Positions 1 through 64,000 of a DNA stretch of 64,000 bases are shown piece after piece. The stretch's first letter is position 1, and the number at the start of each line of letters is the position of its first letter. This DNA is from Plantactinospora soyae (GTDB taxonomy: Bacteria > Actinomycetota > Actinomycetes > Mycobacteriales > Micromonosporaceae), in the NCBI RefSeq assembly GCF_014874095.1, contig NZ_JADBEB010000001.1:3906001-3970000 (forward strand), read 5' to 3'. The notes beneath the pieces were generated by a model. The model was not told where the DNA came from and made no database searches. It worked only from the letters and a program-made list of their open reading frames with translations. The translations under genes and the position numbers were made by a program.

Positions 1-728
1 GCGGGATGGGCTGCCCGTTCTGCGCGACCGGTCAGGCCGGCCTGACCCGCAACCTCTCCACCGCCGAGATCGTCGACCAGGCCGTCCACCTCGCCGGCGT
101 GGCCGCCTCCGGGGCGGTCGTCGGATCCCCGCCGAGGTTGTCGCACGTTGTCTTCATGGGCATGGGCGAGCCGCTGGCCAACTACTCGCGGGTCGTGGCG
201 GCGGTCCGCCGGCTCTGCGCGCCGGCACCGGAGGGGCTCGGTCTCTCCCAGCGTCACGTCACCGTCTCCACGGTCGGCCTGGTTCCCGCGATGCGCAGGC
301 TGGCCGAGGAGGGACTGTCGGTGACTCTTGCGCTGTCGCTGCATGCGCCCGATGATGAGCTGCGCGACGAACTGGTGCCGGTCAACCAGAGGTGGAAGGT
401 TGCCGAGGTGCTGGACGCCGCGTGGCACTACGCGGAGCGTACGGGGCGTCGCGTATCCATCGAATACGCGATGATCAGAGATGTGAACGACCAGCCGTGG
501 CGTGCCGACCTACTCGGTCGGTTGCTGGCTGGTCGGCTGACCCACGTGAACTTGATCCCGCTCAACCCCACCCCGGGTAGCCGCTGGGACGCGAGTCCGA
601 AGCCGGTGGAGCGGGAGTTCGTCCGGCGTCTGCGCGCGGCCGGCGTCTCGACGACCGTCCGGGACACCCGCGGGCGTGACATCGACGGTGCGTGTGGCCA
701 GCTGGCCGCCGCGGCGGTGACACCGTGA
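1..728 (+). CDS. rlmN: 23S rRNA/tRNA adenine-C2 methyltransferase RlmN, 5' end outside window
   Basis: Radical-SAM enzyme that methylates C2 of adenosine in 23S rRNA and some tRNAs. The visible part begins inside the radical-SAM cluster loop ([10 protein letters not shown]; the first cysteine of the CxxxCxxC motif lies upstream of the window) and continues with family motifs [22 protein letters not shown] and NLIPLNP, and the [16 protein letters not shown] end, which carries the C-terminal cysteine that forms the methyl-transfer intermediate. About 240 residues are present of a family length near 350-380. It ends 99 bp before the DivIVA-domain gene. Seen: motifs. Known: RlmN function. Confidence 0.95.
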
Positions 729-790
729 GCGGCCGGGTCATCAGACTTAGTGGTGCCGCTTGCGGCGTCGACCCGCGTGGCGGGGCGGCG

Positions 791-816
791 TGAGCGAGCG
801 AAGCGAGCGAGCGAAC
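791..816 (+). repeat. GAGCGAGCGAAGCGAGCGA-type palindromic element in the 5' leader
   Basis: Self-complementary GC-rich element between rlmN and the DivIVA-domain gene, ending just before the ribosome binding site AGGAG (818-822). A near-identical sequence (one base different over about 20) lies in reverse orientation at 17360-17380, and a shorter copy at 17312-17326 precedes the start of a galactanase gene. It could form a leader hairpin. Function not known. Confidence 0.6.
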
Positions 817-827
817 CAGGAGACATA

Positions 828-2282
828 GTGGCGAGTCAGGGTCAGCGTTTCCGGCGCAAGGCGCTCCGGCGGGGCTACAAGGTCGATGAGGTGGACACGT
901 TCCTGGACCGTGTCGAGGCCACGCTCGCCGGTGAGTCGCTGGGCGCGCCCGTCGCCTCCCAGGAGGTGCACGACGTCGTCTTCCGGGTGCGCTTCGGAGG
1001 GTACGACGAGTGGCAGGTCGACCTGCACCTCGACCGGGTGGAGCGGCAGATCGCCGAGCTGGAGGAGCGCGGCGGTGCCGTCGGCAACCGCGGCGGGGAT
1101 TCGGGGATGGGCGACCGCGGGACGCAGCCGGGCCGCCTCGGTCCGCCGGACCGGATGGGTCCGCCCGACCGAATGGGGCCGCCCGACCGAATGGGTCCGC
1201 CGGACCGGATGGGGCCACCGGACCGGATGGGTCCGCCCGACCGGATGGGCCCGCCGATGCGCGACGACCGGGGACTGCCCCCGGGTGGGCAGCCGCCACC
1301 GTTGCGTCCCATGCCGGCGCAGGCCGGGCCGCCGAACGATCCGTACGGGCAGTTCGACGAGCCCACCGGGACCTTCGGCGGCGGCTTCGACCCGCAGCGG
1401 GGTGGGTTCGACCCGCAGCGGGGTGGCATGGAGCCGCAGCGGGGTGGCATGGAGCCGCAGCGCGGCGGGTTCGACCCGCAGCGGGGCGGTTTCGAGCCCC
1501 AGCGGGGTGGCTTCGAGCCGCAGCGCGGCGGGTTCGACCCGCAGCGGGGTGGCGGGGATCCCCAGCGCGGCGAGTTCGAGCCGCAGCGGGGTGGGTTCGA
1601 CCCGCAGCGCGGCGGTCCGGATCCGCAGCGGGGTGGCTTCGAGCCGCAGCGAGGTGGTTTCGAGCCCCAGCGGGGTGGCTTCGACCCGCAGCGCGGAGGT
1701 CCGGATCCGCAGCGGGGTGGCTTTGACCCGCAGCGGGGCGGTCCCGAGGGCCCGCGCGGAGGCTTCGAGCCGCAGCGCGGCCCGGGTGCTCCGGTTCCGC
1801 CCCGTACCCCGGGCGGGCCGCCGGGGGGGTTCGGGCCGAACGAGCGGTTTGACGGATTCGATCCCAACCGCCACGGCAAGGCGGACATGACCGCCGAGAT
1901 CCGGATGCCGGACCGCGAGTTGCGCGGGCCGGGCCGGGGTGTCGGTGAGCCGCCGCCGATGGCACCGCCGATGGGTGGCCCGGGGCTCGGTGGCCCGCCG
2001 CCGATGGGAGCTCCGGGGCCGTCGGGGCCGGGTGGTGAGCTGGCGCGGATCGACCAGATCCGTCGTACCTTCCAGGTGCGCCGGTTCGGTAGCGGGTACG
2101 ACCCCGATCAGGTCGACCGGTTGTTCGAGGGGATCCTCGGCGGCATGGCCGGGCGAGGACCGATGCCGGTCAACCCCGTCGATCTCGACACCATGCGGTT
2201 CGGGCTGGTGCCGGGCGGCTACTTCGAGGCCGAGGTCGACGCCGCACTCAAGGAAGTCAAGGACCTGCTGCTCGGACAGTGA
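828..2282 (+). CDS. DivIVA-domain protein with long PQRGG and PPDRMG repeats
   Basis: 484 aa. The GTG start at 828 is chosen because AGGAG lies 6 bp upstream; an in-frame ATG at 750 has no such site. The N-terminus (RRKALRRGYKVDEVDTFLDRVEATL) and the C-terminus (IRRTFQVRRFGSGYDPDQVDRLFEGIL) each look like a DivIVA/Wag31 N-terminal motif, so the protein carries one such module at each end. Between them is a disordered Gly/Pro/Arg/Gln region: six GPPDRM units, then 19 seven-residue (F/M/P)(D/E)PQRGG units. DivIVA proteins bind curved membrane at poles and septa in actinobacteria; a role in polar growth or septation here is inference. There is no long coiled coil like that of Wag31, so it is not the main DivIVA. 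Confidence 0.8.
   Translation: MASQGQRFRRKALRRGYKVDEVDTFLDRVEATLAGESLGAPVASQEVHDVVFRVRFGGYDEWQVDLHLDRVERQIAELEERGGAVGNRGGDSGMGDRGTQPGRLGPPDRMGPPDRMGPPDRMGPPDRMGPPDRMGPPDRMGPPMRDDRGLPPGGQPPPLRPMPAQAGPPNDPYGQFDEPTGTFGGGFDPQRGGFDPQRGGMEPQRGGMEPQRGGFDPQRGGFEPQRGGFEPQRGGFDPQRGGGDPQRGEFEPQRGGFDPQRGGPDPQRGGFEPQRGGFEPQRGGFDPQRGGPDPQRGGFDPQRGGPEGPRGGFEPQRGPGAPVPPRTPGGPPGGFGPNERFDGFDPNRHGKADMTAEIRMPDRELRGPGRGVGEPPPMAPPMGGPGLGGPPPMGAPGPSGPGGELARIDQIRRTFQVRRFGSGYDPDQVDRLFEGILGGMAGRGPMPVNPVDLDTMRFGLVPGGYFEAEVDAALKEVKDLLLGQ
1140..1259 (+). repeat. 18-bp in-frame tandem repeat (GPPDRM)x6 plus partial
   Basis: Six 18-bp units encoding Gly-Pro-Pro-Asp-Arg-Met followed by a shortened seventh unit. Units differ mostly at third codon positions, so the peptide is conserved although the DNA has drifted. 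Confidence 0.9.
1386..1784 (+). repeat. 21-bp in-frame tandem repeat, 19 units, (F/M/P)(D/E)PQRGG
   Basis: Nineteen consecutive 21-bp units inside the DivIVA-domain gene; the eighteenth is imperfect (PEGPRGG). Codon choice alternates (cgc/cgg, ggt/ggc) between units while the heptapeptide is kept, so the array has been expanded or homogenised at the peptide level. A likely site of length variation between strains. Confidence 0.92.
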
Positions 2283-2294
2283 CCATGCCACCGC

Positions 2295-2317
2295 CGGCGA
2301 GGACGCTCTCCTCGCCG
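2295..2317. terminator. Hairpin terminator between convergent genes
   Basis: A 9-bp perfect stem (CGGCGAGGA / TCCTCGCCG) with a 5-nt loop starts 13 bp after the DivIVA-domain stop codon. The next gene is convergent. There is no T-run, as is usual at this GC content. Confidence 0.6.
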
Positions 2318-2446
2318 CGCGGGGGCGGGTGGCGCCGACTGGGTGCTTCGGGCAGCCGACTCGGCAGGCCTGACGGCCGACTCAGCGGACGGGCCGCCCT
2401 CCCGGGGTCGGCCCGACGTGCCGTCGATCGTCAGGCCGGCCGGAAA

Positions 2447-2671
2447 TCAGGAACGCAGGCCGTTGCGGCGCAGGATCGTGTCGCCGATGACGGCTACCAC
2501 CAGGAACGCGGCGATCCCACCGAGCCAGATCTTCTCGATGCCGCTGACCTCGTTGTTGTTGAACATCAGCAACACCAGCACGGCCGCGGAGAGGATCGCG
2601 CCGATCCGACCCGCCCTGCGGTGTCCCGGCTTGCGTTGGTCGGGTGACGTCACCGGCTCGCTTCCAGCCAC
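2447..2671 (-). CDS. DUF2631 family small membrane protein
   Basis: 74 aa. GTG start at 2671 with AAAGGA about 8 nt upstream. Two predicted membrane segments (roughly residues 24-37 and 48-64) separated by a short polar loop with NNNEVSG and followed by a basic end (LRRNGLRS). The architecture, length and position near rlmN and dxr match the DUF2631 family of actinobacteria, whose function is unknown. Convergent with the DivIVA-domain gene and divergent from the MBL-Rieske gene. The family name is assigned from memory of its pattern. Confidence 0.65.
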   Translation of the reverse strand: MAGSEPVTSPDQRKPGHRRAGRIGAILSAAVLVLLMFNNNEVSGIEKIWLGGIAAFLVVAVIGDTILRRNGLRS

Positions 2672-2910
2672 TTTCCGGTCCTTTCCTCACGATCGGATGC
2701 CGGTAAGTCTGGCACGTGCCGTACCGGCCGCGCCGGAGGGCCCGGCGTCCCGGCGCTGTCCGGCGCTGTGGAACGGCCGGACCGGGAGGCGGCCGGGCGG
2801 CCCAACCCGGCGTCGCGGGTCGGCCAGCTCGGGGCCTCCGGTAGCGTTTGGGGGTACGCCTTGATTCCGGGGCCAGGGATGAGATTGCCTACGTCTAGGG
2901 GGACTGTGCG

Positions 2911-4497
2911 GTGCGACTGACCGGTACGGGACACGCGAGCATGCGGATCGACACCGGTGCGGGCAGCATCCTGTGCGACCCATGGGTCAACCCGGCCTAT
3001 TTCGCCTCATGGTTCCCGTTCCCGGACAATTCACAGCTCGACTGGGAGACGCTCGGGCAGGTCGACTACCTGTACGTCTCGCACCTGCACCGGGACCACT
3101 TCGACGCCGAGCACCTCAAGCGGTTCATCTCGAAGAAGGCCACCGTCCTGCTTCCGGAATACCCCACCTCCGAACTCGAGGACGAGCTGCGGGAACTCGG
3201 GTTCACCAGCTTCCTGCGTACCAAGACCAACGAGGTCATGGAACTCGACGGCGGCCTGAAGGTGATGGTCCAGGCGCTGACCAGCCCGACCGACGGGCCG
3301 ATCGGTGACTCGTCGCTGTGGGTGGAGTACGACGGCGTACGGCTGCTGAACCAGAACGACGCCCGCCCGAGCGATCTCGACATCTTCGCCGAACTGGGCC
3401 ACGTGCACGCGCACCTGCTCCAGTTCTCCGGCGCGATCTGGTACCCGATGGTCTACGAGCTGCCCACGGCGGCCAAGACCGCGTTCGGCAAGCAGAAGCG
3501 CGACCGGCAGATGGACCGGACGATCCGCTACATCGACGACCTCAAGGCGTCCTGGGTCTTCCCGATCGCCGGCCCGCCGTGCTTCCTCGACGACGAGCTG
3601 TGGCAGTTCAACGACATCCACGGCGACGAGGGAAACATCTTCCCCGACCAGCAGGTCTTCCAGGACCACTACACCGAGCTGGGCTACGACAACAGCGTGA
3701 TCCTGCTGCCCGGCACCGTCTCCGAGGTCGGTGTTGACACCTGCGAGACCAGCCAACCGGTGCCGGACGTGCGGGAGTTCTTCGTCCGCAAGGAGGAGCA
3801 CCTGCGCGAGTACCAGGCCCGGTCCCGGCCGGTGATCGAGGCGGCGAAGGCATCCTGGCGGCATCCGGAGATCGACGTGCTGGCCGGGATGAAGCGTCGG
3901 ATCGAGCCGCTGCTGGACGAGTCGATCTACCTCGCCAAGGGGGTGGGCGGCCCGGTCCGGTTCGACCTGGTCGGCTACGACGGCGAGTCGGTCGAGTCCA
4001 TCCTGGTGGACTTCCCGGGCAAGGAGGTCCGGCCGGCCGCGGACGAGAAGGTGCGCTACCGGTTCCGTACCGAGCGGGCGCTGGTCGAGCATCTGCTGCA
4101 CATCGACGAGGTCGACTGGGTCAACTCGCTCTTCCTCTCCTGCCGGTTCTCCGCCGCCCGGATCGGCCAGTACAACGAGTTCGTCTACTCCTTCTTCAAG
4201 TGCCTCTCCGAGGAGCGCCTCCAGTACGCCGAGGGCTGGTACGACGAACACGAGCGGGCCGTCGACGCCGAGGACATCACCCTGGGCGACTGGGTGGTGC
4301 AGCGGCGCTGCCCGCACCTGAAGGCGGACCTGACCCGGTTCGGCATCGTCGAGGGCAACCAGCTCACCTGCCAGCTGCACGGCTGGCGGTTCGACCTGGA
4401 GAGCGGCCGCTGCCTGACCAGTGTCGGGCACAAGGTCCGGGCCCACCGGGCCGGCGAGCCCGCCCCGGTGACCGTCGACGCCGAGTCGGCCGGCTGA
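2911..4497 (+). CDS. MBL-fold hydrolase with C-terminal Rieske [2Fe-2S] domain
   Basis: 528 aa, GTG start. The N-terminus is a UlaG-like metallo-beta-lactamase fold: GTGHASMRID, then the metal motif H58-L-H60-R-D62-H63, and LLNQNDARP further on. The C-terminal ~70 residues form a Rieske-type cluster site, C467-P-H469 and C487-Q-L-H490 with 17 residues between the pairs, followed by GWRFDLESGRC, the usual Rieske sequence. The pairing of MBL and Rieske recalls vertebrate CMP-N-acetylneuraminate hydroxylase, but there the Rieske domain is N-terminal. An oxidoreductase or oxygenase role is inference; the substrate is unknown. No signal peptide, so cytoplasmic. It stands alone between a divergent DUF2631 gene and a convergent FAD oxidoreductase. 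Confidence 0.82.
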   Translation: MRLTGTGHASMRIDTGAGSILCDPWVNPAYFASWFPFPDNSQLDWETLGQVDYLYVSHLHRDHFDAEHLKRFISKKATVLLPEYPTSELEDELRELGFTSFLRTKTNEVMELDGGLKVMVQALTSPTDGPIGDSSLWVEYDGVRLLNQNDARPSDLDIFAELGHVHAHLLQFSGAIWYPMVYELPTAAKTAFGKQKRDRQMDRTIRYIDDLKASWVFPIAGPPCFLDDELWQFNDIHGDEGNIFPDQQVFQDHYTELGYDNSVILLPGTVSEVGVDTCETSQPVPDVREFFVRKEEHLREYQARSRPVIEAAKASWRHPEIDVLAGMKRRIEPLLDESIYLAKGVGGPVRFDLVGYDGESVESILVDFPGKEVRPAADEKVRYRFRTERALVEHLLHIDEVDWVNSLFLSCRFSAARIGQYNEFVYSFFKCLSEERLQYAEGWYDEHERAVDAEDITLGDWVVQRRCPHLKADLTRFGIVEGNQLTCQLHGWRFDLESGRCLTSVGHKVRAHRAGEPAPVTVDAESAG

Positions 4498-4518
4498 GCC
4501 GCCGACCGTGCACAGGCG

Positions 4519-4570
4519 TTAAGAAGGGGCCCTTCTACAACGGAAAGCGATAAGAAGGGGCCCTTCCTTT
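4519..4570. repeat. Dispersed GAAGGGGCCCTTC hairpin, copy 1 (bidirectional terminator)
   Basis: Two GAAGGGGCCCTTC blocks about 32 bp apart with the spacer ACAACGGAAAGCGAT sit exactly between two convergent genes. Each block is itself almost palindromic, so several alternative hairpins are possible. Reverse-complemented, it aligns with copies at 26935-26986 and 28081-28129, including part of the loop (TATCGCTTT). Confidence 0.8.
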
Positions 4571-6186
4571 CACCGGCCGGGGCCGACCTGGCCGAGGTCG
4601 GTGAGGATCCGCCGGGCGGCGTTGTGTCCGGCGGCGCCGATCACACTGCCGCCGGGGTGGCAGCCCGCACCACCGGCGTAGAGGCCGTCGAGCCCGGTCG
4701 CGTACGGCATCCGGTCGGTGAACGAGACGGTGTTGTCGACGTGGTGGATGTGCCCACCGGTGATGCCGAAGTGCGCCTCGATGCCCGGTGGGGTCAACGG
4801 AACCGCGTCGGCGACCAGTTCCGTGGTGCCGGGGGCGTACCGGTCGCAGATCGCGAGCAGTCGTTCCACGTACCCGGGCAGGAGCTCGTCCCAGGACGCG
4901 CCGGTCGGTGCGTACGGCACGGACTGGACGAAGAGCGCGGAGGAGTGGTGGCCCGCCTCGTCCCGCAGCGACGGGTCGACTGTGGTGTGCAGGTACCACT
5001 CGATCGTCGGCTCGTCCGGTAGCCGGCCGGCCTGGACGTCCGCCCACATCCGGCGCAGCGCCGCCATCGGCGGTTCGTCGCCGGTCGCACCGGGCAGCAG
5101 CGAGGTGGAGCCCGGCAGCAGGTGGATGGTGGCGCCGAACGGGCTCGGCGCGTCGGCGGGCAGGCAGGTGAACCGGGGCAGCCCGGAGAGGGCGAGGTTG
5201 ACCTTCAGGGTGGTGCCGGTGCGACGGACCGCCGTCATCCGCTCGGTCAGCGACGCCGGCAGGGCGCCGTCCGGCACCAGCTCCATCAGCCGGTACGGGT
5301 CACCGGCGCCGAGCACCACCTCGGCGTCGACCGTCCGCCCGTCGTCGAGTACGACGCCACTGGCCGCTCCGCCGTCGACGGTGATCGCGGACACCGGCGT
5401 ACCGCTGAGGATCGTGGCGCCCGCGGCTCGGGCGGCGTCGGCGAAGGTGCTGGTGACGGTGCCCATACCACCGGCGACGATCATCCAGGTGCCGCCCGAG
5501 CCGGGCAGCCGGCACATGTTGTGGGCCAGGAAGTTGTGGCCGGTTCCGGGGTCGTCCGGACCGGCGTTCAGTCCGGAGAGGCCGTCGGTGACGGCGTACA
5601 TCGAGACCAGCAGTTCGGAGCGGAAGTCGAACCGGGCCAGGTAGTCGGCGACCGAGCCGCGGACCAGATCGACGAAGGGCTCGCGGAGGGCGCGCCGGAT
5701 GTAGCGGTCGGCGGTCTCCTCCACCGGCAGCGGTTCGGCCAGCCAGGCCGGTCCGAGGTCCTCCCGGAGCGCGGCGAGTTCGGCCTGCATAGCGTCGTCG
5801 GCCGTCACGTCGGCCCGGGAGAAGAACCGTTCCATCTGCTCCCGGGTGCCCTCCCGGTCGGCCCCGAACAGCAGGTACGGCGAGCCGACACCACCCGGGG
5901 TGGGCAGGAAGTAGTGCGGATCGCGGCGCAGCACCGGGATCTGGACGTCGAGCAGCTCGATCAGCTCCGGCGGCATCAGGCCGAGCAGGTACGAGCCGGT
6001 GGAGTGGCGCAGGGCCGGCACCTTCGGAAACGGGTTCTCGGTGCGGGCCGCCCCGCCGATCGTGTCGGCGGCCTCCAGCACCACCACGTCGAGGCCGGCC
6101 CGGGCCAGCAGGATGGCGGAAACCAGGCCGTTGTGGCCGGCGCCGACGATCACGACGTCGGCGCGGGCGGGTAGCTCGGCGGTCAT
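4570..6186 (-). CDS. Phytoene-desaturase-like FAD-dependent oxidoreductase
   Basis: 538 aa, ATG start. Rossmann motif VVIVGAGHNG at residues 11-20 (GxGxxG) followed by VVVLEAADTIGGAARTE, the FAD-binding signature of the phytoene dehydrogenase/PYROXD2-like flavoproteins. The C-terminus has the second FAD motif (GLYAGGAGCHPGGSV). Substrate unknown; there is no carotenoid gene nearby, so a carotenoid role is not supported. The stop codon abuts hairpin copy 1. Upstream is a decayed TetR gene read in the same direction, which may once have regulated it. Confidence 0.85.
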   Translation of the reverse strand: MTAELPARADVVIVGAGHNGLVSAILLARAGLDVVVLEAADTIGGAARTENPFPKVPALRHSTGSYLLGLMPPELIELLDVQIPVLRRDPHYFLPTPGGVGSPYLLFGADREGTREQMERFFSRADVTADDAMQAELAALREDLGPAWLAEPLPVEETADRYIRRALREPFVDLVRGSVADYLARFDFRSELLVSMYAVTDGLSGLNAGPDDPGTGHNFLAHNMCRLPGSGGTWMIVAGGMGTVTSTFADAARAAGATILSGTPVSAITVDGGAASGVVLDDGRTVDAEVVLGAGDPYRLMELVPDGALPASLTERMTAVRRTGTTLKVNLALSGLPRFTCLPADAPSPFGATIHLLPGSTSLLPGATGDEPPMAALRRMWADVQAGRLPDEPTIEWYLHTTVDPSLRDEAGHHSSALFVQSVPYAPTGASWDELLPGYVERLLAICDRYAPGTTELVADAVPLTPPGIEAHFGITGGHIHHVDNTVSFTDRMPYATGLDGLYAGGAGCHPGGSVIGAAGHNAARRILTDLGQVGPGR

Positions 6187-6197
6187 GCTCGGGAAGC

Positions 6198-6540
6198 CTA
6201 GTTCGGATGCCCCGGGTCGGTGCCGGGTTGGCCGGCCTTGGTTCCGGCGGTGCGTGGTGGGGCGGCGTCGGGTCCGGGAGAGAGCTGGCGCAGGAAGCCC
6301 GCCAGCTCCGCCTCGAAGAGTGCCTCCGGATCGGACACCGCCCAGCGGAGCTGGGGTAGACCTCCATCGAGATCAGTCCGTACAGCATCGTCCAGCCGGA
6401 CAGCATCATCCGGGCCACCTCGACCGGCAGTTCGGGGTGCCGGTCCCGCATCGGCACCAGCGACTCGGCCAGTCGGTGGTCGACCGGGGCCGGTGGCGAC
6501 ACCGCCGGCGGAAAGTCGCTGGTGTGCGGGGCGGGTGATG
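6198..6540 (-). pseudogene. Remnant of a TetR-family regulator (C-terminal domain only, frameshifted)
   Basis: The minus strand encodes DHRLAESLVPMRDRHPELPVEVARMMLSG-like sequence, then WTMLYGLISMEVYP, typical of a TetR C-terminal domain. After this the reading continues in another frame as QLRWAVSDPEALFEAELAGFLRQLSPG. The shift falls in a run of four C around 6358-6363 (one base missing relative to the expected five). No DNA-binding N-terminus remains: the frame meets a TAG near 6543 and the GNAT gene begins at 6557 on the other strand. Either a real pseudogene or, for the frameshift alone, a sequencing error; the missing HTH cannot be an error. Confidence 0.75.
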
Positions 6541-6556
6541 GCTAGCATCCCGCCGC

Positions 6557-7102
6557 GTGACGATCTACGAGACCGAACGACTGGTGGTCCGGAACTGGAC
6601 GCTGGAGCCCGCCGATCTCGCGCGGGTGTACGACACCTACTCCCGTTCCGAGGTCGTCCGTCACCTGGGTGCGGCACAGTTCCCGCTCCGTACGCCCGCC
6701 GACGCCGAGGAGTTGGTACGTCGCTGGCACGCCCGCAACATCCGGTTCGGCGTGGAGACGTACGGCCTCTGGGCGGTGCAGCGTCGGGAGGACGGGCTGG
6801 TGGTCGGCACCGTGATGCTCAAGCCGTTGCCCGGAGTCGACGAGTCGACGCTGACCGCCGACATCGAGGTCGGCTGGCACCTGCATCCCGACTCGTGGGG
6901 GCACGGGTACGCCACCGAGGCGGCGCGCGGAGCCGTCGAGCGGGGCTTCGCGGCCGGGGTCGAGGAGATCTACGCCGTCGTGTCACCCGGGAACGAGGCG
7001 TCGATGTCGGTCGCCCGTCGGCTCGGCATGGCGTCGATCGGCCGGCGGGCCGACTGGTACGGCGGCCAGGAGTTGGAAGCCTTCCGGCTGCGCCGCCCCT
7101 GA
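6557..7102 (+). CDS. RimJ/RimL-type GNAT N-acetyltransferase
   Basis: 181 aa, GTG start. ETERLVVRNWTLEPADL is the standard opening of the GNAT_3 (RimJ/RimL) group, followed by the acetyl-CoA region DIEVGWHLHPDSWGHGYATEA and the C-terminal VARRLGM motif. It transfers an acetyl group from acetyl-CoA to an amine; the substrate (a ribosomal protein terminus or a small molecule) cannot be told. Its start lies against the truncated TetR remnant on the other strand. The next 141 bp (7103-7243) hold only low-complexity repeats of CCGTACGGCTG before dxr. Confidence 0.85.
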   Translation: MTIYETERLVVRNWTLEPADLARVYDTYSRSEVVRHLGAAQFPLRTPADAEELVRRWHARNIRFGVETYGLWAVQRREDGLVVGTVMLKPLPGVDESTLTADIEVGWHLHPDSWGHGYATEAARGAVERGFAAGVEEIYAVVSPGNEASMSVARRLGMASIGRRADWYGGQELEAFRLRRP

Positions 7103-7243
7103 CCGGCAGCCCGTACGGCTGGCCCACCCCTGACCGCCCGTCGGTACGGCTGTACCGGCCTCTGACCGCCCGGATTGCCGGCCGGGCGCCCCGCCGGCCG
7201 GCCTGCCAGCGGACGCTCAGAGTTGTTCAGGGAGAATGTCCGG

Positions 7244-8455
7244 GTGAGTTCTCCGCGTGAGATCGTGTTGCTCGGTTCCACCGGGTCGATCGGCACCCAG
7301 GCGATCGACATAGTGCGCCGTAATCCGGACCGGTTCCGGGTGGTCGCGCTCGGCGCCGGCGGCGGTAACGTGGGCCAACTCGCCGCCCAGGCGCTCGAAC
7401 TCGGGGTCGAGGTGGTCGGGGTCGCGAAGGCCTCCGCCGCGCAGGACCTGCAACTGGCCTTCTATGCGGAGGCGGCGAAGCGGGACTACCCAGCTGGCGG
7501 CTTCCGGATTCCCAAGATCGTGGCGGGTCCGTCCGCCATGACCGAACTCGCCGAGTGGCCGTGCGACATCGTGCTGAACGGCGTCGTCGGCTCGCTCGGC
7601 CTGGCGCCCACCCTGGCGGCGCTGCGCGCCGGCCGTACCCTCGCATTGGCGAACAAGGAGTCGCTGGTGGCCGGTGGTCCGGTGGTCCGGGCCGCGATCC
7701 GCCGCCCGGGGCAGATCGTGCCGGTCGACTCCGAGCACTCGGCGCTGGCCCAGTGCCTGCGCGGGGGCAGCCGGGCCGAGGTGCGCCGACTGATCCTCAC
7801 CGCCAGCGGAGGGCCGTTCCGGGGCCGCCGCCGCGACGAGTTGACCGGCGTCACCCCCGAGCAGGCGCTCGCGCACCCCACCTGGAACATGGGACCGGTG
7901 GTCACGATCAACTGTGCGAACCTGGTGAACAAGGCGCTGGAAGTGATCGAGACCCACGAGTTGTTCGACGTCCCGTACGACGACATCGAGGTGACGGTGC
8001 ATCCCCAGTCGGTGATCCACTCGATGGTGGAGTTCGTCGACGGCTCGACCCTGGCCCAGGCCAGCCCGCCGGACATGCGGCTGCCGATCGCGCTCGCCCT
8101 CGGCTGGCCGGACCGGGTGCCCGAGGCCGCGTCCGCCGTCGACTGGACCACCGCGCACAGCTGGCAGTTCGATCCGCTGGACGAGGCGGCCTTCCCCGCC
8201 GTACGGCTGGCCAAGCAGGCCGGCACGGTCGGGCGGTGCCGTCCGGCGATATACAACGCCGCCAACGAGGAGTGCGTCGCCGCGTTCCTCGCCGGCCGGC
8301 TGCCGTTCCTCGGCATCGTCGACACGCTCGAACGCGTGCTGGAGGCGGCCCCGGATTTTGCCGAACCGGGTAACGTCGAGGAGGTGCTCGCCGCCGAATC
8401 CTGGGCGCGGGCACACGCCCAGGAGATCATCGCGAAGGCGGTCGAGGGAGCTTGA
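7244..8455 (+). CDS. dxr: 1-deoxy-D-xylulose-5-phosphate reductoisomerase
   Basis: 403 aa from the GTG at 7244; upstream in-frame codons give a low-complexity Gly/Arg/Pro leader without conservation. The first committed enzyme of the MEP isoprenoid pathway converts DXP to MEP with NADPH. Motifs: NADPH-binding [17 protein letters not shown], the metal-binding region [23 protein letters not shown], and [12 protein letters not shown]. The C-terminal helical domain is complete. The stop TGA overlaps the ATG of the site-2 protease (TGATG), so the genes are translationally coupled; ispG follows. dxr - rip - ispG is the order known from mycobacteria. Confidence 0.97.
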
Positions 8456-9699
8456 TGCTGTATCTACTCGGGGTGGTGGCGTTCGCCCTCGCAATCCTCA
8501 TCTCGGTGAGCCTGCACGAGGCCGGGCACATGCTCACGGCCAAGCGGTTCGGGATGAAGGTGACCCGGTACTTCGTCGGGTTCGGTCCCACCGTCTGGTC
8601 GTTCCGGCGGGGCGAGACCGAGTACGGACTCAAGGCGATCCCGCTGGGCGGTTTCTGCAAGATCGTCGGGATGACCCCGCAGGACGACGACGTCGACCCG
8701 GCCGACGAGCCCCGGGCGATGTGGCGGTTCCCGCTCTGGAAGCGGACCGTGGTGATGTCCGCCGGCTCGGTGGCGCACTTCCTGCTCGCCATCGTCACGC
8801 TCTGGCTCGCCGCGATCTTCATGGGCCTGCCCAACCCGGACTACCCGACCAACCAGGCGGAGGTCCGCAACGAGCCGGCGCGGATCGAACTGGCGTCCTG
8901 CGTCGTTCGGGAGAACCCGCCGAGCCGGGCCTGCCAGGCAGGTGACCCGGCCAGCCCGGCCGCCCAGGCGAACCTGCGCGACGGCGACGTGATCACCTCG
9001 ATCGGCACCACGTCGGTGGCGAACTGGGGGCAGATGCTCGACGCCGTCCGGGCGACCAAGCCAGGTCCGGTCCCGGTCACCTACGTCCGGGACGGTGCGA
9101 CGCACACCGCCCAGGTCAACCTCGCCGAGGTGCAGCGCCCGCCGCAGGACCAGGCCGACGGCCCGGTCGGCCCGGTCTCGGCACTGGGCGTCGGACTCGG
9201 TACGCCGCCGACGATCACCTACGGGCCGGTCGCGGCCTTCGGGGCGACCGCCGACTTCACCGGCGACATGGCGGTCAACACCGCCAAGGCGATCCAGCGG
9301 ATCCCGCAGAAGGTTCCGGCCCTCTGGGCGGCGATCACCGGTGAGGAACGCGACGTCGACACCCCGATCAGCGTGGTCGGGGCCAGCCGGCTCGGCGGCG
9401 AGGCCGTCCAGCACGGGCTCTGGGAAGTCTTCGTGCTCCTCTTCATCTCGCTGAACTTCTTCATCGGCGTCTTCAACCTGCTGCCGCTGCTGCCGATGGA
9501 CGGTGGACACATCGCCATCGCGTGGTTCGAACGGGCCCGGTCGTGGCTCTTCGCCCGGCTCGGCAAGCCCGATCCCGGCCGGGTCGACTACTTCAAACTG
9601 ATGCCCGTAACGTACGCGTTGATCCTGATCGGTGGCGCGTTCACGCTGCTGACCGTCACCGCCGACGTGGTCAACCCGATAACGCTGATCCAGAGGTGA
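8455..9699 (+). CDS. Site-2 protease, M50 family (Rip1/RseP-like)
   Basis: 414 aa. Intramembrane zinc metalloprotease that cleaves membrane anchors such as anti-sigma factors. Zinc motif H21-E-A-G-H25 in the first membrane helix, a second metal-ligand region [12 protein letters not shown] near residue 340, and a single PDZ domain in between ([19 protein letters not shown]). About four membrane segments. ATG at 8455 overlaps the dxr stop; a TTG at 8452 is also possible. Lies between dxr and ispG as in mycobacteria, where the orthologue Rip1 controls several sigma-factor pathways; the same role here is inference. Confidence 0.95.
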
Positions 9700-9706
9700 G
9701 TGCAGA

Positions 9707-10879
9707 GTGACCGCCGTCAGCCTTGGCATGCCCGCCGTACCGCCGCCGCCGCTCGCGCCCCGGCGGGCCAGCCGGCAGATCATGGTCGGTTCGGTGCCGG
9801 TGGGCGGTGGCGCGCCGGTGTCGGTGCAGTCGATGACCACGACCCTGACCGCCGACATCAACGCGACTCTCCAGCAGATCGCCGAGCTGACCGCCTCCGG
9901 ATGCCAGATCGTCCGGGTGGCGGTGCCGTCCCAGGACGACGTGGAGGCCCTGCCGGCGATCGCCAAGAAGTCCCAGATCCCGGTGATCGCCGACATCCAC
10001 TTCCAGCCGAAGTACGTCTTCGCGGCGATCGACGCGGGCTGCGCCGCCGTCCGGGTCAACCCCGGCAACATCCGGCAGTTCGACGACAAGGTCAAGGAGA
10101 TCGCGGCGGCGGCCTCGGCGGCCCGGGTGCCGATCCGGATCGGGGTGAACGCCGGTTCGCTGGACAAGCGCCTGATGGCCAAGTACGGCAAGGCCAGCGC
10201 CGAGGCCCTGGTGGAGTCGGCGCTGTGGGAGTGCTCGCTGTTCGAGGAGCACGGCTTCCGGGACATCAAGATCTCGGTGAAGCACAACGATCCGGTGGTC
10301 ATGATCCGGGCGTACCGGCAGCTGGCCGAGCAGTGCGACTACCCGCTCCACCTCGGGGTGACCGAGGCCGGGCCGGCCTTCCAGGGCACCATCAAGTCGT
10401 CGGTGGCCTTCGGGGCGCTGCTGGCCGAAGGCATCGGGGACACCATCCGGGTCTCGCTCTCCGCCCCGCCGGTCGAGGAGATCAAGGTCGGCAACCAGAT
10501 CCTGGAGTCCCTGGGGCTGCGGGAGCGGGGCCTGGAGATCGTGTCGTGCCCGTCCTGCGGCCGGGCCCAGGTCGACGTCTACAAGCTGGCCGAGGAGGTC
10601 ACCGCCGGTCTGGAGGGGCTGCCGGTCCCGCTGCGGGTAGCGGTGATGGGCTGTGTCGTCAACGGTCCCGGCGAGGCCCGGGAGGCCGACCTCGGGGTCG
10701 CCTCCGGCAACGGCAAGGGACAGATCTTCGTCCGGGGCAAGGTGATCAAGACCGTTCCCGAGGCGCAGATCGTCGAGACCCTGATCGAGGAGGCCGTCCG
10801 GCTTGCCGAGGAGATGGGCGCGGACCTGCCGGAGGAACTCCGCGAACTGGTGACCGGCCCCACCGTCACGGTGCACTGA
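9707..10879 (+). CDS. ispG: (E)-4-hydroxy-3-methylbut-2-enyl-diphosphate synthase
   Basis: 390 aa, GTG start 7 bp after the protease stop. [4Fe-4S] enzyme making HMBPP in the MEP pathway. The N-terminal TIM-barrel motifs ([35 protein letters not shown]) and C-terminal cluster cysteines ([11 protein letters not shown] and [10 protein letters not shown]) are all present. Last gene of the dxr operon; a strong hairpin follows at 10952-11006. In mycobacteria the next gene is a DUF4081 GNAT; here that gene (26091) is separated by about 15 kb of accessory DNA. Confidence 0.98.
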
Positions 10880-10951
10880 CCGGTCGACCGACCCGCACCA
10901 CGGCGGCCCGACGACGGCGGCCGGGCCAGAGCCGATCGGACCAGAATCACA

Positions 10952-11006
10952 GCCGGCCCCGACGACCGGTGGCGGATGTTCCCGCCACCGGCACGTCGAG
11001 GCCGGC
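10952..11006. terminator. Long hairpin terminator between ispG and padR
   Basis: CCGGTGGCGG / CCGCCACCGG form a 10-bp perfect core with a 6-nt loop. The stem extends outward through CGACG/CGTCG to GCCGGCC/GGCCGGC with small bulges. Placed between two convergent genes, it can serve both. Confidence 0.75.
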
Positions 11007-11035
11007 TGATTGCCTTCCGAAGGCCGTCGTGCGGC

Positions 11036-11611
11036 TCACTCCGATTCGGCGAGGATCGCGTACAGCTTCCGCCGGGTCTCGTCGAGCACCTGGGCGGCCC
11101 GCTCGCGTTGGTCGTCGGTACCGGTCATCATCACCTGGCGTAGCGCGTTCATCGCCTGGAATCCGGCCTCCCGGATGTCGTGCCAGCTGTTGATGGTGTT
11201 CTCGGCGAACTCACTCCACGGCGGCTCCTGGGCCGCCTGGGTCGCCTCGGCCTGTCCGGCCTCGGTGAGCCCGAAGCGCCGCCGCCCGCCGCCCGACTCC
11301 TCGGCGGTGGTCGCGATCAGGCCCTCGTCCTCGAGGAGTTGCAGGGTCGGGTAGATCGACCCCGGGCTTGGTCGCCAGGCGCCGCCGGTACGCGAGTCCA
11401 GCTCCTGGATCATCTCGTAGCCGTGCATCGGCCGCTCGGTGAGCAGGGCCAGTACGGCCGCCCGGACGTTCGGCCGGCGTCCCCGTCCGCCGCCGCGACC
11501 CCGGCCGTGGCCGTGGCCGCCGTGGCCTCGACCACCGGGCGGACCCATCGGGAAGCCGAAGCCACGCCTCCGGGACTCGTGCAGATCGTTGAATCCTCGG
11601 TGAAAACCCAT
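11036..11611 (-). CDS. PadR-family transcriptional regulator
   Basis: 191 aa, ATG with a perfect AAGGAGG site 8 nt upstream. Winged-helix PadR core at roughly residues 48-120: VRAAVLALLTERPMHGYEMIQEL, PSPGSIYPTLQLLEDEGLI, RRRFGLTEAG. It is preceded by an unusual Gly/His/Arg-rich stretch (GGRGHGGHGHGRGRGGGRGRR, about residues 27-47) that might bind metal or nucleic acid (inference). The C-terminal half is a dimerisation domain. A 44-bp dyad directly upstream is probably its own operator. No partner gene is adjacent in the same direction, so autoregulation is the only evident target. Confidence 0.9.
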   Translation of the reverse strand: MGFHRGFNDLHESRRRGFGFPMGPPGGRGHGGHGHGRGRGGGRGRRPNVRAAVLALLTERPMHGYEMIQELDSRTGGAWRPSPGSIYPTLQLLEDEGLIATTAEESGGGRRRFGLTEAGQAEATQAAQEPPWSEFAENTINSWHDIREAGFQAMNALRQVMMTGTDDQRERAAQVLDETRRKLYAILAESE

Positions 11612-11629
11612 CCTGGGCCTCCTTCATAC

Positions 11630-11673
11630 TGTCGCCGATAGCCTCACGATATATCGGCAAACTATCAGCGACA
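11630..11673. promoter_or_regulatory. Nested dyad operator upstream of padR
   Basis: TGTCGCCGATAG (11630-11641) is the inverted repeat of CTATCAGCGACA (11662-11673), 11 of 12 matching. Exactly at the shared centre lies the perfect palindrome CGATATATCG (11647-11656). The dyad ends 19 bp before the padR start and is the most AT-rich segment nearby, as expected for an operator overlapping a promoter. Confidence 0.75.
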
Positions 11674-11808
11674 AGTCTTCAGCCGACAGGATCTTCCCCG
11701 GTTCGGCCGTTGGACACCCCCGGAAGGAGGACGAGCCGGCCGCCGGAACCCGCGCAAATGGATGTCGGCGCCGGCCGAAGCCGACGCCGACACCACCGGA
11801 GGAGGAGG

Positions 11809-13869
11809 TCAGGAGGCGGTACAGGTCACCGCCGGCAGGCTGTTGGTGCCGTTCCAGGTGCCGATGAACCCGAAATTGGTGCTGGCCCCGGCACCGAGCG
11901 CCCCGTTGTGGGCGGCGTTCGTCGCGGTCACCGCCGAGCCGCTGGTCGTGATGCTCGTCTCCCAGGACTGGGAGACGGTCTGACCGTTGCCGAACGTCCA
12001 GGTCACCCGCCAGCCGCTGATCGCCGACGTTCCGGCGGTGACCCGGACCGCACCCTGGAAGCCGCCGGTCCACTGGCCGCTGACCGAGTACGCCGCCGTA
12101 CACGTCCGGCCGGTGGCGGGCGGTGTCGTGACCGGGGGAGTGGCCGGCGGGGTTGTGGTCGGCGGGGTGGTCGGGCCACTGGTCCCCCAGCCGGCGCTGC
12201 TGTCCAGCCAGGCGGTCCGGCGGAACATCCAGTCCCGCATGAACTGGACCTGCCCCTGCCAGGTGGCGGCGGTGGGCGTGACGAAGGGGCCGAGCATCCG
12301 GGTGCTGAGGTTCGGCCACCGCTGGAAGTTCCGCTGCGCGGCGTTGCCCAGCGGGGCGACGAGGGTGTTGATCCTGGACTCGAGCTGGGCGTTGGACAGT
12401 ACGCCCTGACGGAGCTGCTGCCAGCGGGTCCTAACCCGGTTGACGAACGCGGGGTCCTGGAGCAGCCGGACGAACCAGTCGTTGGCGCTCGGGCTCCGGG
12501 TCTGCTGGTACTGCCAACCGGAGACCTGGTCGTTGTTGAAGAAGCCGCCGACGCCGAAGCTGAGGTCGAAGTCCCACAGCGGCCCGGCGACGATCTTGCC
12601 GTCCCGATCCTTGTGGAAGTACGCGCTGCGCAGGTAGGAGTCCATCTCCCGGCTCAGCTCACTGACGATCAACTGATTGACGAAGGAGTCGATGTCGATC
12701 CAGGCGGGATAACCGGTCGTGGGATTGGCGAACCCCGGCGTTCGTAACAGGTCGTGGAACTGTTGGATGTGCTGGCGGAGCCAGTCGCGCTGCGCGGGTT
12801 GCAACGGGTCCGGGTCGACGACCTCCAGGTAGTGCCAGCAGGTCTGGTCGGCTCCCTGGCAGGGCAGGGTCGGCTCCTCGGCCGCCATCCACTCGAACTT
12901 GAAGATGTAGCCACCGGTGAGCTTGGGCAGCGTGACGTCCTCCTCGTCGAGCTGCTTCAGGTCGAGTCGGTTCTTCGAGTTCTTGATGGTCTCGACGATC
13001 AGGTACACCCCGAGGTAGTCGTTGGCGGCCACCGGTTGGGCGTCGGTGTTGACGTACACCTCGGCGAAGGCGAAGCGGGGGGCGTGGATGCCCATCTCGC
13101 GGCCGAGGCCGTACACGAAGGCGTCCCGGATCAGTGCCTTGTCGGTGTACGGCCCGCGCAGCACCCAGTCGGAGTCGGCGGGCATGCCGAGCAGCGGCAG
13201 GTCGCTGTCGTCGTCGGTGTTGTCCCGCAGTTCCAGCCGGTACGGAGTCTTCGGGAACATCGCACTGGAGTTCCCGCGCAGGTGGAAACCGGCCCGACTG
13301 ACCAGGTTGGGTGTCGCGGCGATCGAGGTGGACCCGTTCGTCGGCTGGAACTCCATCGCGGCCACGTCGACGTAGTCCCGCCCCGGGGCGCCGCGCCCGT
13401 ACGCGTCCAGCAGCAGGACCGGCAGGTCGTGGCTGGTGTTCACGGCGCGGGCGACGTAGAGCGCCGTACCGGGTGCTCCGGTGGCGGTGCCGCCGACGAA
13501 GGCCTGTGCCCGAAGCTGGGTCGTACGGGTGAACCGCAGCGGTGTCCCGGCGTAGCTGGGCGAGGTCGCGGTGGGCGGCTGGCCGTCGGTGGTGTAGCGG
13601 ACCTGGGCACCGCTCACGGTGGTACCCAGGCCGACCGAGACCTCGCCCTGGAAGGTGCCGCTCGGCACCGAGTACGTGATGTCGCCGGGGTCGGCCTGGG
13701 TGCTCACGTTGTCGGACGCTGCCGGTGGAGCAGGGGCGGCCGGTAGAGCCGGAGCGGCGACGGCGGCCGTACGGCTGATTCCGGCGCCCTGCCCGGGGGA
13801 CGCCCCGACATCCGTGCCGATGGTGGCGACCAGGAGGACGCCCACTACGTAGTACACGAGTCTGCGCAC
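11809..13869 (-). CDS. Secreted CotH-family kinase-like protein with C-terminal CBM2
   Basis: 686 aa, GTG start with GGAG 7 nt upstream. Order: signal peptide (about residues 1-24), Ala/Pro linker, a chitobiase/FN3-like beta-sandwich (about 60-135; VRYTTDGQPP), a CotH kinase domain (about 165-510; GFHLRGNSSAMFPKTPYRLEL, LGVYLIVETI, WDFDLSFG with the metal-binding Asp), a Thr/Pro linker, and a family-2 cellulose-binding module (last ~100 aa, two cysteines, GWRVTWTF and NFGFIGTWNG). CotH proteins are atypical kinases known for spore-coat protein phosphorylation in Bacillus. The CBM suggests action at a polysaccharide surface outside the cell (inference). Third gene of an operon, 12 bp after the VTC gene. 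Confidence 0.9.
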   Translation of the reverse strand: MRRLVYYVVGVLLVATIGTDVGASPGQGAGISRTAAVAAPALPAAPAPPAASDNVSTQADPGDITYSVPSGTFQGEVSVGLGTTVSGAQVRYTTDGQPPTATSPSYAGTPLRFTRTTQLRAQAFVGGTATGAPGTALYVARAVNTSHDLPVLLLDAYGRGAPGRDYVDVAAMEFQPTNGSTSIAATPNLVSRAGFHLRGNSSAMFPKTPYRLELRDNTDDDSDLPLLGMPADSDWVLRGPYTDKALIRDAFVYGLGREMGIHAPRFAFAEVYVNTDAQPVAANDYLGVYLIVETIKNSKNRLDLKQLDEEDVTLPKLTGGYIFKFEWMAAEEPTLPCQGADQTCWHYLEVVDPDPLQPAQRDWLRQHIQQFHDLLRTPGFANPTTGYPAWIDIDSFVNQLIVSELSREMDSYLRSAYFHKDRDGKIVAGPLWDFDLSFGVGGFFNNDQVSGWQYQQTRSPSANDWFVRLLQDPAFVNRVRTRWQQLRQGVLSNAQLESRINTLVAPLGNAAQRNFQRWPNLSTRMLGPFVTPTAATWQGQVQFMRDWMFRRTAWLDSSAGWGTSGPTTPPTTTPPATPPVTTPPATGRTCTAAYSVSGQWTGGFQGAVRVTAGTSAISGWRVTWTFGNGQTVSQSWETSITTSGSAVTATNAAHNGALGAGASTNFGFIGTWNGTNSLPAVTCTAS

Positions 13870-13881
13870 GGTTACTCCATT

Positions 13882-14817
13882 TCAGATCTGCCCGAGCGAC
13901 GGGCTGGGCCCGGCCGCCGGGGCGAAGTCGATGCGTCGGGGCGCGGGATGCGGCCGGCCGCCGTACTCGGGATGGGCGTCGTGCCGGACGAGGTCGGCAT
14001 CGACGTCGGAACGGCGGGGGACGGGGTGGGTGTCGTGGCCGCAGCTCGGGGAGCCGACCTGGGTGAAGTGCCGGCGCAGGGTCCGTCGCCACGGCGCCGC
14101 CGGCAGGTCGGGACGCAGCGCGGCCAGCCCGGTGGCGTACTTGGAGATCCGGGTCGGCCGGTAGCCGCGGACCCACAGCATCCGGTCCACCCGGGACGCG
14201 GTGGAGCCGGTCTTGGTCTCGACCACCGCCAGGTCCGGAAGCCGCAGCGGGCAACCGTCGTCCTGCCAGGTCAGCTCGGTGTCGATGGTGACCCGGCTGG
14301 TCGTGTCGGGCAGGAACAGGGTGCTGCGCCGGTACTGCGTGACGAGGGTGGGTACGAACGCCGGGGTGCCGCCGAGGACGATCGACTCCTGGGCGAGCAC
14401 GGTCTCGACGAACTGCCAGCCCGGGGCGAGCGTGGTGTGCTGGTCCGGCTCGTACGCCAACCGGTTCTTCACCGTGCTGCCCCGGGCGCCGTGTGTCTTG
14501 ACCTCCAGCCAGCACTGCGCCGAGTCGAGGTAGGTCCGGGTCCGAACCTTGAACCGACGGCGTCGGCGCTGGGCGGTCAGCAGATAGCTGGTCAGGTCCG
14601 GGGTGTCGAAGTACACCGACTGGTAGGCGAAGGAGCGGGCCCGGTCGATCTCCAGCACCCGGGTCTGGGGGCCGACCTCGGCGAGGACGGCACCGACCGC
14701 GCCGAGCGGCAGGACGTACTTGCGGTCGACCCGGGTCTGGAGGTCGGCGCGCTCGGTGAGTTCGTCGAGTCCGATCGGATCCAACCGGTCCAACGGGGCA
14801 CCGTCGAGCGTGGTCAT
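13882..14817 (-). CDS. VTC-domain polyphosphate polymerase-like protein
   Basis: 311 aa. ATG at 14817 overlaps the upstream stop (ATGA). VTC domain of the triphosphate-tunnel fold: RVDRKYVLP, YQSVYFDTPDL, RRRRFKVRTRTYLDS, WLEVKTHGARG, RVTIDTEL and LAVVETKTG, supplying the alternating basic and acidic residues that line the tunnel. In yeast Vtc4 this domain makes polyphosphate from ATP. Bacterial VTC proteins are found next to CotH and DUF4956 genes, as here, but their product is not established. The ~70-residue C-terminal tail is His/Arg/Pro-rich and unlike the core. No signal peptide, so cytoplasmic, presumably near the DUF4956 membrane protein. Confidence 0.88.
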   Translation of the reverse strand: MTTLDGAPLDRLDPIGLDELTERADLQTRVDRKYVLPLGAVGAVLAEVGPQTRVLEIDRARSFAYQSVYFDTPDLTSYLLTAQRRRRRFKVRTRTYLDSAQCWLEVKTHGARGSTVKNRLAYEPDQHTTLAPGWQFVETVLAQESIVLGGTPAFVPTLVTQYRRSTLFLPDTTSRVTIDTELTWQDDGCPLRLPDLAVVETKTGSTASRVDRMLWVRGYRPTRISKYATGLAALRPDLPAAPWRRTLRRHFTQVGSPSCGHDTHPVPRRSDVDADLVRHDAHPEYGGRPHPAPRRIDFAPAAGPSPSLGQI

Positions 14818-15422
14818 CGGGGTACTCCGCCCGAGGCGGCGGCGACCGTCACGCCGCGGACGGCGCGCTGCACCGAGGGGTGCGAGTAGCGGACGTCGAC
14901 CAGCGTCGTGTCGTTGACCAGGTCGACGCGCTGGATGCCGGCGGAGTGCACCCGGGCGCCGAGGATCTGTTCCAGATGGGCGACGAGCGCGACCTGGTCG
15001 GTGACGGCCGAGTCGAGGAGCACGCTCTGACGTCGGTAGCTGCGGAACAGCCGGGGATGGTCGCCGATGAACATCACCACGAGGATCAGGGCCATCATGG
15101 CCGGAACCTGCCACGGCGGGCCGCCGCCGAGTGCCGAGAGGATGCCGAGCGCCAGCGCGGAGAAGTAGTACGCCACCTCGTGCTGGTCCAGTTCCGTCGA
15201 GCGGAGCCGGATGATGGACAACACCCCGAACAGCGCCAGTCCGAGCCCCAGCCCGGTGCCGGCACTGCTGGTGCCGAGCGAACTCGCGACGGCCATGACC
15301 CCGATGTTGACGCCGAGGTACGCGGCCACGAGATCTCGGCGCCGGTGACGGGGAAAATAGAGCCCGAACACGAGCAGGTTCACTGCGACGATGTCGATCG
15401 CGAAGAGGGCGAGCTGAGGCAT
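14814..15422 (-). CDS. DUF4956 membrane protein
   Basis: 202 aa from the ATG at 15422, chosen because AGGAGGACAGG lies just upstream; a longer frame starts at 15446. About four membrane segments in the first ~125 residues (LALFAIDIVAVNLLVFGLYF and others) and a cytoplasmic C-terminal domain of ~80 residues. GVLSIIRLRSTEL is a conserved DUF4956 signature. First gene of the DUF4956 - VTC - CotH operon, with a 4-bp stop-start overlap to the VTC gene. The 300 bp upstream contain an AT-richer stretch (TATACAT at about 15502-15508 on the minus strand), a candidate promoter. Function unknown. Confidence 0.87.
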   Translation of the reverse strand: MPQLALFAIDIVAVNLLVFGLYFPRHRRRDLVAAYLGVNIGVMAVASSLGTSSAGTGLGLGLALFGVLSIIRLRSTELDQHEVAYYFSALALGILSALGGGPPWQVPAMMALILVVMFIGDHPRLFRSYRRQSVLLDSAVTDQVALVAHLEQILGARVHSAGIQRVDLVNDTTLVDVRYSHPSVQRAVRGVTVAAASGGVPR

Positions 15423-15626
15423 GGGTCCTGTCCTCCTGGATATCATCCGGTGGGTGGTGGGTTAACGGACGCCAACATCCAGGTTACATTGAAGAATCTC
15501 GATGTATATGGACGGCTCCTGCTAACAGTTTGTAACGAGACTAGATTCACAACTCTCGATCGAATCGGAGATGGTGTCAGGCGGTCGGTGTCAGGCGGTG
15601 GCGTCCGGCGGTGCGCAGACGAAAGC
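15423..15626. other. Intergenic leader of the DUF4956-VTC-CotH operon
   Basis: About 200 bp without a gene. It is AT-richer than the surroundings between 15465 and 15560 and probably holds the operon promoter (reading leftward). No clear operator dyad was seen. Confidence 0.4.
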
Positions 15627-15662
15627 GGCGGCTCCGACCCGTTTCACCGGGCCGGAACCGCC
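15627..15662 (-). terminator. Hairpin terminator of the galactanase operon
   Basis: A 15-bp stem with two G-U-type mismatches (GGCGGCTCCGACCCG / CGGGCCGGAACCGCC) and a 6-nt loop lies about 60 bp downstream of the GH53 stop codon at 15724. Confidence 0.7.
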
Positions 15663-15723
15663 GCATCGGGCTCCGTACTCCTTCGACGACCTCGCCCGAG
15701 GGGGCGGATCAGGTCAGGTCAGG

Positions 15724-17304
15724 TCATGCCGATCCGAAGACCGCCAGTCCGGGTAGTGCCCGGTCGCTGTAGTCGAACAGCGCCTGGTTCTCCCAGCCGT
15801 TGCCCGAGGACGCGTTCTCCGGATCCCAACCGTTACCGGCTACGGCCGTCCAGGTCGGCTCCCAGTAGAAGATCCCGAGGCCCCGCCCGTTCGGTACCGA
15901 CCGGACGACGTTGAACACCGCGCGCAGCGCGTCGGCCTGCCCCTGTGGAGTGGCCGGGTAGCCGCCGGCCTGTTGCAACGACGAGTTGAAGATGTTCGGC
16001 TCACTGTCGTCGGCGTTGAGCGTGAAGCCGTACGCGGTCTCGGCGACCAGCACCGGCCGGCCGTACCGGGACGCCAGGTCGTTCAGGTTGGCCTGGAGAC
16101 TGGACAGCGACCCGTGCCAGTAGAGGTAGTGGGAGACACCGATCACGTCGAACGGCACCCCCCGGGACGTCGCCTGGTCGAACCACCACCGGTGCTGCGA
16201 GTTGTTGCCGCCCTCGGCCAGGTGCAGCAGCACCTGGGTCGAGCTGTTAACCGCCTTCACCGCGTTGCTGCCGGCGGTGAGCAGGGCAGCCAGATTGGCC
16301 CAGTTGTTGCTGCGGCCGTCCGGCCAGAGCATGCCGTCGTTGATCTCGTTGCCGACCTGCACCATGTCGGCCGTCGTACCCTGCGCCTTCAGGGCGTTGA
16401 GGACGTCGTACGTGTGGTTGTAGACCGCGTCGCGCAGTTGGCTGAAGTTGTAGCCGTTCCAGGCGGCCGGCTTGTACTGCTTGCCGGGGTCCGCCCAGGT
16501 GTCCGAGTAGTGGAAGTCGACCAGCAGCTTCATCCCCTGCGCCTTGATCCGGCTGGCCATGGTCAGTACCCGGGCCTTGTTGTTGTAGCCGTCGGCCGGG
16601 TTGACCCAGACCTTCAGCCGGGCGTAGTTGACCCCGTTGGCGCCGAGCAGTTGCAACGGGTCGCGCTGGGTGCCGGCGGCGTCCCGGTAGACGCCACCCC
16701 GGTCCTGGCTCTTGAGCAGGGTGGAGATGTCGACGCCGCGGATCTGGGACACCGGGCCGCCGCTGCTGCCCCCGCCGACGAACTCCACGTCGTCGACGTT
16801 GATCCAGTTTCCGGCCTGCGCGTCGGAGACGATGCTCGCGGTGCACTGGCCGGTGCTGACCTGGGCGGTCACCGAGATCTGGGTCCAGTTGGCGGCGGTG
16901 GGGATGTTGACCCGCTGCTCGGTGCCGCCGCAGTTGCGCAGCGACAGGTAGGCGGCGACCTGGCCACCGCCGGAGCGTACCCAGGCCCGCAGCGTGTACG
17001 ACCCGTTGCCCAGCCCGGTGAGCTGCTGGTAGCTCTCCACCCGGTACGCGCCGGACGCCCAGTGGGTCAGTCGGTAGTTGCCGGAGCGTCCGCCCGCCTC
17101 GGTGAAGCCGGCGCTCTGCGTTCCGTTGCTGGAGGACTCCGACCAGCTCGTCGGTGTCTGGGTGGCACCGGAGGACTCGAAACCGGGGTTGGTGATGGTG
17201 GCGGCGGCGGACGCGGGGTTGGTGGGGCCGGCGACCATGCCGGCGACGAGCAGCACGAGGCCGGTGGCGGCAGCCAGCGTGCGGAGCGGGGACGGTCCGC
17301 TCAT
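15724..17304 (-). CDS. Secreted GH53 endo-beta-1,4-galactanase with N-terminal carbohydrate-binding-like domain
   Basis: 526 aa, ATG with GAGGAGG just upstream. Signal peptide to about residue 34 (PASAAA). Residues ~35-178 form a jelly-roll binding-like domain (ITNPGFESSG, YRVESYQQLTGL, cysteines C125 and C154, WINVDDVEF). The GH53 catalytic domain runs from ~185 to the end with acid/base E320 (VQVGNEIN) and nucleophile E422 (VLVAETAYG), RLKVWVNPADG and FHYSDTWADPGKQ. It hydrolyses beta-1,4-galactan outside the cell. It is the downstream gene of a pair with the paralogue at 17436, 131 bp away, and has no operator of its own. Confidence 0.95.
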   Translation of the reverse strand: MSGPSPLRTLAAATGLVLLVAGMVAGPTNPASAAATITNPGFESSGATQTPTSWSESSSNGTQSAGFTEAGGRSGNYRLTHWASGAYRVESYQQLTGLGNGSYTLRAWVRSGGGQVAAYLSLRNCGGTEQRVNIPTAANWTQISVTAQVSTGQCTASIVSDAQAGNWINVDDVEFVGGGSSGGPVSQIRGVDISTLLKSQDRGGVYRDAAGTQRDPLQLLGANGVNYARLKVWVNPADGYNNKARVLTMASRIKAQGMKLLVDFHYSDTWADPGKQYKPAAWNGYNFSQLRDAVYNHTYDVLNALKAQGTTADMVQVGNEINDGMLWPDGRSNNWANLAALLTAGSNAVKAVNSSTQVLLHLAEGGNNSQHRWWFDQATSRGVPFDVIGVSHYLYWHGSLSSLQANLNDLASRYGRPVLVAETAYGFTLNADDSEPNIFNSSLQQAGGYPATPQGQADALRAVFNVVRSVPNGRGLGIFYWEPTWTAVAGNGWDPENASSGNGWENQALFDYSDRALPGLAVFGSA

Positions 17305-17311
17305 GACGCCT

Positions 17312-17380
17312 CCTCGCTTCGCTCGTCGGTGTCATGAGCTTGGAGACTGAGCCAGCCGATTCGCTCGCTGCGCTCGCTCA
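17312..17380. repeat. GAGCGAAGCGAG palindromic elements between the two galactanase genes
   Basis: Two copies of the element also seen at 791-816: a short one (17312-17326) immediately ahead of the galactanase ribosome binding site and a longer one (17360-17380), both on the minus strand. Otherwise the 131-bp gap holds nothing recognisable; no LacI-type operator is present here. Confidence 0.55.
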
Positions 17381-17435
17381 TGGTTCTTCCTTCCGTCAAA
17401 GGGATCGGTCGCCGGCCCCCGGAGCGGTTGCCGGC

Positions 17436-19049
17436 CTACCGTTTCGGGCTCACCGAGTCGCCGAGCACCCGAAGCGCGGGCAGGGCTCGGCCGGAGTAGT
17501 CGAACAGGGCCTGGTTCTCCCAGCCGTCACCCGAGGCCGGGTCGGCCGGATCCCAGCCGGCGCCGTCGACGGCGGTCCAGGTCGGTTCCCAGTAGAAGAC
17601 GCCGAGCGCACCGGGTACGGCGGCCACGGTGTTGACCATGTCCCGCATCGCGTCGGCCTGGCCGTCCGGGGTCGCCGGGTAGCCACTGGTCTGCTGCAAC
17701 GAGGCGGTGAAGATGTTCGCCTCGTGGTCGTTCTCGGCCAGCGTGAAGCCGTACCCGGTCTCCACCACCATCACCGGCTTGCCGTACGCGCTGGTCAGGT
17801 CGAAGAGGTTGGCCTGGAGGGAGCCGAGCGGGCCGTGCCAGTAGGTGTAGTGCGAGACGGCGATGATGTCGAACGGGACGCCCCGGCTGACCGCGTTGTC
17901 GAACCACCAGCGATGGCCGCCGTTGTTTCCGCCCTCGGCCAGGTGCAGGGCAACCTTGCTCCGGGGCGAGGCGTCGGTGACCGCGGTGCTGGCCGTGGTG
18001 AGCAGCGCCGCCAGCCCGTCCCAGTTGTCCCAGCGGCCGTCCGGCCAGAGCATGCCGCCGTTGATCTCGTTGCCGATCTGGACCATGTCGGCCGGGGTGC
18101 CCTGCCGGCGCAGGCTCGCGACCACGTCGTACGTGTGGTCGTAGAGCGCCTGCCGGAGCTGGTCGAACGGCAACTCCGCCCAGGCGGCCGGCTTGAACTG
18201 CTTGCCGGGGTCGGCCCAGGTGTCCGAGTAGTGGAAGTCGATCAACAGGCCCATTCCGAGCGCGTGCGCCCGCCGGGCCTTGGCGAGTACGTCCTCCTTG
18301 TCGCTGAATCCGTCGGCCGGGTTGACCCAGACCTTCAGCCGGGCGTAGTTGACGCCGTTGGCCCGCAGGATCCGCAGCGCGTCCCGGGGTGGTCCGGTGC
18401 GGTCCCGGTACACGGCGCCGTAATGCTCGTTCTTGGTCAGGTGCGACACGTCGGCCCCGGCGATCCGCAGCGCGGGGCCACCGGCCGGGCCGTCCGCGCG
18501 GGTGAGGCTCAGGTCGTCGAAGTGCGCCCAGTCCCCGGCGTTGCCGTCGGAGACGAGTTCGATCGTGCACCGGCCGGAGGTGACCCGGGTGGTGAGGGCG
18601 ACCTCGACCCACCAGTCGGCACCGGTACGCGGCAGGTCGACGCGCTCAGTCGCCCCGCCGCACCCGGTGAGCGCGACGTGCGCGTCCCGCTGTCCGCCGC
18701 TGGCCCGGACCGACACCCGCAGCGTGTGGTAGCCGGGCCGTAGCCCGCTGAGCCGCTGGGAGGTCTCGACCCGGTAGGGCTGCTCGGCCCAGTGGGTGAG
18801 CCGGTTCTCCCCGGACCGGCCACCCGGCTCGGCGAAGCTGGCCGACCGCTGGCCGCGCTCCGACCAGCCGGCCGGTGATCCGAGGTCGCCGGTGGTCTCG
18901 AACCCCGGGTTCGCCACTTCGCCGGCCGGGCTGGTGACCCCGGCGCCGGCGCCGAACCCGCCGCTGGCCACCGCCGGTCGACCGAGATCCGGTACGACGA
19001 CGGCGGCGACCAGCGCGAGAGCTCCGAACGCGATTTTCCTGTTCTGCAT
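17436..19049 (-). CDS. Secreted GH53 endo-beta-1,4-galactanase, second paralogue
   Basis: 537 aa. The ATG at 19049 is preferred over an upstream frame start because AAGGAGG precedes it and a signal peptide follows (KIAFGALALVAAVVV). Same layout as its neighbour: N-terminal jelly-roll-like domain (~45-185, cysteines C130 and C161, WAHFDDLSL) and GH53 domain with acid/base E328 (VQIGNEIN) and nucleophile E430 (VMVVETGYG). The two are clearly paralogues by duplication, but only moderately similar outside the catalytic domain. First gene of the galactanase operon, preceded by two LacI-type operators. Confidence 0.95.
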   Translation of the reverse strand: MQNRKIAFGALALVAAVVVPDLGRPAVASGGFGAGAGVTSPAGEVANPGFETTGDLGSPAGWSERGQRSASFAEPGGRSGENRLTHWAEQPYRVETSQRLSGLRPGYHTLRVSVRASGGQRDAHVALTGCGGATERVDLPRTGADWWVEVALTTRVTSGRCTIELVSDGNAGDWAHFDDLSLTRADGPAGGPALRIAGADVSHLTKNEHYGAVYRDRTGPPRDALRILRANGVNYARLKVWVNPADGFSDKEDVLAKARRAHALGMGLLIDFHYSDTWADPGKQFKPAAWAELPFDQLRQALYDHTYDVVASLRRQGTPADMVQIGNEINGGMLWPDGRWDNWDGLAALLTTASTAVTDASPRSKVALHLAEGGNNGGHRWWFDNAVSRGVPFDIIAVSHYTYWHGPLGSLQANLFDLTSAYGKPVMVVETGYGFTLAENDHEANIFTASLQQTSGYPATPDGQADAMRDMVNTVAAVPGALGVFYWEPTWTAVDGAGWDPADPASGDGWENQALFDYSGRALPALRVLGDSVSPKR

Positions 19050-19130
19050 CGGCGAACGTTCCTCCTTGTCGGAACCGGCGCCGCAGGCGGGACTCCGCCG
19101 GGGCGCCAGCACCGCATATCAGCCCGGAAT

Positions 19131-19144
19131 TGGGAGCGCTCACA
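19131..19144. promoter_or_regulatory. LacI-type operator 1 (TGGGAGCGCTCACA)
   Basis: Near-perfect 14-bp palindrome around GAGCGCTC, 82 bp upstream of the galactanase operon start. It matches the CebR-like box TGGGAGCGCTCCCA used by actinobacterial LacI-family sugar regulators. Confidence 0.85.
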
Positions 19145-19209
19145 GGTAGTGAAAGACGCCTGTTACCTGGAGAAACTCTGTCTTTGGGCATCGAATAAGC
19201 GAGTGATGC

Positions 19210-19223
19210 TGTGAGCGCTCACG
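19210..19223. promoter_or_regulatory. LacI-type operator 2 (TGTGAGCGCTCACG)
   Basis: Second palindrome, 79 bp from operator 1 centre to centre (about 7.5 helical turns) in the same promoter region. A TTGACA on the minus strand at 19249-19244 lies just upstream, so this operator would overlap the promoter. Confidence 0.85.
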
Positions 19224-19299
19224 GAACCATCAGCGTCGAGCGATGTCAAGAGGTACGTCCAGGGGCCGGTCCGACGTAGATCGACGCCCGCCCACCGGT

Positions 19300-19338
19300 G
19301 CCGGGGTACGGGCCCCGTCGTGCTGCCCGTACCCCGGC
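19300..19338 (-). terminator. Hairpin terminator of the GH42 gene
   Basis: A 13-bp perfect stem (GCCGGGGTACGGG / CCCGTACCCCGGC) with a 13-nt loop starts about 10 bp after the beta-galactosidase stop codon. Confidence 0.8.
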
Positions 19339-19348
19339 CGGAGTCGGT

Positions 19349-21457
19349 TCAGGTGCGCAGGGCCCGTACGCCGCCGGCCGGAACCCGGAGCACGCCATCG
19401 TGGAACGTGCCGTCGATCAGGTCGGTACCGGTCCCCGGCAGTTCCGCGTCCAGGTCGCCGTGGTTGATCGCGATCAGGAACCGGCTGCCGTCGGTACCCG
19501 CCCGGCGGATCAGTTCGACGCTCTCCGGCGCCCCGTCCGGCGGGACCAGGCCCGCGTCCCGGTACGCGGCCCGGAGCACCGGGGCGAGGCCGGCGGCGTC
19601 CAGGCGGGTGGAGACGTACCAGGCGTGCCCGGCGCCGAGGCGGTTGCGGGTGACCGCCGGACCACCGGCGGCCGGACCGTCCAGATAGGTCAGCACCGTT
19701 TCGGCCGCGTGCGGTAGCACCGCCTCGGTCCAGACATCTGCGGTCAGCGTCGCCGCCCGTCCGTCGGCCGGGTCCGCCGGCCACCCGCCCGGCGCCGGAG
19801 CGGCGGCGACGTCGTCCGGGCGGCCGAGCCGCACCGTCTCGCCGGCCCGGAGCGGCAGGAACTCCTCCACCGTCAGTCCGAGCAGGTCCCGCAGCGCACC
19901 CGGATAACCACCCGGATGTACGGCGTCGTCGGCGTCCACGATCCCCGAGAAGTACGAGACCAGCACCGTTCCGCCCCCGGCGACGTACCGGCGGAGGTTC
20001 TCGGCGGCGGACGGTGTGGTCAGGTAGAGGCTCGGTACGACGACCAGCCGGTAGTCGCCCAACGCCCGCTCCGGATGGACGAAGTCGACGGTGAGCCGGT
20101 CCCGCCAGAGCCGTTCGTAGTACGCCGCCATCCGCTCGCGGTAGTCCAGGTCGACCGACGGGCGCCAGTCCAGTTCAAGGGCCCACCAGGACTCCCAGTC
20201 CCAGAGTACGGCGACGTCGCCGACCACCCGGGTTCCGCGCAGCGGTTCGAGCGCGGGCAGGTCGGCGCCGAGTTCCACCACCTCGCGCCAGACCCGGGTC
20301 CCGGTACCGCCGTGCGGCAGCATCGCGGAGTGGAACTTCTCCGCCCCGAACCGGGCGGCCCGCCACTGGAAGAACAGCACCGCCTCGGCGCCCCGGGCCA
20401 GGTGTCCCAGGCTATTGCGGCGCAGTTCCCCGGGGCGCTTGGCGATGTTGCGCGGCTGCCAGTTGACCGCCGAGGTCGAGTGCTCCATCAGCAGCCAGGG
20501 CCGGCCTCCGGCGACCGCCCGGGTGAGGTCGGCGCACATCGCCAGTTCGATGTGGTTGTCCGGCTCCTCGGCCCGCAGGTAGTGGTCGTTCGAGACCACG
20601 TCCACCTCGTCCGCCCAGCGCCAGTAGTCGATTGTCTTGCAGTTGGCGAGCATGAAGTTGGTGGTCACCGGTACGCCGGGGGAGAGCCGGTGCAGGATGT
20701 CCCGCTCGCGCCGGAAGTTGGCCAGGTGCGCGTCGGAGGAGAAGCGCAGGAAGTCGAGTTGCTGGGCCGGGTTGACCGCCGTCGGCGCGGCGAACGGCGG
20801 TTCGATCTCGGCCCAGTCGCCGTACCGCTGGCCCCAGAAGGTGGTGCCCCAGGCGTCGTTGAGCCGGGCCAGTTCGCCGTGGCGGTCGCGCAGCCAGTCG
20901 CGGAACGCCGCCGCCGAGGTCTCGCAGTAGCAGAGCGCGTTCACCCCGCCGTACTCATTGTGGGAGTGCCACAGCACCAGGGCCGGGTGGTCGGCGTAGC
21001 GCCGGGCCAGTTGCTCGGTGATCCGGGCGCTCGCCTGCGCGTACGCGGGCGAGGAGGGGCAGAACGACTGCCGGGCGCCCCCGCCGAGGGCGGTCCCGTG
21101 CCGGTCGACCAGTCGGGCTCCGGGGTGCCGCCGCCGGAACCAGGCCGGTGGGACGGCGGTGGGGGTGGCCAGGTCGACCGCGATCCCGCCGTCGTGCATG
21201 AGGTCGAGCAGCCGGTCCAGCCAGCCGAAGTCGAAGTCGCCCTCCGCCGGCTCCAGCAGGGCCCAGGAGAAGATGCCGACGCTGACCAGGTTCACCCCGG
21301 CGGTACGCATCAACTCGACGTCCTCGGCCCAGACGTGCTCCGGCCACTGTTCGGGGTTGTAGTCGCCGCCGTACGCCAGGCGGTCCAGTCGGGGCAGCGG
21401 CCCGGCCCGGCCCGGTACGTCCGCTGCGGCTACCACGAGGTGCGGGGTCTGACTCAT
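19349..21457 (-). CDS. GH42 beta-galactosidase (GanA-like)
   Basis: 702 aa. The ATG at 21457 follows GGAGAT and is chosen over an upstream frame start that would run through the operator. GH42 catalytic barrel: YGGDYNPEQWPEHVW near the N-terminus, acid/base E168 (HSHNEYGG), nucleophile E325 (WLLMEHSTSAVNW), then the trimerisation and C-terminal beta domains. Cysteines near residue 176 (CYCET) match the zinc-site region of some GH42 enzymes. No signal peptide: it should hydrolyse imported galacto-oligosaccharides in the cytoplasm. Divergent from the ABC importer, with an operator 16 bp before its start. Confidence 0.95.
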   Translation of the reverse strand: MSQTPHLVVAAADVPGRAGPLPRLDRLAYGGDYNPEQWPEHVWAEDVELMRTAGVNLVSVGIFSWALLEPAEGDFDFGWLDRLLDLMHDGGIAVDLATPTAVPPAWFRRRHPGARLVDRHGTALGGGARQSFCPSSPAYAQASARITEQLARRYADHPALVLWHSHNEYGGVNALCYCETSAAAFRDWLRDRHGELARLNDAWGTTFWGQRYGDWAEIEPPFAAPTAVNPAQQLDFLRFSSDAHLANFRRERDILHRLSPGVPVTTNFMLANCKTIDYWRWADEVDVVSNDHYLRAEEPDNHIELAMCADLTRAVAGGRPWLLMEHSTSAVNWQPRNIAKRPGELRRNSLGHLARGAEAVLFFQWRAARFGAEKFHSAMLPHGGTGTRVWREVVELGADLPALEPLRGTRVVGDVAVLWDWESWWALELDWRPSVDLDYRERMAAYYERLWRDRLTVDFVHPERALGDYRLVVVPSLYLTTPSAAENLRRYVAGGGTVLVSYFSGIVDADDAVHPGGYPGALRDLLGLTVEEFLPLRAGETVRLGRPDDVAAAPAPGGWPADPADGRAATLTADVWTEAVLPHAAETVLTYLDGPAAGGPAVTRNRLGAGHAWYVSTRLDAAGLAPVLRAAYRDAGLVPPDGAPESVELIRRAGTDGSRFLIAINHGDLDAELPGTGTDLIDGTFHDGVLRVPAGGVRALRT

Positions 21458-21472
21458 GCGGGATCTCCGAAC

Positions 21473-21486
21473 TGTGCGCGCTCCCA
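21473..21486. promoter_or_regulatory. LacI-type operator 3 (TGTGCGCGCTCCCA)
   Basis: One base away from the consensus TGTGAGCGCTCMCA. It lies directly upstream of the GH42 start codon on the minus strand, where bound repressor would block transcription or early elongation. Confidence 0.75.
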
Positions 21487-21536
21487 ACGGTAGTGCGCAT
21501 GATTGCACACCGATCTACAAGGAGAACAAGCACTAG

Positions 21537-21550
21537 TTGACACCTTGACA
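21537..21550 (+). promoter_or_regulatory. Candidate -35 elements of the sugar importer operon
   Basis: Two overlapping TTGACA hexamers (21537-21542 and 21545-21550) lie just before operator 4. The matching -10 (TAGTCC or AGACTG) is weak, so operator 4 would overlap the -10/+1 region. Confidence 0.4.
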
Positions 21551-21572
21551 TGATCGACCGGTAGTCCAAGAC

Positions 21573-21586
21573 TGTGAGCGCTCCCA
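21573..21586. promoter_or_regulatory. LacI-type operator 4 (TGTGAGCGCTCCCA)
   Basis: Exact consensus palindrome, 54 bp upstream of the solute-binding-protein gene and downstream of a TTGACA, consistent with repression of the importer operon. Confidence 0.88.
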
Positions 21587-21639
21587 GTTGTTTCTGTCCG
21601 ATCACCAGCAGATGACACAGCGGAAACTGAGAGGTTGAG

Positions 21640-22941
21640 ATGACCCGTTCGCTCGGCGGGAAGGTCCTGGCGTTGGTAGTCGGCGCCAGTCTGGTCGCCG
21701 CCTGCACCTCGAACTCGGACGACGAACCGGCGCAGGCCACCGGGCCGGTCGAGCTCTCCTTCTGGTCCTGGGCTCCCAAAATCGAGACGCTCGTCGACCG
21801 GTGGAACGCCGACAACCCGGAGGTGAAGGTGACGCTGAGCAGGCAGGCCGGGGGCGCCGACATCGTCACCAAGCTGCTCACCGCGGCCAAGGCGGGCAAC
21901 CCGCCGGACCTGGCCCAGGTGGAGTACCAGGCCCTGCCGACGCTGGTCAGCAACGACGTCCTCGCCGACATCGCCGAGCAGGCCAAGCCGTTGAAGGACA
22001 AGTTCGCCGAGGGCACCTGGCAGCAGGTGACCCTGGGCACCGACGCGGTCTACGCCGTTCCGCAGGACGCGGCCCCGATGATGCTCTACTACCGCACCGA
22101 CCTGTTCCGGCAGTTCGGCCTGACCGTGCCGAAGACCTGGGAGGAGTTCGCCCAGACCGCCCGGACCCTGCGCGGCAAGAGCAGCAAGCACTACCTGACC
22201 ACGTTCTCCGCCACCGACCCCGGATGGTTCGCCGGCCTGACCCAACAGGCCGGGGCGGCGTGGTGGGGAATCGACGGCGAGTCCTGGCGGGTGACCGTCA
22301 ACGACGCGGCGACGAAGAAGGTCGCGGACTACTGGGGCGGCCTGGTCACCGAGGGCGTCGTCGACGGGAAGCCGATGTACACGCCGGAGTGGAACAAGTC
22401 GCTCAACGACGGCAGCCTGCTGGCCTGGCCGGGCGCGGTCTGGGGGCCGGGCGTGCTGACCGGCAACGCACCCGACACCAAGGGCAAGTGGGCGATGGCC
22501 CCGCTGCCACAGTGGAGCGCCGGAGAGAACCGGACCGGCAACTGGGGCGGCTCCTCCACCGGGGTCACCGCCGCGTCGAAGCACAAGGCGGCGGCGGTCA
22601 AGTTCGCCAGCTGGTTGAACACCGACCCGACCGCCACCACGATGCTGGTCCGGGACTGCTCGGTCTATCCGGCCGCCCGGGACGCCCAGGCCGGCCCGGC
22701 CCTGGCCCAGCCGCCGGACTTCTTCGCGGGCCAGGCCGACTTCTATCCGGTGGCCAAGCAGATCGCCGAGACCGCCGCCGGGGTCACCTGGGGGCCGAAC
22801 GTTAACGTCACCTACCAGGTCTACCAGGACGAGTTCGCCAAGGCGATCACGGCAAAGACGCCGTTCAGCGGCGCGGTCGAGGCGATGCAGTCGGCGACGG
22901 TGGCCGACATGCGCAAGAACGGCTTCACCGTCGCGGGCTGA
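21640..22941 (+). CDS. Sugar ABC transporter substrate-binding lipoprotein
   Basis: 433 aa, ATG. Lipoprotein signal with lipobox L-V-A-A-C22, then an extracellular solute-binding protein family 1 fold (VELSFWSWAPKIETLVDRWNADNP; AVPQDAAPMMLYYRTDLF). The aromatic-rich middle (WFAGLTQQAGAAWWGIDG) fits an oligosaccharide ligand. It should capture galacto-oligosaccharides released by the two GH53 enzymes; the ligand is inferred from the neighbours and shared operators. First gene of the importer operon, with no ATP-binding subunit following, so a shared MsiK-type ATPase encoded elsewhere is likely. Confidence 0.92.
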   Translation: MTRSLGGKVLALVVGASLVAACTSNSDDEPAQATGPVELSFWSWAPKIETLVDRWNADNPEVKVTLSRQAGGADIVTKLLTAAKAGNPPDLAQVEYQALPTLVSNDVLADIAEQAKPLKDKFAEGTWQQVTLGTDAVYAVPQDAAPMMLYYRTDLFRQFGLTVPKTWEEFAQTARTLRGKSSKHYLTTFSATDPGWFAGLTQQAGAAWWGIDGESWRVTVNDAATKKVADYWGGLVTEGVVDGKPMYTPEWNKSLNDGSLLAWPGAVWGPGVLTGNAPDTKGKWAMAPLPQWSAGENRTGNWGGSSTGVTAASKHKAAAVKFASWLNTDPTATTMLVRDCSVYPAARDAQAGPALAQPPDFFAGQADFYPVAKQIAETAAGVTWGPNVNVTYQVYQDEFAKAITAKTPFSGAVEAMQSATVADMRKNGFTVAG

Positions 22942-23019
22942 CCGGTGGGGGCACCGGCACGCAGGTCACGGTGCCGGTGCGGTGCAATGACGAGAACCGG
23001 CCGACCGAACGGAGAGTCG

Positions 23020-23949
23020 ATGTCCACGGCCACCAACCGGGTCGGCCGCCGGGGAAGGCGTACGGCGGCCCCGTACGCCTTCCTCGCCCCGGCGGTGATC
23101 CTGTTCACCCTGTTCGTCATCCTGCCGATCGGCTACGCGGGCTATCTGAGCCTGCGGAAGGTCCAGGTCAGCGGGCTGGGACTCGGCCGGGGCGCCCGGA
23201 AGGAGATCTTCGCCGGCCTGGAGAACTACCGCGACGCGGTCGGTGACTCGGAACTCTGGTCGGGTGGGTTGCGGGTGCTCGGCTACGGGGCACTGCTGGT
23301 GCCGATCATGCTGGGGCTGGCCCTGCTCTTCGCCCTGCTGCTGGACCGGCCCCGGGCCCGGTTCGGTCGGTTCGCCCGGACCTCGATCTTCCTCCCGTAC
23401 GCGGTGCCGGCGATCATCGCCAGCCTGCTCTGGGGTTTCCTCTACCTGCCGGCGACCAGCCCGGTCAACGACCTGCTGGCCTGGGTCGGGCTGCCCGAGC
23501 CGGACCTGCTCGGCCAGGGCACCGTCTTCTACTCGGTGGTCAACATCGCGCTCTGGGGCGGCATCGGGTTCAACATGATCGTGCTGTACACGGCGCTGCG
23601 GGCGATCCCGGTGGAGCTGTACGAGTCGGCCCGGCTCGACGGCTGCTCCGAGGTGCAGATCGCGCTGCGGATCAAGATCCCGTTGCTGGTTCCGGCGCTC
23701 GTGATGACCACGGTGTTCAGCATGATCGCCACCTTGCAGGTCTTCATCGAGCCGATGGCGCTCGAGCCGCTGACCAACTCGATCTCGTCGACCTGGACGC
23801 CGCTGATGAAGGTCTACCGCGACGCCTTCGCCACCAACGACCGGTACGCCGCCGCCGCCACCTCGGTGCTGATCGCGGCGATCACCCTGGTGCTCTCCTT
23901 CGGCTTCCTGCGGCTGGTGCAGAACCGGGCATTCGGACAGGAGCGCTGA
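23020..23949 (+). CDS. Sugar ABC transporter permease (MalF/GanP type)
   Basis: 309 aa. The ATG at 23020 is preceded by GGAGAG; an upstream GTG at 22945 would add an unconserved leader. Six predicted membrane segments and the inner-membrane EAA loop (YESARLDGCSEVQIALRIKIPLL), which docks on the ATPase. Pairs with the next permease to form the channel. The next gene starts 1 bp after its stop codon. Confidence 0.93.
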   Translation: MSTATNRVGRRGRRTAAPYAFLAPAVILFTLFVILPIGYAGYLSLRKVQVSGLGLGRGARKEIFAGLENYRDAVGDSELWSGGLRVLGYGALLVPIMLGLALLFALLLDRPRARFGRFARTSIFLPYAVPAIIASLLWGFLYLPATSPVNDLLAWVGLPEPDLLGQGTVFYSVVNIALWGGIGFNMIVLYTALRAIPVELYESARLDGCSEVQIALRIKIPLLVPALVMTTVFSMIATLQVFIEPMALEPLTNSISSTWTPLMKVYRDAFATNDRYAAAATSVLIAAITLVLSFGFLRLVQNRAFGQER

Positions 23950-23950
23950 G

Positions 23951-24862
23951 ATGGCGACCAGAACCGCCGAGATCGTCACCCCGGACCCGGCACCGGCCAT
24001 CCGGAGCGGCCCGACCGGCGGGCCGAACCGGTCCAACTGGTCCCAGCTGGTGCCGACCGCCGTACTGCTGATCGGGGCGGTGTACTGCCTGCTGCCGGTG
24101 CTCTGGGTGCTGGTGGCGTCCACCAAGAGCGGGTCGACGCTCTTCACCAGCTTCACCTTCGCCCCGAGCACCTCGATGCTGGACAACCTGACCGACCTGT
24201 CGACGTACGCGGACGGGATCTTCTGGCGCTGGATGCTCAACACCCTGCTGTACGCCGGGGTCGGCGGGGTGCTCTCCGCGCTGGTCTCCGGGCTGAGCGG
24301 CTACACCCTGGCCAAGTACCAGTTCGCCGGCCGGTCGGTGGTGTTCAACGTACTGCTGGCCGGGGTGCTGGTGCCGGGGATCATCCTGGCCGTCCCGCAG
24401 TACCTGCTGCTGGCGAAGGTCGGACTCACCGACACGTACTGGTCGGTGCTGCTGCCCAGCATCGTCAGCCCGTACGGCATCTACCTGGCCCGGATCTACG
24501 CCGCGTCGGCGGTGCCGGACTCGGTGATCGAGGCGGCCCGGGTGGACGGCGCGAGCGAGTTCGGGATCTTCCGTCGGGTGGCGATGCCGATGATGGTGCC
24601 CGGACTGATCACCGTGTTCCTGTTCCAGTTCGTGGCCATCTGGAACAACTTCCTGCTGCCGTTCATCATGCTCGCCGACGACGACCGGTTCCCGGTCACC
24701 CTCGGGCTCTACACGCTGCTCAACCGGGGCTCGACCGAACCCGCGCTGTACCGGCTGGTGATCATCGGGTCGTTGCTGTCGATCATTCCGCTGGTGGCGC
24801 TCTTCCTGTCCCTCCAGCGGTACTGGCGGGTGGACCTGATCTCCGGCTCGGTCAAGGCGTAG
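23951..24862 (+). CDS. Sugar ABC transporter permease (MalG/GanQ type)
   Basis: 303 aa, ATG one base after the previous stop (tight coupling). Six membrane segments, EAA loop IEAARVDGASEFGIFRRVAMPMM, and a C-terminal GSVKA typical of MalG-type permeases. Completes the importer except for the ATPase. Followed after 60 bp by the LacI-type regulator. Confidence 0.93.
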   Translation: MATRTAEIVTPDPAPAIRSGPTGGPNRSNWSQLVPTAVLLIGAVYCLLPVLWVLVASTKSGSTLFTSFTFAPSTSMLDNLTDLSTYADGIFWRWMLNTLLYAGVGGVLSALVSGLSGYTLAKYQFAGRSVVFNVLLAGVLVPGIILAVPQYLLLAKVGLTDTYWSVLLPSIVSPYGIYLARIYAASAVPDSVIEAARVDGASEFGIFRRVAMPMMVPGLITVFLFQFVAIWNNFLLPFIMLADDDRFPVTLGLYTLLNRGSTEPALYRLVIIGSLLSIIPLVALFLSLQRYWRVDLISGSVKA

Positions 24863-24922
24863 GCGAGGTGTGTCACAACCGCCGATACCGCCGCCGCCGG
24901 CCGACCCGGGGACAATGACAGC

Positions 24923-25957
24923 GTGACCGCGCCCGACCGCAGCCGTAGCCGTAGCCGCCGTACCCGGCCCCGCCCGACCATGGACGACGTGGCGGCGCTG
25001 GCGGGGGTCTCCCGGGGCACCGTCTCCCGGGTGCTCAACGGGGGGCACAACGTCAGCGGCCCGGCGCTGGACGCGGTCCGCCGGGCGATCCGCAAGACCG
25101 GGTACGTGGTCAACCAGCACGCCCGGAGCCTGGTGACCCAGCGGTCGGACTCGGTGGCGTTCATCCTGTCCGAGCCGCAGGACCGGCTCTTCGAGGACCC
25201 GAACTTCAACATCCTGCTCCGCGGCTGCACCCAGGAACTCGCCGAGCACGACATCACGCTGCTGTTGACCATCGCCGGCACCCAGGAGGACCGCAAGCGG
25301 GTCGGCCGGTACGTCACCGCTGGCCACGTCGACGGGGCGCTGGTGATCTCCACCCACGCCGGCAGCCCGCTGCTCGACGAGCTGGAGGAGCGCGGCCTGC
25401 CCTTCGTGGCCTGCGGCCGGCCCCTGGGGCGGGACCGGGACGTCAGCTACGTCGCCGCCGACGACCGGGGCGGCGCCCGGCAGATGGTCAGCTACCTGCA
25501 GTCCCGGGGGCACCGCACCATCGCCACCATCACCGGCCCGCTCGACACCTCCGGCGGGGTGGACCGGCTCGCCGGCTACCACGACGTACTCGGGGAGTCC
25601 GATCCGCGCCTCGTGGTGACCGGTGACTACACGCACGCGGCCGGCGAGGCGGGGATGGAGCAGCTGCTGCGCCAGGTGCCCGACCTGGACGCGGTCTTCG
25701 TCGGTTCGGACCTGATGGCCACCGGGGCGATCGCCGCACTGCACCGGGCCGGTCGGCGGGTCCCGGACGACGTCGCGGTCGGCGGCTTCGACGACTCGAA
25801 GGTCGCCACCACCTCGGTGCCCCGGCTGACCACCATCCGGCAGCCGTGGGGCCGGATCAGCGCCGAGATGGTCCGGCTGCTGCTCAACCACCTGGCCGGC
25901 GACTCGCACGCGGCGGTCATCTTCCCCACCGAGCTGGTGGTCCGGGAGTCCGCCTGA
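24923..25957 (+). CDS. LacI-family transcriptional repressor of the galactan cluster
   Basis: 344 aa, GTG start. N-terminal HTH TMDDVAALAGVSRGTVSRVLNGG with the hinge-helix region (YVVNQHARSLVTQRSDSVAF), then a periplasmic-binding-like effector domain (VGSDLMATGAIAALHRAGRRVPDDVAVGGFDDS and LTTIRQPWGRI). The four TGTGAGCGCTCMCA palindromes at 19131, 19210, 21473 and 21573 are of the CebR-like type such proteins bind, so it is very likely the local repressor, released by a galacto-oligosaccharide (inference). No operator was seen before its own gene. Confidence 0.93.
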   Translation: MTAPDRSRSRSRRTRPRPTMDDVAALAGVSRGTVSRVLNGGHNVSGPALDAVRRAIRKTGYVVNQHARSLVTQRSDSVAFILSEPQDRLFEDPNFNILLRGCTQELAEHDITLLLTIAGTQEDRKRVGRYVTAGHVDGALVISTHAGSPLLDELEERGLPFVACGRPLGRDRDVSYVAADDRGGARQMVSYLQSRGHRTIATITGPLDTSGGVDRLAGYHDVLGESDPRLVVTGDYTHAAGEAGMEQLLRQVPDLDAVFVGSDLMATGAIAALHRAGRRVPDDVAVGGFDDSKVATTSVPRLTTIRQPWGRISAEMVRLLLNHLAGDSHAAVIFPTELVVRESA

Positions 25958-26090
25958 GCACGGGACGGCTGTCCGACCCGGCGGCCTGGTCGCCCGGTCG
26001 TGGTGGCCAGCCCCGCGATCGGCGGGGGGATACCGGGCGGGCCGGTGATCCGCCCCGCCACCCCGCCGATGATCTGGCAGGCTGGTAGAT

Positions 26091-26930
26091 GTGCTGATGG
26101 TTCCGGTACGCCAGCTCGGCGAGGCCGAGCGTGGCGCGGTGGAGCGGATCCTCGAACTCGACCCCTTCGCCGCCGCGCAGGTGGCCGAACGGGTCGCCGC
26201 GAACGGCCTGTCCTGGTGGCGGGCGGACGGTCGGGTGCTGGGCTACGGCTCCCGGGACCAGATCGAGTCGCTCTGCTGGCTGGGCGGTCAGCTCACCCCC
26301 GTCTGTGCCAACCGGTCGGCGATCGCGGCCTTCGCCGAGGCGCTCGGCGCGGAGGAACGGGGCTGCTCATCGATCGTCGGACGGGCCGAAGGGGTGCTCG
26401 GGCTCTGGGAGCGGCTCTCCTCCCGGTGGGGCCCGGCCCGGGACGTACGCCCCAATCAACCCCTGTTGGCGACGGACGCGGTACCGCAGGTGGAACCGGA
26501 CCCGGACGTACATCCGGTCCGGGCGGGCGAAATCGACGGGCTCTTTCCGGCGGCGGTGGCGATGTACACCGAGGAGGTGGGCGTCTCGCCGCTGGCCGAG
26601 GACGGCGGGCGGGCGTACCGGCAGCGGGTCGCCGAGCTGGTCCGGGCGCGGCGGGCGTACGCCCGGTTCGTCGACGGGCAAGTGATCTTCAAGGCCGAAC
26701 TGGCGGTCGTCACCCGGCGCACCGCGCAGATCCAGGGAGTCTGGGTCGACCCGGCCTGGCGCGGCCGGGGCATCGGTGCCGCCGCGATGGCCGCCGTGGT
26801 ACGCGACGCACTCGCCCGGGTCGCGCCCACCGTGAGCCTCTACGTCAACGACTACAACGCGCCGGCCCGCCGGGTCTACGAGCGGTGCGGCTTCCGCACG
26901 GTGGGCACCTTCGCCACCGTGCTCTTCTGA
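26091..26930 (+). CDS. DUF4081/GNAT-domain acetyltransferase
   Basis: 279 aa, GTG start (an ATG two codons later is possible). The N-terminal ~130 residues match the DUF4081 region (FAAAQVAERV, GRVLGYGSRD, CANRSAIAAFAEAL) and the C-terminal half is a GNAT fold (IQGVWVDPAWRGRGIGAAAMAAVV, YVNDYNAPARRVYERCGF) with an intact acetyl-CoA loop RGRGIG. In mycobacteria the orthologue directly follows ispG; here the galactan and CotH loci lie between. Substrate unknown. Convergent with the flavin reductase; hairpin copy 2 lies between them. Confidence 0.88.
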   Translation: MLMVPVRQLGEAERGAVERILELDPFAAAQVAERVAANGLSWWRADGRVLGYGSRDQIESLCWLGGQLTPVCANRSAIAAFAEALGAEERGCSSIVGRAEGVLGLWERLSSRWGPARDVRPNQPLLATDAVPQVEPDPDVHPVRAGEIDGLFPAAVAMYTEEVGVSPLAEDGGRAYRQRVAELVRARRAYARFVDGQVIFKAELAVVTRRTAQIQGVWVDPAWRGRGIGAAAMAAVVRDALARVAPTVSLYVNDYNAPARRVYERCGFRTVGTFATVLF

Positions 26931-26934
26931 GGTG

Positions 26935-26986
26935 TAAGGAAGGGCCCCTTCCTATCGCTTTTTGTAGAAGAAGGGGCCCTTCCTAA
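26935..26986. repeat. Dispersed GAAGGGGCCCTTC hairpin, copy 2 (bidirectional terminator)
   Basis: TAAGGAAGGGCCCCTTC (26935-26951) pairs with GAAGGGGCCCTTCCTAA (26970-26986), one mismatch in 17, with the loop CTATCGCTTTTTGTAGAA. It begins 5 bp after the GNAT stop and ends 5 bp before the stop of the convergent reductase. Confidence 0.9.
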
Positions 26987-26990
26987 CAGC

Positions 26991-28067
<1,077 letters not shown>

Positions 28068-28080
28068 CTAAGTTGGGTGA

Positions 28081-28129
28081 AAGGAAGGGCCCCTTCTTAT
28101 CGCTTTTTGTAGAAGAAGGGGCCCTTCCT
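28081..28129. repeat. Dispersed GAAGGGGCCCTTC hairpin, copy 3
   Basis: AGGAAGGGCCCCTTC pairs perfectly with GAAGGGGCCCTTCCT (15 bp); the loop TTATCGCTTTTTGTAGAA is nearly the same as in copy 2. It lies between two leftward genes, just after the symporter stop codon and before the start of the flavin reductase, so it works as the symporter terminator. Confidence 0.9.
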
Positions 28130-28135
28130 AACACC

Positions 28136-29590
28136 TCAGGCTGGTACCGGGGCCGGGTCGCGGTCCCGGGCCGGCGTCTCCGCCGGCGGCTCGTCGTCGA
28201 TCAGCTCGTGCCGGCCGGCGCTGTCGTACGCGGCGCGGTCGAGGACACCTTCGCGGGCGGCGACGACGGTCGGCACCAGGGCCTGACCGGCGACGTTGGT
28301 CGCGGTGCGGATCATGTCCAGGATCGGGTCGATCGCGAGCAGCAGACCGGCGCCGGCCAGCGGCAGGCCCAGGGTGCTCAGGGTGAGGGTGAGCATGACC
28401 AGCGCGCCGGTCAGCCCGGCCGTCGCGGCGGAGCCGACCACCGAGACGAAGGCGATCAGCAGGTAGTCCAGCGGGCTGAGGCTCACCCCGAACACCTGGG
28501 CGACGAAGATCGCGGCCAGCGCGGGGTAGATCGCGGCGCAGCCGTCCATCTTGGTGGTCGCGCCGAACGGTACGGCGAACGAGGCGTACTCGCGCGGAAC
28601 GCCGAGCCGCTCCACGGACTTCTGGGTCACCGGCATCGTGCCCACGGAGGAGCGGGAGACGAAGGCCAACTCGATGGCGGGCCAGGTGCCGGCGTAGAAG
28701 CGCAGCGGGTTGAGCCGGCCGGCGAGGATCAGCACCAGCGGGTAGACCACGAGCAGCACGATCGCGCAGCCGACGTACACCGCGGTGGTGAACTTGGCCA
28801 GCGGGGCCAGCAGGTCCCACCCGTACGCCTCGACGGCGTGACCGATCAGGCCGAGGGTGCCGATCGGGGCGAGCCGGATCAGCCACCACAGCGCCTTCTG
28901 GGTGATCGCCAGCAGCGCCTTGTTGAAGTTGACGAACGGCTCGGCGGCGGCGCCGACCAGCAGCGAGGCGATCCCGGCGACCACGGCCAGGAAGACGATC
29001 TGCAGCACGTTGTTCTCGACGAACGCGCCGACCGGGTTCTCCGGCACGATGCCGGTCAGGAAGTCCGTCCACGAACCGGTCCGCTCGGGCGCCTTGGCCC
29101 CGGCGACGTCCAGGGTCACGCCCCGACCCGGGTTGGTCAGCAGGCCGAGCCCGATGCCGACGGCGACCGAGATCAGTGCGGTGATGCCGAACCAGAGCAG
29201 CGTCTTCGCGGCCAGCCGGGCGGCGTTGGCCACGCCACGCAGGCTGACCAGGCTGACCACCAGGGCGGTGAAGACCAGCGGGGGAACCGCGAGCCGCAGG
29301 AGTTGGACGAAGAGACTGCCGATGGTGTCGAGGGTCGTACCGAGCCAGGAGATGTCGGCGGCCCGGGCCAGGTAGCCCAGCGCGACGCCGAGCACGAGTC
29401 CGAGCAGGATCTGTAGGGAGAATGGGATCTTGCGAAGAGCAGAGGGCATCAGGGAATCCAAGAGGTCTGGGTCCGGCGGGGCGGATCTCCCGGTGAACGG
29501 GTCCGCGCTCGCGGCCGGATGGTGGTCTGCGGTCCGGAGGGGCGCGTCAGCCCGGACAGCAGCCGCTGGCCTGTAGTCGGAGATCGACAT
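28136..29590 (-). CDS. Dicarboxylate/amino acid:cation symporter (DAACS family)
   Basis: 484 aa as given. The conserved fold begins near residue 48 (MPSALRKIPFSLQILLGLVLG), so the true start may be the ATG at 29449, leaving 437 aa; neither site has a good ribosome binding site. Glutamate/aspartate/C4-dicarboxylate transporter fold with about eight membrane helices and two re-entrant loops: SSVGTMPVT (first hairpin) and PFGATTKMDGCAAI with the cation-coordinating region, then DPILDMIRTATNVAGQ. Exact substrate not predictable. Not linked to the reductase downstream except by direction. Confidence 0.9.
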   Translation of the reverse strand: MSISDYRPAAAVRADAPLRTADHHPAASADPFTGRSAPPDPDLLDSLMPSALRKIPFSLQILLGLVLGVALGYLARAADISWLGTTLDTIGSLFVQLLRLAVPPLVFTALVVSLVSLRGVANAARLAAKTLLWFGITALISVAVGIGLGLLTNPGRGVTLDVAGAKAPERTGSWTDFLTGIVPENPVGAFVENNVLQIVFLAVVAGIASLLVGAAAEPFVNFNKALLAITQKALWWLIRLAPIGTLGLIGHAVEAYGWDLLAPLAKFTTAVYVGCAIVLLVVYPLVLILAGRLNPLRFYAGTWPAIELAFVSRSSVGTMPVTQKSVERLGVPREYASFAVPFGATTKMDGCAAIYPALAAIFVAQVFGVSLSPLDYLLIAFVSVVGSAATAGLTGALVMLTLTLSTLGLPLAGAGLLLAIDPILDMIRTATNVAGQALVPTVVAAREGVLDRAAYDSAGRHELIDDEPPAETPARDRDPAPVPA

Positions 29591-29701
29591 ACAGGCGGAC
29601 GGTAAGGAACCAGACGTTGTTCATCGCGGGATGACGTTACGACGACGGAGAGGTGAAGTGAAAGGAGAGGGGCCCGTGAGGCGCCTTACAAGCGACCGAT
29701 G

Positions 29702-30565
29702 TCACATTCGCGGCCCGGCCGAGGGACCGCCGGGGCGGCCACCACGGGGCGCCTCACCCGGACCGGTGGCCGGTCGAGCTCCCGGGCCGGTGCCGGGGTG
29801 GTCATCCGGGCCGGTGCCGGTGGGCGGGGTCGCGGTGCCGGCCGGCCGGACCAGTCCGAGCGCGATCGCGGTGGCCACACCCCAGGCCGCCAGGTCGATC
29901 AGGAGCAGGCGTTCGACCGTACCCGTCAGAAGGCCCCGGCCGACCACGAGCAGCGCGACCCCGGCGGTCAGCGACAGCGGGACGGCGACCACGGCGGCGA
30001 CCGTGGCGAGCCGGCGCAGCGCCGGCGCCGCTCCGGCGGTCAACGCCACCGCCAGTACGGCGAAGACGGTGCCGGCGGCGGCCGCGATGCTCGCGCCGCC
30101 GTGCACCAGGTCGGCGAGGGTGGTCTGGTCGAAGGGCGGCAGCGGACACTCGCTCCGGCAGCTCACCCCGGCGGACACCACCGTGGCCAGGCCGCTCGCG
30201 GCCAGCAGCCCGGTCGCCAGCCGGAGCGCCGGGGGCATCGCCACGGCGAGCAGCAGCAGGCCGGCGGCGATGGCCAGCACACCCAGCCGGTACGTCCACA
30301 CGCTCGGGCTGTCCGACGCGCCGGCCTCGCTGACGTAGCCGGCGAAGCCGGGACTCGGTCCGGCGTCCACGGCGAGGGTCACCGCGACCGCGCCGGCCAG
30401 TGTGCAGGCCCCGGCGGCGAGGGCGATCCTGCCGCGCCGCAGCTCGGCCTGCCCGACCCGGACCCGGTCCTGCCCGGCGAGGTCGTGTCGGTCGGGCCGG
30501 GACCGCCCCGCGGAGCCGGGGCGGTCGTGGCGGAACTGTCCGGCACCGGGGCGAGGATCGGTCAC
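29702..30565 (-). CDS. DUF998 family membrane protein
   Basis: 287 aa from a GTG at 30565. Six predicted membrane segments from about residue 45. Family features GFAGYVSEAGA and CPLPPFDQTTLADLVHGGAS, with conserved cysteines near the third segment. The first ~40 and last ~40 residues are Arg/Pro/Gly-rich low complexity, so the start is uncertain. A 38-codon frame (30562-30678) ends in a GTGA overlap with this start, but its sequence is also low complexity and I do not call it a gene. Function unknown. Confidence 0.75.
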   Translation of the reverse strand: MTDPRPGAGQFRHDRPGSAGRSRPDRHDLAGQDRVRVGQAELRRGRIALAAGACTLAGAVAVTLAVDAGPSPGFAGYVSEAGASDSPSVWTYRLGVLAIAAGLLLLAVAMPPALRLATGLLAASGLATVVSAGVSCRSECPLPPFDQTTLADLVHGGASIAAAAGTVFAVLAVALTAGAAPALRRLATVAAVVAVPLSLTAGVALLVVGRGLLTGTVERLLLIDLAAWGVATAIALGLVRPAGTATPPTGTGPDDHPGTGPGARPATGPGEAPRGGRPGGPSAGPRM

Positions 30566-30845
30566 CGTGGTGCGGGCCGGGACCGGGCCACCGCGCCCGA
30601 CCGTCCGGTCGACCGGTGAGCCGGTCGGGCCGACCGGCCATCGACACCGGTCTCCCGGTTGAACTGCGCCTGCGCCATGCGGCCAAACCTATCCCGCCGG
30701 CCGGCGGCCGGTAGAAGATCGGGTGTACAGGCCCTAAAGTGTGGGTCGATCACCACGACCCTTCCCGGGGCTGCCGGCGCCGCCTGCCCGTGCAGGTCGT
30801 GGCCGAGCAGCCCTGCGCGGGCCGGAGTGACGAGCTGAGGCCGAC

Positions 30846-31664
30846 ATGCGACTGCCGGACGGGCTACCTGCGGACATCGACCTGACTCGGCCCAGCGCAG
30901 CCCGGGTCTACGACTACTTTCTCGGCGGCGCGCACAACTTCGAGGTCGACCGCCGACTCGCCGAGCAGATCGCCGGCATGACCCCGAACCTGGCCGAGAC
31001 GATGCGCGCCGGTCGGGCCTTCCTCCAGCGCGGCGTACGGATGCTGGTCGGCGAGGGGATCGACCAGTTCCTCGACATCGGCTCGGGCATCCCCACCGTC
31101 GGCAACGTGCACGAGGTCGCCCAGGCGGTCAACCCGCAGGCCCGGATCGTCTACGTCGACATCGACCCGGTCGCGGTGGCGCACAGCCGGTCGATCCTGG
31201 CCGACAACGAGTACACCCGGGTCATCCACGCCGATCTGCGCGAGCCGGACCGGATCCTGACCGAGGCGGAGAAGTCCGGCCTGCTCGACTTCGGTCGACC
31301 GGTAGCCGTACTGCTCGCCGGGGTGGTGCACTTCATCCCGGACGCCGACCGGCCGGCGGAGATCCTGGCCACCCTGCGCGCCGCCACGGTACCGGGCAGC
31401 CACCTGCTCCTGTCGCACTCGACGTACGAGGACCAGCCGCCGGAGATGCTCGACGCGCAACGGCTGTCGGCCCGTACGGCGACCGAGATCACCCTCCGGT
31501 CCCGGGCCGACATCACCGCCTTCTTCGGCGACTTCACGCTCGTCGAACCAGGGGTGGTGCACCTGCCGCTCTGGCGGCCCGATGATCCGTCCGAACTCGA
31601 CGGTCATCCGGAACGGCTGGGCGCCTTCGGCGCGGTGGGCCGGCACGACCGCGGCGTAGCGTAG
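30846..31664 (+). CDS. DUF574-family SAM-dependent methyltransferase
   Basis: 272 aa, ATG. Opens with the family pattern DLTRPSAARVYDYFLGGAHNFEVDR, then the SAM-binding loop FLDIGSGIPTVGNVHEVAQ and VYVDIDPVAVAHS. DUF574 methyltransferases are strongly expanded in Streptomyces and Micromonospora; no substrate is known. It ends 2 bp before the PAS-GGDEF-EAL gene, so the two are co-transcribed. The 280 bp upstream (30566-30845) separate it from the divergent DUF998 gene and should contain both promoters; no clear operator was seen. Confidence 0.9.
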   Translation: MRLPDGLPADIDLTRPSAARVYDYFLGGAHNFEVDRRLAEQIAGMTPNLAETMRAGRAFLQRGVRMLVGEGIDQFLDIGSGIPTVGNVHEVAQAVNPQARIVYVDIDPVAVAHSRSILADNEYTRVIHADLREPDRILTEAEKSGLLDFGRPVAVLLAGVVHFIPDADRPAEILATLRAATVPGSHLLLSHSTYEDQPPEMLDAQRLSARTATEITLRSRADITAFFGDFTLVEPGVVHLPLWRPDDPSELDGHPERLGAFGAVGRHDRGVA

Positions 31665-31666
31665 CC

Positions 31667-33985
31667 GTGCCCACCTCCGCCCCTGCCGGTGGCGGCGTCG
31701 ACCGGTCCGGTCCGAACGCCGCCGGCAGAAAGTCGGGTACGCCGAACGCCGTCGGCAGAAAGTCGGGTACGCCGAACGCCGCCGGCAGAAAGTCGGGTAC
31801 GCCGGGCGGTGCCGAGCAGTCGCGGCCGGGTCCGGGCGAGCGGTTCAGCGAGTCCGGCGTGCACCGGTACGCGGCGTGCTGGGCGGCGGCGGTAGCCCGA
31901 CTCGGCGGTGTTCCGGCGAGTGCGACCCAGTGGCAGCCGCTGCTGCTGGCGCTCACCGTCCGGCTGGCTCGGGCGGCGGTCGCCGAGCCGTTCGTCGCCG
32001 AGCCGGCGTACGAGGTGGGTCAGGCCATGGTCGACGGCGACCTCGTCGATCCCGGAGTCCTTGACTGGGCGGTGCGCAGCCTCGGCGACCAGTTCCCGGC
32101 CCTGGTGCTGCCGCCGACGGTTCACGCCTCGACGGTGGCGTCGCGGATCCCGGCGTTGCAGGGGGCACTGGCGGCCGGGTTCGCCCAGGCGCTGCGGACC
32201 CGGACGTTCAGTCAGCAGGAGCGGATCGCCGAGGACGCCCAGGCAGCGCGGGACCGGGTCGAGTTGGCGCTGCGGGACAGCGAGGCACGGTTCCGGGCGG
32301 TCTTCGTCGACGTCGCGATCGGGATCGGCATCGCCGACGTCGACGGACAGGTCATTGACGTCAACCGGTCCTTCGCGGAACTGCTCGGCTACTCCGTACC
32401 GGAACTACGCGAGATCAACGTCTCCACGCTGTTCTACCCCGACGACGTGGCCGGGATGTGGGAGCTGTACCAGGATCTGCTCGCGGGCCGGAAGGACGCG
32501 GTACGGGTCGAGAAGCGCTACCGACGCAAGGACGGCAGCGCGGTCTGGACGGATCTGGCGGTCTCGTTGGTCCGGCACGACGACGGTCGACCCCGGTTCA
32601 CGGTGGCGGTGGTGGAGGACATCACCGAGCGGCGCGAGTTGCAGCAGCGGCTGCGCCACCAGGCGTCCCACGATCCGTTGACCGGGCTGCCGAACCGGGC
32701 CCTCTTCTTCGACCGGCTCGCCGAGGTCTTCGCCGGGGCCCAACCCGAGGCCCGCGTCGGACTCTGCTTCCTCGACCTCGACGGCTTCAAGGCGATCAAC
32801 GACAGCCTCGGCCACGATCTCGGCGATCGTCTGCTGGTCGCCGTCGCCCGCCGCCTCGCCGACTGCGTGGCCGGGCAGGGACACCTGCTCGCCCGGATGG
32901 GCGGCGACGAGTTCGTGATCCTGATCAGTCAGAACGCCGGATGCCGGGCCGTGCGGGCGGTGGCGGAGGCGGCGCTGGCGGTGGTCGCCGAGCCGGTGCA
33001 GCTCGGCGACCAGGAACTGTCGGTGACAGCGAGCATCGGCATCGTGGCCGGTCCGATCGCGGCCACCACCGCCTCCGAGCTGATGAAGGCCGCCGACGTC
33101 ACCCTCTACTGGGCCAAGGCGGAGGGCCGGGGGCGGTGGGCGACCTACGACCCGGAGCGTCGAGCCCGGGAGCAGGCGAAGTCGGCCCTGGTCGTCGCGA
33201 TGTCCGTGGCGCTGGAGCGGGACGAGTTCACCGTCGACTACCAGCCGATCGTCACGCTGGCCGACGGATCGATCTGCGCGGCCGAGGCCCTGGTCCGCTG
33301 GCGGCATCCCGAGCGGGGACTGCTGGGTCCCGACGAGTTCATCGGCCTGGCCGAGGAGACCGGGATGATCGTCGAGCTGGGCCGCTGGGTACTGACGCGT
33401 GCCTGCGAGGCGGCCAGCCGCTGGCTCCGGGACTTCCCCGACGTCCGGCTGGTGGTCAGCGTCAACCTGGCGGCCCGGCAGGCGGGCGATCCGAGCATCG
33501 TCGCCACGGTGTCGGAGGTGCTGCGCCAGACCGGCCTGCCGGCCGACCTTCTGCAACTCGAACTGACCGAGAGCGCGGTGATGGCGATCGCGGGCGAGCC
33601 GCTGCCCGCGCTGCGCCGGCTCGCCGCCCTGGGCGTACGGCTGGCGATCGACGACTTCGGCACCGGGTACTCCAACCTGGCGTACCTGCGCCGGCTGCCG
33701 ATCCACAGTCTGAAGCTCGCCGGTCCGTTCGTCGACGGCATCCGGTCGAGCGATCGGCAGGGGCTGGTGGACGGCCGGATCGTCGACGCGTTGGTACGGC
33801 TGGCGCACGCGCTGGGCCTGTCGGTGACCGCCGAGGCGGTGGAGACGGTCGGGCAGGCCGACCAGCTCCGGGCGCTGGGCTGCGATGCCGCCCAGGGCCG
33901 GCACTTCGGTCCGCCGGCTCCCGAGAGTGAGATCACCCGCCGTCTGGCCATCCGGGCGGACAACCGACGGGAGCCGGTCTCCTGA
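31667..33985 (+). CDS. PAS-GGDEF-EAL cyclic-di-GMP enzyme
   Basis: 772 aa, GTG start 2 bp after the methyltransferase. Order: disordered head with three PNAAGRKSGT repeats (residues ~16-45); a helical sensor-like region (~57-190); PAS domain (~203-325); GGDEF domain with an intact G412-G-D-E-F416 active site; EAL domain with intact E540-A-L542, DDFGTGYSNLAYLRRLPI and downstream metal/catalytic residues. Both synthesis and breakdown of c-di-GMP are therefore possible. No membrane segment, so cytoplasmic. c-di-GMP controls development through BldD in actinobacteria (known); the signal sensed here is not known. Confidence 0.93.
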   Translation: MPTSAPAGGGVDRSGPNAAGRKSGTPNAVGRKSGTPNAAGRKSGTPGGAEQSRPGPGERFSESGVHRYAACWAAAVARLGGVPASATQWQPLLLALTVRLARAAVAEPFVAEPAYEVGQAMVDGDLVDPGVLDWAVRSLGDQFPALVLPPTVHASTVASRIPALQGALAAGFAQALRTRTFSQQERIAEDAQAARDRVELALRDSEARFRAVFVDVAIGIGIADVDGQVIDVNRSFAELLGYSVPELREINVSTLFYPDDVAGMWELYQDLLAGRKDAVRVEKRYRRKDGSAVWTDLAVSLVRHDDGRPRFTVAVVEDITERRELQQRLRHQASHDPLTGLPNRALFFDRLAEVFAGAQPEARVGLCFLDLDGFKAINDSLGHDLGDRLLVAVARRLADCVAGQGHLLARMGGDEFVILISQNAGCRAVRAVAEAALAVVAEPVQLGDQELSVTASIGIVAGPIAATTASELMKAADVTLYWAKAEGRGRWATYDPERRAREQAKSALVVAMSVALERDEFTVDYQPIVTLADGSICAAEALVRWRHPERGLLGPDEFIGLAEETGMIVELGRWVLTRACEAASRWLRDFPDVRLVVSVNLAARQAGDPSIVATVSEVLRQTGLPADLLQLELTESAVMAIAGEPLPALRRLAALGVRLAIDDFGTGYSNLAYLRRLPIHSLKLAGPFVDGIRSSDRQGLVDGRIVDALVRLAHALGLSVTAEAVETVGQADQLRALGCDAAQGRHFGPPAPESEITRRLAIRADNRREPVS
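31711..31800 (+). repeat. 30-bp in-frame tandem repeat, three units
   Basis: Three 30-bp units encoding PNA(A/V)GRKSGT at the start of the PAS-GGDEF-EAL gene; they differ at only two or three bases, which suggests recent duplication. Confidence 0.9.
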
Positions 33986-33998
33986 ACCGCTCCGCTGG

Positions 33999-34124
33999 AC
34001 TGAGCCGGGCCGTCGGGGTGAGCCGGGCCGTCGGCCCGGTCGGGTCCGCCGGACTGGGCCGGGTCGCCGGCGTGCGCCGGGCCGTCGGCCTGGGCGGATT
34101 CGGCGGCGTGACCGGCGTCGGTGG
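33999..34124. repeat. Degenerate 18-bp tandem repeat downstream of the c-di-GMP gene
   Basis: Seven 18-bp units of the general form (nnTGnGCCGGGCCGTCGG) fill most of the 182-bp gap between the PAS-GGDEF-EAL gene and the DUF456 gene. GC-rich inverted matches inside (GGGCCG/CGGCCC) could fold, so it may also terminate transcription. Confidence 0.6.
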
Positions 34125-34167
34125 TTCGGTGCGGGTCGACCGGCGTCGGTAGGGCACCCTGTAGGGC

Positions 34168-34671
34168 GTGGACATGACCGACTCCGATGGACTGGTGACC
34201 ATCCTGTGTGGCGTGACGATCGTCATCGGCGTCTGCGGGGTGATCGTGCCGATGATCCCCGGGCTGATTCTGTGCTGGCTGGGCGTGCTGGTCTGGGCGT
34301 TCTTCGGCGACGGCGCGGGAGTGGGCCGCTGGGTGGTGCTCGGCCTGGCCACCGTGATCACCCTGCTCGGGACCACCGTCAAGTACCTCTGGCCGGGCCG
34401 CAACCTGAAACGCAGCGGGGTGCCGAACCTCTCCCTGCTCGCCGGTGGCGTGCTCGGCATCGTCGGATTCTTCGTCGTACCGGTGGTCGGGCTGGTGCTC
34501 GGGTTCGTCCTCGGGCTGTGGCTGGCCGAGCTGGCCCGGCTCGGCGAGGCCCGGCTCGCCTGGCCGTCGACGAAACACGCGCTCCAGGCGGTCGGGCTCG
34601 CCCTGCTGGTCGAGCTGGCCGCGGCGCTCAGCATCACCGGAGTCTGGCTGGTCGGCCTCGTGCTCACCTGA
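34168..34671 (+). CDS. DUF456 family membrane protein
   Basis: 167 aa, GTG at 34168 (ATG at 34174 also possible). Four to five hydrophobic segments with glycine-rich GVIVPMIPGLILCWLGVLVW and GVLGIVGFFVVPVVGLVLGFVLGLWLAEL, characteristic of DUF456. Function unknown. Convergent with the secreted protein downstream; only 51 bp separate the stops. Confidence 0.85.
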   Translation: MDMTDSDGLVTILCGVTIVIGVCGVIVPMIPGLILCWLGVLVWAFFGDGAGVGRWVVLGLATVITLLGTTVKYLWPGRNLKRSGVPNLSLLAGGVLGIVGFFVVPVVGLVLGFVLGLWLAELARLGEARLAWPSTKHALQAVGLALLVELAAALSITGVWLVGLVLT

Positions 34672-34722
34672 GCGTCCGACGGCCCTTCCCGGGCATCGTC
34701 GGGGCGCGTCGGAAGATCGTGG

Positions 34723-35238
34723 TCACCGGGACGTCGCGGGGCGGATCCGGATCGGTGTCGCCGGTACGTGCACGTGCTGCATTCCACCCGGGCCCTCCAC
34801 GTAGCCCGAGCCGCTCCAGTTCGCCGCGCCGGTGACGAACGAGCCGGCGTAACCGCGCAGCTCGGCGGCGTACCACCGGGGTTCGCCGTCGCAGGCCTGA
34901 GGTTCCAGGTAGCCGAAGGCGGCCGTTTCGACGCCGTCCACGAGCTGCCGTACGCCGAGGTCGACGACCCCACGCTCCGGCACACCGTCCGGGTACGGCC
35001 CGCAGCTGTACCGCCCGACCAGTACGACGACGTCCGGTGTGTCGCCGAGCAGCGCGTAGCGGGCGGTGATCGTGAGTCCGGTGGCGGTGGCGGTGGCGGT
35101 GGCAGTGGAAGTGGCGGCGGTGGCGTCGGTCGGGGAGGGCGACGCGTCGGTCTGGGCGGTCGCCGGAGTGGCCGGGCCGGCCAGCCCCGCCAGGGCCAGC
35201 CCGAACCCGGCGAGCAGCCGTGGCAGCATCCTCGTCAT
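34723..35238 (-). CDS. Small secreted protein of unknown function
   Basis: 171 aa from the ATG at 35238 (GAGAGGACACCGAG upstream). Signal peptide (MTRMLPRLLAGFGLALAGLAGPATPATA), then a Thr/Ala/Ser-rich stretch with (TA)n and a ~110-residue domain containing two cysteines (YSCGPYPDGVP and PQACDGEPRWY) and an aromatic tail (AANWSGSGYVEG). The cysteines probably form a disulphide outside the cell. I do not recognise the family. Confidence 0.7.
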   Translation of the reverse strand: MTRMLPRLLAGFGLALAGLAGPATPATAQTDASPSPTDATAATSTATATATATGLTITARYALLGDTPDVVVLVGRYSCGPYPDGVPERGVVDLGVRQLVDGVETAAFGYLEPQACDGEPRWYAAELRGYAGSFVTGAANWSGSGYVEGPGGMQHVHVPATPIRIRPATSR

Positions 35239-35828
35239 CTCGGTGTCCTCTCGTCGGCGCCGCCCGGGGGTGCGGGCTCCGGCGCGGCAGCGGGTCGCGG
35301 TGCGAACGTGATCGCACATCGTGATTGAGACGGCACGCTAGGCCAGCGCGGCGTGCGGCGCTCGGAGAAGGGCGACGCGCTGGGACATGCTGCGACTACC
35401 GACATGCTGCGACTACCGACATGCCGAGCAGAGGGATCACCGTCGACGTCGACCGGGAACCACTCACACGTTCGGCCAGGGCAGTGGTGCGGCGGCGCGG
35501 GGCGGGCGTCGGCACGGTTGCCGCCGTACCCGATGAGAGAGAGGTGACCGCGCCCCGCGCCGTCGCGATGGCCGGGTCGTCCGAGGACCCGGCTTCGGGC
35601 CCCGCTTCGGGGCCCAGATCCGGCCAGCCGGACCGGCGCGCCGAGATCGCGCGCGAAGTCGTCCGATCAGGCCAGGAAGCTGACGCGCCGCAGTCGGCAG
35701 CGGCACGCGGTGTAGAACTCCTGCCATGTCACGCCTAGAAGGATGCGGGTCGGCGAGGGCCGCCGGCAAGGCAATTACCGACCGGGGGTCCGGTCCCCGG
35801 ATGGCGGGTGGCGAGCCGTACGGGAAGC
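35239..35828. other. Gene-free stretch with a short direct repeat and a hairpin
   Basis: About 590 bp in which I can support no gene; the frames open here have Arg/Pro-rich translations without recognisable motifs or ribosome binding sites. It holds a 17-bp direct repeat (ATGCTGCGACTACCGAC, twice, about 35388-35421) and a perfect 8-bp hairpin GGGCCCCG-CTT-CGGGGCCC (35597-35615). Confidence 0.45.
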
Positions 35829-36941
35829 TCAGCCGGCCGTGAGATCCAGCTCGGGGACGCGCTCGGTGGCGGCGGCCACCACGGTGTGCGCGAGCCCCAG
35901 CGGCAGCGCAGCCGAGGTGGCCAGGCTTTCGATCGTGACCTGCTGCTGGTCGAGCAGTTCGACCGCCTTGCCGAGCAGGGACGGCGCCTCCCGGGGCCCG
36001 AGGTCGCCGGGTTCGGGGTAGCCCCACTGGGCGAGCAGGCCCATCCCGCGCCGGTACGTGTGCTCCCGGTAGACGCCCAGGTCGTGCCCCCGGTAGACCA
36101 GCGCCTTCAGGCTGACCCCCCAGCGGCGCTTCAGTTCGTGCAGCCGGTCGAAGTCGAGCCGGGCCGGCAACTCGTCGCGCAGTACGGCGCTCGGAGCCAG
36201 GAACTCGGAGGCGAACGCGGTGGCCTGGCGCTCCAGGAGCTGGCTGCCGGGTTCGGCGTCGTGGTGCATCAGCAGATGGCCGAGCTCGTGCGCGGCGTCC
36301 ATCCGGGACCGCGCCTTGTCGTCCTTGGCGGGGTTGAGGAAGACGAACGGGCGCTGGCCGTACCAGTGGGAGAACGCGTCCACCCGCTCGGAGACGTCGG
36401 GCAGGGCGAGCACGATCACCCCGGACGCCTCCAGCAGTCGGACCATGTGCGGTACCGGAGCCGCACCGAGGCCGTACGACTCCCGGGCGGTGGTGGCGGC
36501 CACCCGTACGTCGTCGGGACCGGCGGGTTCGGCCAGATCCAGTTGCGGCAGCCGTAGCCGGGGCAGCCGCAGGTGCCGTTCGGTCACCTCGACCACCCGC
36601 CAGGCGATCTCGCCGAACGACTCGGCCTGGTCCCGCTCTGCCTGACTCGTCGTCCGCAGGCTGCGGAAGTGCGCCTGCCCCGGGGTGACGGGCGGCGGGA
36701 ACCCGGCGGCGAAGAAGTCGACCGGCATCGACAGCGCCAGCGCCAGCCGGGCCAGTACCGCCGCCGAGGGACGCGCCTGGCCCAGCTCGTACTGGCTCAC
36801 CGCCGCCGCCGTGACCCCGATCTGCCGGGCGAGCTCGTTCTTCCGCATCCGCCGCCACCGGCGGGCCAGGGCCAGGGTGTGCGGGGCGAACGCCGCAGCG
36901 GCGGCAGCAGCGGGAACGGGCGGTCGGAGTCGGCCCGTCAC
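35829..36941 (-). CDS. XRE-family regulator fused to ImmA/IrrE metallopeptidase
   Basis: 370 aa, GTG start overlapping the upstream stop (GTGA). An HTH (residues ~22-76: ALARRWRRMRKNELARQIGVTAAAVSQYELGQARPS) is followed by a gluzincin-type peptidase domain with H218-E-L-G-H222 and GQRPFVFLNPAKDDKARSRMDAAHELGHLLMHH. COG2856 proteins of this kind cleave a partner or repressor to switch genes on, as ImmA does for ImmR in ICEBs1. The probable partner is the co-transcribed gene at 36938. No other mobile-element gene is nearby, so this is a stand-alone pair. Confidence 0.9.
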   Translation of the reverse strand: MTGRLRPPVPAAAAAAAFAPHTLALARRWRRMRKNELARQIGVTAAAVSQYELGQARPSAAVLARLALALSMPVDFFAAGFPPPVTPGQAHFRSLRTTSQAERDQAESFGEIAWRVVEVTERHLRLPRLRLPQLDLAEPAGPDDVRVAATTARESYGLGAAPVPHMVRLLEASGVIVLALPDVSERVDAFSHWYGQRPFVFLNPAKDDKARSRMDAAHELGHLLMHHDAEPGSQLLERQATAFASEFLAPSAVLRDELPARLDFDRLHELKRRWGVSLKALVYRGHDLGVYREHTYRRGMGLLAQWGYPEPGDLGPREAPSLLGKAVELLDQQQVTIESLATSAALPLGLAHTVVAAATERVPELDLTAG

Positions 36942-37639
36942 GCGGACCGTCCGGCCGACCGGCCGGATCGTGGTGCGAGGTCGCGCGCTCCGCCGACGGG
37001 CAGGGTCCGGAGCTCCAACTCGGGAATCGGGAACTCGTCGTGCCGGGGCTGCGGCACCGGGCCGTCGACCACCGGCAACGCCTGGCCGGACGTGGTCGGC
37101 TCACCGAACCAGAGCAGCACCTCGAACCAGGGCGAGCCGCCGTCCCGGTTGTCCCGGGGCAGCCCGACGTAGGCGACCGCCTCGCCGGTGACGATGTCCC
37201 CGGTGTGCGCGATCCGTATGTGTCGTTTCGGCGGCACGACCCCGGCGAACACCTCGGGGAACTGCCCCTCGTCGTCGAAGGCCAACTGCCGGTCGCGGCT
37301 GTTTTCCACCGCGCCGCCGAGCCGGGCCTCGCTGCCCTCCCAGCGGATCGACTCGACCCCGCCCTGGAGCGAGTAGAGCCGTACGACGTAGCCGGCGGAG
37401 AGGATCTCCAGGGAGTTGTCCTCGACCCGGACCCGTACCCCGTCCACCCCGGCGAACTCGGCCTGGCCCAGGTGTACGAGGTTGCGCCAGACGGTGGTGC
37501 CGAAACTCATCGCGTCGTCGCCGAGCTCCGGCTCGTGCCGGTCCGCCGCCCGTCGGTACACCTGCTGGATCAGCCGGCCCAGCCGGTCCAGCACGCCCCG
37601 CTCGTTCAGCACCGCCACCGCGTCGCCCAGCAGTCCCAT
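36938..37639 (-). CDS. Unknown protein paired with the XRE/ImmA gene
   Basis: 233 aa from the ATG at 37639 (GATTTCGGC- rich leader discarded; an upstream in-frame start at 37699 lacks support). Soluble, mixed alpha/beta: a helical N-terminus (GLLGDAVAVLNERGVLDRLGRLIQQVYRRAADR) and a beta-rich centre (VRVRVEDNSLEILSAGYVVRLYSLQGG; VPPKRHIRIAHTGDIVTGEAVAYVGLPRD). I do not recognise the family. The 4-bp overlap with the XRE/ImmA gene means coupled translation, so the proteins probably act together, for example as substrate and protease (inference). Confidence 0.75.
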   Translation of the reverse strand: MGLLGDAVAVLNERGVLDRLGRLIQQVYRRAADRHEPELGDDAMSFGTTVWRNLVHLGQAEFAGVDGVRVRVEDNSLEILSAGYVVRLYSLQGGVESIRWEGSEARLGGAVENSRDRQLAFDDEGQFPEVFAGVVPPKRHIRIAHTGDIVTGEAVAYVGLPRDNRDGGSPWFEVLLWFGEPTTSGQALPVVDGPVPQPRHDEFPIPELELRTLPVGGARDLAPRSGRSAGRSA

Positions 37640-37720
37640 GCGGGAAAACCTAGCCGATCCACCGGTTGATATTGCCGAAATCAAGTGCCGACACGCCACG
37701 GACCGGTGCCCCTTGCGACC

Positions 37721-37790
37721 GCGATGAGCGATTGCCCCGACAGCCGCGATGAGCGATTGCTCCCGACAGCCGGTTGTGAGCGATCTGGCA
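37721..37790. repeat. Direct repeat in a divergent promoter region
   Basis: GCGATGAGCGATTGC(T)CCCGACAGCC occurs at 37721-37745 and 37746-37771, followed by a partial third copy (GTGAGCGAT). It lies between the divergent XRE-partner gene and the tautomerase-like/YHS gene. A candidate operator for the neighbouring XRE protein. Confidence 0.6.
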
Positions 37791-37830
37791 GACCTGATCG
37801 GCAGGCTGCCGGCAAGGAGGTACTCGGGAC

Positions 37831-38454
37831 ATGATTTTTGTCGAACTCACCACGGCCAAGGGCAACCTGGATCCGGAGCAGCGGCTGCGGGTGGCCCAGC
37901 GGATCGGGTCGATGCACGAACTGAGCGGTGGCGCCGAGGTCCAGCCCGGCACGGCGGAGGTCTTCCGGTCGATGTTCCAGGTCGTGATCCACGAGCCGGA
38001 GGTGTGGGTGGTCGGCGAGGAACCGCTGGCGCCGGCCGATCCACCCCGGTACGTCGTCCGGGCGTACGTGCCGGCGCCGTGGCGCAAGGAACTCAGTCAG
38101 CCGCTCATCGCACACGTGACGAAGGTGGTCTCGGAACTGGGTGCCGGCGACGACCGGGCGGAACCGGGGCGCGAACCCGCCGTGCTGGTGCTGGTGCTCG
38201 GCATCTCGGAGGGCGCCATCGGTCTGGACGGGGTGCCCCGGACCTCCACCGACCTGGTGGAGATGCTCGGCGAGCCGTACCGGAACGATCTCGCGGCCGG
38301 CAGGGCGGTGAAGGATCCGCTGTGCGGAGTGATCGTTCCGTTGAACGAGAACGCCGTCACCCTCGACCTGGACGGCACCCGGTACGGCTTCTGTTGCTCC
38401 GGGTGCCGGGACACCTTCGTCGCCAGACGACGCGGGGAGGGCGTGCGGGTGTGA
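37831..38454 (+). CDS. Tautomerase-like domain fused to a YHS/TRASH-like metal domain
   Basis: 207 aa, ATG with AAGGAGG 9 nt upstream. Residues 1-125 resemble the tautomerase (MIF/4-OT) fold in layout (MIFVELTTAKGNLDPEQRLRVAQRI; YVVRAYVPAPWRKELSQPLIAHVTKVVSEL), but the catalytic Pro that should follow the initiator Met is replaced by Ile, so tautomerase activity is doubtful. The C-terminus (residues ~160-200) is a YHS-like domain: KDPLCGVIV with C165, and RYGFCCSGCRDTF with C188, C189 and C192, a metal-binding cysteine set. Possibly a metal- or thiol-responsive protein. The domain call is by eye. Confidence 0.65.
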   Translation: MIFVELTTAKGNLDPEQRLRVAQRIGSMHELSGGAEVQPGTAEVFRSMFQVVIHEPEVWVVGEEPLAPADPPRYVVRAYVPAPWRKELSQPLIAHVTKVVSELGAGDDRAEPGREPAVLVLVLGISEGAIGLDGVPRTSTDLVEMLGEPYRNDLAAGRAVKDPLCGVIVPLNENAVTLDLDGTRYGFCCSGCRDTFVARRRGEGVRV

Positions 38455-38468
38455 CCCGGGCGGGCGGC

Positions 38469-40125
38469 TCAGCTGTCCCGGATCAGCCCGAGCGCGGCGT
38501 CGCGACCCAGGCGCCTGCCCCCGTCGTACGCGGTCCGGTAGTCATCCGGACCGAGCAGGGCCGGCAGGTCCCGGGTCAGCCGGAGCACGTCGGGATTTCG
38601 GGCGCTCGGCCCTCCGGAGAGGGCGTGGGCGGCACCGAGGATCCGTGCCGCCCGCTCCGGCCGTCCGGAGTGCCGGAGCAGGTCGGCCACGCCCACTCCG
38701 ACCATGGCCACCATCGGCAGGTCGGGCATGGTGACCGCCAGGGCGTACGCCTGGCCGAGGTGTCGAGCGGCCGCGTCGAGGTCACCGGTGGCGACGGCAT
38801 GCCGGCCCGCTCCGGCCGAATACAACACCCGGTACGCCGGATCGCCGTCCACACCGGCCAGCGCGAGTTGGTGTGCCGCCTCGCGCAGGTCACCGTCGTA
38901 CCGGGCCAGGTCTGCCAGGGTCAGCCGGGCCAGCGCGATGTGCCGGATCGACGGGGCCTGGTCGAGCACGTCCAGCAGGTCGGCGCGGGCGGCCGTCACG
39001 TCGCCCGCGTCGATGCGGACCATCGCCGCCCAGATCCGCTGGTCGGCGTCGGTGCCGAGGACCCGGAGCAGGGTCATCGTCTCGTCCAGCGCGGCGACGG
39101 CCTCGTCGAAGTCGCCGGCGGACAGCGCGGTGGAGGCCAGGGACATCAGTGACAGCGCGAGGCCCCAGCGTTCACCGGCCACCCGGAAGCCCTCGACGGC
39201 GGTGCCGAGTGCCTGACGGCCGTTGTGCGAATCTCCCTCGGTGCCGAGCAGGAATGCCCGGACCAGCCAGAGCATCGCCCTGGTCCAGGGGTCGGGGTGG
39301 GTCAGGTACCCGTCCAGTGTGGACAGCCCGGCGCCGAACTCGCCGCCGACCAGCGCGAGGAGCGCCCGGACGAGGGCGGCGGTGGGCCCGGACCCGCGTA
39401 CCGGTCCGGCCACCGCCGCCGCGTCGGCCAGGTCGCCCGCGAGCATGGAGCTGATCAGGAAACTCGCCACCGCCTCCAGCCGGATCTGCTCGGGTACCGG
39501 GCCCGGCACCGCGAGCGCTCCGCGCAACCGGTTCGCCGCCTCGGCATGATCGCCGTGGATCGTCCAGAACTGTCCGAGGGCCGCGCCGAGCCGTACCGCC
39601 GTCTCGGCGTCACCGGCCTCGACGGCGAAGCGCAGGGCGGTGAGCAGGTTGTCGCGTTCGGCACTGAGCCGGGCGATCCACGGCAACTGACCGGACCCGC
39701 GCAGGTGCGGCGCCGCCCGTTCGGCCTGGTCGAGGAAGCACCTCGTGTACGCGGTCCTGGCCTCGGGAAGCCTGCCGGTGGCGGCGAGCCGCTCCAGCCC
39801 GTACGCGCGGATCGTTTCGAGCATGCGGTACCGGCCGTCGTCGTACTGGAGCAGGGACTTGTCGACGAGGGCGTGCAGGAGGTCCGGGCCGATCCCGAGG
39901 TGCTCGGCGGTGGACGAGGTCAGGCTCGCCGGGAAGACCGCGAGCCGCGCGGCCGCCTCGCGTTCCGGCTCGGCGAGCAGATCCCAGCTCCAGGCCCGGC
40001 GCGCTGACCACCCGGCCAGGGTCGAGGGCGAGCCGGATCAACAACGCGCGCAGCCGTACGCCGCCGATGGGCACCGGCGTTCCGTTCGCCAGCACCTCCA
40101 GCGGGCCCAGCACCCCGATGCGCAT
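38469..40125 (-). pseudogene. SARP/AfsR-type regulator with a large internal deletion
   Basis: The 5' end reads MRIGVLGPLEVLANGTPVPIGGVRLRALLIRLAL, the exact opening of SARP/AfsR-type activators. After about 41 codons (LDPGRVVS) the sequence jumps, out of frame, to ARRAWSWDLLAEPEREAAARLAVFPASLTSSTAEHL, the winged-helix part after an NB-ARC ATPase, and continues as an intact TPR-rich C-terminus (from MLETIRAYGLERL to the stop at 38469). Most of the DNA-binding domain, the BTAD and the NB-ARC, roughly 500 residues, are missing. The junction is near 40000-40005. The 451-residue C-terminal frame might still be translated but lacks DNA binding. Confidence 0.85.
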
Positions 40126-40259
40126 GCGATCCACTCTGCCACCGACACGCCGGTCGACTTCGGCGTGATCGGTTGACGTGGATCTCCGGCCGGCGGACGA
40201 TCTCGGATAGAAGTGGCGGAGGTCACAGTCTTCATCCGGCACGGTTGAAGGAGACACTG

Positions 40260-41873
40260 ATGAGCGCACCTACCCAGCCGAGCGGTACGCCAGCCGCGCC
40301 GGAGGTCGGTCTCGACGAGCAGCGCCTGGCACAGCTCGGCTACCAGCAGGAACTGCGGCGGAAGCTCTCCGGGTTCTCCAACTTCGCGGTCTCCTTCTCG
40401 ATCATCTCGGTCCTGGCCGGCGCGATCACGTCGTACGGCATCGCGATGACCGCCGGTGGCCCGATGGCGATCACCCTCGGCTGGCTCCTCGTCGGCGGGA
40501 TGGTCACGCTGGTGGCGCTGGCGATGGCCGAGATCTGTTCGGTGTACCCGACCGCCGGGGCGCTGTACTGGTGGGCGGCGGCGTTGGCCAAGCGGAACAA
40601 GGCGGCCTGGGCCTGGTTCATCGGCTGGTTCAACTTCCTCGGCGAGGTGGCGGTCACCGCCGCCATCGACTTCGGCGCCGCGATCACGACCTCCGCGTTC
40701 CTGAGCCTCACCTTCGGCCTGGAGGTGACGCCGGAACGAACCTTCGTGGTCTTCCTCGTGATCATCGTCGCGCACGGCCTGCTGAACACCTTCGGGGTCA
40801 ACCTGGTACGGGTGCTCTCCGACGTGAGCGCCTGGTGGCATCTCGTGGGCGTGGCCGTCATCGTCGGGGTGCTGGCGATCGTCCCCGACCAGCACAAGCC
40901 GATCTCGGAGGTCTTCTTCGAGGTCCGCAACGCCACCGGCTTCGACTTCACCGGCGCGGCCGTCTACGCCGTACTGGTCGGTCTGCTGATGGCCCAGTAC
41001 ACCTACACCGGGTACGACGCGAGCGCGCACGTCGCCGAGGAGACCCACGACGCCGCCCGGTCGGCACCCCGGGGCATCGTGATGTCGGTGGTGGTCTCGG
41101 TGGTCGCCGGGTTCTTCCTGCTGTTCGCGATCACCTGGTCCATTCAGGACTACGACGCGCAGCGGCAGACCGAACTCGGACTGCCACCGGCGCAGATCTT
41201 CATCGACGCGGCCGGCGAGGAGCTGGGGTTCTTCCTGCTGTTCATCTGCGTGGTGGCGCAGTTCTTCTGCGGGATGGCCTCGGTCACCGCCAACTCCCGG
41301 ATGACGTACGCCTTCAGCCGGGACGGCGCGCTGCCCGGTTCGCGGATCTGGCGCCGGGTCAACCCCCGGACGGGTACGCCGACCAACTCGATCTGGCTCT
41401 GTGTCGTCTGTTCGACCCTGCTGGTGCTGCCCTCGCTCTGGAACACCACCGCGTACCTGGCCGCCACCTCGATCGCGGTGATCGGCCTCTACATCGCGTA
41501 CGTCGGGCCGGTGTTCCTGCGCCGCCGCAGCCCGGACTTCACCCCGGGCCCGTGGCACCTGGGCCGGTGGAGTCCGCTGGTCGGCTGGCTGGCGATCGGC
41601 TGGGTGGGCGTGATCTGCGTCCTCTTCGTGCTGCCCACCTCGGCCCCGGTCACCGCGTCGAACTTCAACTACACGATCGTGGCCGTGGTGGTGGTGCTCG
41701 GCGCGGCCTGGCTCTGGTGGGTGCTCAGCGCCCGGCACTGGTTCACCGGCCCCCGCCAGAACATCGCCCCGCATCCGGAACCCGAGCCCGAACCGGAATC
41801 CGGGTCCGAACCCGATCCCGAGCCGGAATCCGGGTCCGGGGCCGACGCCGTCAGGCCGGGGGAGGGGCGTTGA
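40260..41873 (+). CDS. APC-superfamily amino acid/polyamine permease
   Basis: 537 aa from the ATG at 40260 (AAGGAGACACTG upstream). Twelve predicted membrane segments. Core motifs: LGYQQELRRKLSGFSNFAVSFSIISVLAGAITSYG (GABA-permease/BAT1-like opening), MAEICSVYPTAGALYWW, ANSRMTYAFSRDGALPGS. The C-terminal ~30 residues are an acidic Glu/Pro/Ser repeat. First gene of an operon with a glutamine-synthetase-like enzyme (TTGA overlap) and an aldehyde dehydrogenase. Substrate inferred to be an amine, GABA or a polyamine. Confidence 0.9.
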   Translation: MSAPTQPSGTPAAPEVGLDEQRLAQLGYQQELRRKLSGFSNFAVSFSIISVLAGAITSYGIAMTAGGPMAITLGWLLVGGMVTLVALAMAEICSVYPTAGALYWWAAALAKRNKAAWAWFIGWFNFLGEVAVTAAIDFGAAITTSAFLSLTFGLEVTPERTFVVFLVIIVAHGLLNTFGVNLVRVLSDVSAWWHLVGVAVIVGVLAIVPDQHKPISEVFFEVRNATGFDFTGAAVYAVLVGLLMAQYTYTGYDASAHVAEETHDAARSAPRGIVMSVVVSVVAGFFLLFAITWSIQDYDAQRQTELGLPPAQIFIDAAGEELGFFLLFICVVAQFFCGMASVTANSRMTYAFSRDGALPGSRIWRRVNPRTGTPTNSIWLCVVCSTLLVLPSLWNTTAYLAATSIAVIGLYIAYVGPVFLRRRSPDFTPGPWHLGRWSPLVGWLAIGWVGVICVLFVLPTSAPVTASNFNYTIVAVVVVLGAAWLWWVLSARHWFTGPRQNIAPHPEPEPEPESGSEPDPEPESGSGADAVRPGEGR

Positions 41874-43240
41874 CGCCCCGGCTCCCCGCGCTCACCGTGG
41901 AGGAACTGCGGGTGGCGGTGGACGGCGGTGAGATCGACACGGTGGTGCTGGCCCTGGTCGACATGCAGGGCCGGCTCCAGGGGAAACGGTTCCACGCGCC
42001 GTACTTCCTCGCCGAGGTGCTCCGGCACGGCAGCGAGGGCTGCGACTACCTGCTGGCGGTGGACGTCGAGATGAACACCGTCGACGGGTACGCGATGTCG
42101 AGCTGGGAGCGGGGCTACGGCGACTTCGCGATGGTTCCCGACCTGAGCACGCTGCGGCGGGTCCCCTGGCAACCCGGTAGCGCGATGCTGCTCGCCGATC
42201 TCGCCTGGCTGGACGGCTCCGGTGAGGTCGTCGCCTCGCCCCGGCAGATCCTGCGCCGCCAGCTCGACCGGCTCGCCGCGCACGGGCTGACCGCGTACGC
42301 CGGCACCGAGCTGGAGTTCGTGCTCTACCGCGACACGTACGAGGACGCCTGGCGTCGGGGCTACCGCGAGCTGACCCCGGCGAACCAGTACAACGTGGAC
42401 TACTCCCTGCTCGGTACCGCCCGGGTCGAGCCGTTGCTGCGACGGATCCGGAACGAGATGGCCGGCGCGGGCCTGACCCCGGAGAGCGTCAAGGGCGAGT
42501 GCAACCTCGGCCAGCACGAGATCGCCTTCCGGTACGCGGACGCGCTGACCTGCGCCGACAACCACGTGGTCTACAAGAACGGGGCGAAGGAGATCGCCGC
42601 CCAGGAGGGGATGGCGATCACCTTCATGGCCAAGCCGAACGAGCGGGAGGGCAACTCCTGCCACGTGCACTTCTCGCTGCGTACGGCCGACGGCTCCTCG
42701 GCGATGCTCGGCGACGGTCCGGCCCAGCTCTCCGACACCGGGCGCCGGGTGCTGGCCGGGCTGCTGGCCACGATGTGCGACTTCAGCCTCTTCTTCGCGC
42801 CGAACGTGAACTCCTACAAGCGCTATCAGCCCGGGTCGTTCGCGCCGACCGCGCTGCGCTGGGCCAGCGACAACCGCACCTGTGCGCTCCGGGTGGTCGG
42901 GCACGGTCAGGGCATGCGGGTGGAGAACCGGGTACCCGGGGCGGACGTCAATCCGTACCTGGCGATCGCGGCGCTGGTGGCGGGAGCCGTACACGGGATC
43001 GAGGCCGACCTCGACCTGGAACCTGAGTTCATCGGCAACGCCTACGTCGACGGGTCCGCCGCCCGGGTGCCGTCGACGCTGCGGGACGCGCTCGTCCGCT
43101 GGGACGACTCGCCGCTGGCCGCGGCGGCGTTCGGTGCCGAGGTGGTCGCGCACTACGCCAACCACGCGCGCGTCGAACTGGCCGCGTTCGACGCCGCCGT
43201 CACCGACTGGGAGCTGCGCCGTGGCTTCGAACGACTCTGA
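41870..43240 (+). CDS. Glutamine-synthetase-like gamma-glutamyl-amine ligase (PuuA/GlnA3-like)
   Basis: 456 aa. The start is taken as TTG at 41870, which overlaps the permease stop and follows GGGGAGG. Beta-grasp N-terminus (VVLALVDMQGRLQGKRFHAPYFL) and catalytic domain with GTELEFVL, ESVKGECNLGQHEIAFRY, ITFMAKP, NSCHVHFSL, NSYKRYQPGSFAPTALRW and RVENRVPGADVNPYLAIAA. This subgroup ligates glutamate to amines such as putrescine rather than ammonia (known for PuuA and Streptomyces GlnA3); the choice of amine is inferred from the neighbours. The ALDH start codon lies 20 bp inside its 3' end. Confidence 0.88.
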   Translation: MTPRLPALTVEELRVAVDGGEIDTVVLALVDMQGRLQGKRFHAPYFLAEVLRHGSEGCDYLLAVDVEMNTVDGYAMSSWERGYGDFAMVPDLSTLRRVPWQPGSAMLLADLAWLDGSGEVVASPRQILRRQLDRLAAHGLTAYAGTELEFVLYRDTYEDAWRRGYRELTPANQYNVDYSLLGTARVEPLLRRIRNEMAGAGLTPESVKGECNLGQHEIAFRYADALTCADNHVVYKNGAKEIAAQEGMAITFMAKPNEREGNSCHVHFSLRTADGSSAMLGDGPAQLSDTGRRVLAGLLATMCDFSLFFAPNVNSYKRYQPGSFAPTALRWASDNRTCALRVVGHGQGMRVENRVPGADVNPYLAIAALVAGAVHGIEADLDLEPEFIGNAYVDGSAARVPSTLRDALVRWDDSPLAAAAFGAEVVAHYANHARVELAAFDAAVTDWELRRGFERL

Positions 43241-44609
43241 CCCGGCCGCCCCGGTCACCGAAGTGGTGAACCCGGCGACCGGGCTGGTGGTGGCGACGGT
43301 GCCGGCGACCGGTGCCGAGGAGGCCGACGCGGCGATCGACCGGGCGGCCCGGGCGTACGGGTCGTGGCGGGAGGTGGCGCCGGGAGACCGGGCCCGCCTG
43401 CTGCGCCGGTTCGCCGCCGAGGTCGACGCGCACCGGGAGGAGCTGGCCGAACTCGAGGTACGCAATTCCGGGCACACCATCTCCAACGCCCGGTGGGAGG
43501 CGGGCAACGTCCGGGACGTGCTCGACTACTACGCCGGGGCACCGGAGCGGCTGACCGGCCGGCAGATTCCGGTACCCGGCGGGTTGGACGTCACCTTCCA
43601 CGAGCCGCTCGGCGTGGTCGGGGTGATCGTGCCGTGGAACTTCCCGATGCCGATCGCCGGCTGGGGCTTCGCGCCGGCGCTCGCCGCGGGCAACACGGTG
43701 GTGCTCAAGCCGGCCGAGCTGACGCCGCTGACCGCGATCCGCCTCGGCGAGCTGGCTCTCGACGCCGGGCTTCCGCCGGACGTCTTCACCGTGCTGCCGG
43801 GTCGGGGCAGCGTGGTGGGGGAGGCGTTCGTCGCGCATCCGGCGGTCCGGAAGATCTGCTTCACCGGCTCGACCGAGGTCGGTACCCGGATCATGGCCGG
43901 CTGTGCCGCGCAGGTGAAACGGCTGACCCTCGAACTGGGCGGCAAGAGCGCCAACCTGGTCTTCGCCGACGCCGACCTGGAGCGGGCCGCCGCGACCGCG
44001 CCGTACGCGGTCTTCGACAACGCCGGCCAGGACTGCTGCGCCCGGTCCCGGATCCTGGTCCAGCGTCCGGTGTACGACCGGTTCCTGGCCCTGTTGGAGC
44101 CGGCCGTGCAGGCGTTCCGGGTCGAGGACCCGGCGCTGGACACCGCCGAGATGGGTCCGCTCATCTCGGCCGGTCAGCGCGCCTCCGTCGCCTCCTGTGT
44201 CGACGGTGCCGAGGTGGCCTTCACCGGCTCCTGTCCCGAGGGCCCCGGCTTCTGGTACGCCCCGACAGTGCTGCTGGCCCGGTCGCCCGCGCAGCGGCAC
44301 TGGCGGGAGGAGGTCTTCGGCCCGGTGGTCTCGGTGCTGCCGTTCGACGACGAGGCCGAGGCAGTGGCGCTGGCCAACGACACCGAGTACGGCCTCTCCG
44401 GCTCGATCTGGACCCGGGACGTGGGCCGGGCGATCCGAGTGGCCCGGGGCGTGGAGTCCGGCAACCTGAGCGTCAACTCGCACTCGTCGGTGCGGTACTG
44501 GACGCCGTTCGGCGGGATGAAGCGCTCGGGCCTCGGCCGGGAGCTGGGCCCGGACGCCCTGCACGCGTTCACCGACGTCAAGAACGTCTTCATCGCCACC
44601 GGTCAGTGA
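43221..44609 (+). CDS. NAD(P)-dependent aldehyde dehydrogenase
   Basis: 462 aa. The GTG at 43221 overlaps the upstream gene by 20 bp. Complete ALDH superfamily set: VIVPWNFP with N140, FTGSTEVG, general base E238 in LELGGKSAN, nucleophile C272 in GQDCC, EVFGPVVSVLPF, and PFGGMKRSGLGRELG. In a gamma-glutamylated polyamine pathway it would oxidise the gamma-glutamyl-aminoaldehyde; a PuuB-type oxidase and PuuD-type hydrolase are not in the window. Its stop overlaps the convergent regulator by 7 bp. Confidence 0.93.
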   Translation: MASNDSDPAAPVTEVVNPATGLVVATVPATGAEEADAAIDRAARAYGSWREVAPGDRARLLRRFAAEVDAHREELAELEVRNSGHTISNARWEAGNVRDVLDYYAGAPERLTGRQIPVPGGLDVTFHEPLGVVGVIVPWNFPMPIAGWGFAPALAAGNTVVLKPAELTPLTAIRLGELALDAGLPPDVFTVLPGRGSVVGEAFVAHPAVRKICFTGSTEVGTRIMAGCAAQVKRLTLELGGKSANLVFADADLERAAATAPYAVFDNAGQDCCARSRILVQRPVYDRFLALLEPAVQAFRVEDPALDTAEMGPLISAGQRASVASCVDGAEVAFTGSCPEGPGFWYAPTVLLARSPAQRHWREEVFGPVVSVLPFDDEAEAVALANDTEYGLSGSIWTRDVGRAIRVARGVESGNLSVNSHSSVRYWTPFGGMKRSGLGRELGPDALHAFTDVKNVFIATGQ

Positions 44610-45610
44610 ATGGGTGGTGACTGCCGAGGAAGACCGGACGGGTCGGCGTCCCGGTGCTGGGCGCCGACCAGTAGGTCCCCGGCGGCAGTACGGAAGTAGA
44701 GCACGGAACGGCCGGACCGGCGGCGCCGGACGAGCTGGGCGTCCAGCAGGACCTGGAGGTGACCGCCGACCGAGCCGTAGCCGTACCCGGTGAGCGCGAC
44801 GAGCTGGGTGGGACTCTTCGGCGAGTCCAGCAGCGTCAGGATGCCCGCCCGGACCGGTCCGAGCAGCCGGCTCAATGCCCGGGGCGGTTGGCGATCGGCC
44901 GGGTCGGCCAGGATCCCGGTGCAGGGGTAGACGATCGAGTGCCGGTCCGATCCGGCCGAGCCGAGCCAGCCCCGGTGGTTGGTACTCGGGATGAACAGCA
45001 GTTGCGCCCCGGCCAGGTCCTTCGCCGGCAGGTCGTAGTTGTTGACCTGCAACCGGCCGTCGCCGAGCCACCGCATTCCCGGCCTCATCCCGTCGAGCGT
45101 GCTTGCCCAGCCGCCGGAGCTGAGCTGCTGGGTCCGGGACACGATGTCGGCCTCCAGGATGCGGCGGCGCCGCGACCAGTCCGGTTCCACCGTCCGGGTC
45201 CAGATCCAGCCGAGCAGTTCCGCGGCCCGATCCGGCAGGTCCGGCACCGCCAGCTCCGCCGGCAGCGGTGCGGCCGGCCCGCCGTCGAGTTCGGCCCGGG
45301 CGGCCTCGGGCGGGGTGGCCCGGACCCGCGCCAGCTCGTCGGCGAACGTCTCCTCCGGTCCGGCGGGCGGTGACGTCAGGAAGTCGGCCACCCATCTCGG
45401 CCGGAAGGCGGCCCGCACCAGCGCCCGGGCGAACGGATCGGCGGCGATCCGCTCCCGGTAACCGGGAGCGTGGGTGGCCAGCCAGTCCCGCTGCCCGGGA
45501 ACGACGATCCCGGTGTTCAGCGACTTGAGCGCCGAGACCGTCTCGGCCAGGGCGGAGACGGCGAACCGGCTCCGGGCCAGTGCGTCCGTACCGATCCGCC
45601 AGGTGCCCAC
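44603..45610 (-). CDS. ArsR-like winged-helix regulator (DUF5937 type)
   Basis: 335 aa from the GTG at 45610, preceded by GGGGGAGG. The long N-terminal domain (~1-245; ALARSRFAVSALAETVSALKSL, PGYRERIAADPFARALVRAAFRPRWVADFLTSPP) matches the DUF5937 arrangement. A C-terminal winged helix follows (ILTLLDSPKSPTQLVALTGYGYGSVGGHLQVLLDAQLVRRRRSGRSVLYFRT). Divergent from an MFS transporter 91 bp away, a frequent pairing, so it probably represses that gene. The signal is unknown. Confidence 0.85.
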   Translation of the reverse strand: MGTWRIGTDALARSRFAVSALAETVSALKSLNTGIVVPGQRDWLATHAPGYRERIAADPFARALVRAAFRPRWVADFLTSPPAGPEETFADELARVRATPPEAARAELDGGPAAPLPAELAVPDLPDRAAELLGWIWTRTVEPDWSRRRRILEADIVSRTQQLSSGGWASTLDGMRPGMRWLGDGRLQVNNYDLPAKDLAGAQLLFIPSTNHRGWLGSAGSDRHSIVYPCTGILADPADRQPPRALSRLLGPVRAGILTLLDSPKSPTQLVALTGYGYGSVGGHLQVLLDAQLVRRRRSGRSVLYFRTAAGDLLVGAQHRDADPSGLPRQSPPIH

Positions 45611-45701
45611 CGCGCGCCTCCCCCGGTTCCGTGTGCCGACGACCTCTCGCGTACAGCCGAAAAGGTATCTTGCCGGGGCGGCGCTCCCCAGACTCCTGCG
45701 C

Positions 45702-46892
45702 ATGCACACCTATCGGGAGTTGTTCCGGGTCCGCGAATTCCGGCCGCTCTTCGCGACGGTCTCGCTGCTGACCGCCGCGCGTACCGTCACGGGGTTGGCG
45801 CTCGGCACCCTGGTGTACGCGGCCACCGGGTCGCCGCTGCTCGCCGCGCTCAGCCTCTTCGGGTCGTACTTCGCCCAGGTGCTCGGCGCGGCGACGCTGC
45901 TCAGCGTCGCGGACCGGGTGCCGCCCCGGGCCGCCATGGTCGCGATCGCGGTGTTCGCCGGGCTGAGCACCCTGATGCTGGCACTGCCGGGCATGCCGGT
46001 CTGGGGAATCTTCTGCGTGATCGGTCTCCAGGGGCTGGTCGGCTCGGTGGCCGGCGGCGTCCGCTGGGGACTGCTCGGGGAGATCCTGCCTGGCAGCGGG
46101 TACGTCCTCGGCCGGTCGGTCTTCAACATGTCCCTCGGCGTCACCCAGATCACCGGGTTCGCCACCGGTGGGCTGCTGGTCGCGCTGACCTCGCCCCGCC
46201 AGGTACTGGTGATCGGCGGCGGGCTGACCCTGGCCGGTGCGCTCACCGCCCGGCTGGGCCTCTCCCGGCGCCCGCCCCGGGCCACCGGCCGCCCGTCGGT
46301 GGGGCAGACCTGGCGGGTCAACGCCGAGCTCTGGTCGATGCCGGGCCGCCGGCACGCGTACCTGGCGATGTGGGTGCCGAACGGCCTCGTCGTCGGCTGC
46401 GAGGCGATCTTCATCCCGTACGCGCCCAATGCGGCGGGAGTGCTCTTCGTGGCCGGGGCGGCGGGCATGCTCGCCGGGGACGTACTGCTGGGCAGGTTCC
46501 TTCCGGCCCGGTGGCGGGCCCGGACGGTCACGCCGCTACAGCTGCTGCTCGGGGCGCCGTATCTGCTCTTCGCCCTGTCACTGCCGTTGCCCGTCGCCGC
46601 GGTCGCGGTCGCCGCCGCCTCGTTCGGTTTCGGCGGCGGGCTGCTGCTCCAGGAGCGGCTGATCGAGTTGACCCCGCCGGAGCTACGCGGACAGGCGCTC
46701 GGCCTGCACTCGGCCGGCATGCTGACCTTCCAGGCGGTGGCGGCGACGATCGCGGGCGCCGTGGCGGGCTGGCTGCCGGTCGGTCTGGCGATGGCGGTGA
46801 TGGGGGCGCTTTCGCTGCTGGTGGCGCTCTATCTCACACCTCGGCTGCGCCGCCGGGACCAGGTTCCCACGCCCGAGCCGGTGCCGGCGTGA
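45702..46892 (+). CDS. MFS transporter
   Basis: 396 aa. The ATG at 45702 starts MHTYRELFRVREFRPLFATVSLLTAARTV, the usual opening of this exporter group; upstream in-frame codons belong to the divergent promoter. About 12 membrane segments, with a cytoplasmic loop near residues 180-205. Probably a drug or metabolite exporter. Paired with the divergent ArsR-like gene. Confidence 0.88.
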   Translation: MHTYRELFRVREFRPLFATVSLLTAARTVTGLALGTLVYAATGSPLLAALSLFGSYFAQVLGAATLLSVADRVPPRAAMVAIAVFAGLSTLMLALPGMPVWGIFCVIGLQGLVGSVAGGVRWGLLGEILPGSGYVLGRSVFNMSLGVTQITGFATGGLLVALTSPRQVLVIGGGLTLAGALTARLGLSRRPPRATGRPSVGQTWRVNAELWSMPGRRHAYLAMWVPNGLVVGCEAIFIPYAPNAAGVLFVAGAAGMLAGDVLLGRFLPARWRARTVTPLQLLLGAPYLLFALSLPLPVAAVAVAAASFGFGGGLLLQERLIELTPPELRGQALGLHSAGMLTFQAVAATIAGAVAGWLPVGLAMAVMGALSLLVALYLTPRLRRRDQVPTPEPVPA

Positions 46893-46907
46893 CCCCCGCT
46901 GCCCCGA

Positions 46908-47096
46908 TCAGCCTCGCCGGGCACTTCCGACGAAGGCCCGCCACGCGTCGGCGTCGAAGGCCAGCTTGCCGCCGTCGGGGTCCTTGCTGTCCCGGACCAG
47001 TACGACGTCCGGCAGGTTGTCGGCCACCTCGACACAGTTGCCGCCGCTGGAGCCGCTGCGGGTGGACGTCCGCCAGTTGGCGCCGGTCACATCCAT
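46908..47096 (-). CDS. DUF397 domain protein
   Basis: 62 aa, ATG. Whole-length DUF397: DVTGANWRTSTRSGSSGGNCVEVADNLPDVVLVRDSKDPDGGKLAF..WRAFVGSAR. In Streptomyces and relatives such proteins are encoded next to XRE regulators of the WhiJ/Scr type and act with them like an antitoxin-like partner (known). Here the partner gene, overlapping at the 5' side, is reduced to a 50-residue stub. Confidence 0.92.
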   Translation of the reverse strand: MDVTGANWRTSTRSGSSGGNCVEVADNLPDVVLVRDSKDPDGGKLAFDADAWRAFVGSARRG

Positions 47097-47239
47097 GGCT
47101 GCGGTTCCACCGCCGAGACCATCGACGCGGAATAGTGAGCGATCTTGCCGTACTCCTCCTGGCTCAGCCCGCCGTCCGTGCGCATCCGCCGTAACTGCGC
47201 CCGGATCAGATCTGCGGTGAGGACGAGCTTCCGGGTCAC
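47087..47239 (-). pseudogene. Truncated XRE-family HTH protein (50 aa), DUF397 partner
   Basis: GTG at 47239 with GGAGGAACC directly upstream. It reads MTRKLVLTADLIRAQLRRMRTDG then GLSQEEYGKIAHYSASMVSAVE, which covers the first three helices of the HTH, and ends PQPWM at a TGA at 47087-47089 inside the DUF397 gene. Full-length relatives have about 280 residues with a further ligand-binding-like domain. The loss runs from just after the recognition helix to the DUF397 start codon, as if one deletion joined them. Possibly still translated as a mini-HTH. Confidence 0.75.
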
Positions 47240-47329
47240 GGTTCCTCCACAGTGCTCCCGATGCCTGCCGAGATTGAGTAGTCCTGCGGACAGCAGACTG
47301 TCACCGGCAGAACGCGGAGCGGAGGAGGC

Positions 47330-47608
47330 TCAGGCGCGGCCGGAAAGCAGGTGTGGGGCGTGCTCGCGGACGGCCGCCAGCAGTTTGCGGACCGACGGGT
47401 TCACCATCGGCCGGCCCGCGACGGTCACCGTCGGCACGGTCTCGTTGCCGTCCGCCACCGAGCGGACGAACGCCGCCGCGTCCGGATCCTTCCAGATGTT
47501 GACCCTCGTGTACCGCAGCCGGCTGAAGAGCAACAGGAACATCAACTTCATGCAGTACGGGCATCCGTGCCGCCAGTAGACGACCACGCCCTCCCGGTCC
47601 TCGGTCAT
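47330..47608 (-). CDS. Glutaredoxin/mycoredoxin-like protein
   Basis: 92 aa from the ATG at 47608 (GGAGG upstream). Thioredoxin fold with a C16-P-Y-C19 active site (VVVYWRHGCPYCMKL), the cis-Pro loop NETVPTVTVAG, and RVNIWKDPDAAAFVRSVADG. It reduces disulphides; in actinobacteria the likely thiol partner is mycothiol (known for mycoredoxin). Its promoter region contains the 13-bp tandem repeat. Confidence 0.9.
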   Translation of the reverse strand: MTEDREGVVVYWRHGCPYCMKLMFLLLFSRLRYTRVNIWKDPDAAAFVRSVADGNETVPTVTVAGRPMVNPSVRKLLAAVREHAPHLLSGRA

Positions 47609-47620
47609 GGCGCTCCTCCA

Positions 47621-47750
47621 CTGTCGGCCTCTGCTGTCGGCCTCTGCTGTCGGCCTCTGCTGTCGGCCTCTGCTGTCGGCCTCTGCTGTCGGCCTCTGCT
47701 GTCGGCCTCTGCTGTCGGCCTCTGCTGTCGGCCTCTGCTGTCGGCCTCTG
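47621..47750. repeat. 13-bp tandem repeat, ten perfect units (CTGTCGGCCTCTG)
   Basis: Ten exact 13-bp copies followed by a broken eleventh, filling the divergent promoter region between the glutaredoxin gene (start 47608, minus) and the SDR gene (start 47869, plus). The unit length is not a multiple of three and the array begins 12 bp before the glutaredoxin start codon, so it would lie in its leader or promoter. Perfect identity suggests recent expansion; the copy number is likely variable. Confidence 0.95.
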
Positions 47751-47868
47751 CTGGTCGGAGCGTAGCCGAGACCGTCCGGATCCAGACCTGCCGATCTGGT
47801 CCTCGACCACCGCCGACGGGTCGGCGAGGATGCCGGGAACGGTGGTGATCCGGAAGGGGAGTACGGCG

Positions 47869-48639
47869 ATGACAAGTGATCGACTGACCGGGCGGGTGGC
47901 CGTGGTGACCGGCGCCGGCAGCGGGATCGGGCTGGCCACCGTACGCCGGCTCGCCGCCGAGGGGGCCCGGGTGGTCTGTGTCGACATCGCGGCCGTACCC
48001 GGGCGGGCCGCCGCCGACGAGGTGGACGGCGAGTTCGTGGAGTGCGACGTGGCCGACGAGGCGGCCGTACGCGATCTCTTCGACCAGGTCGCGGCCCGGC
48101 ACGGGCGGATCGACATCGCGTTCAACAACGCCGGCATCTCGCCGCCGGACGACGACTCGATCCTCGACACCGGCCTGGACGCCTGGGAACGGGTGCTCCG
48201 GGTCAACACCACCAGCGTCTACCTCTGCTGCAAGTACGTCATTCCGCACATGCTGCGCCAGGGCAAGGGGTCGATCATCAACACCGCCTCGTTCGTCGCC
48301 CTGATGGGGGCGGCGACCTCGCAGATCGCCTACACCGCGAGCAAGGGCGGGGTACTGGCGCTGACCCGGGAACTCGGCGTGCAGTTCGCCCGGCAGGGCA
48401 TCCGGGTCAACGCGCTCTGTCCGGGGCCGATCGGTACCCCGCTGCTCCGGGACCTCTTCGCCAAGGACCCGGAACGGGCGGCCCGCCGCCTGGTGCACGT
48501 CCCGATGGGGCGGTTCGGCGAGCCGGCGGAGATCGCCGCCGCGGTGGCGTTCCTGGCCAGCGACGACGCCTCGTTCATGACCGCCGCCCAGTTCGTGGTC
48601 GACGGGGGGATCACCGGCGCGTACGTCACCCCGCTGTGA
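47869..48639 (+). CDS. Short-chain dehydrogenase/reductase
   Basis: 256 aa from the ATG at 47869 (AAGGGGAG upstream). Classical SDR: cofactor loop TGAGSGIG, NNAG, catalytic Ser in NTASFVA and Y-T-A-S-K in IAYTASKGG; Asp at the end of beta-2 (VVCVDIA) favours NAD(H). C-terminal FMTAAQFVVDGGITGAYV is the usual substrate-loop end. Substrate unknown. 79 bp upstream of map. Confidence 0.92.
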   Translation: MTSDRLTGRVAVVTGAGSGIGLATVRRLAAEGARVVCVDIAAVPGRAAADEVDGEFVECDVADEAAVRDLFDQVAARHGRIDIAFNNAGISPPDDDSILDTGLDAWERVLRVNTTSVYLCCKYVIPHMLRQGKGSIINTASFVALMGAATSQIAYTASKGGVLALTRELGVQFARQGIRVNALCPGPIGTPLLRDLFAKDPERAARRLVHVPMGRFGEPAEIAAAVAFLASDDASFMTAAQFVVDGGITGAYVTPL

Positions 48640-48718
48640 GGTTGTCCGGTGCTGTCCGGATGTCGTCCGGGTCACCGAAGCGTGAGCACTTCCAGGGGCC
48701 GACGTTAGGCTGGAGGCC

Positions 48719-49576
48719 ATGACCGTCCGTGCGCCGTTGACTCCCGGCACGCTCTCCCCGTGGCGCCAGGTGCCGCCGCAAATCGTCCGTCCCGAGTACG
48801 TCGGCAAGAAGCGGCCGAAGGAGTGGCGTGGCTCGCACGTCCAGTCCGCCGAGACGATCGAGAAGATGCGGGTGGCCGGCCGGATCGCTGCCCAGGCCAC
48901 CCAGCTCGCCGGGGAGAACTGCAAGCCGGGCGTCACCACCGACGAGATCGACCGGGTGGTGCACGAGTTCCTGGTCGACCACAACGCCTACCCGTCCACG
49001 CTCGGTTACAAGGGCTTCCCCAAGTCCTGCTGCACGAGCCTGAACGAGGTGATCTGCCACGGCATCCCCGACTCGACCGTGCTGGTGGACGGCGACATCA
49101 TCAACGTCGACGTCACCGCGTACCTCGACGGGGTGCACGGGGACACCGACGCCACCTTCTGCGTCGGCGAGGTGACGGAGCCGGCCCGGCTGCTGGTGGA
49201 GCGGACCCACGAGGCGATGATGCGCGGCATCCGGGCGGTCGTACCGGGTCGGCAGATCAACGTGATCGGCCGGGTCATCGAGTCGTACGCCAAGCGTTTC
49301 GGCTACGGCGTCGTCCGGGACTTCACCGGGCACGGCATCGGCGAGGCCTTCCACAGCGGGCTCTACGTGCCGCACTACGACAGCCCCCGGCCCACCGACA
49401 TCATGGAGCCGGGAATGACGTTCACCATCGAGCCGATGATCACCCTCGGCACCCACGAGTACGACATGTGGGACGACGGCTGGACCGTGGTGACCAAGGA
49501 CCGGCGCTGGACGGCACAGTTCGAGCACACCATCGTGGTCACCGAGGACGGCCACGAGATCCTCACCCTGCCGTGA
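48719..49576 (+). CDS. map: Methionine aminopeptidase, type I
   Basis: 285 aa, ATG with GGAGG 3 nt upstream. Removes the initiator methionine. Metal ligands in the motifs [45 protein letters not shown] and [12 protein letters not shown]. The N-terminal extension ([20 protein letters not shown]) carries the PEYV-type linker of actinobacterial MapB. Coupled to the VIT gene by a GTGA overlap. Confidence 0.97.
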
Positions 49577-50283
49577 CGGACGCCTCCACCGGGGTCAGCG
49601 AACACCACCACGCGGACGTCTCCGGCGGCTGGCTGCGGCCCGCCGTCTTCGGTGCGATGGACGGTCTGGTCACCAACATCGCCCTGATCGCCGGCGTCGG
49701 CGGGGGTGGCGCCGAGCCCCGGAACATCGTGCTGACCGGATTCGCCGGTCTCGTCGCCGGGGCGATCTCGATGGGGCTGGGCGAGTACACCAGCGTGCAG
49801 TCCCAGAACGAGCAGGTGGCCGCCGAGGTGGCCAAGGAGCGCCGCGAACTGGAGCGGAATCCGGCCGGCGAGGCCCGGGAACTCGCCGACGCCTGGGTGC
49901 AGCGCGGCCTGCCCCGCCAGCTCGCCGAGCAGGTGGCGGACGCGCTCCGGCGCAACCCGGAGGAGGCGCTCCGGGTGCACGTCCAGGAGGAACTGGGCGT
50001 CGACGTCGACGAGCGGCCCAGCCCGTGGACCGCCGCCTTCTCCTCGTTCATCTGCTTCTCGGCGGGCGCCCTGGTGCCGCTGGCGACGTACCTGCTGGGG
50101 TTCTCCAGCCTGTGGCTGGCGTTGGCGGTGGGCGGTATCGGCCTGTTCGTCGCCGGTGCGCTGGTCGCCCGGTTCACCAACCGAAAGTGGTGGATCAGCG
50201 GTGGCCGGCAGCTCCTGCTCGGCGCGGCGGCGACCGTCGCGACGTATCTGGTCGGCCGGCTGATCGGGGTCGGCGTCAGCTGA
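49573..50283 (+). CDS. VIT1/CCC1-family iron/manganese transporter
   Basis: 236 aa. GTG at 49573 overlaps the map stop. Family signature [23 protein letters not shown], then [25 protein letters not shown], with a cytoplasmic metal-binding loop rich in Glu ([20 protein letters not shown]) and three further C-terminal membrane segments. It moves Fe(II) or Mn(II) across the membrane; direction is not predictable. No rubrerythrin-like domain is attached. Confidence 0.93.
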
Positions 50284-50338
50284 GCCCGGGTGATCCGGTC
50301 CGGCGGAGGCCCGGCGCCGTGCCGGAGGCCGGGGACCC

Positions 50339-51055
50339 TCAGTCGCCGAACAGGTCGGCGACCGTGCCGTCCACCGGGCGACCTCGGGCGGCCAGCTCCG
50401 TGGCCTGGTCGCGCAGCACCGTGCCGAGTTCGGTCATGTCGGCGCCGGCCAGGCCGGTCCGGATCACGGCGTCCGCGTCGGTCCGGAAGTAGGTGCGGGT
50501 GAAGAGGCCGACCACGGTCGCCGCGGCCAGTCGGGCGGCACCGAGCATCAGCAGCGCGGCGTCGATCTGGTACCACTGCGCCAGCCACACCGCCCGGGTG
50601 TGCGCCGCGAACCCCCGGCACCACGCCTGCCGGGCGAGCGAGGTGAACTCCGCCGGCCGGGCCGAGGCCAGCCGGCCCAGGTGCGCGTCGCGCAACGCCG
50701 GCAGCCATCCGGTGGGGTCGTGCAGCGGCTTCGTGCTGACGTACCGGTCCGCGACGAGCGGCCACGACGCCGAGAGGGTACGCGCCTGGGCCAGGTAGTC
50801 GTCGGCGCCGACCGGAGCGAGGTCGACCAGCACCCCGTCCAGCCGTCGGGTGGCCGGCCGTGGTCCCATCCCCGGTCGGTAGGTGACGGCGACGAGGTTC
50901 ACGTCACTGGTCTCGTCGTCGTCGCCGTGCGCGAGTGGGCCGTACACGCCGATCGCCAGGATGTCGGCCGGATACCGTCGGCGGGCCTGTCCGGCCACCT
51001 GCTCGGCGAGCAGCCAACGGGGATTGACGAGGTACGGGTTCTCCTCCGACATCAC
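50339..51055 (-). CDS. Nucleotidyltransferase-fold protein (KNTase-like)
   Basis: 238 aa (ATG at 51055, or the second ATG one codon later). The N-terminus has a nucleotidyltransferase motif in the form GVYGPLAHGDDDETSDVNLVAV: G-x-x-G and the first Asp of the DxD pair are kept, but the second is Asn, so activity may be reduced. A helical C-terminal half resembles the KNTase/ANT substrate domain. Resistance function is not implied. Second gene after the DDN-type protein, 15 bp apart. Confidence 0.7.
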   Translation of the reverse strand: MMSEENPYLVNPRWLLAEQVAGQARRRYPADILAIGVYGPLAHGDDDETSDVNLVAVTYRPGMGPRPATRRLDGVLVDLAPVGADDYLAQARTLSASWPLVADRYVSTKPLHDPTGWLPALRDAHLGRLASARPAEFTSLARQAWCRGFAAHTRAVWLAQWYQIDAALLMLGAARLAAATVVGLFTRTYFRTDADAVIRTGLAGADMTELGTVLRDQATELAARGRPVDGTVADLFGD

Positions 51056-51070
51056 GCCATTGTCGTGGAT

Positions 51071-51571
51071 CTACCTCTGGTCGGGCAGGGTCGGATCGAG
51101 TCGGAAGATGCGGATGTCGCGACCACCTGCCCGGCTCACGTAGGTCTGGTACGCCGGCCACTCGGCCACCAGCAGCTGCCACAGCCGGTCCCGCTCCGCA
51201 CCTTCGACCAGTTGGGCCCGGACCGGTATCCGGTTGCCGGCGACGGTGACCGTGGCGGCCGGCTCGGCGAGCAGGTTGAGTGCCCAGGCCGGCTGCTCCG
51301 GTCGACCCCAGTTGGACCCGATCACCACGTAGCCGTCGCCGTCCGGTACGTAGAGCAGCGGGTTGGCCCGGGGCTGTCCGGACCGGCGCCCGGTGGTGGT
51401 GATCAGCAACGACGGGAGCAGCCCCAGCGCGACCACCCGACCCCGGGTCAGGCGCGCGACCAGGCGGTCGGCGGGGACCAGTAGCGGGGTGCAGGCGGCG
51501 AACCAGCGCCGGTGGCCGAGCCGGCGGACGAGCCTGCCGGGTACGGAGACCGGTCTACCCTGAGTGGACAT
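51071..51571 (-). CDS. DDN-type deazaflavin (F420)-dependent nitroreductase family protein
   Basis: 166 aa from the ATG at 51571. Split-barrel FDOR fold: LLPSLLITTTGRRSGQPRANPLLYVPDGDGYVVIGSNWGRPEQPAWALNLLAEPAATV, which is the F420-binding signature of the Ddn family, then QLLVAEWPAYQTYVSRAGGRDIRIFRL. It likely reduces a quinone or similar compound with F420H2 (known for the family). Read with the downstream nucleotidyltransferase-like gene. Confidence 0.92.
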   Translation of the reverse strand: MSTQGRPVSVPGRLVRRLGHRRWFAACTPLLVPADRLVARLTRGRVVALGLLPSLLITTTGRRSGQPRANPLLYVPDGDGYVVIGSNWGRPEQPAWALNLLAEPAATVTVAGNRIPVRAQLVEGAERDRLWQLLVAEWPAYQTYVSRAGGRDIRIFRLDPTLPDQR

Positions 51572-51645
51572 CGCCACAGTCTGCCGGCTGCCCGGTCCCG
51601 ACGACACCACCGATCGGCGCGCGGTGCCGGGCACGGGTCGGCCGG

Positions 51646-51737
51646 AGGCTGATCGGGCCGGCGACGAGAGGCTGATCGGGCCGGCGGTGAAAGACTGATC
51701 GGCCCGGCGGTGGAAGGCTGATCGGCTCGGCGACGGA
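51646..51737. repeat. 23-bp tandem repeat, four units
   Basis: Four units of AGGCTGATCGGGCCGGCG(ACGAG/GTGAA) with period 23 bp, immediately after the DUF4439 stop and before the DDN-type gene. Each unit carries GATCGG(G/C)CCGGC. Two helical turns per unit would place repeated protein sites on one face of the DNA. Confidence 0.85.
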
Positions 51738-52160
51738 TCAGGCGGGCCGGCCGGGGAACGGCACCGTGGCCGGGGTGACCCCGGCGGCCCGCCGCCACCT
51801 GGTGGCGCGTACCGCGGTGTCGGTGAGCCCGTTCAGCGCGCTGGTCCGCTGCGCCCCCTCCGTGGTCGGTAGGGCGGCCCGCCACACCGCGCCGGTCCGC
51901 TCCTCGACCTCGACCGCCAGCCGGAGCGCACTGGCCTCGTCGGTAACGGGGAACGGCAGGGCGTACGCCGGGGCGGCCGGCGGAGGGGTGCTGCCCTTCC
52001 CGTTCAGCAGCAGGATCAGGCTGTCCCGGCGACTACGGTGTGCGGCCTCGGCGGACCGGGCCTGGGCAGCCCCGTCGCCGTCCAGGTGCACCCCGATCGG
52101 CCCGTACGCGTAGATCGCGGCGTGTTCAGCGGCCAGCGCCGCCGCCAGTGCCTCGGACAT
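51738..52160 (-). CDS. DUF4439 ferritin-like domain protein
   Basis: 140 aa, ATG. All-helical ferritin-like fold: LAAALAAEHAAIYAYGPIGVHL with the conserved Glu/His, AHRSRRDSLI, and VEERTGAVWRAAL. The same family lies beside the rimP region in mycobacteria, so this is conserved synteny. The frame stays open upstream through a GFDDDR-type repeat but no start codon is evident there, so ATG 52160 is used. It is coupled to a small upstream frame by TGATG. Confidence 0.85.
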   Translation of the reverse strand: MSEALAAALAAEHAAIYAYGPIGVHLDGDGAAQARSAEAAHRSRRDSLILLLNGKGSTPPPAAPAYALPFPVTDEASALRLAVEVEERTGAVWRAALPTTEGAQRTSALNGLTDTAVRATRWRRAAGVTPATVPFPGRPA

Positions 52161-52348
52161 CAGGCCGCCCTTCCCGTCCGCCCGACGGCGACCGTCGTCC
52201 GGTCCACGGTCGTCGTCAAAGCCGTGGTCGTCGTCAAAGCCACGGTCGTCGTCAAAGCCACGGTCGTCATCCGGTCCGAGGTCGTGCTCGAATCCGTGGT
52301 CGTCGTCGGCGTCCCGGTCGGCCGGGTCCTGGCGTGGCGCCCGGTCAT
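52160..52348 (-). CDS. Possible 62-aa Thr-rich peptide bridging two coupled genes
   Basis: ATG at 52348 overlaps the stop of the lipoprotein gene (ATGA), and its own TGA overlaps the DUF4439 ATG (TGATG), so ribosomes could pass through all three. The peptide is low complexity (TTTTDSSTTSDRMTTVALTTTVAL) because it covers an 18-bp tandem repeat. The exact fit at both ends argues for coupling; the composition argues against a folded protein. Confidence 0.35.
   Translation of the reverse strand: MTGRHARTRPTGTPTTTTDSSTTSDRMTTVALTTTVALTTTTALTTTVDRTTVAVGRTGRAA
52202..52314. repeat. 18-bp tandem repeat (GGTCGTCGTCAAAGCC(A/G)(C/T)), about six units
   Basis: Three almost perfect 18-bp units followed by three diverged ones, between the lipoprotein and DUF4439 genes. 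On the minus strand one frame reads GFDDDR repeats and another TTTVAL repeats. Confidence 0.8.
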
Positions 52349-52878
52349 CGGACCACCTCCAGGTGGCTGGCCCGGGCCGCGGCGATGGACCCGACCAGCG
52401 CGGATCGGTTGGCTGGCGCCTCGGTGCACGCCTTCGCGGCGGCCTCGCGGCCCTGCTGCTCGGCCTCCCGTAGCTGCGCCAGGGTCGCGGCGGCGGTTCC
52501 GGCGCCGGAATCTCCGGCGGGCGCCGAGGGCGTGGCGGTACCGGGCAGTGTCGTCCGGGTGACCCGGGCCAACTCCGCGGCGTGGGCCCGATGGGCCTCG
52601 GCGACCGGACCGAGCCGGTCCGCCAACTCCGGGAACGCGGCGATCGCCGCGTCGTAGCGGGCGGCGAGGTCGAGCGCCCCGCCGATCAGTGGCGCGAGCG
52701 GGTCCGGGGCGGGCGGTGGGTCGGGCTCGTTGTCGAACAGGCCGCATCCGGTCAGCGAGCCGGTGGTGCCGACCAGCGCCACCAGGGCGGCTGCTCGCAC
52801 CACATCGCGTCGGGATCGCCCCGCCGTCCCGTACCTCTGGTTCGTCTCTCCGGTCCGCACCGAACAAGTCAACACCAT
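52345..52878 (-). CDS. Tat-type lipoprotein of unknown function
   Basis: 177 aa if started at the ATG at 52878; other starts are possible. Twin-arginine motif SRRDVV and lipobox LTGC (SRRDVVRAAALVALVGTTGSLTGCGLF), then a Pro/Asp linker and a helical domain rich in Ala (LIGGALDLAARYDAAIAAFPELADRLGPVAEAHRAHAAELAR). Probably a surface-anchored four-helix protein that works with the DUF4439 ferritin-like protein, to which it is coupled. Divergent from rimP. Confidence 0.75.
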   Translation of the reverse strand: MVLTCSVRTGETNQRYGTAGRSRRDVVRAAALVALVGTTGSLTGCGLFDNEPDPPPAPDPLAPLIGGALDLAARYDAAIAAFPELADRLGPVAEAHRAHAAELARVTRTTLPGTATPSAPAGDSGAGTAAATLAQLREAEQQGREAAAKACTEAPANRSALVGSIAAARASHLEVVR

Positions 52879-53049
52879 CGGTGGTCGCGACGGCGTTAGC
52901 ACGGGCGTCGTGGCTGTCTCGTCGGTGCGCCGATCGGGCCCTCGGCGGGCCAGCGCGTTACGCTCTGCGCAGCCGCCGGGCGCATCCGTCCGGTGGCACG
53001 CTGGTGTGGCTGCCGGGACGGGGCCGATGATCGCGAGAGGGGGACGGAG

Positions 53050-53760
53050 ATGACGCAGCGTGGCCGTGCCGCCGGCCGGCCGAAGGCGGGTCCCCGCGCT
53101 CCGGGGCGCCCCCGTGACGACTCGTCCGCGCGCCGGCTCCGGCTCCGTGCCGTTATCGAACCCGTGGTGAACGCCGCCGGCTACGACCTCGAGGACCTTG
53201 CGGTGTCCCGGGCCGGCCGCCGGTACGTGGTCCGGGTCGTCGTCGACGGCGACGCGGGCGTCAGCCTGGACGCGGTGGCCGACGTCTCCCGGGCCCTGTC
53301 CAAGGCGCTAGACCAGGCGGAGGAGACCAGCGGCGATCTGGTCGCCGGGGAGTACCAGCTAGAGGTGAGTTCCCCCGGCGTGGACCGGCCGCTGACGCTG
53401 CCCCGACACTGGCGGCGCAACGTGGGCCGGCTGGTGAAGGTGACTGTGCGTGGTGCCGGCGAACCGGTGGCGACCGCCCCGGGTGCCCCGGGAACGGCGA
53501 CCGGCCCGACCGATCGACCGACGGGCGACCGACAGGTGACGGCCCGGGTGGTCGCTGCCGACGAGATCCGGGCGGTGCTGGACACTGACGCCGGACCGAC
53601 CGGATGGGCGTACGACGACCTGGGACCCGGCCGGGTCCAGGTGGAGTTCAACCGGCTGGACGAGATCGCGGAAGACGATCCGACCGACGCTGGCCATGAC
53701 GACTATGACGACGACGTCGAAGACGGCGACGACGAAGATGTGGAGGGCGAGGAGCGGTGA
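53050..53760 (+). CDS. rimP: Ribosome maturation factor RimP
   Basis: 236 aa from the ATG at 53050 (GGGGGACGGAG upstream). 30S assembly factor. Motifs: [67 protein letters not shown]. It is longer than the usual ~155-180 residues because of a Pro/Thr-rich insert in the C-terminal SH3-like domain ([16 protein letters not shown]) and an acidic tail ([19 protein letters not shown]). GTGA overlap with nusA. Confidence 0.96.
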
Positions 53761-54812
53761 ACATCGACCTCGCGGCGTTGCGCGCCCTTGAGCGCGAACG
53801 GGAGATCCCGTTCGACACGATTCTCGCGGCGATCGAGACCGCGTTGCTGACGGCGTACCGGCACACAGAGGGGGCCCAGGCGAATGCCCGGGTCGAGATC
53901 GACCGTAAGACCGGCGCGGCCCTGGTGTACGCCCAGGAGCAGGACGCCGAGGGTGCGGTGATCAGGGAGTTCGACGACACACCACACGACTTCGGTCGGA
54001 TCGCCGCGATGACCGCGAAACAGGTCATCCTGCAGCGGCTCCGGGAGGCCACCGACGAGGTGCACTTCGGCGAGTACGCGGGCCGGGACGGTGACCTGGT
54101 CACCGGAGTGGTGCAGGCGCACGAGGCGCGCAGCGAGAAGGGCATCGTCTCGGTCGACCTCGGCAAGGTGGAGGCGGTGCTGCCCCAGGCCGAGCAGGTG
54201 CCGGGCGAGCTGTACGAGCACGGGCAGCGGCTGCGGTGCGTGGTGGTGCACGTGGTCAAGGGCTTCCGAGGCCCCCAGATCACCCTCTCCCGTTCGCACC
54301 CCAACCTGGTGAAGAAGCTGTTCGCCCTGGAGGTGCCCGAGATCGCCGACGGAACGGTGGAGATCGCGGCGATCGCCCGGGAGTCCGGTCACCGGACCAA
54401 GATCGCGGTTCGGTCCACCGTCGCCGGGGTGAACGCGAAGGGCGCCTGCATCGGCCCGATGGGTCAGCGGGTCCGCGCGGTGATGAGCGAACTGCACGGT
54501 GAGAAGATCGACATCATCGACTGGTCCGAGGACCCCGGGATGTTCGTCGGCAACGCCCTGTCGCCGGCCAAGGCACTCCGGGTCGAGGTCGTGGACGCGG
54601 CGACCCGGACAGCGCGGGTCACCGTACCTGATTTCCAGCTTTCATTGGCTATCGGACGAGAAGGGCAGAATGCCCGTCTCGCCGCCCGCCTCACCGGCTG
54701 GCGGATCGACATCCATGCCGATACCGAGCAGGTGCCGAGCCCGGCACCGGCCGGCCGGCAGGGCGGTGCTGATCACGCAGCCGAGGCGGACGGAGCGATC
54801 TCGACCGGGTAG
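53757..54812 (+). CDS. nusA: Transcription termination/antitermination factor NusA
   Basis: 351 aa, GTG start overlapping the rimP stop. N-terminal RNAP-binding domain (~1-110; [34 protein letters not shown]), S1 domain (~110-185), and two KH domains (~200-335; [61 protein letters not shown]). It lacks the C-terminal acidic repeats of E. coli NusA, as in other actinobacteria. Confidence 0.97.
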
Positions 54813-54827
54813 GGGTAGACTTTCTCA

Positions 54828-55184
54828 GTGGTACGACGCGCGTGGCCGGAGCGCACCTGTGTGGGCTGTCGGCAACGGGCGCCGGCCGGCCAGCTGCTGC
54901 GGATTGTCGCGGTCGGCGATGAGACTGGTCACAGCCTCCGACCCGATCCGACCCGTAGGCTGCCGGGACGGGGGGCGAACCTGCATCCCGACCCGGCCTG
55001 CTTCACGCTGGCGCTGCGGCGTCGGGCCTTCGGACGGGCGCTGCGTATCGCTGGCGTTCCTGACGCGAGTGAGTTGGCCGAGCACCTCCAAGGCGTTGAC
55101 AAACCACGACCGGTCACCCGGCTGGGCGGAATCGACGCAACGGAACCCAAGCAAGGTAGGACGACCGACATGAGCACACGATGA
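54828..55184 (+). CDS. ylxR: YlxR (DUF448) RNA-binding protein
   Basis: 118 aa, GTG start 15 bp after nusA. Family motif RTCVGCRQRAPAGQLLRIV, then GRGANLHPDPACFTLALRRRAFGRALR. The C-terminal ~30 residues (GGIDATEPKQGRTTDMSTR) are poorly conserved. Sits in the usual nusA - ylxR - infB order. Confidence 0.95.
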   Translation: MVRRAWPERTCVGCRQRAPAGQLLRIVAVGDETGHSLRPDPTRRLPGRGANLHPDPACFTLALRRRAFGRALRIAGVPDASELAEHLQGVDKPRPVTRLGGIDATEPKQGRTTDMSTR

Positions 55185-55266
55185 AGTCCCAGAAATGACC
55201 AGGCTTCAAGTGCACGAGTGAGGTTGCTGCGGGTGCTGCCCGCACGACCTCGGAGTGAGGAGTGCA

Positions 55267-58269
<3,003 letters not shown>

Positions 58270-58285
58270 TCGAGATCGATGTAGC

Positions 58286-58316
58286 GGTGGCCGGGGCCCG
58301 ACGGGTCCCGGCCACC
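58286..58316 (+). terminator. Hairpin terminator after infB
   Basis: A 10-bp perfect stem GGTGGCCGGG / CCCGGCCACC with an internal CCC/GGG pair in the loop, 17 bp after the infB stop. Confidence 0.75.
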
Positions 58317-58387
58317 GGCCTGTCCGGGGGCCCGGCGCCCCGGAAAGGTGATGATCGGCGGGGGCGGATTGCCGTACCCTTCCGGCC

Positions 58388-58681
58388 GTGTATACCGGAA
58401 CCGCCGTTTTCGACCTGCTGCTGCCCGGAGACTCGCGCTCCCTGAAAGCGAAGAGGTCGTACGTCCGCCCCATTGTCGCCGCACTGCGGAAATTCGAGGT
58501 GTCAGCCGCCGAGGTGGGCGCGCTTGACCTGCACGGCCGGGCCCAGATCGCCGTCGCAGTGGTGGCCTCCGAGACTGAGCACGTCAGCACGGTGCTGGAT
58601 TCCTGTGAGCGCCTGATCGCCGGCCGACCGGAGATCGAGTTGCTCTCCGTACGCCGACGGTTGCACGGTGCGGATGACTGA
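58388..58681 (+). CDS. DUF503 (YlxP-like) protein
   Basis: 97 aa, GTG start. Family pattern: FDLLLPGDSRSLKAKRSYVRPIVAALRKFEVSAAEVGALDLHGRAQIAVAVVASE, with the conserved LHGRAQIAVA and the C-terminal ERLIAGRPEIELLSV. Usually encoded between infB and rbfA, as here; suspected role in ribosome assembly. Confidence 0.93.
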   Translation: MYTGTAVFDLLLPGDSRSLKAKRSYVRPIVAALRKFEVSAAEVGALDLHGRAQIAVAVVASETEHVSTVLDSCERLIAGRPEIELLSVRRRLHGADD

Positions 58682-58842
58682 TCCCCGGTGCCGCCCCCGG
58701 TACCCCGGTCAGGTCCGCTGATGTCGACGGCGGCGGCGCGGGCCCCGGGCGCGCAGGTAGTGTTCAGCGAGTCGGCCGGTCCGGCCGCGGCGCGTGGCGC
58801 CGCCGGTCCGGCCCGGAAGCGGGATGCCGTGGAGGTGCGGAG

Positions 58843-59352
58843 ATGACGGACCAGGCGAAGGTGCGCCGGCATGCGGAACGCGTGCGGGAGTTGGTCGCTT
58901 CGGTGGTGCGTACCCAGGTCAAAGATCCCCGACTCGGCATGATTACGATCACCGACGCGCGGATCACCCCTGACCTGCGGGAAGCCACGGTCTTCTACAC
59001 GGTGCTCGGTGACGCTTCCGAGCAGGCGGCCACCGCCGCCGCCCTGGAGAGCGCCAAGGGGCTGCTGCGGAGCACGGTGGGCAAGGCGCTCGGGTTGCGG
59101 CACTCGCCGAGCCTGTCCTTCGTCCTCGACAACGTGCAGGACCAGGTCAAGCAGATCGACGAGCTGCTGACCGCTGCCCGTACCGCCGACGCGGAGGTGC
59201 AGCGGCTGGCCGCCCAGGCCGAGTACGCGGGCGAGCCGCAGCCGTACCGGGTCGAGGACGACGAGGAAGCGGACGACGAGGAAGCGGACGACGAGGAAGC
59301 GGGCGACGACGAGGACCGGCGGTCAGCGGGCGGAACCGGAGCCCGGCCGTGA
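58843..59352 (+). CDS. rbfA: Ribosome-binding factor A
   Basis: 169 aa, ATG. 30S maturation factor. Type II KH fold: VRRHAERVRELVASVVRTQVKDPRLGMITITDARITPDLREATVFYTVLG; conserved LGLRHSPSLSFVLDN. The C-terminal ~45 residues include a tandem acidic repeat, (E)EADDE three times, longer than in most RbfA proteins. GTGA overlap with nrnA. Confidence 0.96.
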   Translation: MTDQAKVRRHAERVRELVASVVRTQVKDPRLGMITITDARITPDLREATVFYTVLGDASEQAATAAALESAKGLLRSTVGKALGLRHSPSLSFVLDNVQDQVKQIDELLTAARTADAEVQRLAAQAEYAGEPQPYRVEDDEEADDEEADDEEAGDDEDRRSAGGTGARP

Positions 59353-60449
59353 GCGGCGGAGCGTTGCTCGCCGACGTGCCCCGGCCGGCGGCCACCGAGC
59401 AGCCGACCGAGGCGGAGTGGGCCGCGGCGGTGAGCGCGATCACGACGCTGCCGGCCAACGGCCGGATACTGCTGATCTGTCACGTGAACCCGGACGGCGA
59501 CGCCCTGGGCAGCATGCTCGGGTTCGCGCTGGGACTGCGCCGGCTGGGCGTACGCCAGTTGCAGGCCACCTTCCCCGGGCGCCCGGAGGTGCCGGAGCCG
59601 TTCCAGGCGATGCCCGGCCTCGACCTGCTGGTGCCGGCCACCGAGGCGGACCCGGACCCGGACCTGGTGATCTGCTTCGACGTCGCCGCCGTGTCGCGGC
59701 TGGGCGACCTGGCCGACCGGTTGGACCGGGCCGGCGCCTCCGTGGTGCTGGACCACCACGCCTCGAACACCCGGTTCGGCGGGATCCACCTGGTCGACCC
59801 GGACGCCGCCGCGACGTCGGTGGTGGTGGAGAAGCTGCTCGTCCGGCTGGGAGTGCCGCTGGACCAGGGGATCGCCGAGTGCCTGTACGTCGCCCTGGCG
59901 ACCGACACCGGCTCGTTCCGGTTCGACATGACCACACCGGCGGTGCACGAGATGGCCGCCCGGCTGCTGGCGACCGGAATCCGACCCGGGGAGATCTCCC
60001 GGCGGATCTTCGACACCCGGCCGTTCGGCGCGGTCCGGCTCTACGGGGACGTGCTGGGTCGTACCCAGCTCGAACCGCTGGAGGCCGGCGGGCGCGGGCT
60101 GGTCTGGACGTACGCCACGCTGGCGGACCTGGAGCGGCACGGGCAACGCCCGTACACGCTGGAGCCGCTGATCGACTCGGTCCGCTGCACCGCCGAGGCC
60201 GACGTGAGCTGCGTACTCAAGCAGGTCGCCGAGGGGGAGTGGGCGGTCTCCATGCGCAGCAAGGGCGCGATGGACGTGAGCCGGGTGGCGGTGGCCCTCG
60301 GCGGTGGCGGACACCGCCTGGCGGCCGGCTTCACCGCGTACGGGTCGGTGCCGGAGGTCATCGAGGCGATCCGGACCGAGCTGGGCCGGGGCGGGGTCGC
60401 ACTGGACCTGGGCGGGACCGCCGCCTCTGAGCTGCAAGATCAGGAGTAA
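59349..60449 (+). CDS. nrnA: DHH phosphoesterase, NrnA-type nanoRNase/pAp phosphatase
   Basis: 366 aa, GTG start overlapping rbfA. DHH motifs: HVNPDGDALGSML (motif I), ICFDVAAVSRLGD (II), VVLDHHASN (III), ATDTGSFRF (IV), and the DHHA1 domain with GGGGHRLAAGFT. Degrades short oligoribonucleotides and dephosphorylates 3'-phosphoadenosine-5'-phosphate (known for the family). Conserved position between rbfA and the MATE transporter, as in mycobacteria. Confidence 0.94.
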   Translation: MSGGALLADVPRPAATEQPTEAEWAAAVSAITTLPANGRILLICHVNPDGDALGSMLGFALGLRRLGVRQLQATFPGRPEVPEPFQAMPGLDLLVPATEADPDPDLVICFDVAAVSRLGDLADRLDRAGASVVLDHHASNTRFGGIHLVDPDAAATSVVVEKLLVRLGVPLDQGIAECLYVALATDTGSFRFDMTTPAVHEMAARLLATGIRPGEISRRIFDTRPFGAVRLYGDVLGRTQLEPLEAGGRGLVWTYATLADLERHGQRPYTLEPLIDSVRCTAEADVSCVLKQVAEGEWAVSMRSKGAMDVSRVAVALGGGGHRLAAGFTAYGSVPEVIEAIRTELGRGGVALDLGGTAASELQDQE

Positions 60450-60501
60450 CCGGGCGGGCGTCTAGCTTTCCGCCGGGCGGCGCCGCAGGGACAATTGGCG
60501 G

Positions 60502-60909
60502 ATGGAACAGCAACCGGAGCTCTCCGTCGATGTGCCCCGGGCCTGGGACCGACCGGTCGTATCGGTTCCCATCCTGACCTTCTTGTCCCTGGTCGGCGGG
60601 CAGCTGCCGTCCTTCTCGCCGCAGGCCAACCTCTATACGATCGGCACCGGCGGTGCGCTGGTGTGGCTCGGGCTCTCCAACCGGATGCCCCGACGGCCCG
60701 TACCGCAGCGGTTGGGGTCCGGGGCCGTCTGGTGGGTGCTGCCCGTCATGATCTTCGGAGTCTTCGAGGCCGGCACGTTCATGCTCGGCTCCCGGGACGA
60801 CTTTCCGACCTTCTCGAAGATCACCGACCCGCTGCTGGACGACTCGCTGATCCGCTCAGCCGCCTACTTCGCGTGGCTGTCGGCCTTCTGGGGACTGGTA
60901 CGCCGATGA
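60502..60909 (+). CDS. Small membrane protein of unknown function
   Basis: 135 aa, ATG. Three to four hydrophobic segments (VSVPILTFLSLVGGQLP, LYTIGTGGALVWLGLS, GAVWWVLPVMIFGVFEAGTFML, SAAYFAWLSAFWGLV). Not recognised. Its stop overlaps the ATG of the DUF6186 gene (ATGA); the pair probably forms a membrane unit. Confidence 0.8.
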   Translation: MEQQPELSVDVPRAWDRPVVSVPILTFLSLVGGQLPSFSPQANLYTIGTGGALVWLGLSNRMPRRPVPQRLGSGAVWWVLPVMIFGVFEAGTFMLGSRDDFPTFSKITDPLLDDSLIRSAAYFAWLSAFWGLVRR

Positions 60910-61115
60910 AGCTTCTCGCGATCGGCGGGTTCACGGCGGCCCTGCTGCTCTTCGTCGTGGTGGAGTGGGCGGCCCGGCGGGAGGGGTCCCGGATCCCGAC
61001 CTTCGGCGACGTCTGTGCCTACGTGATGCGGTACGAGGTCGGCCCGGTGCCGGTCGGCCGGATCGCCCTGTTCGGCTTCTGGTGGTGGATGGGCTGGCAC
61101 TTCTTTGCCCGCTGA
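60906..61115 (+). CDS. DUF6186-like small membrane protein
   Basis: 69 aa, ATG at 60906. One N-terminal membrane segment (LLAIGGFTAALLLFVVVEWAARR), a loop with PTFGDVCAYVM, and a second segment ending GFWWWMGWHFFAR, the ending I associate with DUF6186. Translationally coupled to the preceding gene. Function unknown. Confidence 0.75.
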   Translation: MKLLAIGGFTAALLLFVVVEWAARREGSRIPTFGDVCAYVMRYEVGPVPVGRIALFGFWWWMGWHFFAR

Positions 61116-61415
61116 GCAGGACCTACTGTCCGGTACCGTTCCACATGGCGGGAATGCCGCACAGAATGTGGACCTGAACGATAGCTTGGGTAATGGACCT
61201 GAACGATACCTAGGGTCGTGACTGCGCCCGTCCCACCCGCGTCGGGTGTGGCACACCCATTGAGCATCGCCTGCCTCCAGGGTCAACCGACCCGGGCTCA
61301 CGCTGTCCCGGCCACCTTGTCCGGCGATCCCGGACCTGCCACCGAGGACGATCAGCAGGACCCGCCGCAGTGGTCCGCGTCGATGTGGACCACGTGCCCT
61401 GGAAGGAGCCCTCCC
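61116..61415. other. Intergenic stretch with a 25-bp-spaced direct repeat
   Basis: About 300 bp with no gene. It holds TGGACCTGAACGATA twice, at 61169-61183 and 61194-61208 (period 25 bp), each followed by a G/C-CT-GGG segment. The repeats could be paired regulator sites or leader elements for the small gene at 61416. Nothing else was seen. Confidence 0.5.
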
Positions 61416-61514
61416 ATGGCGGCCAAGCCGAACAAGCCCAAGCCCGAGAACACCGACGAGGCCCGCGAACAGGCCCGTCGCGCAGTCCAGATGTCGATGG
61501 ACACCCGTCAGTGA
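61416..61514 (+). CDS. Small basic protein, 32 aa
   Basis: ATG at 61416 preceded by GGAAGGAGCC with good spacing. Highly charged: MAAKPNKPKPENTDEAREQ then ARRAVQMSMDTRQ, with an amphipathic helix likely from residue 13. The strong ribosome binding site and the helix-like periodicity support translation; a longer frame from 61218 has no ribosome binding site and Pro/Ala-rich sequence. Not recognised. Confidence 0.55.
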   Translation: MAAKPNKPKPENTDEAREQARRAVQMSMDTRQ

Positions 61515-61782
61515 CCGACGCGTCGCCGCGGTGACCGACCCGGTCCCGGGTCGTCCGCGTCGACTCCGGTCGGACGGATCTTCCCGTACCGGCCACCTGA
61601 CCGAGCAGTTCCGCCCGCACCGGCCCGTCGGATGGCAGCAGCCCTCCGGGTAGCCGGTGCGGACGTGAGTTCTCCGCCGGGCAGGATTCGTGATCGATCC
61701 TCGGGAACCGCTCGGGGTCGCGGCTAGGTAAGTGCAGCCCTGTCTTGTGCTCCTTACTTGGGCCGTGCCAGGATCGTTCGCG
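61515..61782. other. Intergenic region upstream of the MATE gene
   Basis: About 270 bp with no supported gene; no clear promoter or operator motif could be picked out. Confidence 0.4.
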
Positions 61783-63198
61783 ATGAGCCAGCCCGCCAGC
61801 CCGCCTCCGGACGCAGCGGTTCCGGACACAGCGGTTCAAGACGAGGCCGTTCCGGACGCGGTCGCTTCGACGGCGGTCGCCGCACCGCCCCCGGCCGCCG
61901 GGGCGTCCGCCCGACGGATCGCCGGGTTGGCCCTGCCCGCGCTGGTGGTACTGGCCGCCGAGCCGCTCTACGTACTCGTCGACACCGCCGTGCTGGGGCA
62001 CCTCGGCTCGGTGCCGCTCGCCGCGCTCGCCGTCGGCGGTCCGGTGATGACCCTGGTCGTCTGGATCGGCACCGTCACCGCGTACGGCACCACCGGGCGG
62101 GCGGCCCGACGATTCGGGTACGGCGACCGGTCCGCCGCCGTCGCCGAGGGCGTCCAGTCGTCCTGGCTCGCCCTCGCCGCCGGCCTGCTGCTGGCCGTCG
62201 TGATGCAGTTCGCGGCCGGCCCGCTGGCGCGTACCGTCGCCGGAGCCGGATCCCCCGAGGTGGCCGACGGCGCGGCACTCTGGCTGCGGATCGCGGCCAT
62301 CGGCGCCCCCGGCCTGCTGCTGGCGGCGGCCGGCAACGGCTGGATGCGCGGCGTGCAGGACACCCGCCGGCCGCTCTACTTCGTGCTCGGGCCCAATCTG
62401 CTCTCCGCCGTGCTCTGCCCGATCCTGGTTTACCCGGCCGGCCTCGGCCTGGCCGGTTCGGCGGTGGCCAACGCGGTGGCGCAGACCCTTTGCGGGCTGC
62501 TCTTCGCCGGCGCGCTGGTCGCCGAGCGGATTCCGCTGGCTCCCCGGCCCCGGGTGATCGCCCACCAACTCGTGCTCAGCCGGGACCTGTTGATCCGGGG
62601 AGCCGCCTTCCAGGCCAGCTTTCTGTCGGCGACCACGGTGGCGGCCCGGTTCGGGGTCGCCGCGGTCGGCGCCCACCAGATCGCACTGCAACTGTGGTTC
62701 TTCACCGCACTACTGCTGGACGCGCTGGCAATCGCCGCGCAGTCGCTGGTCGGTGCCGCGCTCGGTGCCGGTGACGCGGCCACCGCCCAGTTGCTGGCCC
62801 GCCGGGTCGCGGTGCTCGGCGGACTCTGCGGCATCGCCTTCGCGGTGATCATCGGGGCCGGTGCCGGGATCGTGCCCGCCTGGTTCAGTGCCGATCTCCA
62901 GGTACGGGAGCAGGCCCTGGTCGCCTGGCCCTGGTTCGCCGGGATGCAGCCGCTGGCCGGAGTCGTCTTCGCCCTCGACGGGGTGCTGATCGGCGCCGGT
63001 GACATCCGCTACCTGCGCAACCTGACCGTGCTGAGCGCGCTCGGCGTCTTCCTGCCGGCGATCTGGCTCACCTTCGTCTTCGACCTCGGACTCGGTGGCA
63101 TCTGGGCCGGCCTCACCCTCTTCGTCGTGGCCCGGCTGGTCGGGCTGCTGCTCCGGATGCGTTCCGGCCGGTGGCTGGTGCTCGGCGCCATCCGCTGA
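61783..63198 (+). CDS. MATE-family efflux transporter (DinF-like)
   Basis: 471 aa from the ATG at 61783. About 12 membrane segments after a 45-residue Ala/Pro/Asp-rich head. Core motifs: AGLALPALVVLAAEPLYVLVDTAVLGHLGSVPLAALAVG, the NorM/DinF opening, TAYGTTGRAARRFGYGD, and the second-half repeat RGAAFQASFLSATTVAARFGVAAVGAHQIALQ. DinF lies between nrnA and truB in mycobacteria, so this is the conserved orthologue. Substrate unknown. Confidence 0.92.
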   Translation: MSQPASPPPDAAVPDTAVQDEAVPDAVASTAVAAPPPAAGASARRIAGLALPALVVLAAEPLYVLVDTAVLGHLGSVPLAALAVGGPVMTLVVWIGTVTAYGTTGRAARRFGYGDRSAAVAEGVQSSWLALAAGLLLAVVMQFAAGPLARTVAGAGSPEVADGAALWLRIAAIGAPGLLLAAAGNGWMRGVQDTRRPLYFVLGPNLLSAVLCPILVYPAGLGLAGSAVANAVAQTLCGLLFAGALVAERIPLAPRPRVIAHQLVLSRDLLIRGAAFQASFLSATTVAARFGVAAVGAHQIALQLWFFTALLLDALAIAAQSLVGAALGAGDAATAQLLARRVAVLGGLCGIAFAVIIGAGAGIVPAWFSADLQVREQALVAWPWFAGMQPLAGVVFALDGVLIGAGDIRYLRNLTVLSALGVFLPAIWLTFVFDLGLGGIWAGLTLFVVARLVGLLLRMRSGRWLVLGAIR

Positions 63199-63203
63199 CC
63201 CCG

Positions 63204-63223
63204 CCGGGCCACCGGTGGCCCGG
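63204..63223 (+). terminator. Palindromic terminator after the MATE gene
   Basis: A 20-bp perfect palindrome, CCGGGCCACC-GGTGGCCCGG, 5 bp after the MATE stop. It can form a 9-10 bp hairpin. Confidence 0.65.
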
Positions 63224-63291
63224 GGCGGCGGGCGTCACGGATGGGCGGGGCGCGGGTGACGTCGCCGGGCCGTCTGGCACGCTTGGCGCTC

Positions 63292-64000
63292 GTGAGCGTG
63301 GACGGTCTGATCGTGGTCGACAAGCCCGGCGGCATGACGTCGCATGACGTGGTCGCCCGGATCCGTCGGCTGGCCCGGACCCGGCGGGTCGGGCACGGCG
63401 GGACGCTGGATCCGATGGCCACCGGAGTACTGGTGATCGGGGTCGGCCGGGCCACCCGGCTGCTGACGTACGTGATCGGCGCCGGCAAGGGCTACGCCGC
63501 GACGATCCGGCTCGGCCAGTCGACGGTGACCGACGACGCGGAGGGCGAGGTGGTCAGCGCCGCCTCGGCCGGCGAGGTCACCGACGCCGCCGTGCACGCC
63601 GGTCTCGCCGCGATGACCGGAGAGATCGACCAGGTACCGAGCGCGGTCAGCGCGATCAAGATCGACGGCCAGCGGGCGTACAAACGGGTACGCGACGGCG
63701 AGACGGTCGCCCTCGCGGCGCGCCGGGTCACGGTCTCCCGACTCGAACCACTGGCCGTCCGGCGGGAGTCGGTCGACGGGATGGCCGTACTGGACGTGGA
63801 CGTGCTGGTGGACTGCTCGTCCGGGACGTACATCCGGGCGCTGGCCCGGGATCTCGGCGCCGGGCTCGGCGTCGGCGGACATCTCACCGCGCTGCGGCGT
63901 ACCGCGGTCGGCGGGTTCACCCTCGCCGAGGCGCTGACCCTGCCGGCGCTGGAGGAACGGGCTCCGGACGTGGTCAACCTCTCGGTCGAGGCGGCGGCCC
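63292..64000 (+). CDS. truB: tRNA pseudouridine-55 synthase, 3' end outside window
   Basis: GTG at 63292 (a second GTG two codons later is possible); open to the end of the window, at least 236 residues. Makes pseudouridine 55 in tRNA. Motifs: SVDGLIVVDKPGGMTSHDVV, catalytic Asp in GHGGTLD40PMATGVL, GKGYAATIRLGQSTVTDDAEGE, QVPSAVSAIKIDGQRAYKRVRDGE, and CSSGTYIRALARDLGAGLGVGGHLTALRR. No stop codon is seen. Confidence 0.97.
   Translation, partial: MSVDGLIVVDKPGGMTSHDVVARIRRLARTRRVGHGGTLDPMATGVLVIGVGRATRLLTYVIGAGKGYAATIRLGQSTVTDDAEGEVVSAASAGEVTDAAVHAGLAAMTGEIDQVPSAVSAIKIDGQRAYKRVRDGETVALAARRVTVSRLEPLAVRRESVDGMAVLDVDVLVDCSSGTYIRALARDLGAGLGVGGHLTALRRTAVGGFTLAEALTLPALEERAPDVVNLSVEAAA

Follow-up and report, generated by a model that had tools for sequence, protein, structure and literature searches.

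A near-obligate DUF4956–VTC gene pair, with phosphate-type promoters in relatives, at a CotH-family kinase locus of Plantactinospora soyae

DUF4956 and VTC genes are a near-obligate pair that forms the constant core of a small locus, to which different third genes are joined. The example analysed here lies in a 64,000-nucleotide stretch of the Plantactinospora soyae genome (the window), where the third gene encodes a CotH-family kinase. Our tentative explanation, which we hold at a little short of an even chance, is that the pair is a membrane-coupled polyphosphate polymerase, perhaps also a translocase, that is controlled by phosphate and works with a swappable surface partner. Polymerization, export and the chemistry of the partner are all steps that we infer.

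The trio is encoded on the minus strand in the order DUF4956, VTC, CotH. The ORF list and coordinates agree with the tight linkage claimed in a preliminary description of this DNA (a 4-bp overlap, then a 12-bp gap), and Pfam confirmed the families that it had assigned, including the chitobiase-like domain and CBM2 of the kinase. The features are:

14814–15422, minus strand: DUF4956 gene (ATG at 15422, AGGAGG just upstream; PF16316, 1.4e-58)
13882–14817, minus strand: VTC gene (ATGA, 4-bp overlap with DUF4956; PF09359, 1e-26)
11809–13869, minus strand: CotH-family kinase gene (GTG at 13869, 12-bp gap after VTC; Pfam CotH, 1e-64)
13474–13665, minus strand: CHB_HEX_C_1 domain of the CotH protein, residues 69–132 (Pfam, 1.1e-13)
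12205–13284, minus strand: CotH kinase domain, residues 196–555 (Pfam, 1e-64)
11827–12102, minus strand: CBM2 of the CotH protein, residues 590–681 (Pfam CBM_2, 2.4e-21)
15423–15624, minus strand: probable promoter and leader of the trio; five related leaders share conserved blocks
15449–15466, minus strand: degenerate PHO-box-like repeat GTTAACC-CACC-ACCCACC (4 mismatches of 14)
15625–15664, minus strand: terminator-like hairpin after the upstream GH53 gene (17-pair stem)
11675–15624, no strand: stretch missing from G058, a genome of the same genus (empty site with approximate borders)

Across 121 genomes of the family, in which genes were called with a simple script of our own and not a standard gene finder, VTC was located at 103 places and DUF4956 likewise at 103; for either gene, 100 of the places have the other one within 1 kb. 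VTC is present in 60 of these genomes, DUF4956 in 60 and both in 59, and both match the same 3 of 14 named control genomes. The control genome of Corynebacterium glutamicum has matches to all three families of the trio. The two genes overlap by 4 bp in 124 of 137 class-B pairs (some species are present in both locus sets). Because this identical overlap recurs so often, the adjacency seen in the trio is not fortuitous; the pair counts, adjacent partners and recurring overlap together rule out a chance neighbourhood. At one locus (L040 of genome G003), a full-length VTC gene stands beside CotH with no DUF4956 within 1 kb. An apparent VTC–MFS fusion at locus L077 is probably a run-on frame. Class-A VTC occurs on plasmids in two records, with a Paenibacillus region that has no annotated gene, and no DUF4956 was found in viral contigs.

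The search of other genomes bears out the earlier statement that such trios recur in bacteria, and the CotH/VTC/DUF4956 neighbourhood is conserved in relatives. The preliminary description was right about the families, an apparently intact VTC tunnel, a signal-like kinase N-terminus and the conserved trio. It missed that DUF4956 and VTC are the constant core, with CotH as one partner among several.

The third gene encodes CotH, Cthe_2159 or, in Alphaproteobacteria, a phytase-like protein. CotH and Cthe_2159 were assigned by domain profiles and checked with Pfam; class-A CotH, which the main CotH profile missed, was caught by an added class-A profile. A partner adjoins the pair in 147 of 161 loci, and 11 of 161 have no recognised partner. 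On the class-B tree, loci with the same type of partner group together, and there are three changes between CotH and Cthe_2159. By a crude test, an N-terminal hydrophobic stretch is found in 77 of 80 CotH and 40 of 44 Cthe_2159 proteins, versus 9 of 158 VTC proteins.

A kinase function of the window's CotH protein is suggested by D410 and D433, which are invariant in 21 sequences. Bacillus cereus CotH (5jd9) is matched with E values of 1.3e-10 (profile A6) and 9e-4 (kinase-domain profile A7), and its two catalytic-type aspartates have the same 23-residue spacing. The text available from a study of B. subtilis CotH gives D228 and D251 as the catalytic aspartates, with inactive alleles (PMC7821199). 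In contrast to the Bacillus spore-coat kinase of the same family, the window protein has a signal-peptide-like N-terminus, carries CHB_HEX and CBM2 domains, and adjoins VTC and DUF4956.

The VTC protein, predicted to be cytoplasmic, is a homologue of the Vtc4 catalytic domain with its polyphosphate tunnel apparently intact. A VTC profile (A1) matches the yeast Vtc4 structure 3g3q with an E value of 6e-15; a single-sequence search with the window protein did not retrieve it. All nine mapped tunnel residues are kept (equivalents of K200, R264, R266, K281, K294, R361, R373, E426 and K458), among them three that were changed to impair yeast VTC, R264, R266 and E426, according to the sections available of PMC9911596. 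By homology, VTC may polymerize polyphosphate. Because the window's genome also has a PP_kinase (PPK1-type) gene, VTC is not the sole possible source of this polymer.

DUF4956 has five predicted helices (residues 9–129 in a 210-aa reading from 15446), possibly followed by an ACT-like beta-alpha-beta-beta domain. H34, R80 and R82 are invariant in 31 class A and B sequences; class A DUF4956 is only 16–18% identical to the window's protein, yet retains all three. The AF2 model is of low confidence (pLDDT 61; 50 from a single sequence), and a fold search with this weak model gave nothing at E ≤ 0.001. The best match had an E value of 0.02, and ACT-domain proteins were among the weak matches. A DUF4956 profile (A2) had seven PDB matches at E ≤ 1, none of them VTC. 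No function for DUF4956 was found in the literature; the number of its helices, its conserved basic residues and the analogy with yeast suggest that it might be a channel.

The yeast VTC complex (Vtc4/Vtc3/Vtc1) polymerizes and translocates polyphosphate (sections of PMC9911596). It shares the homologous catalytic domain and conserved tunnel residues, and its membrane part has conserved basic residues, as does DUF4956. Unlike in yeast, the genes here are separate and DUF4956 supplies the membrane part; it gave no match to the yeast VTC proteins. Pfam gave no match to an SPX domain on the window's three proteins.

PHO-box-like promoters in relatives, which the earlier reading missed, point to phosphate control. 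In a test for 11-bp direct repeats of the GTTCACC type ahead of DUF4956, 28 of 139 class-B loci had repeats with at most two mismatches, versus 0.4% of control promoters, and 0 of 20 class A loci did. Species of Cellulomonas and Streptomyces have strong boxes of this kind. The positive control, pstS of the window's genome, has a PHO box with one mismatch. The window's own site, with four mismatches, is equalled or beaten by 26% of control promoters and is not significant alone; sister species have two or three mismatches at the same place. A simple scan of 15423–15624 found no sigma-70-like site. The leader fold is strong (z −4.4). We rejected an RNA element there, as no Rfam match reached the gathering score and the folded stretch includes the terminator hairpin. 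CotH was not mentioned with phosphate starvation among the literature matches listed.

Under our preferred explanation, DUF4956 and VTC would be one enzyme unit. VTC, lying against the cytoplasmic side of the membrane, would polymerize phosphate from ATP in a basic tunnel of the Vtc4 type, and DUF4956 would probably pass the growing chain outward, like the transmembrane helices of yeast VTC. Promoter statistics suggest that, in many relatives at least, PhoP controls the unit as part of the phosphate regulon. The third gene would supply a partner that is exported and works at the surface of the cell, to which the polymer is delivered. In this strain it would be the CotH kinase, which its CBM2 may anchor to polysaccharide; relatives would have a Cthe_2159 carbohydrate-binding protein or a phytase-like protein instead. 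Surface or matrix polysaccharide is probably what the system would modify or organise, with phosphate as the controlling signal. This explanation is supported by the pairing counts, 4-bp overlap, Vtc4 homology, invariant H34, R80 and R82, partner adjacency and tree clustering, N-terminal hydrophobic stretches, PHO-box statistics, the Nitratireductor locus (a Pi transporter and a phytase-like protein beside the pair) and the clean empty site in G058. Against it stand the weak DUF4956 model and empty fold search, the window's PHO site, the class A result, the G003 exception, the 11 partnerless loci, the PP_kinase gene, a Streptococcus intermedius VTC deletion (below) and a bifidobacterial study, in whose available text polyphosphate is tied to ppk and said not to be actively transported (PMC10329679).

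It is unlikely, though worth weighing, that the pair instead makes a membrane-tethered intracellular polyphosphate store without export, and that the exported partner is co-regulated and acts separately. The Pi transporter of Nitratireductor would suit such a store, as would the PHO boxes that precede ppk in two Streptomyces species (available text of PMC7866108). In our own reading of the model, a C-terminus inside the cell would also make the conserved arginines and ACT-like domain cytoplasmic. This reading leaves unexplained why CotH and Cthe_2159 proteins with signal-like N-termini are such frequent neighbours, and why partner type tracks the DUF4956–VTC tree.

The preliminary description knew of no assigned function, but the trio is in print: CotH-PPP-DUF4956 is an accessory set of Gram-positive pel operons (PMC7112168), with the same three families side by side, and SIR_1592–1594 of S. 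intermedius is a trio with deletion phenotypes (PMC12345266). We take one of its members to be DUF4956 because it has four TM segments and an ACT domain. Deletion of CotH, and likewise of this putative DUF4956, affected aggregation or Pel, and no such effect was reported for VTC (PMC12345266), which speaks against polyphosphate being required in that species. In a 2025 paper the trio was not found outside pel operons. PelG, the pel gene searched, has no match in the window's genome or in any of the 121 family genomes; judged by PelG, the window trio is not contiguous with pelDEADAFG, and we rejected membership of a Pel system here. Also unlike the pel set, the window kinase carries a CBM2, many relatives carry Cthe_2159 for CotH, and relatives have PHO-box-like promoters.

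The altered Pel amounts in these two deletions, with no change reported for the VTC gene, and the presence of the trio in Pel loci fit a second alternative, which we consider improbable: the trio tunes a polysaccharide synthase, CotH phosphorylating the synthase, a matrix protein or glycan, and VTC serving as a polyphosphate or nucleotide sensor that makes no long polymer. A NAGPA-type gene lies within four genes at 11 of 81 loci, and at locus L229 VTC-DUF4956-CotH is followed by HEAT and GT2 genes. The latter row resembles, by description, Clostridium perfringens NELoc-2 (VTC, a 222–226-aa membrane protein, CotH, a large unknown, HEAT and GT), whose membrane proteins are labelled tubulin/FtsZ (PMC2879425). 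Set against tuning are the absence of PelG matches from all 121 family genomes, the lack of a polysaccharide synthase among 10 window genes scanned around the trio, and the retained tunnel residues, which a mere sensor would not need. Very unlikely is a pair that imports or degrades external polyphosphate or phosphorylated polymers when cells are starved of phosphate, the exported partner serving to bind or liberate them: PHO-box-like promoters, the phytase-like partner and binding modules would fit, but yeast VTC polymerizes and translocates, and a kinase is ill-suited to scavenging.

The trio was placed in an accessory stretch between ispG and GNAT, which one comparison upholds: G010 has ispG, PadR and GNAT within ~4 kb, with no match to galactan or trio genes in the 19.5 kb viewed. 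The separateness of the galactan unit had been missed. Because G058 keeps the galactan genes and lacks the trio cassette alone, leaving a clean empty site and a hairpin similar to that at 15625–15664, the trio is separable from the island, and the neighbouring galactan island is a separate unit. The terminator, this empty site and the finding of the GH53 cluster at 6 of 81 family loci led us to reject a galactan operon that includes the trio.

An extension of the preferred explanation, which we regard as distinctly improbable, is that the extracytoplasmic CotH kinase takes its phosphoryl groups from exported polyphosphate and acts on a surface glycan or protein. If so, cells without ATP outside would phosphorylate by means of a polymer pushed through the membrane by DUF4956–VTC, and a swap of CotH for Cthe_2159 or a phytase-like protein would put that polymer to a different use. 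The trio is now seen outside pel loci, where the 2025 paper did not find it, and DUF4956 is given a specific functional proposal. The pair, its phosphate-type promoters and its swappable partner make polyphosphate export, and a donor for secreted kinases, testable in actinomycetes.

Three closely linked genes lie on the minus strand of the window. Their positions, overlap and gap in the preliminary description agree with open reading frame coordinates, and its domain calls (DUF4956, VTC, CotH, CBM2 and a chitobiase-like domain) are matched by Pfam. They are listed with the neighboring GH53 genes:

14814-15422, minus strand: DUF4956 gene (Pfam, 1.4e-58)
13882-14817, minus strand: VTC gene, polyphosphate (polyP) polymerase family (Pfam, 1e-26), with a 4-bp ATGA overlap with the DUF4956 gene
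11809-13869, minus strand: CotH-family kinase gene (Pfam CotH, 1e-64), 12 bp after the VTC gene; its protein also carries CBM_2 (2.4e-21) and CHB_HEX_C_1 (1.1e-13) modules
15724-19112: a tandem pair of GH53 endo-galactanase genes (60% identity across 498 residues)

The genome (one contig, 9.7 Mb) has one VTC match and one CotH match, and the window VTC has its two best-matching named relatives in Plantactinospora. Five relatives share conserved words like GTTACAAACTGTTAGC and CTTCAATGTAACCTGG in the leader of the trio (window 15479-15536, minus strand).

The tandem GH53 genes, together with neighboring GH42, sugar ABC transporter and LacI genes, form a galactan-use island. Genome G058, from the same genus, has the PadR, both GH53, GH42, transporter, LacI and GNAT genes in the window's order, and the trio is the only absence in the compared stretch; no VTC, DUF4956 or CotH match occurs elsewhere in G058. 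DNA similarity between the two ends at ~11675 and restarts at a hairpin (15625-15665, 17-pair stem) and the GH53 gene (15730). Therefore, the trio is a separate unit, gained or lost in one piece. Membership in a galactan operon is ruled out by this empty site and the hairpin at its border. The trio had been assigned to an accessory island. Indeed, another family genome, G010, lacks the island bounded by PadR and the GNAT gene (26091-26930), but the trio is separable from it, being alone absent in G058. The PadR regulator gene beside the pair in the window is also kept in two genomes that lack the trio.

Genome comparisons establish DUF4956 and VTC as a constant pair. Counting merged neighboring match pieces as one place, each family occupies 103 places in 121 genomes of the bacterial family, and 100 of these are within 1 kb of the other. 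The six unpaired places comprise two sub-threshold DUF4956 matches, a DUF4956 close to the start of a contig, two partial VTC matches and one full-length VTC (L040, genome G003), which has CotH beside it and no DUF4956 called alongside. CotH occupies 72 places, 65 of them within 3 kb of the pair. Both VTC and DUF4956 match the identical 3 of 14 named control genomes. DUF4956 directly precedes VTC in 79 of 80 named actinobacterial loci (exception, L187), which are the best 80 of 241 matches and so biased toward the window's class. VTC is present in 32 of 296 genomes sampled phylum-wide, and DUF4956 adjoins it in 28/28 loci with VTC called (31 were taken; L230, L234 and L243 lie outside the 28 judged). 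The loci fall into two classes, with gene order VTC, DUF4956, partner (class A) or DUF4956, VTC, partner (class B, including the window). A response-regulator cluster and its presumed histidine kinase occur within four genes of the pair in 20/81 family loci.

The third gene varies. By Pfam, CotH is the same-strand third gene in 19 of 20 class A loci (the 20th has a short split frame), and a Deinococcus taeanensis plasmid carries CotH-VTC-DUF4956, in keeping with the earlier expectation that such trios recur in bacteria. Among 48 class B family loci with a same-strand third gene, 21 have CotH and 23 have the carbohydrate-binding family Cthe_2159; among 73 such named loci (from the best 80 of 241 matches; some species are in both sets), the numbers are 58 and 14. 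The partner is a direct neighbor, on either side, in 147 of 161 loci; of the rest, three lie at contig edges and 11 lack a recognized partner. On a class B tree (130 rows, class A excluded), CotH versus Cthe_2159 takes three changes, as does CotH versus all other states (shuffled labels average 40.6). Because well-supported branches alone force one change for CotH and three for Cthe_2159, and the tree was built by a quick method with long branches flagged, repeated exchange of the partner is likely but not firm.

Other loci vary further. In a Dactylosporangium MAG (L063, 3516-5678; the same locus as L116), Cthe_2159 bears the CBM2 found on CotH of its tree neighbors, as if the front domain had been swapped and the binding module retained. 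A deep class B branch (L039, L042, L043, L053, L056) has neither CotH nor Cthe_2159; GT2-type and sulfotransferase-type genes (one member each scanned) lie upstream, and a response regulator is adjacent. Among five plasmids viewed of 15 records with a VTC match (D. taeanensis included), the four alphaproteobacterial ones have a phytase-like third or fourth gene (three by Pfam, one by annotation), preceded in Nitratireductor by a phosphate transporter. In 11/81 loci (L050, L065, L069, L070, L072, L080, L081, L085, L087, L089, L090), one of the four genes nearest the pair on either side belongs to a cluster represented by one scanned phosphodiester glycosidase (NAGPA), mostly with a GT2-GtrA-type gene, which hints at a phosphoglycan.

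The yeast Vtc4 catalytic domain was detected with a profile built from 31 relatives (E 6e-15) but not with the window VTC as a single-sequence query. Vtc4 residues K200, R264, R266, K281, K294, R361, R373, E426 and K458 correspond to K33, R92, R94, K107, K117, R164, R175, E200 and K226. K33 is at least 90% conserved in the 31-sequence alignment, and the other eight tunnel residues are invariant. Because of this homology and conservation, the window VTC probably makes polyP. The mapped Vtc4 positions other than R264, R266 and E426 are also important. Changing those three is reported to impair the yeast complex (PMC9911596).

In CotH, D410 and D433 are invariant among 21 sequences from class B, class A and Deinococcus. 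Their 23-residue spacing recurs between the aspartates aligned with them in B. cereus CotH (5jd9) and between D228 and D251 of B. subtilis, where D228Q and D251A are described as inactive forms (PMC7821199). The full-length CotH profile matches 5jd9 at E 1.3e-10, and the kinase-domain profile at only 9e-4, with a weak second segment.

PhoP can activate or repress, so the putative phosphate control could act in either direction. A GTTCACC-N4-GTTCACC repeat, reported as the core of PHO boxes in S. coelicolor (PMC9019756), occurs with at most 2/14 mismatches within 300 bp of DUF4956 in 28/139 class B loci, and in 0.4% of 1264 other promoters from those loci. Seven alternative spacings gave 0-5/139 and four permuted words 0-3/139. 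In the named set (from the best 80 of 241 matches), 24/79 loci in 10/18 genera have the repeat; class A has it at this threshold in 0/20. Judged by sequence, the relatives' promoters thus hold an excess of PHO-box-like repeats. The genome's own pstS has a PHO box with one mismatch. The window's site has four mismatches, equaled or bettered by 26% of control promoters; sister species have two to three at that position.

Genes for CotH, a polyP polymerase and DUF4956 are reported to adjoin Gram-positive pel operons in streptococci, clostridia and bifidobacteria (PMC7112168). In S. intermedius (PMC12345266), deletion of SIR_1592, which combines an ACT domain with four TM segments and is taken to be DUF4956, lowered aggregation and raised Pel; deletion of SIR_1594 (CotH) lowered both. 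Pel production persisted in all four accessory mutants. For SIR_1593 (polyP polymerase), the available text reports no effect of deletion, which weighs most heavily against a straightforward polyP account. Its authors did not find the trio together outside pel, in a survey whose breadth that text does not give. The window trio is outside pel, because PelG has no match in its genome or in 121/121 family genomes. DUF4956 is named in only three papers of the literature searched, with preprints and most subscription journals outside its scope. Locus L229 (2104-6934) reads VTC-DUF4956-CotH, then a protein of unknown function, a HEAT protein and a GT2 resembling chitin synthases; C. perfringens NELoc-2 (PMC2879425) has a similar gene row, in which the genes called "tubulin" may encode DUF4956.

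The sequences establish the pair, retained active-site residues, a signal-like N-terminus on the partner and partner exchange. In the yeast complex, basic residues on the first TM helices are reported to line a channel (PMC9911596). Gonococci are known to carry polyP on their surface, in amounts that are reduced in ppk mutants (PMC10237660). By strong homology, VTC would polymerize polyP, which may pass outward through DUF4956, as the yeast complex and the conserved DUF4956 residues H34, R80 and R82 suggest, although the AF2 model of DUF4956 is weak. For an exported kinase such as CotH, no ATP supply is obvious; polyP as phosphoryl donor would resolve this, a bold reading that seems improbable. 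The partner, to judge from its binding modules, would act on a surface polymer.
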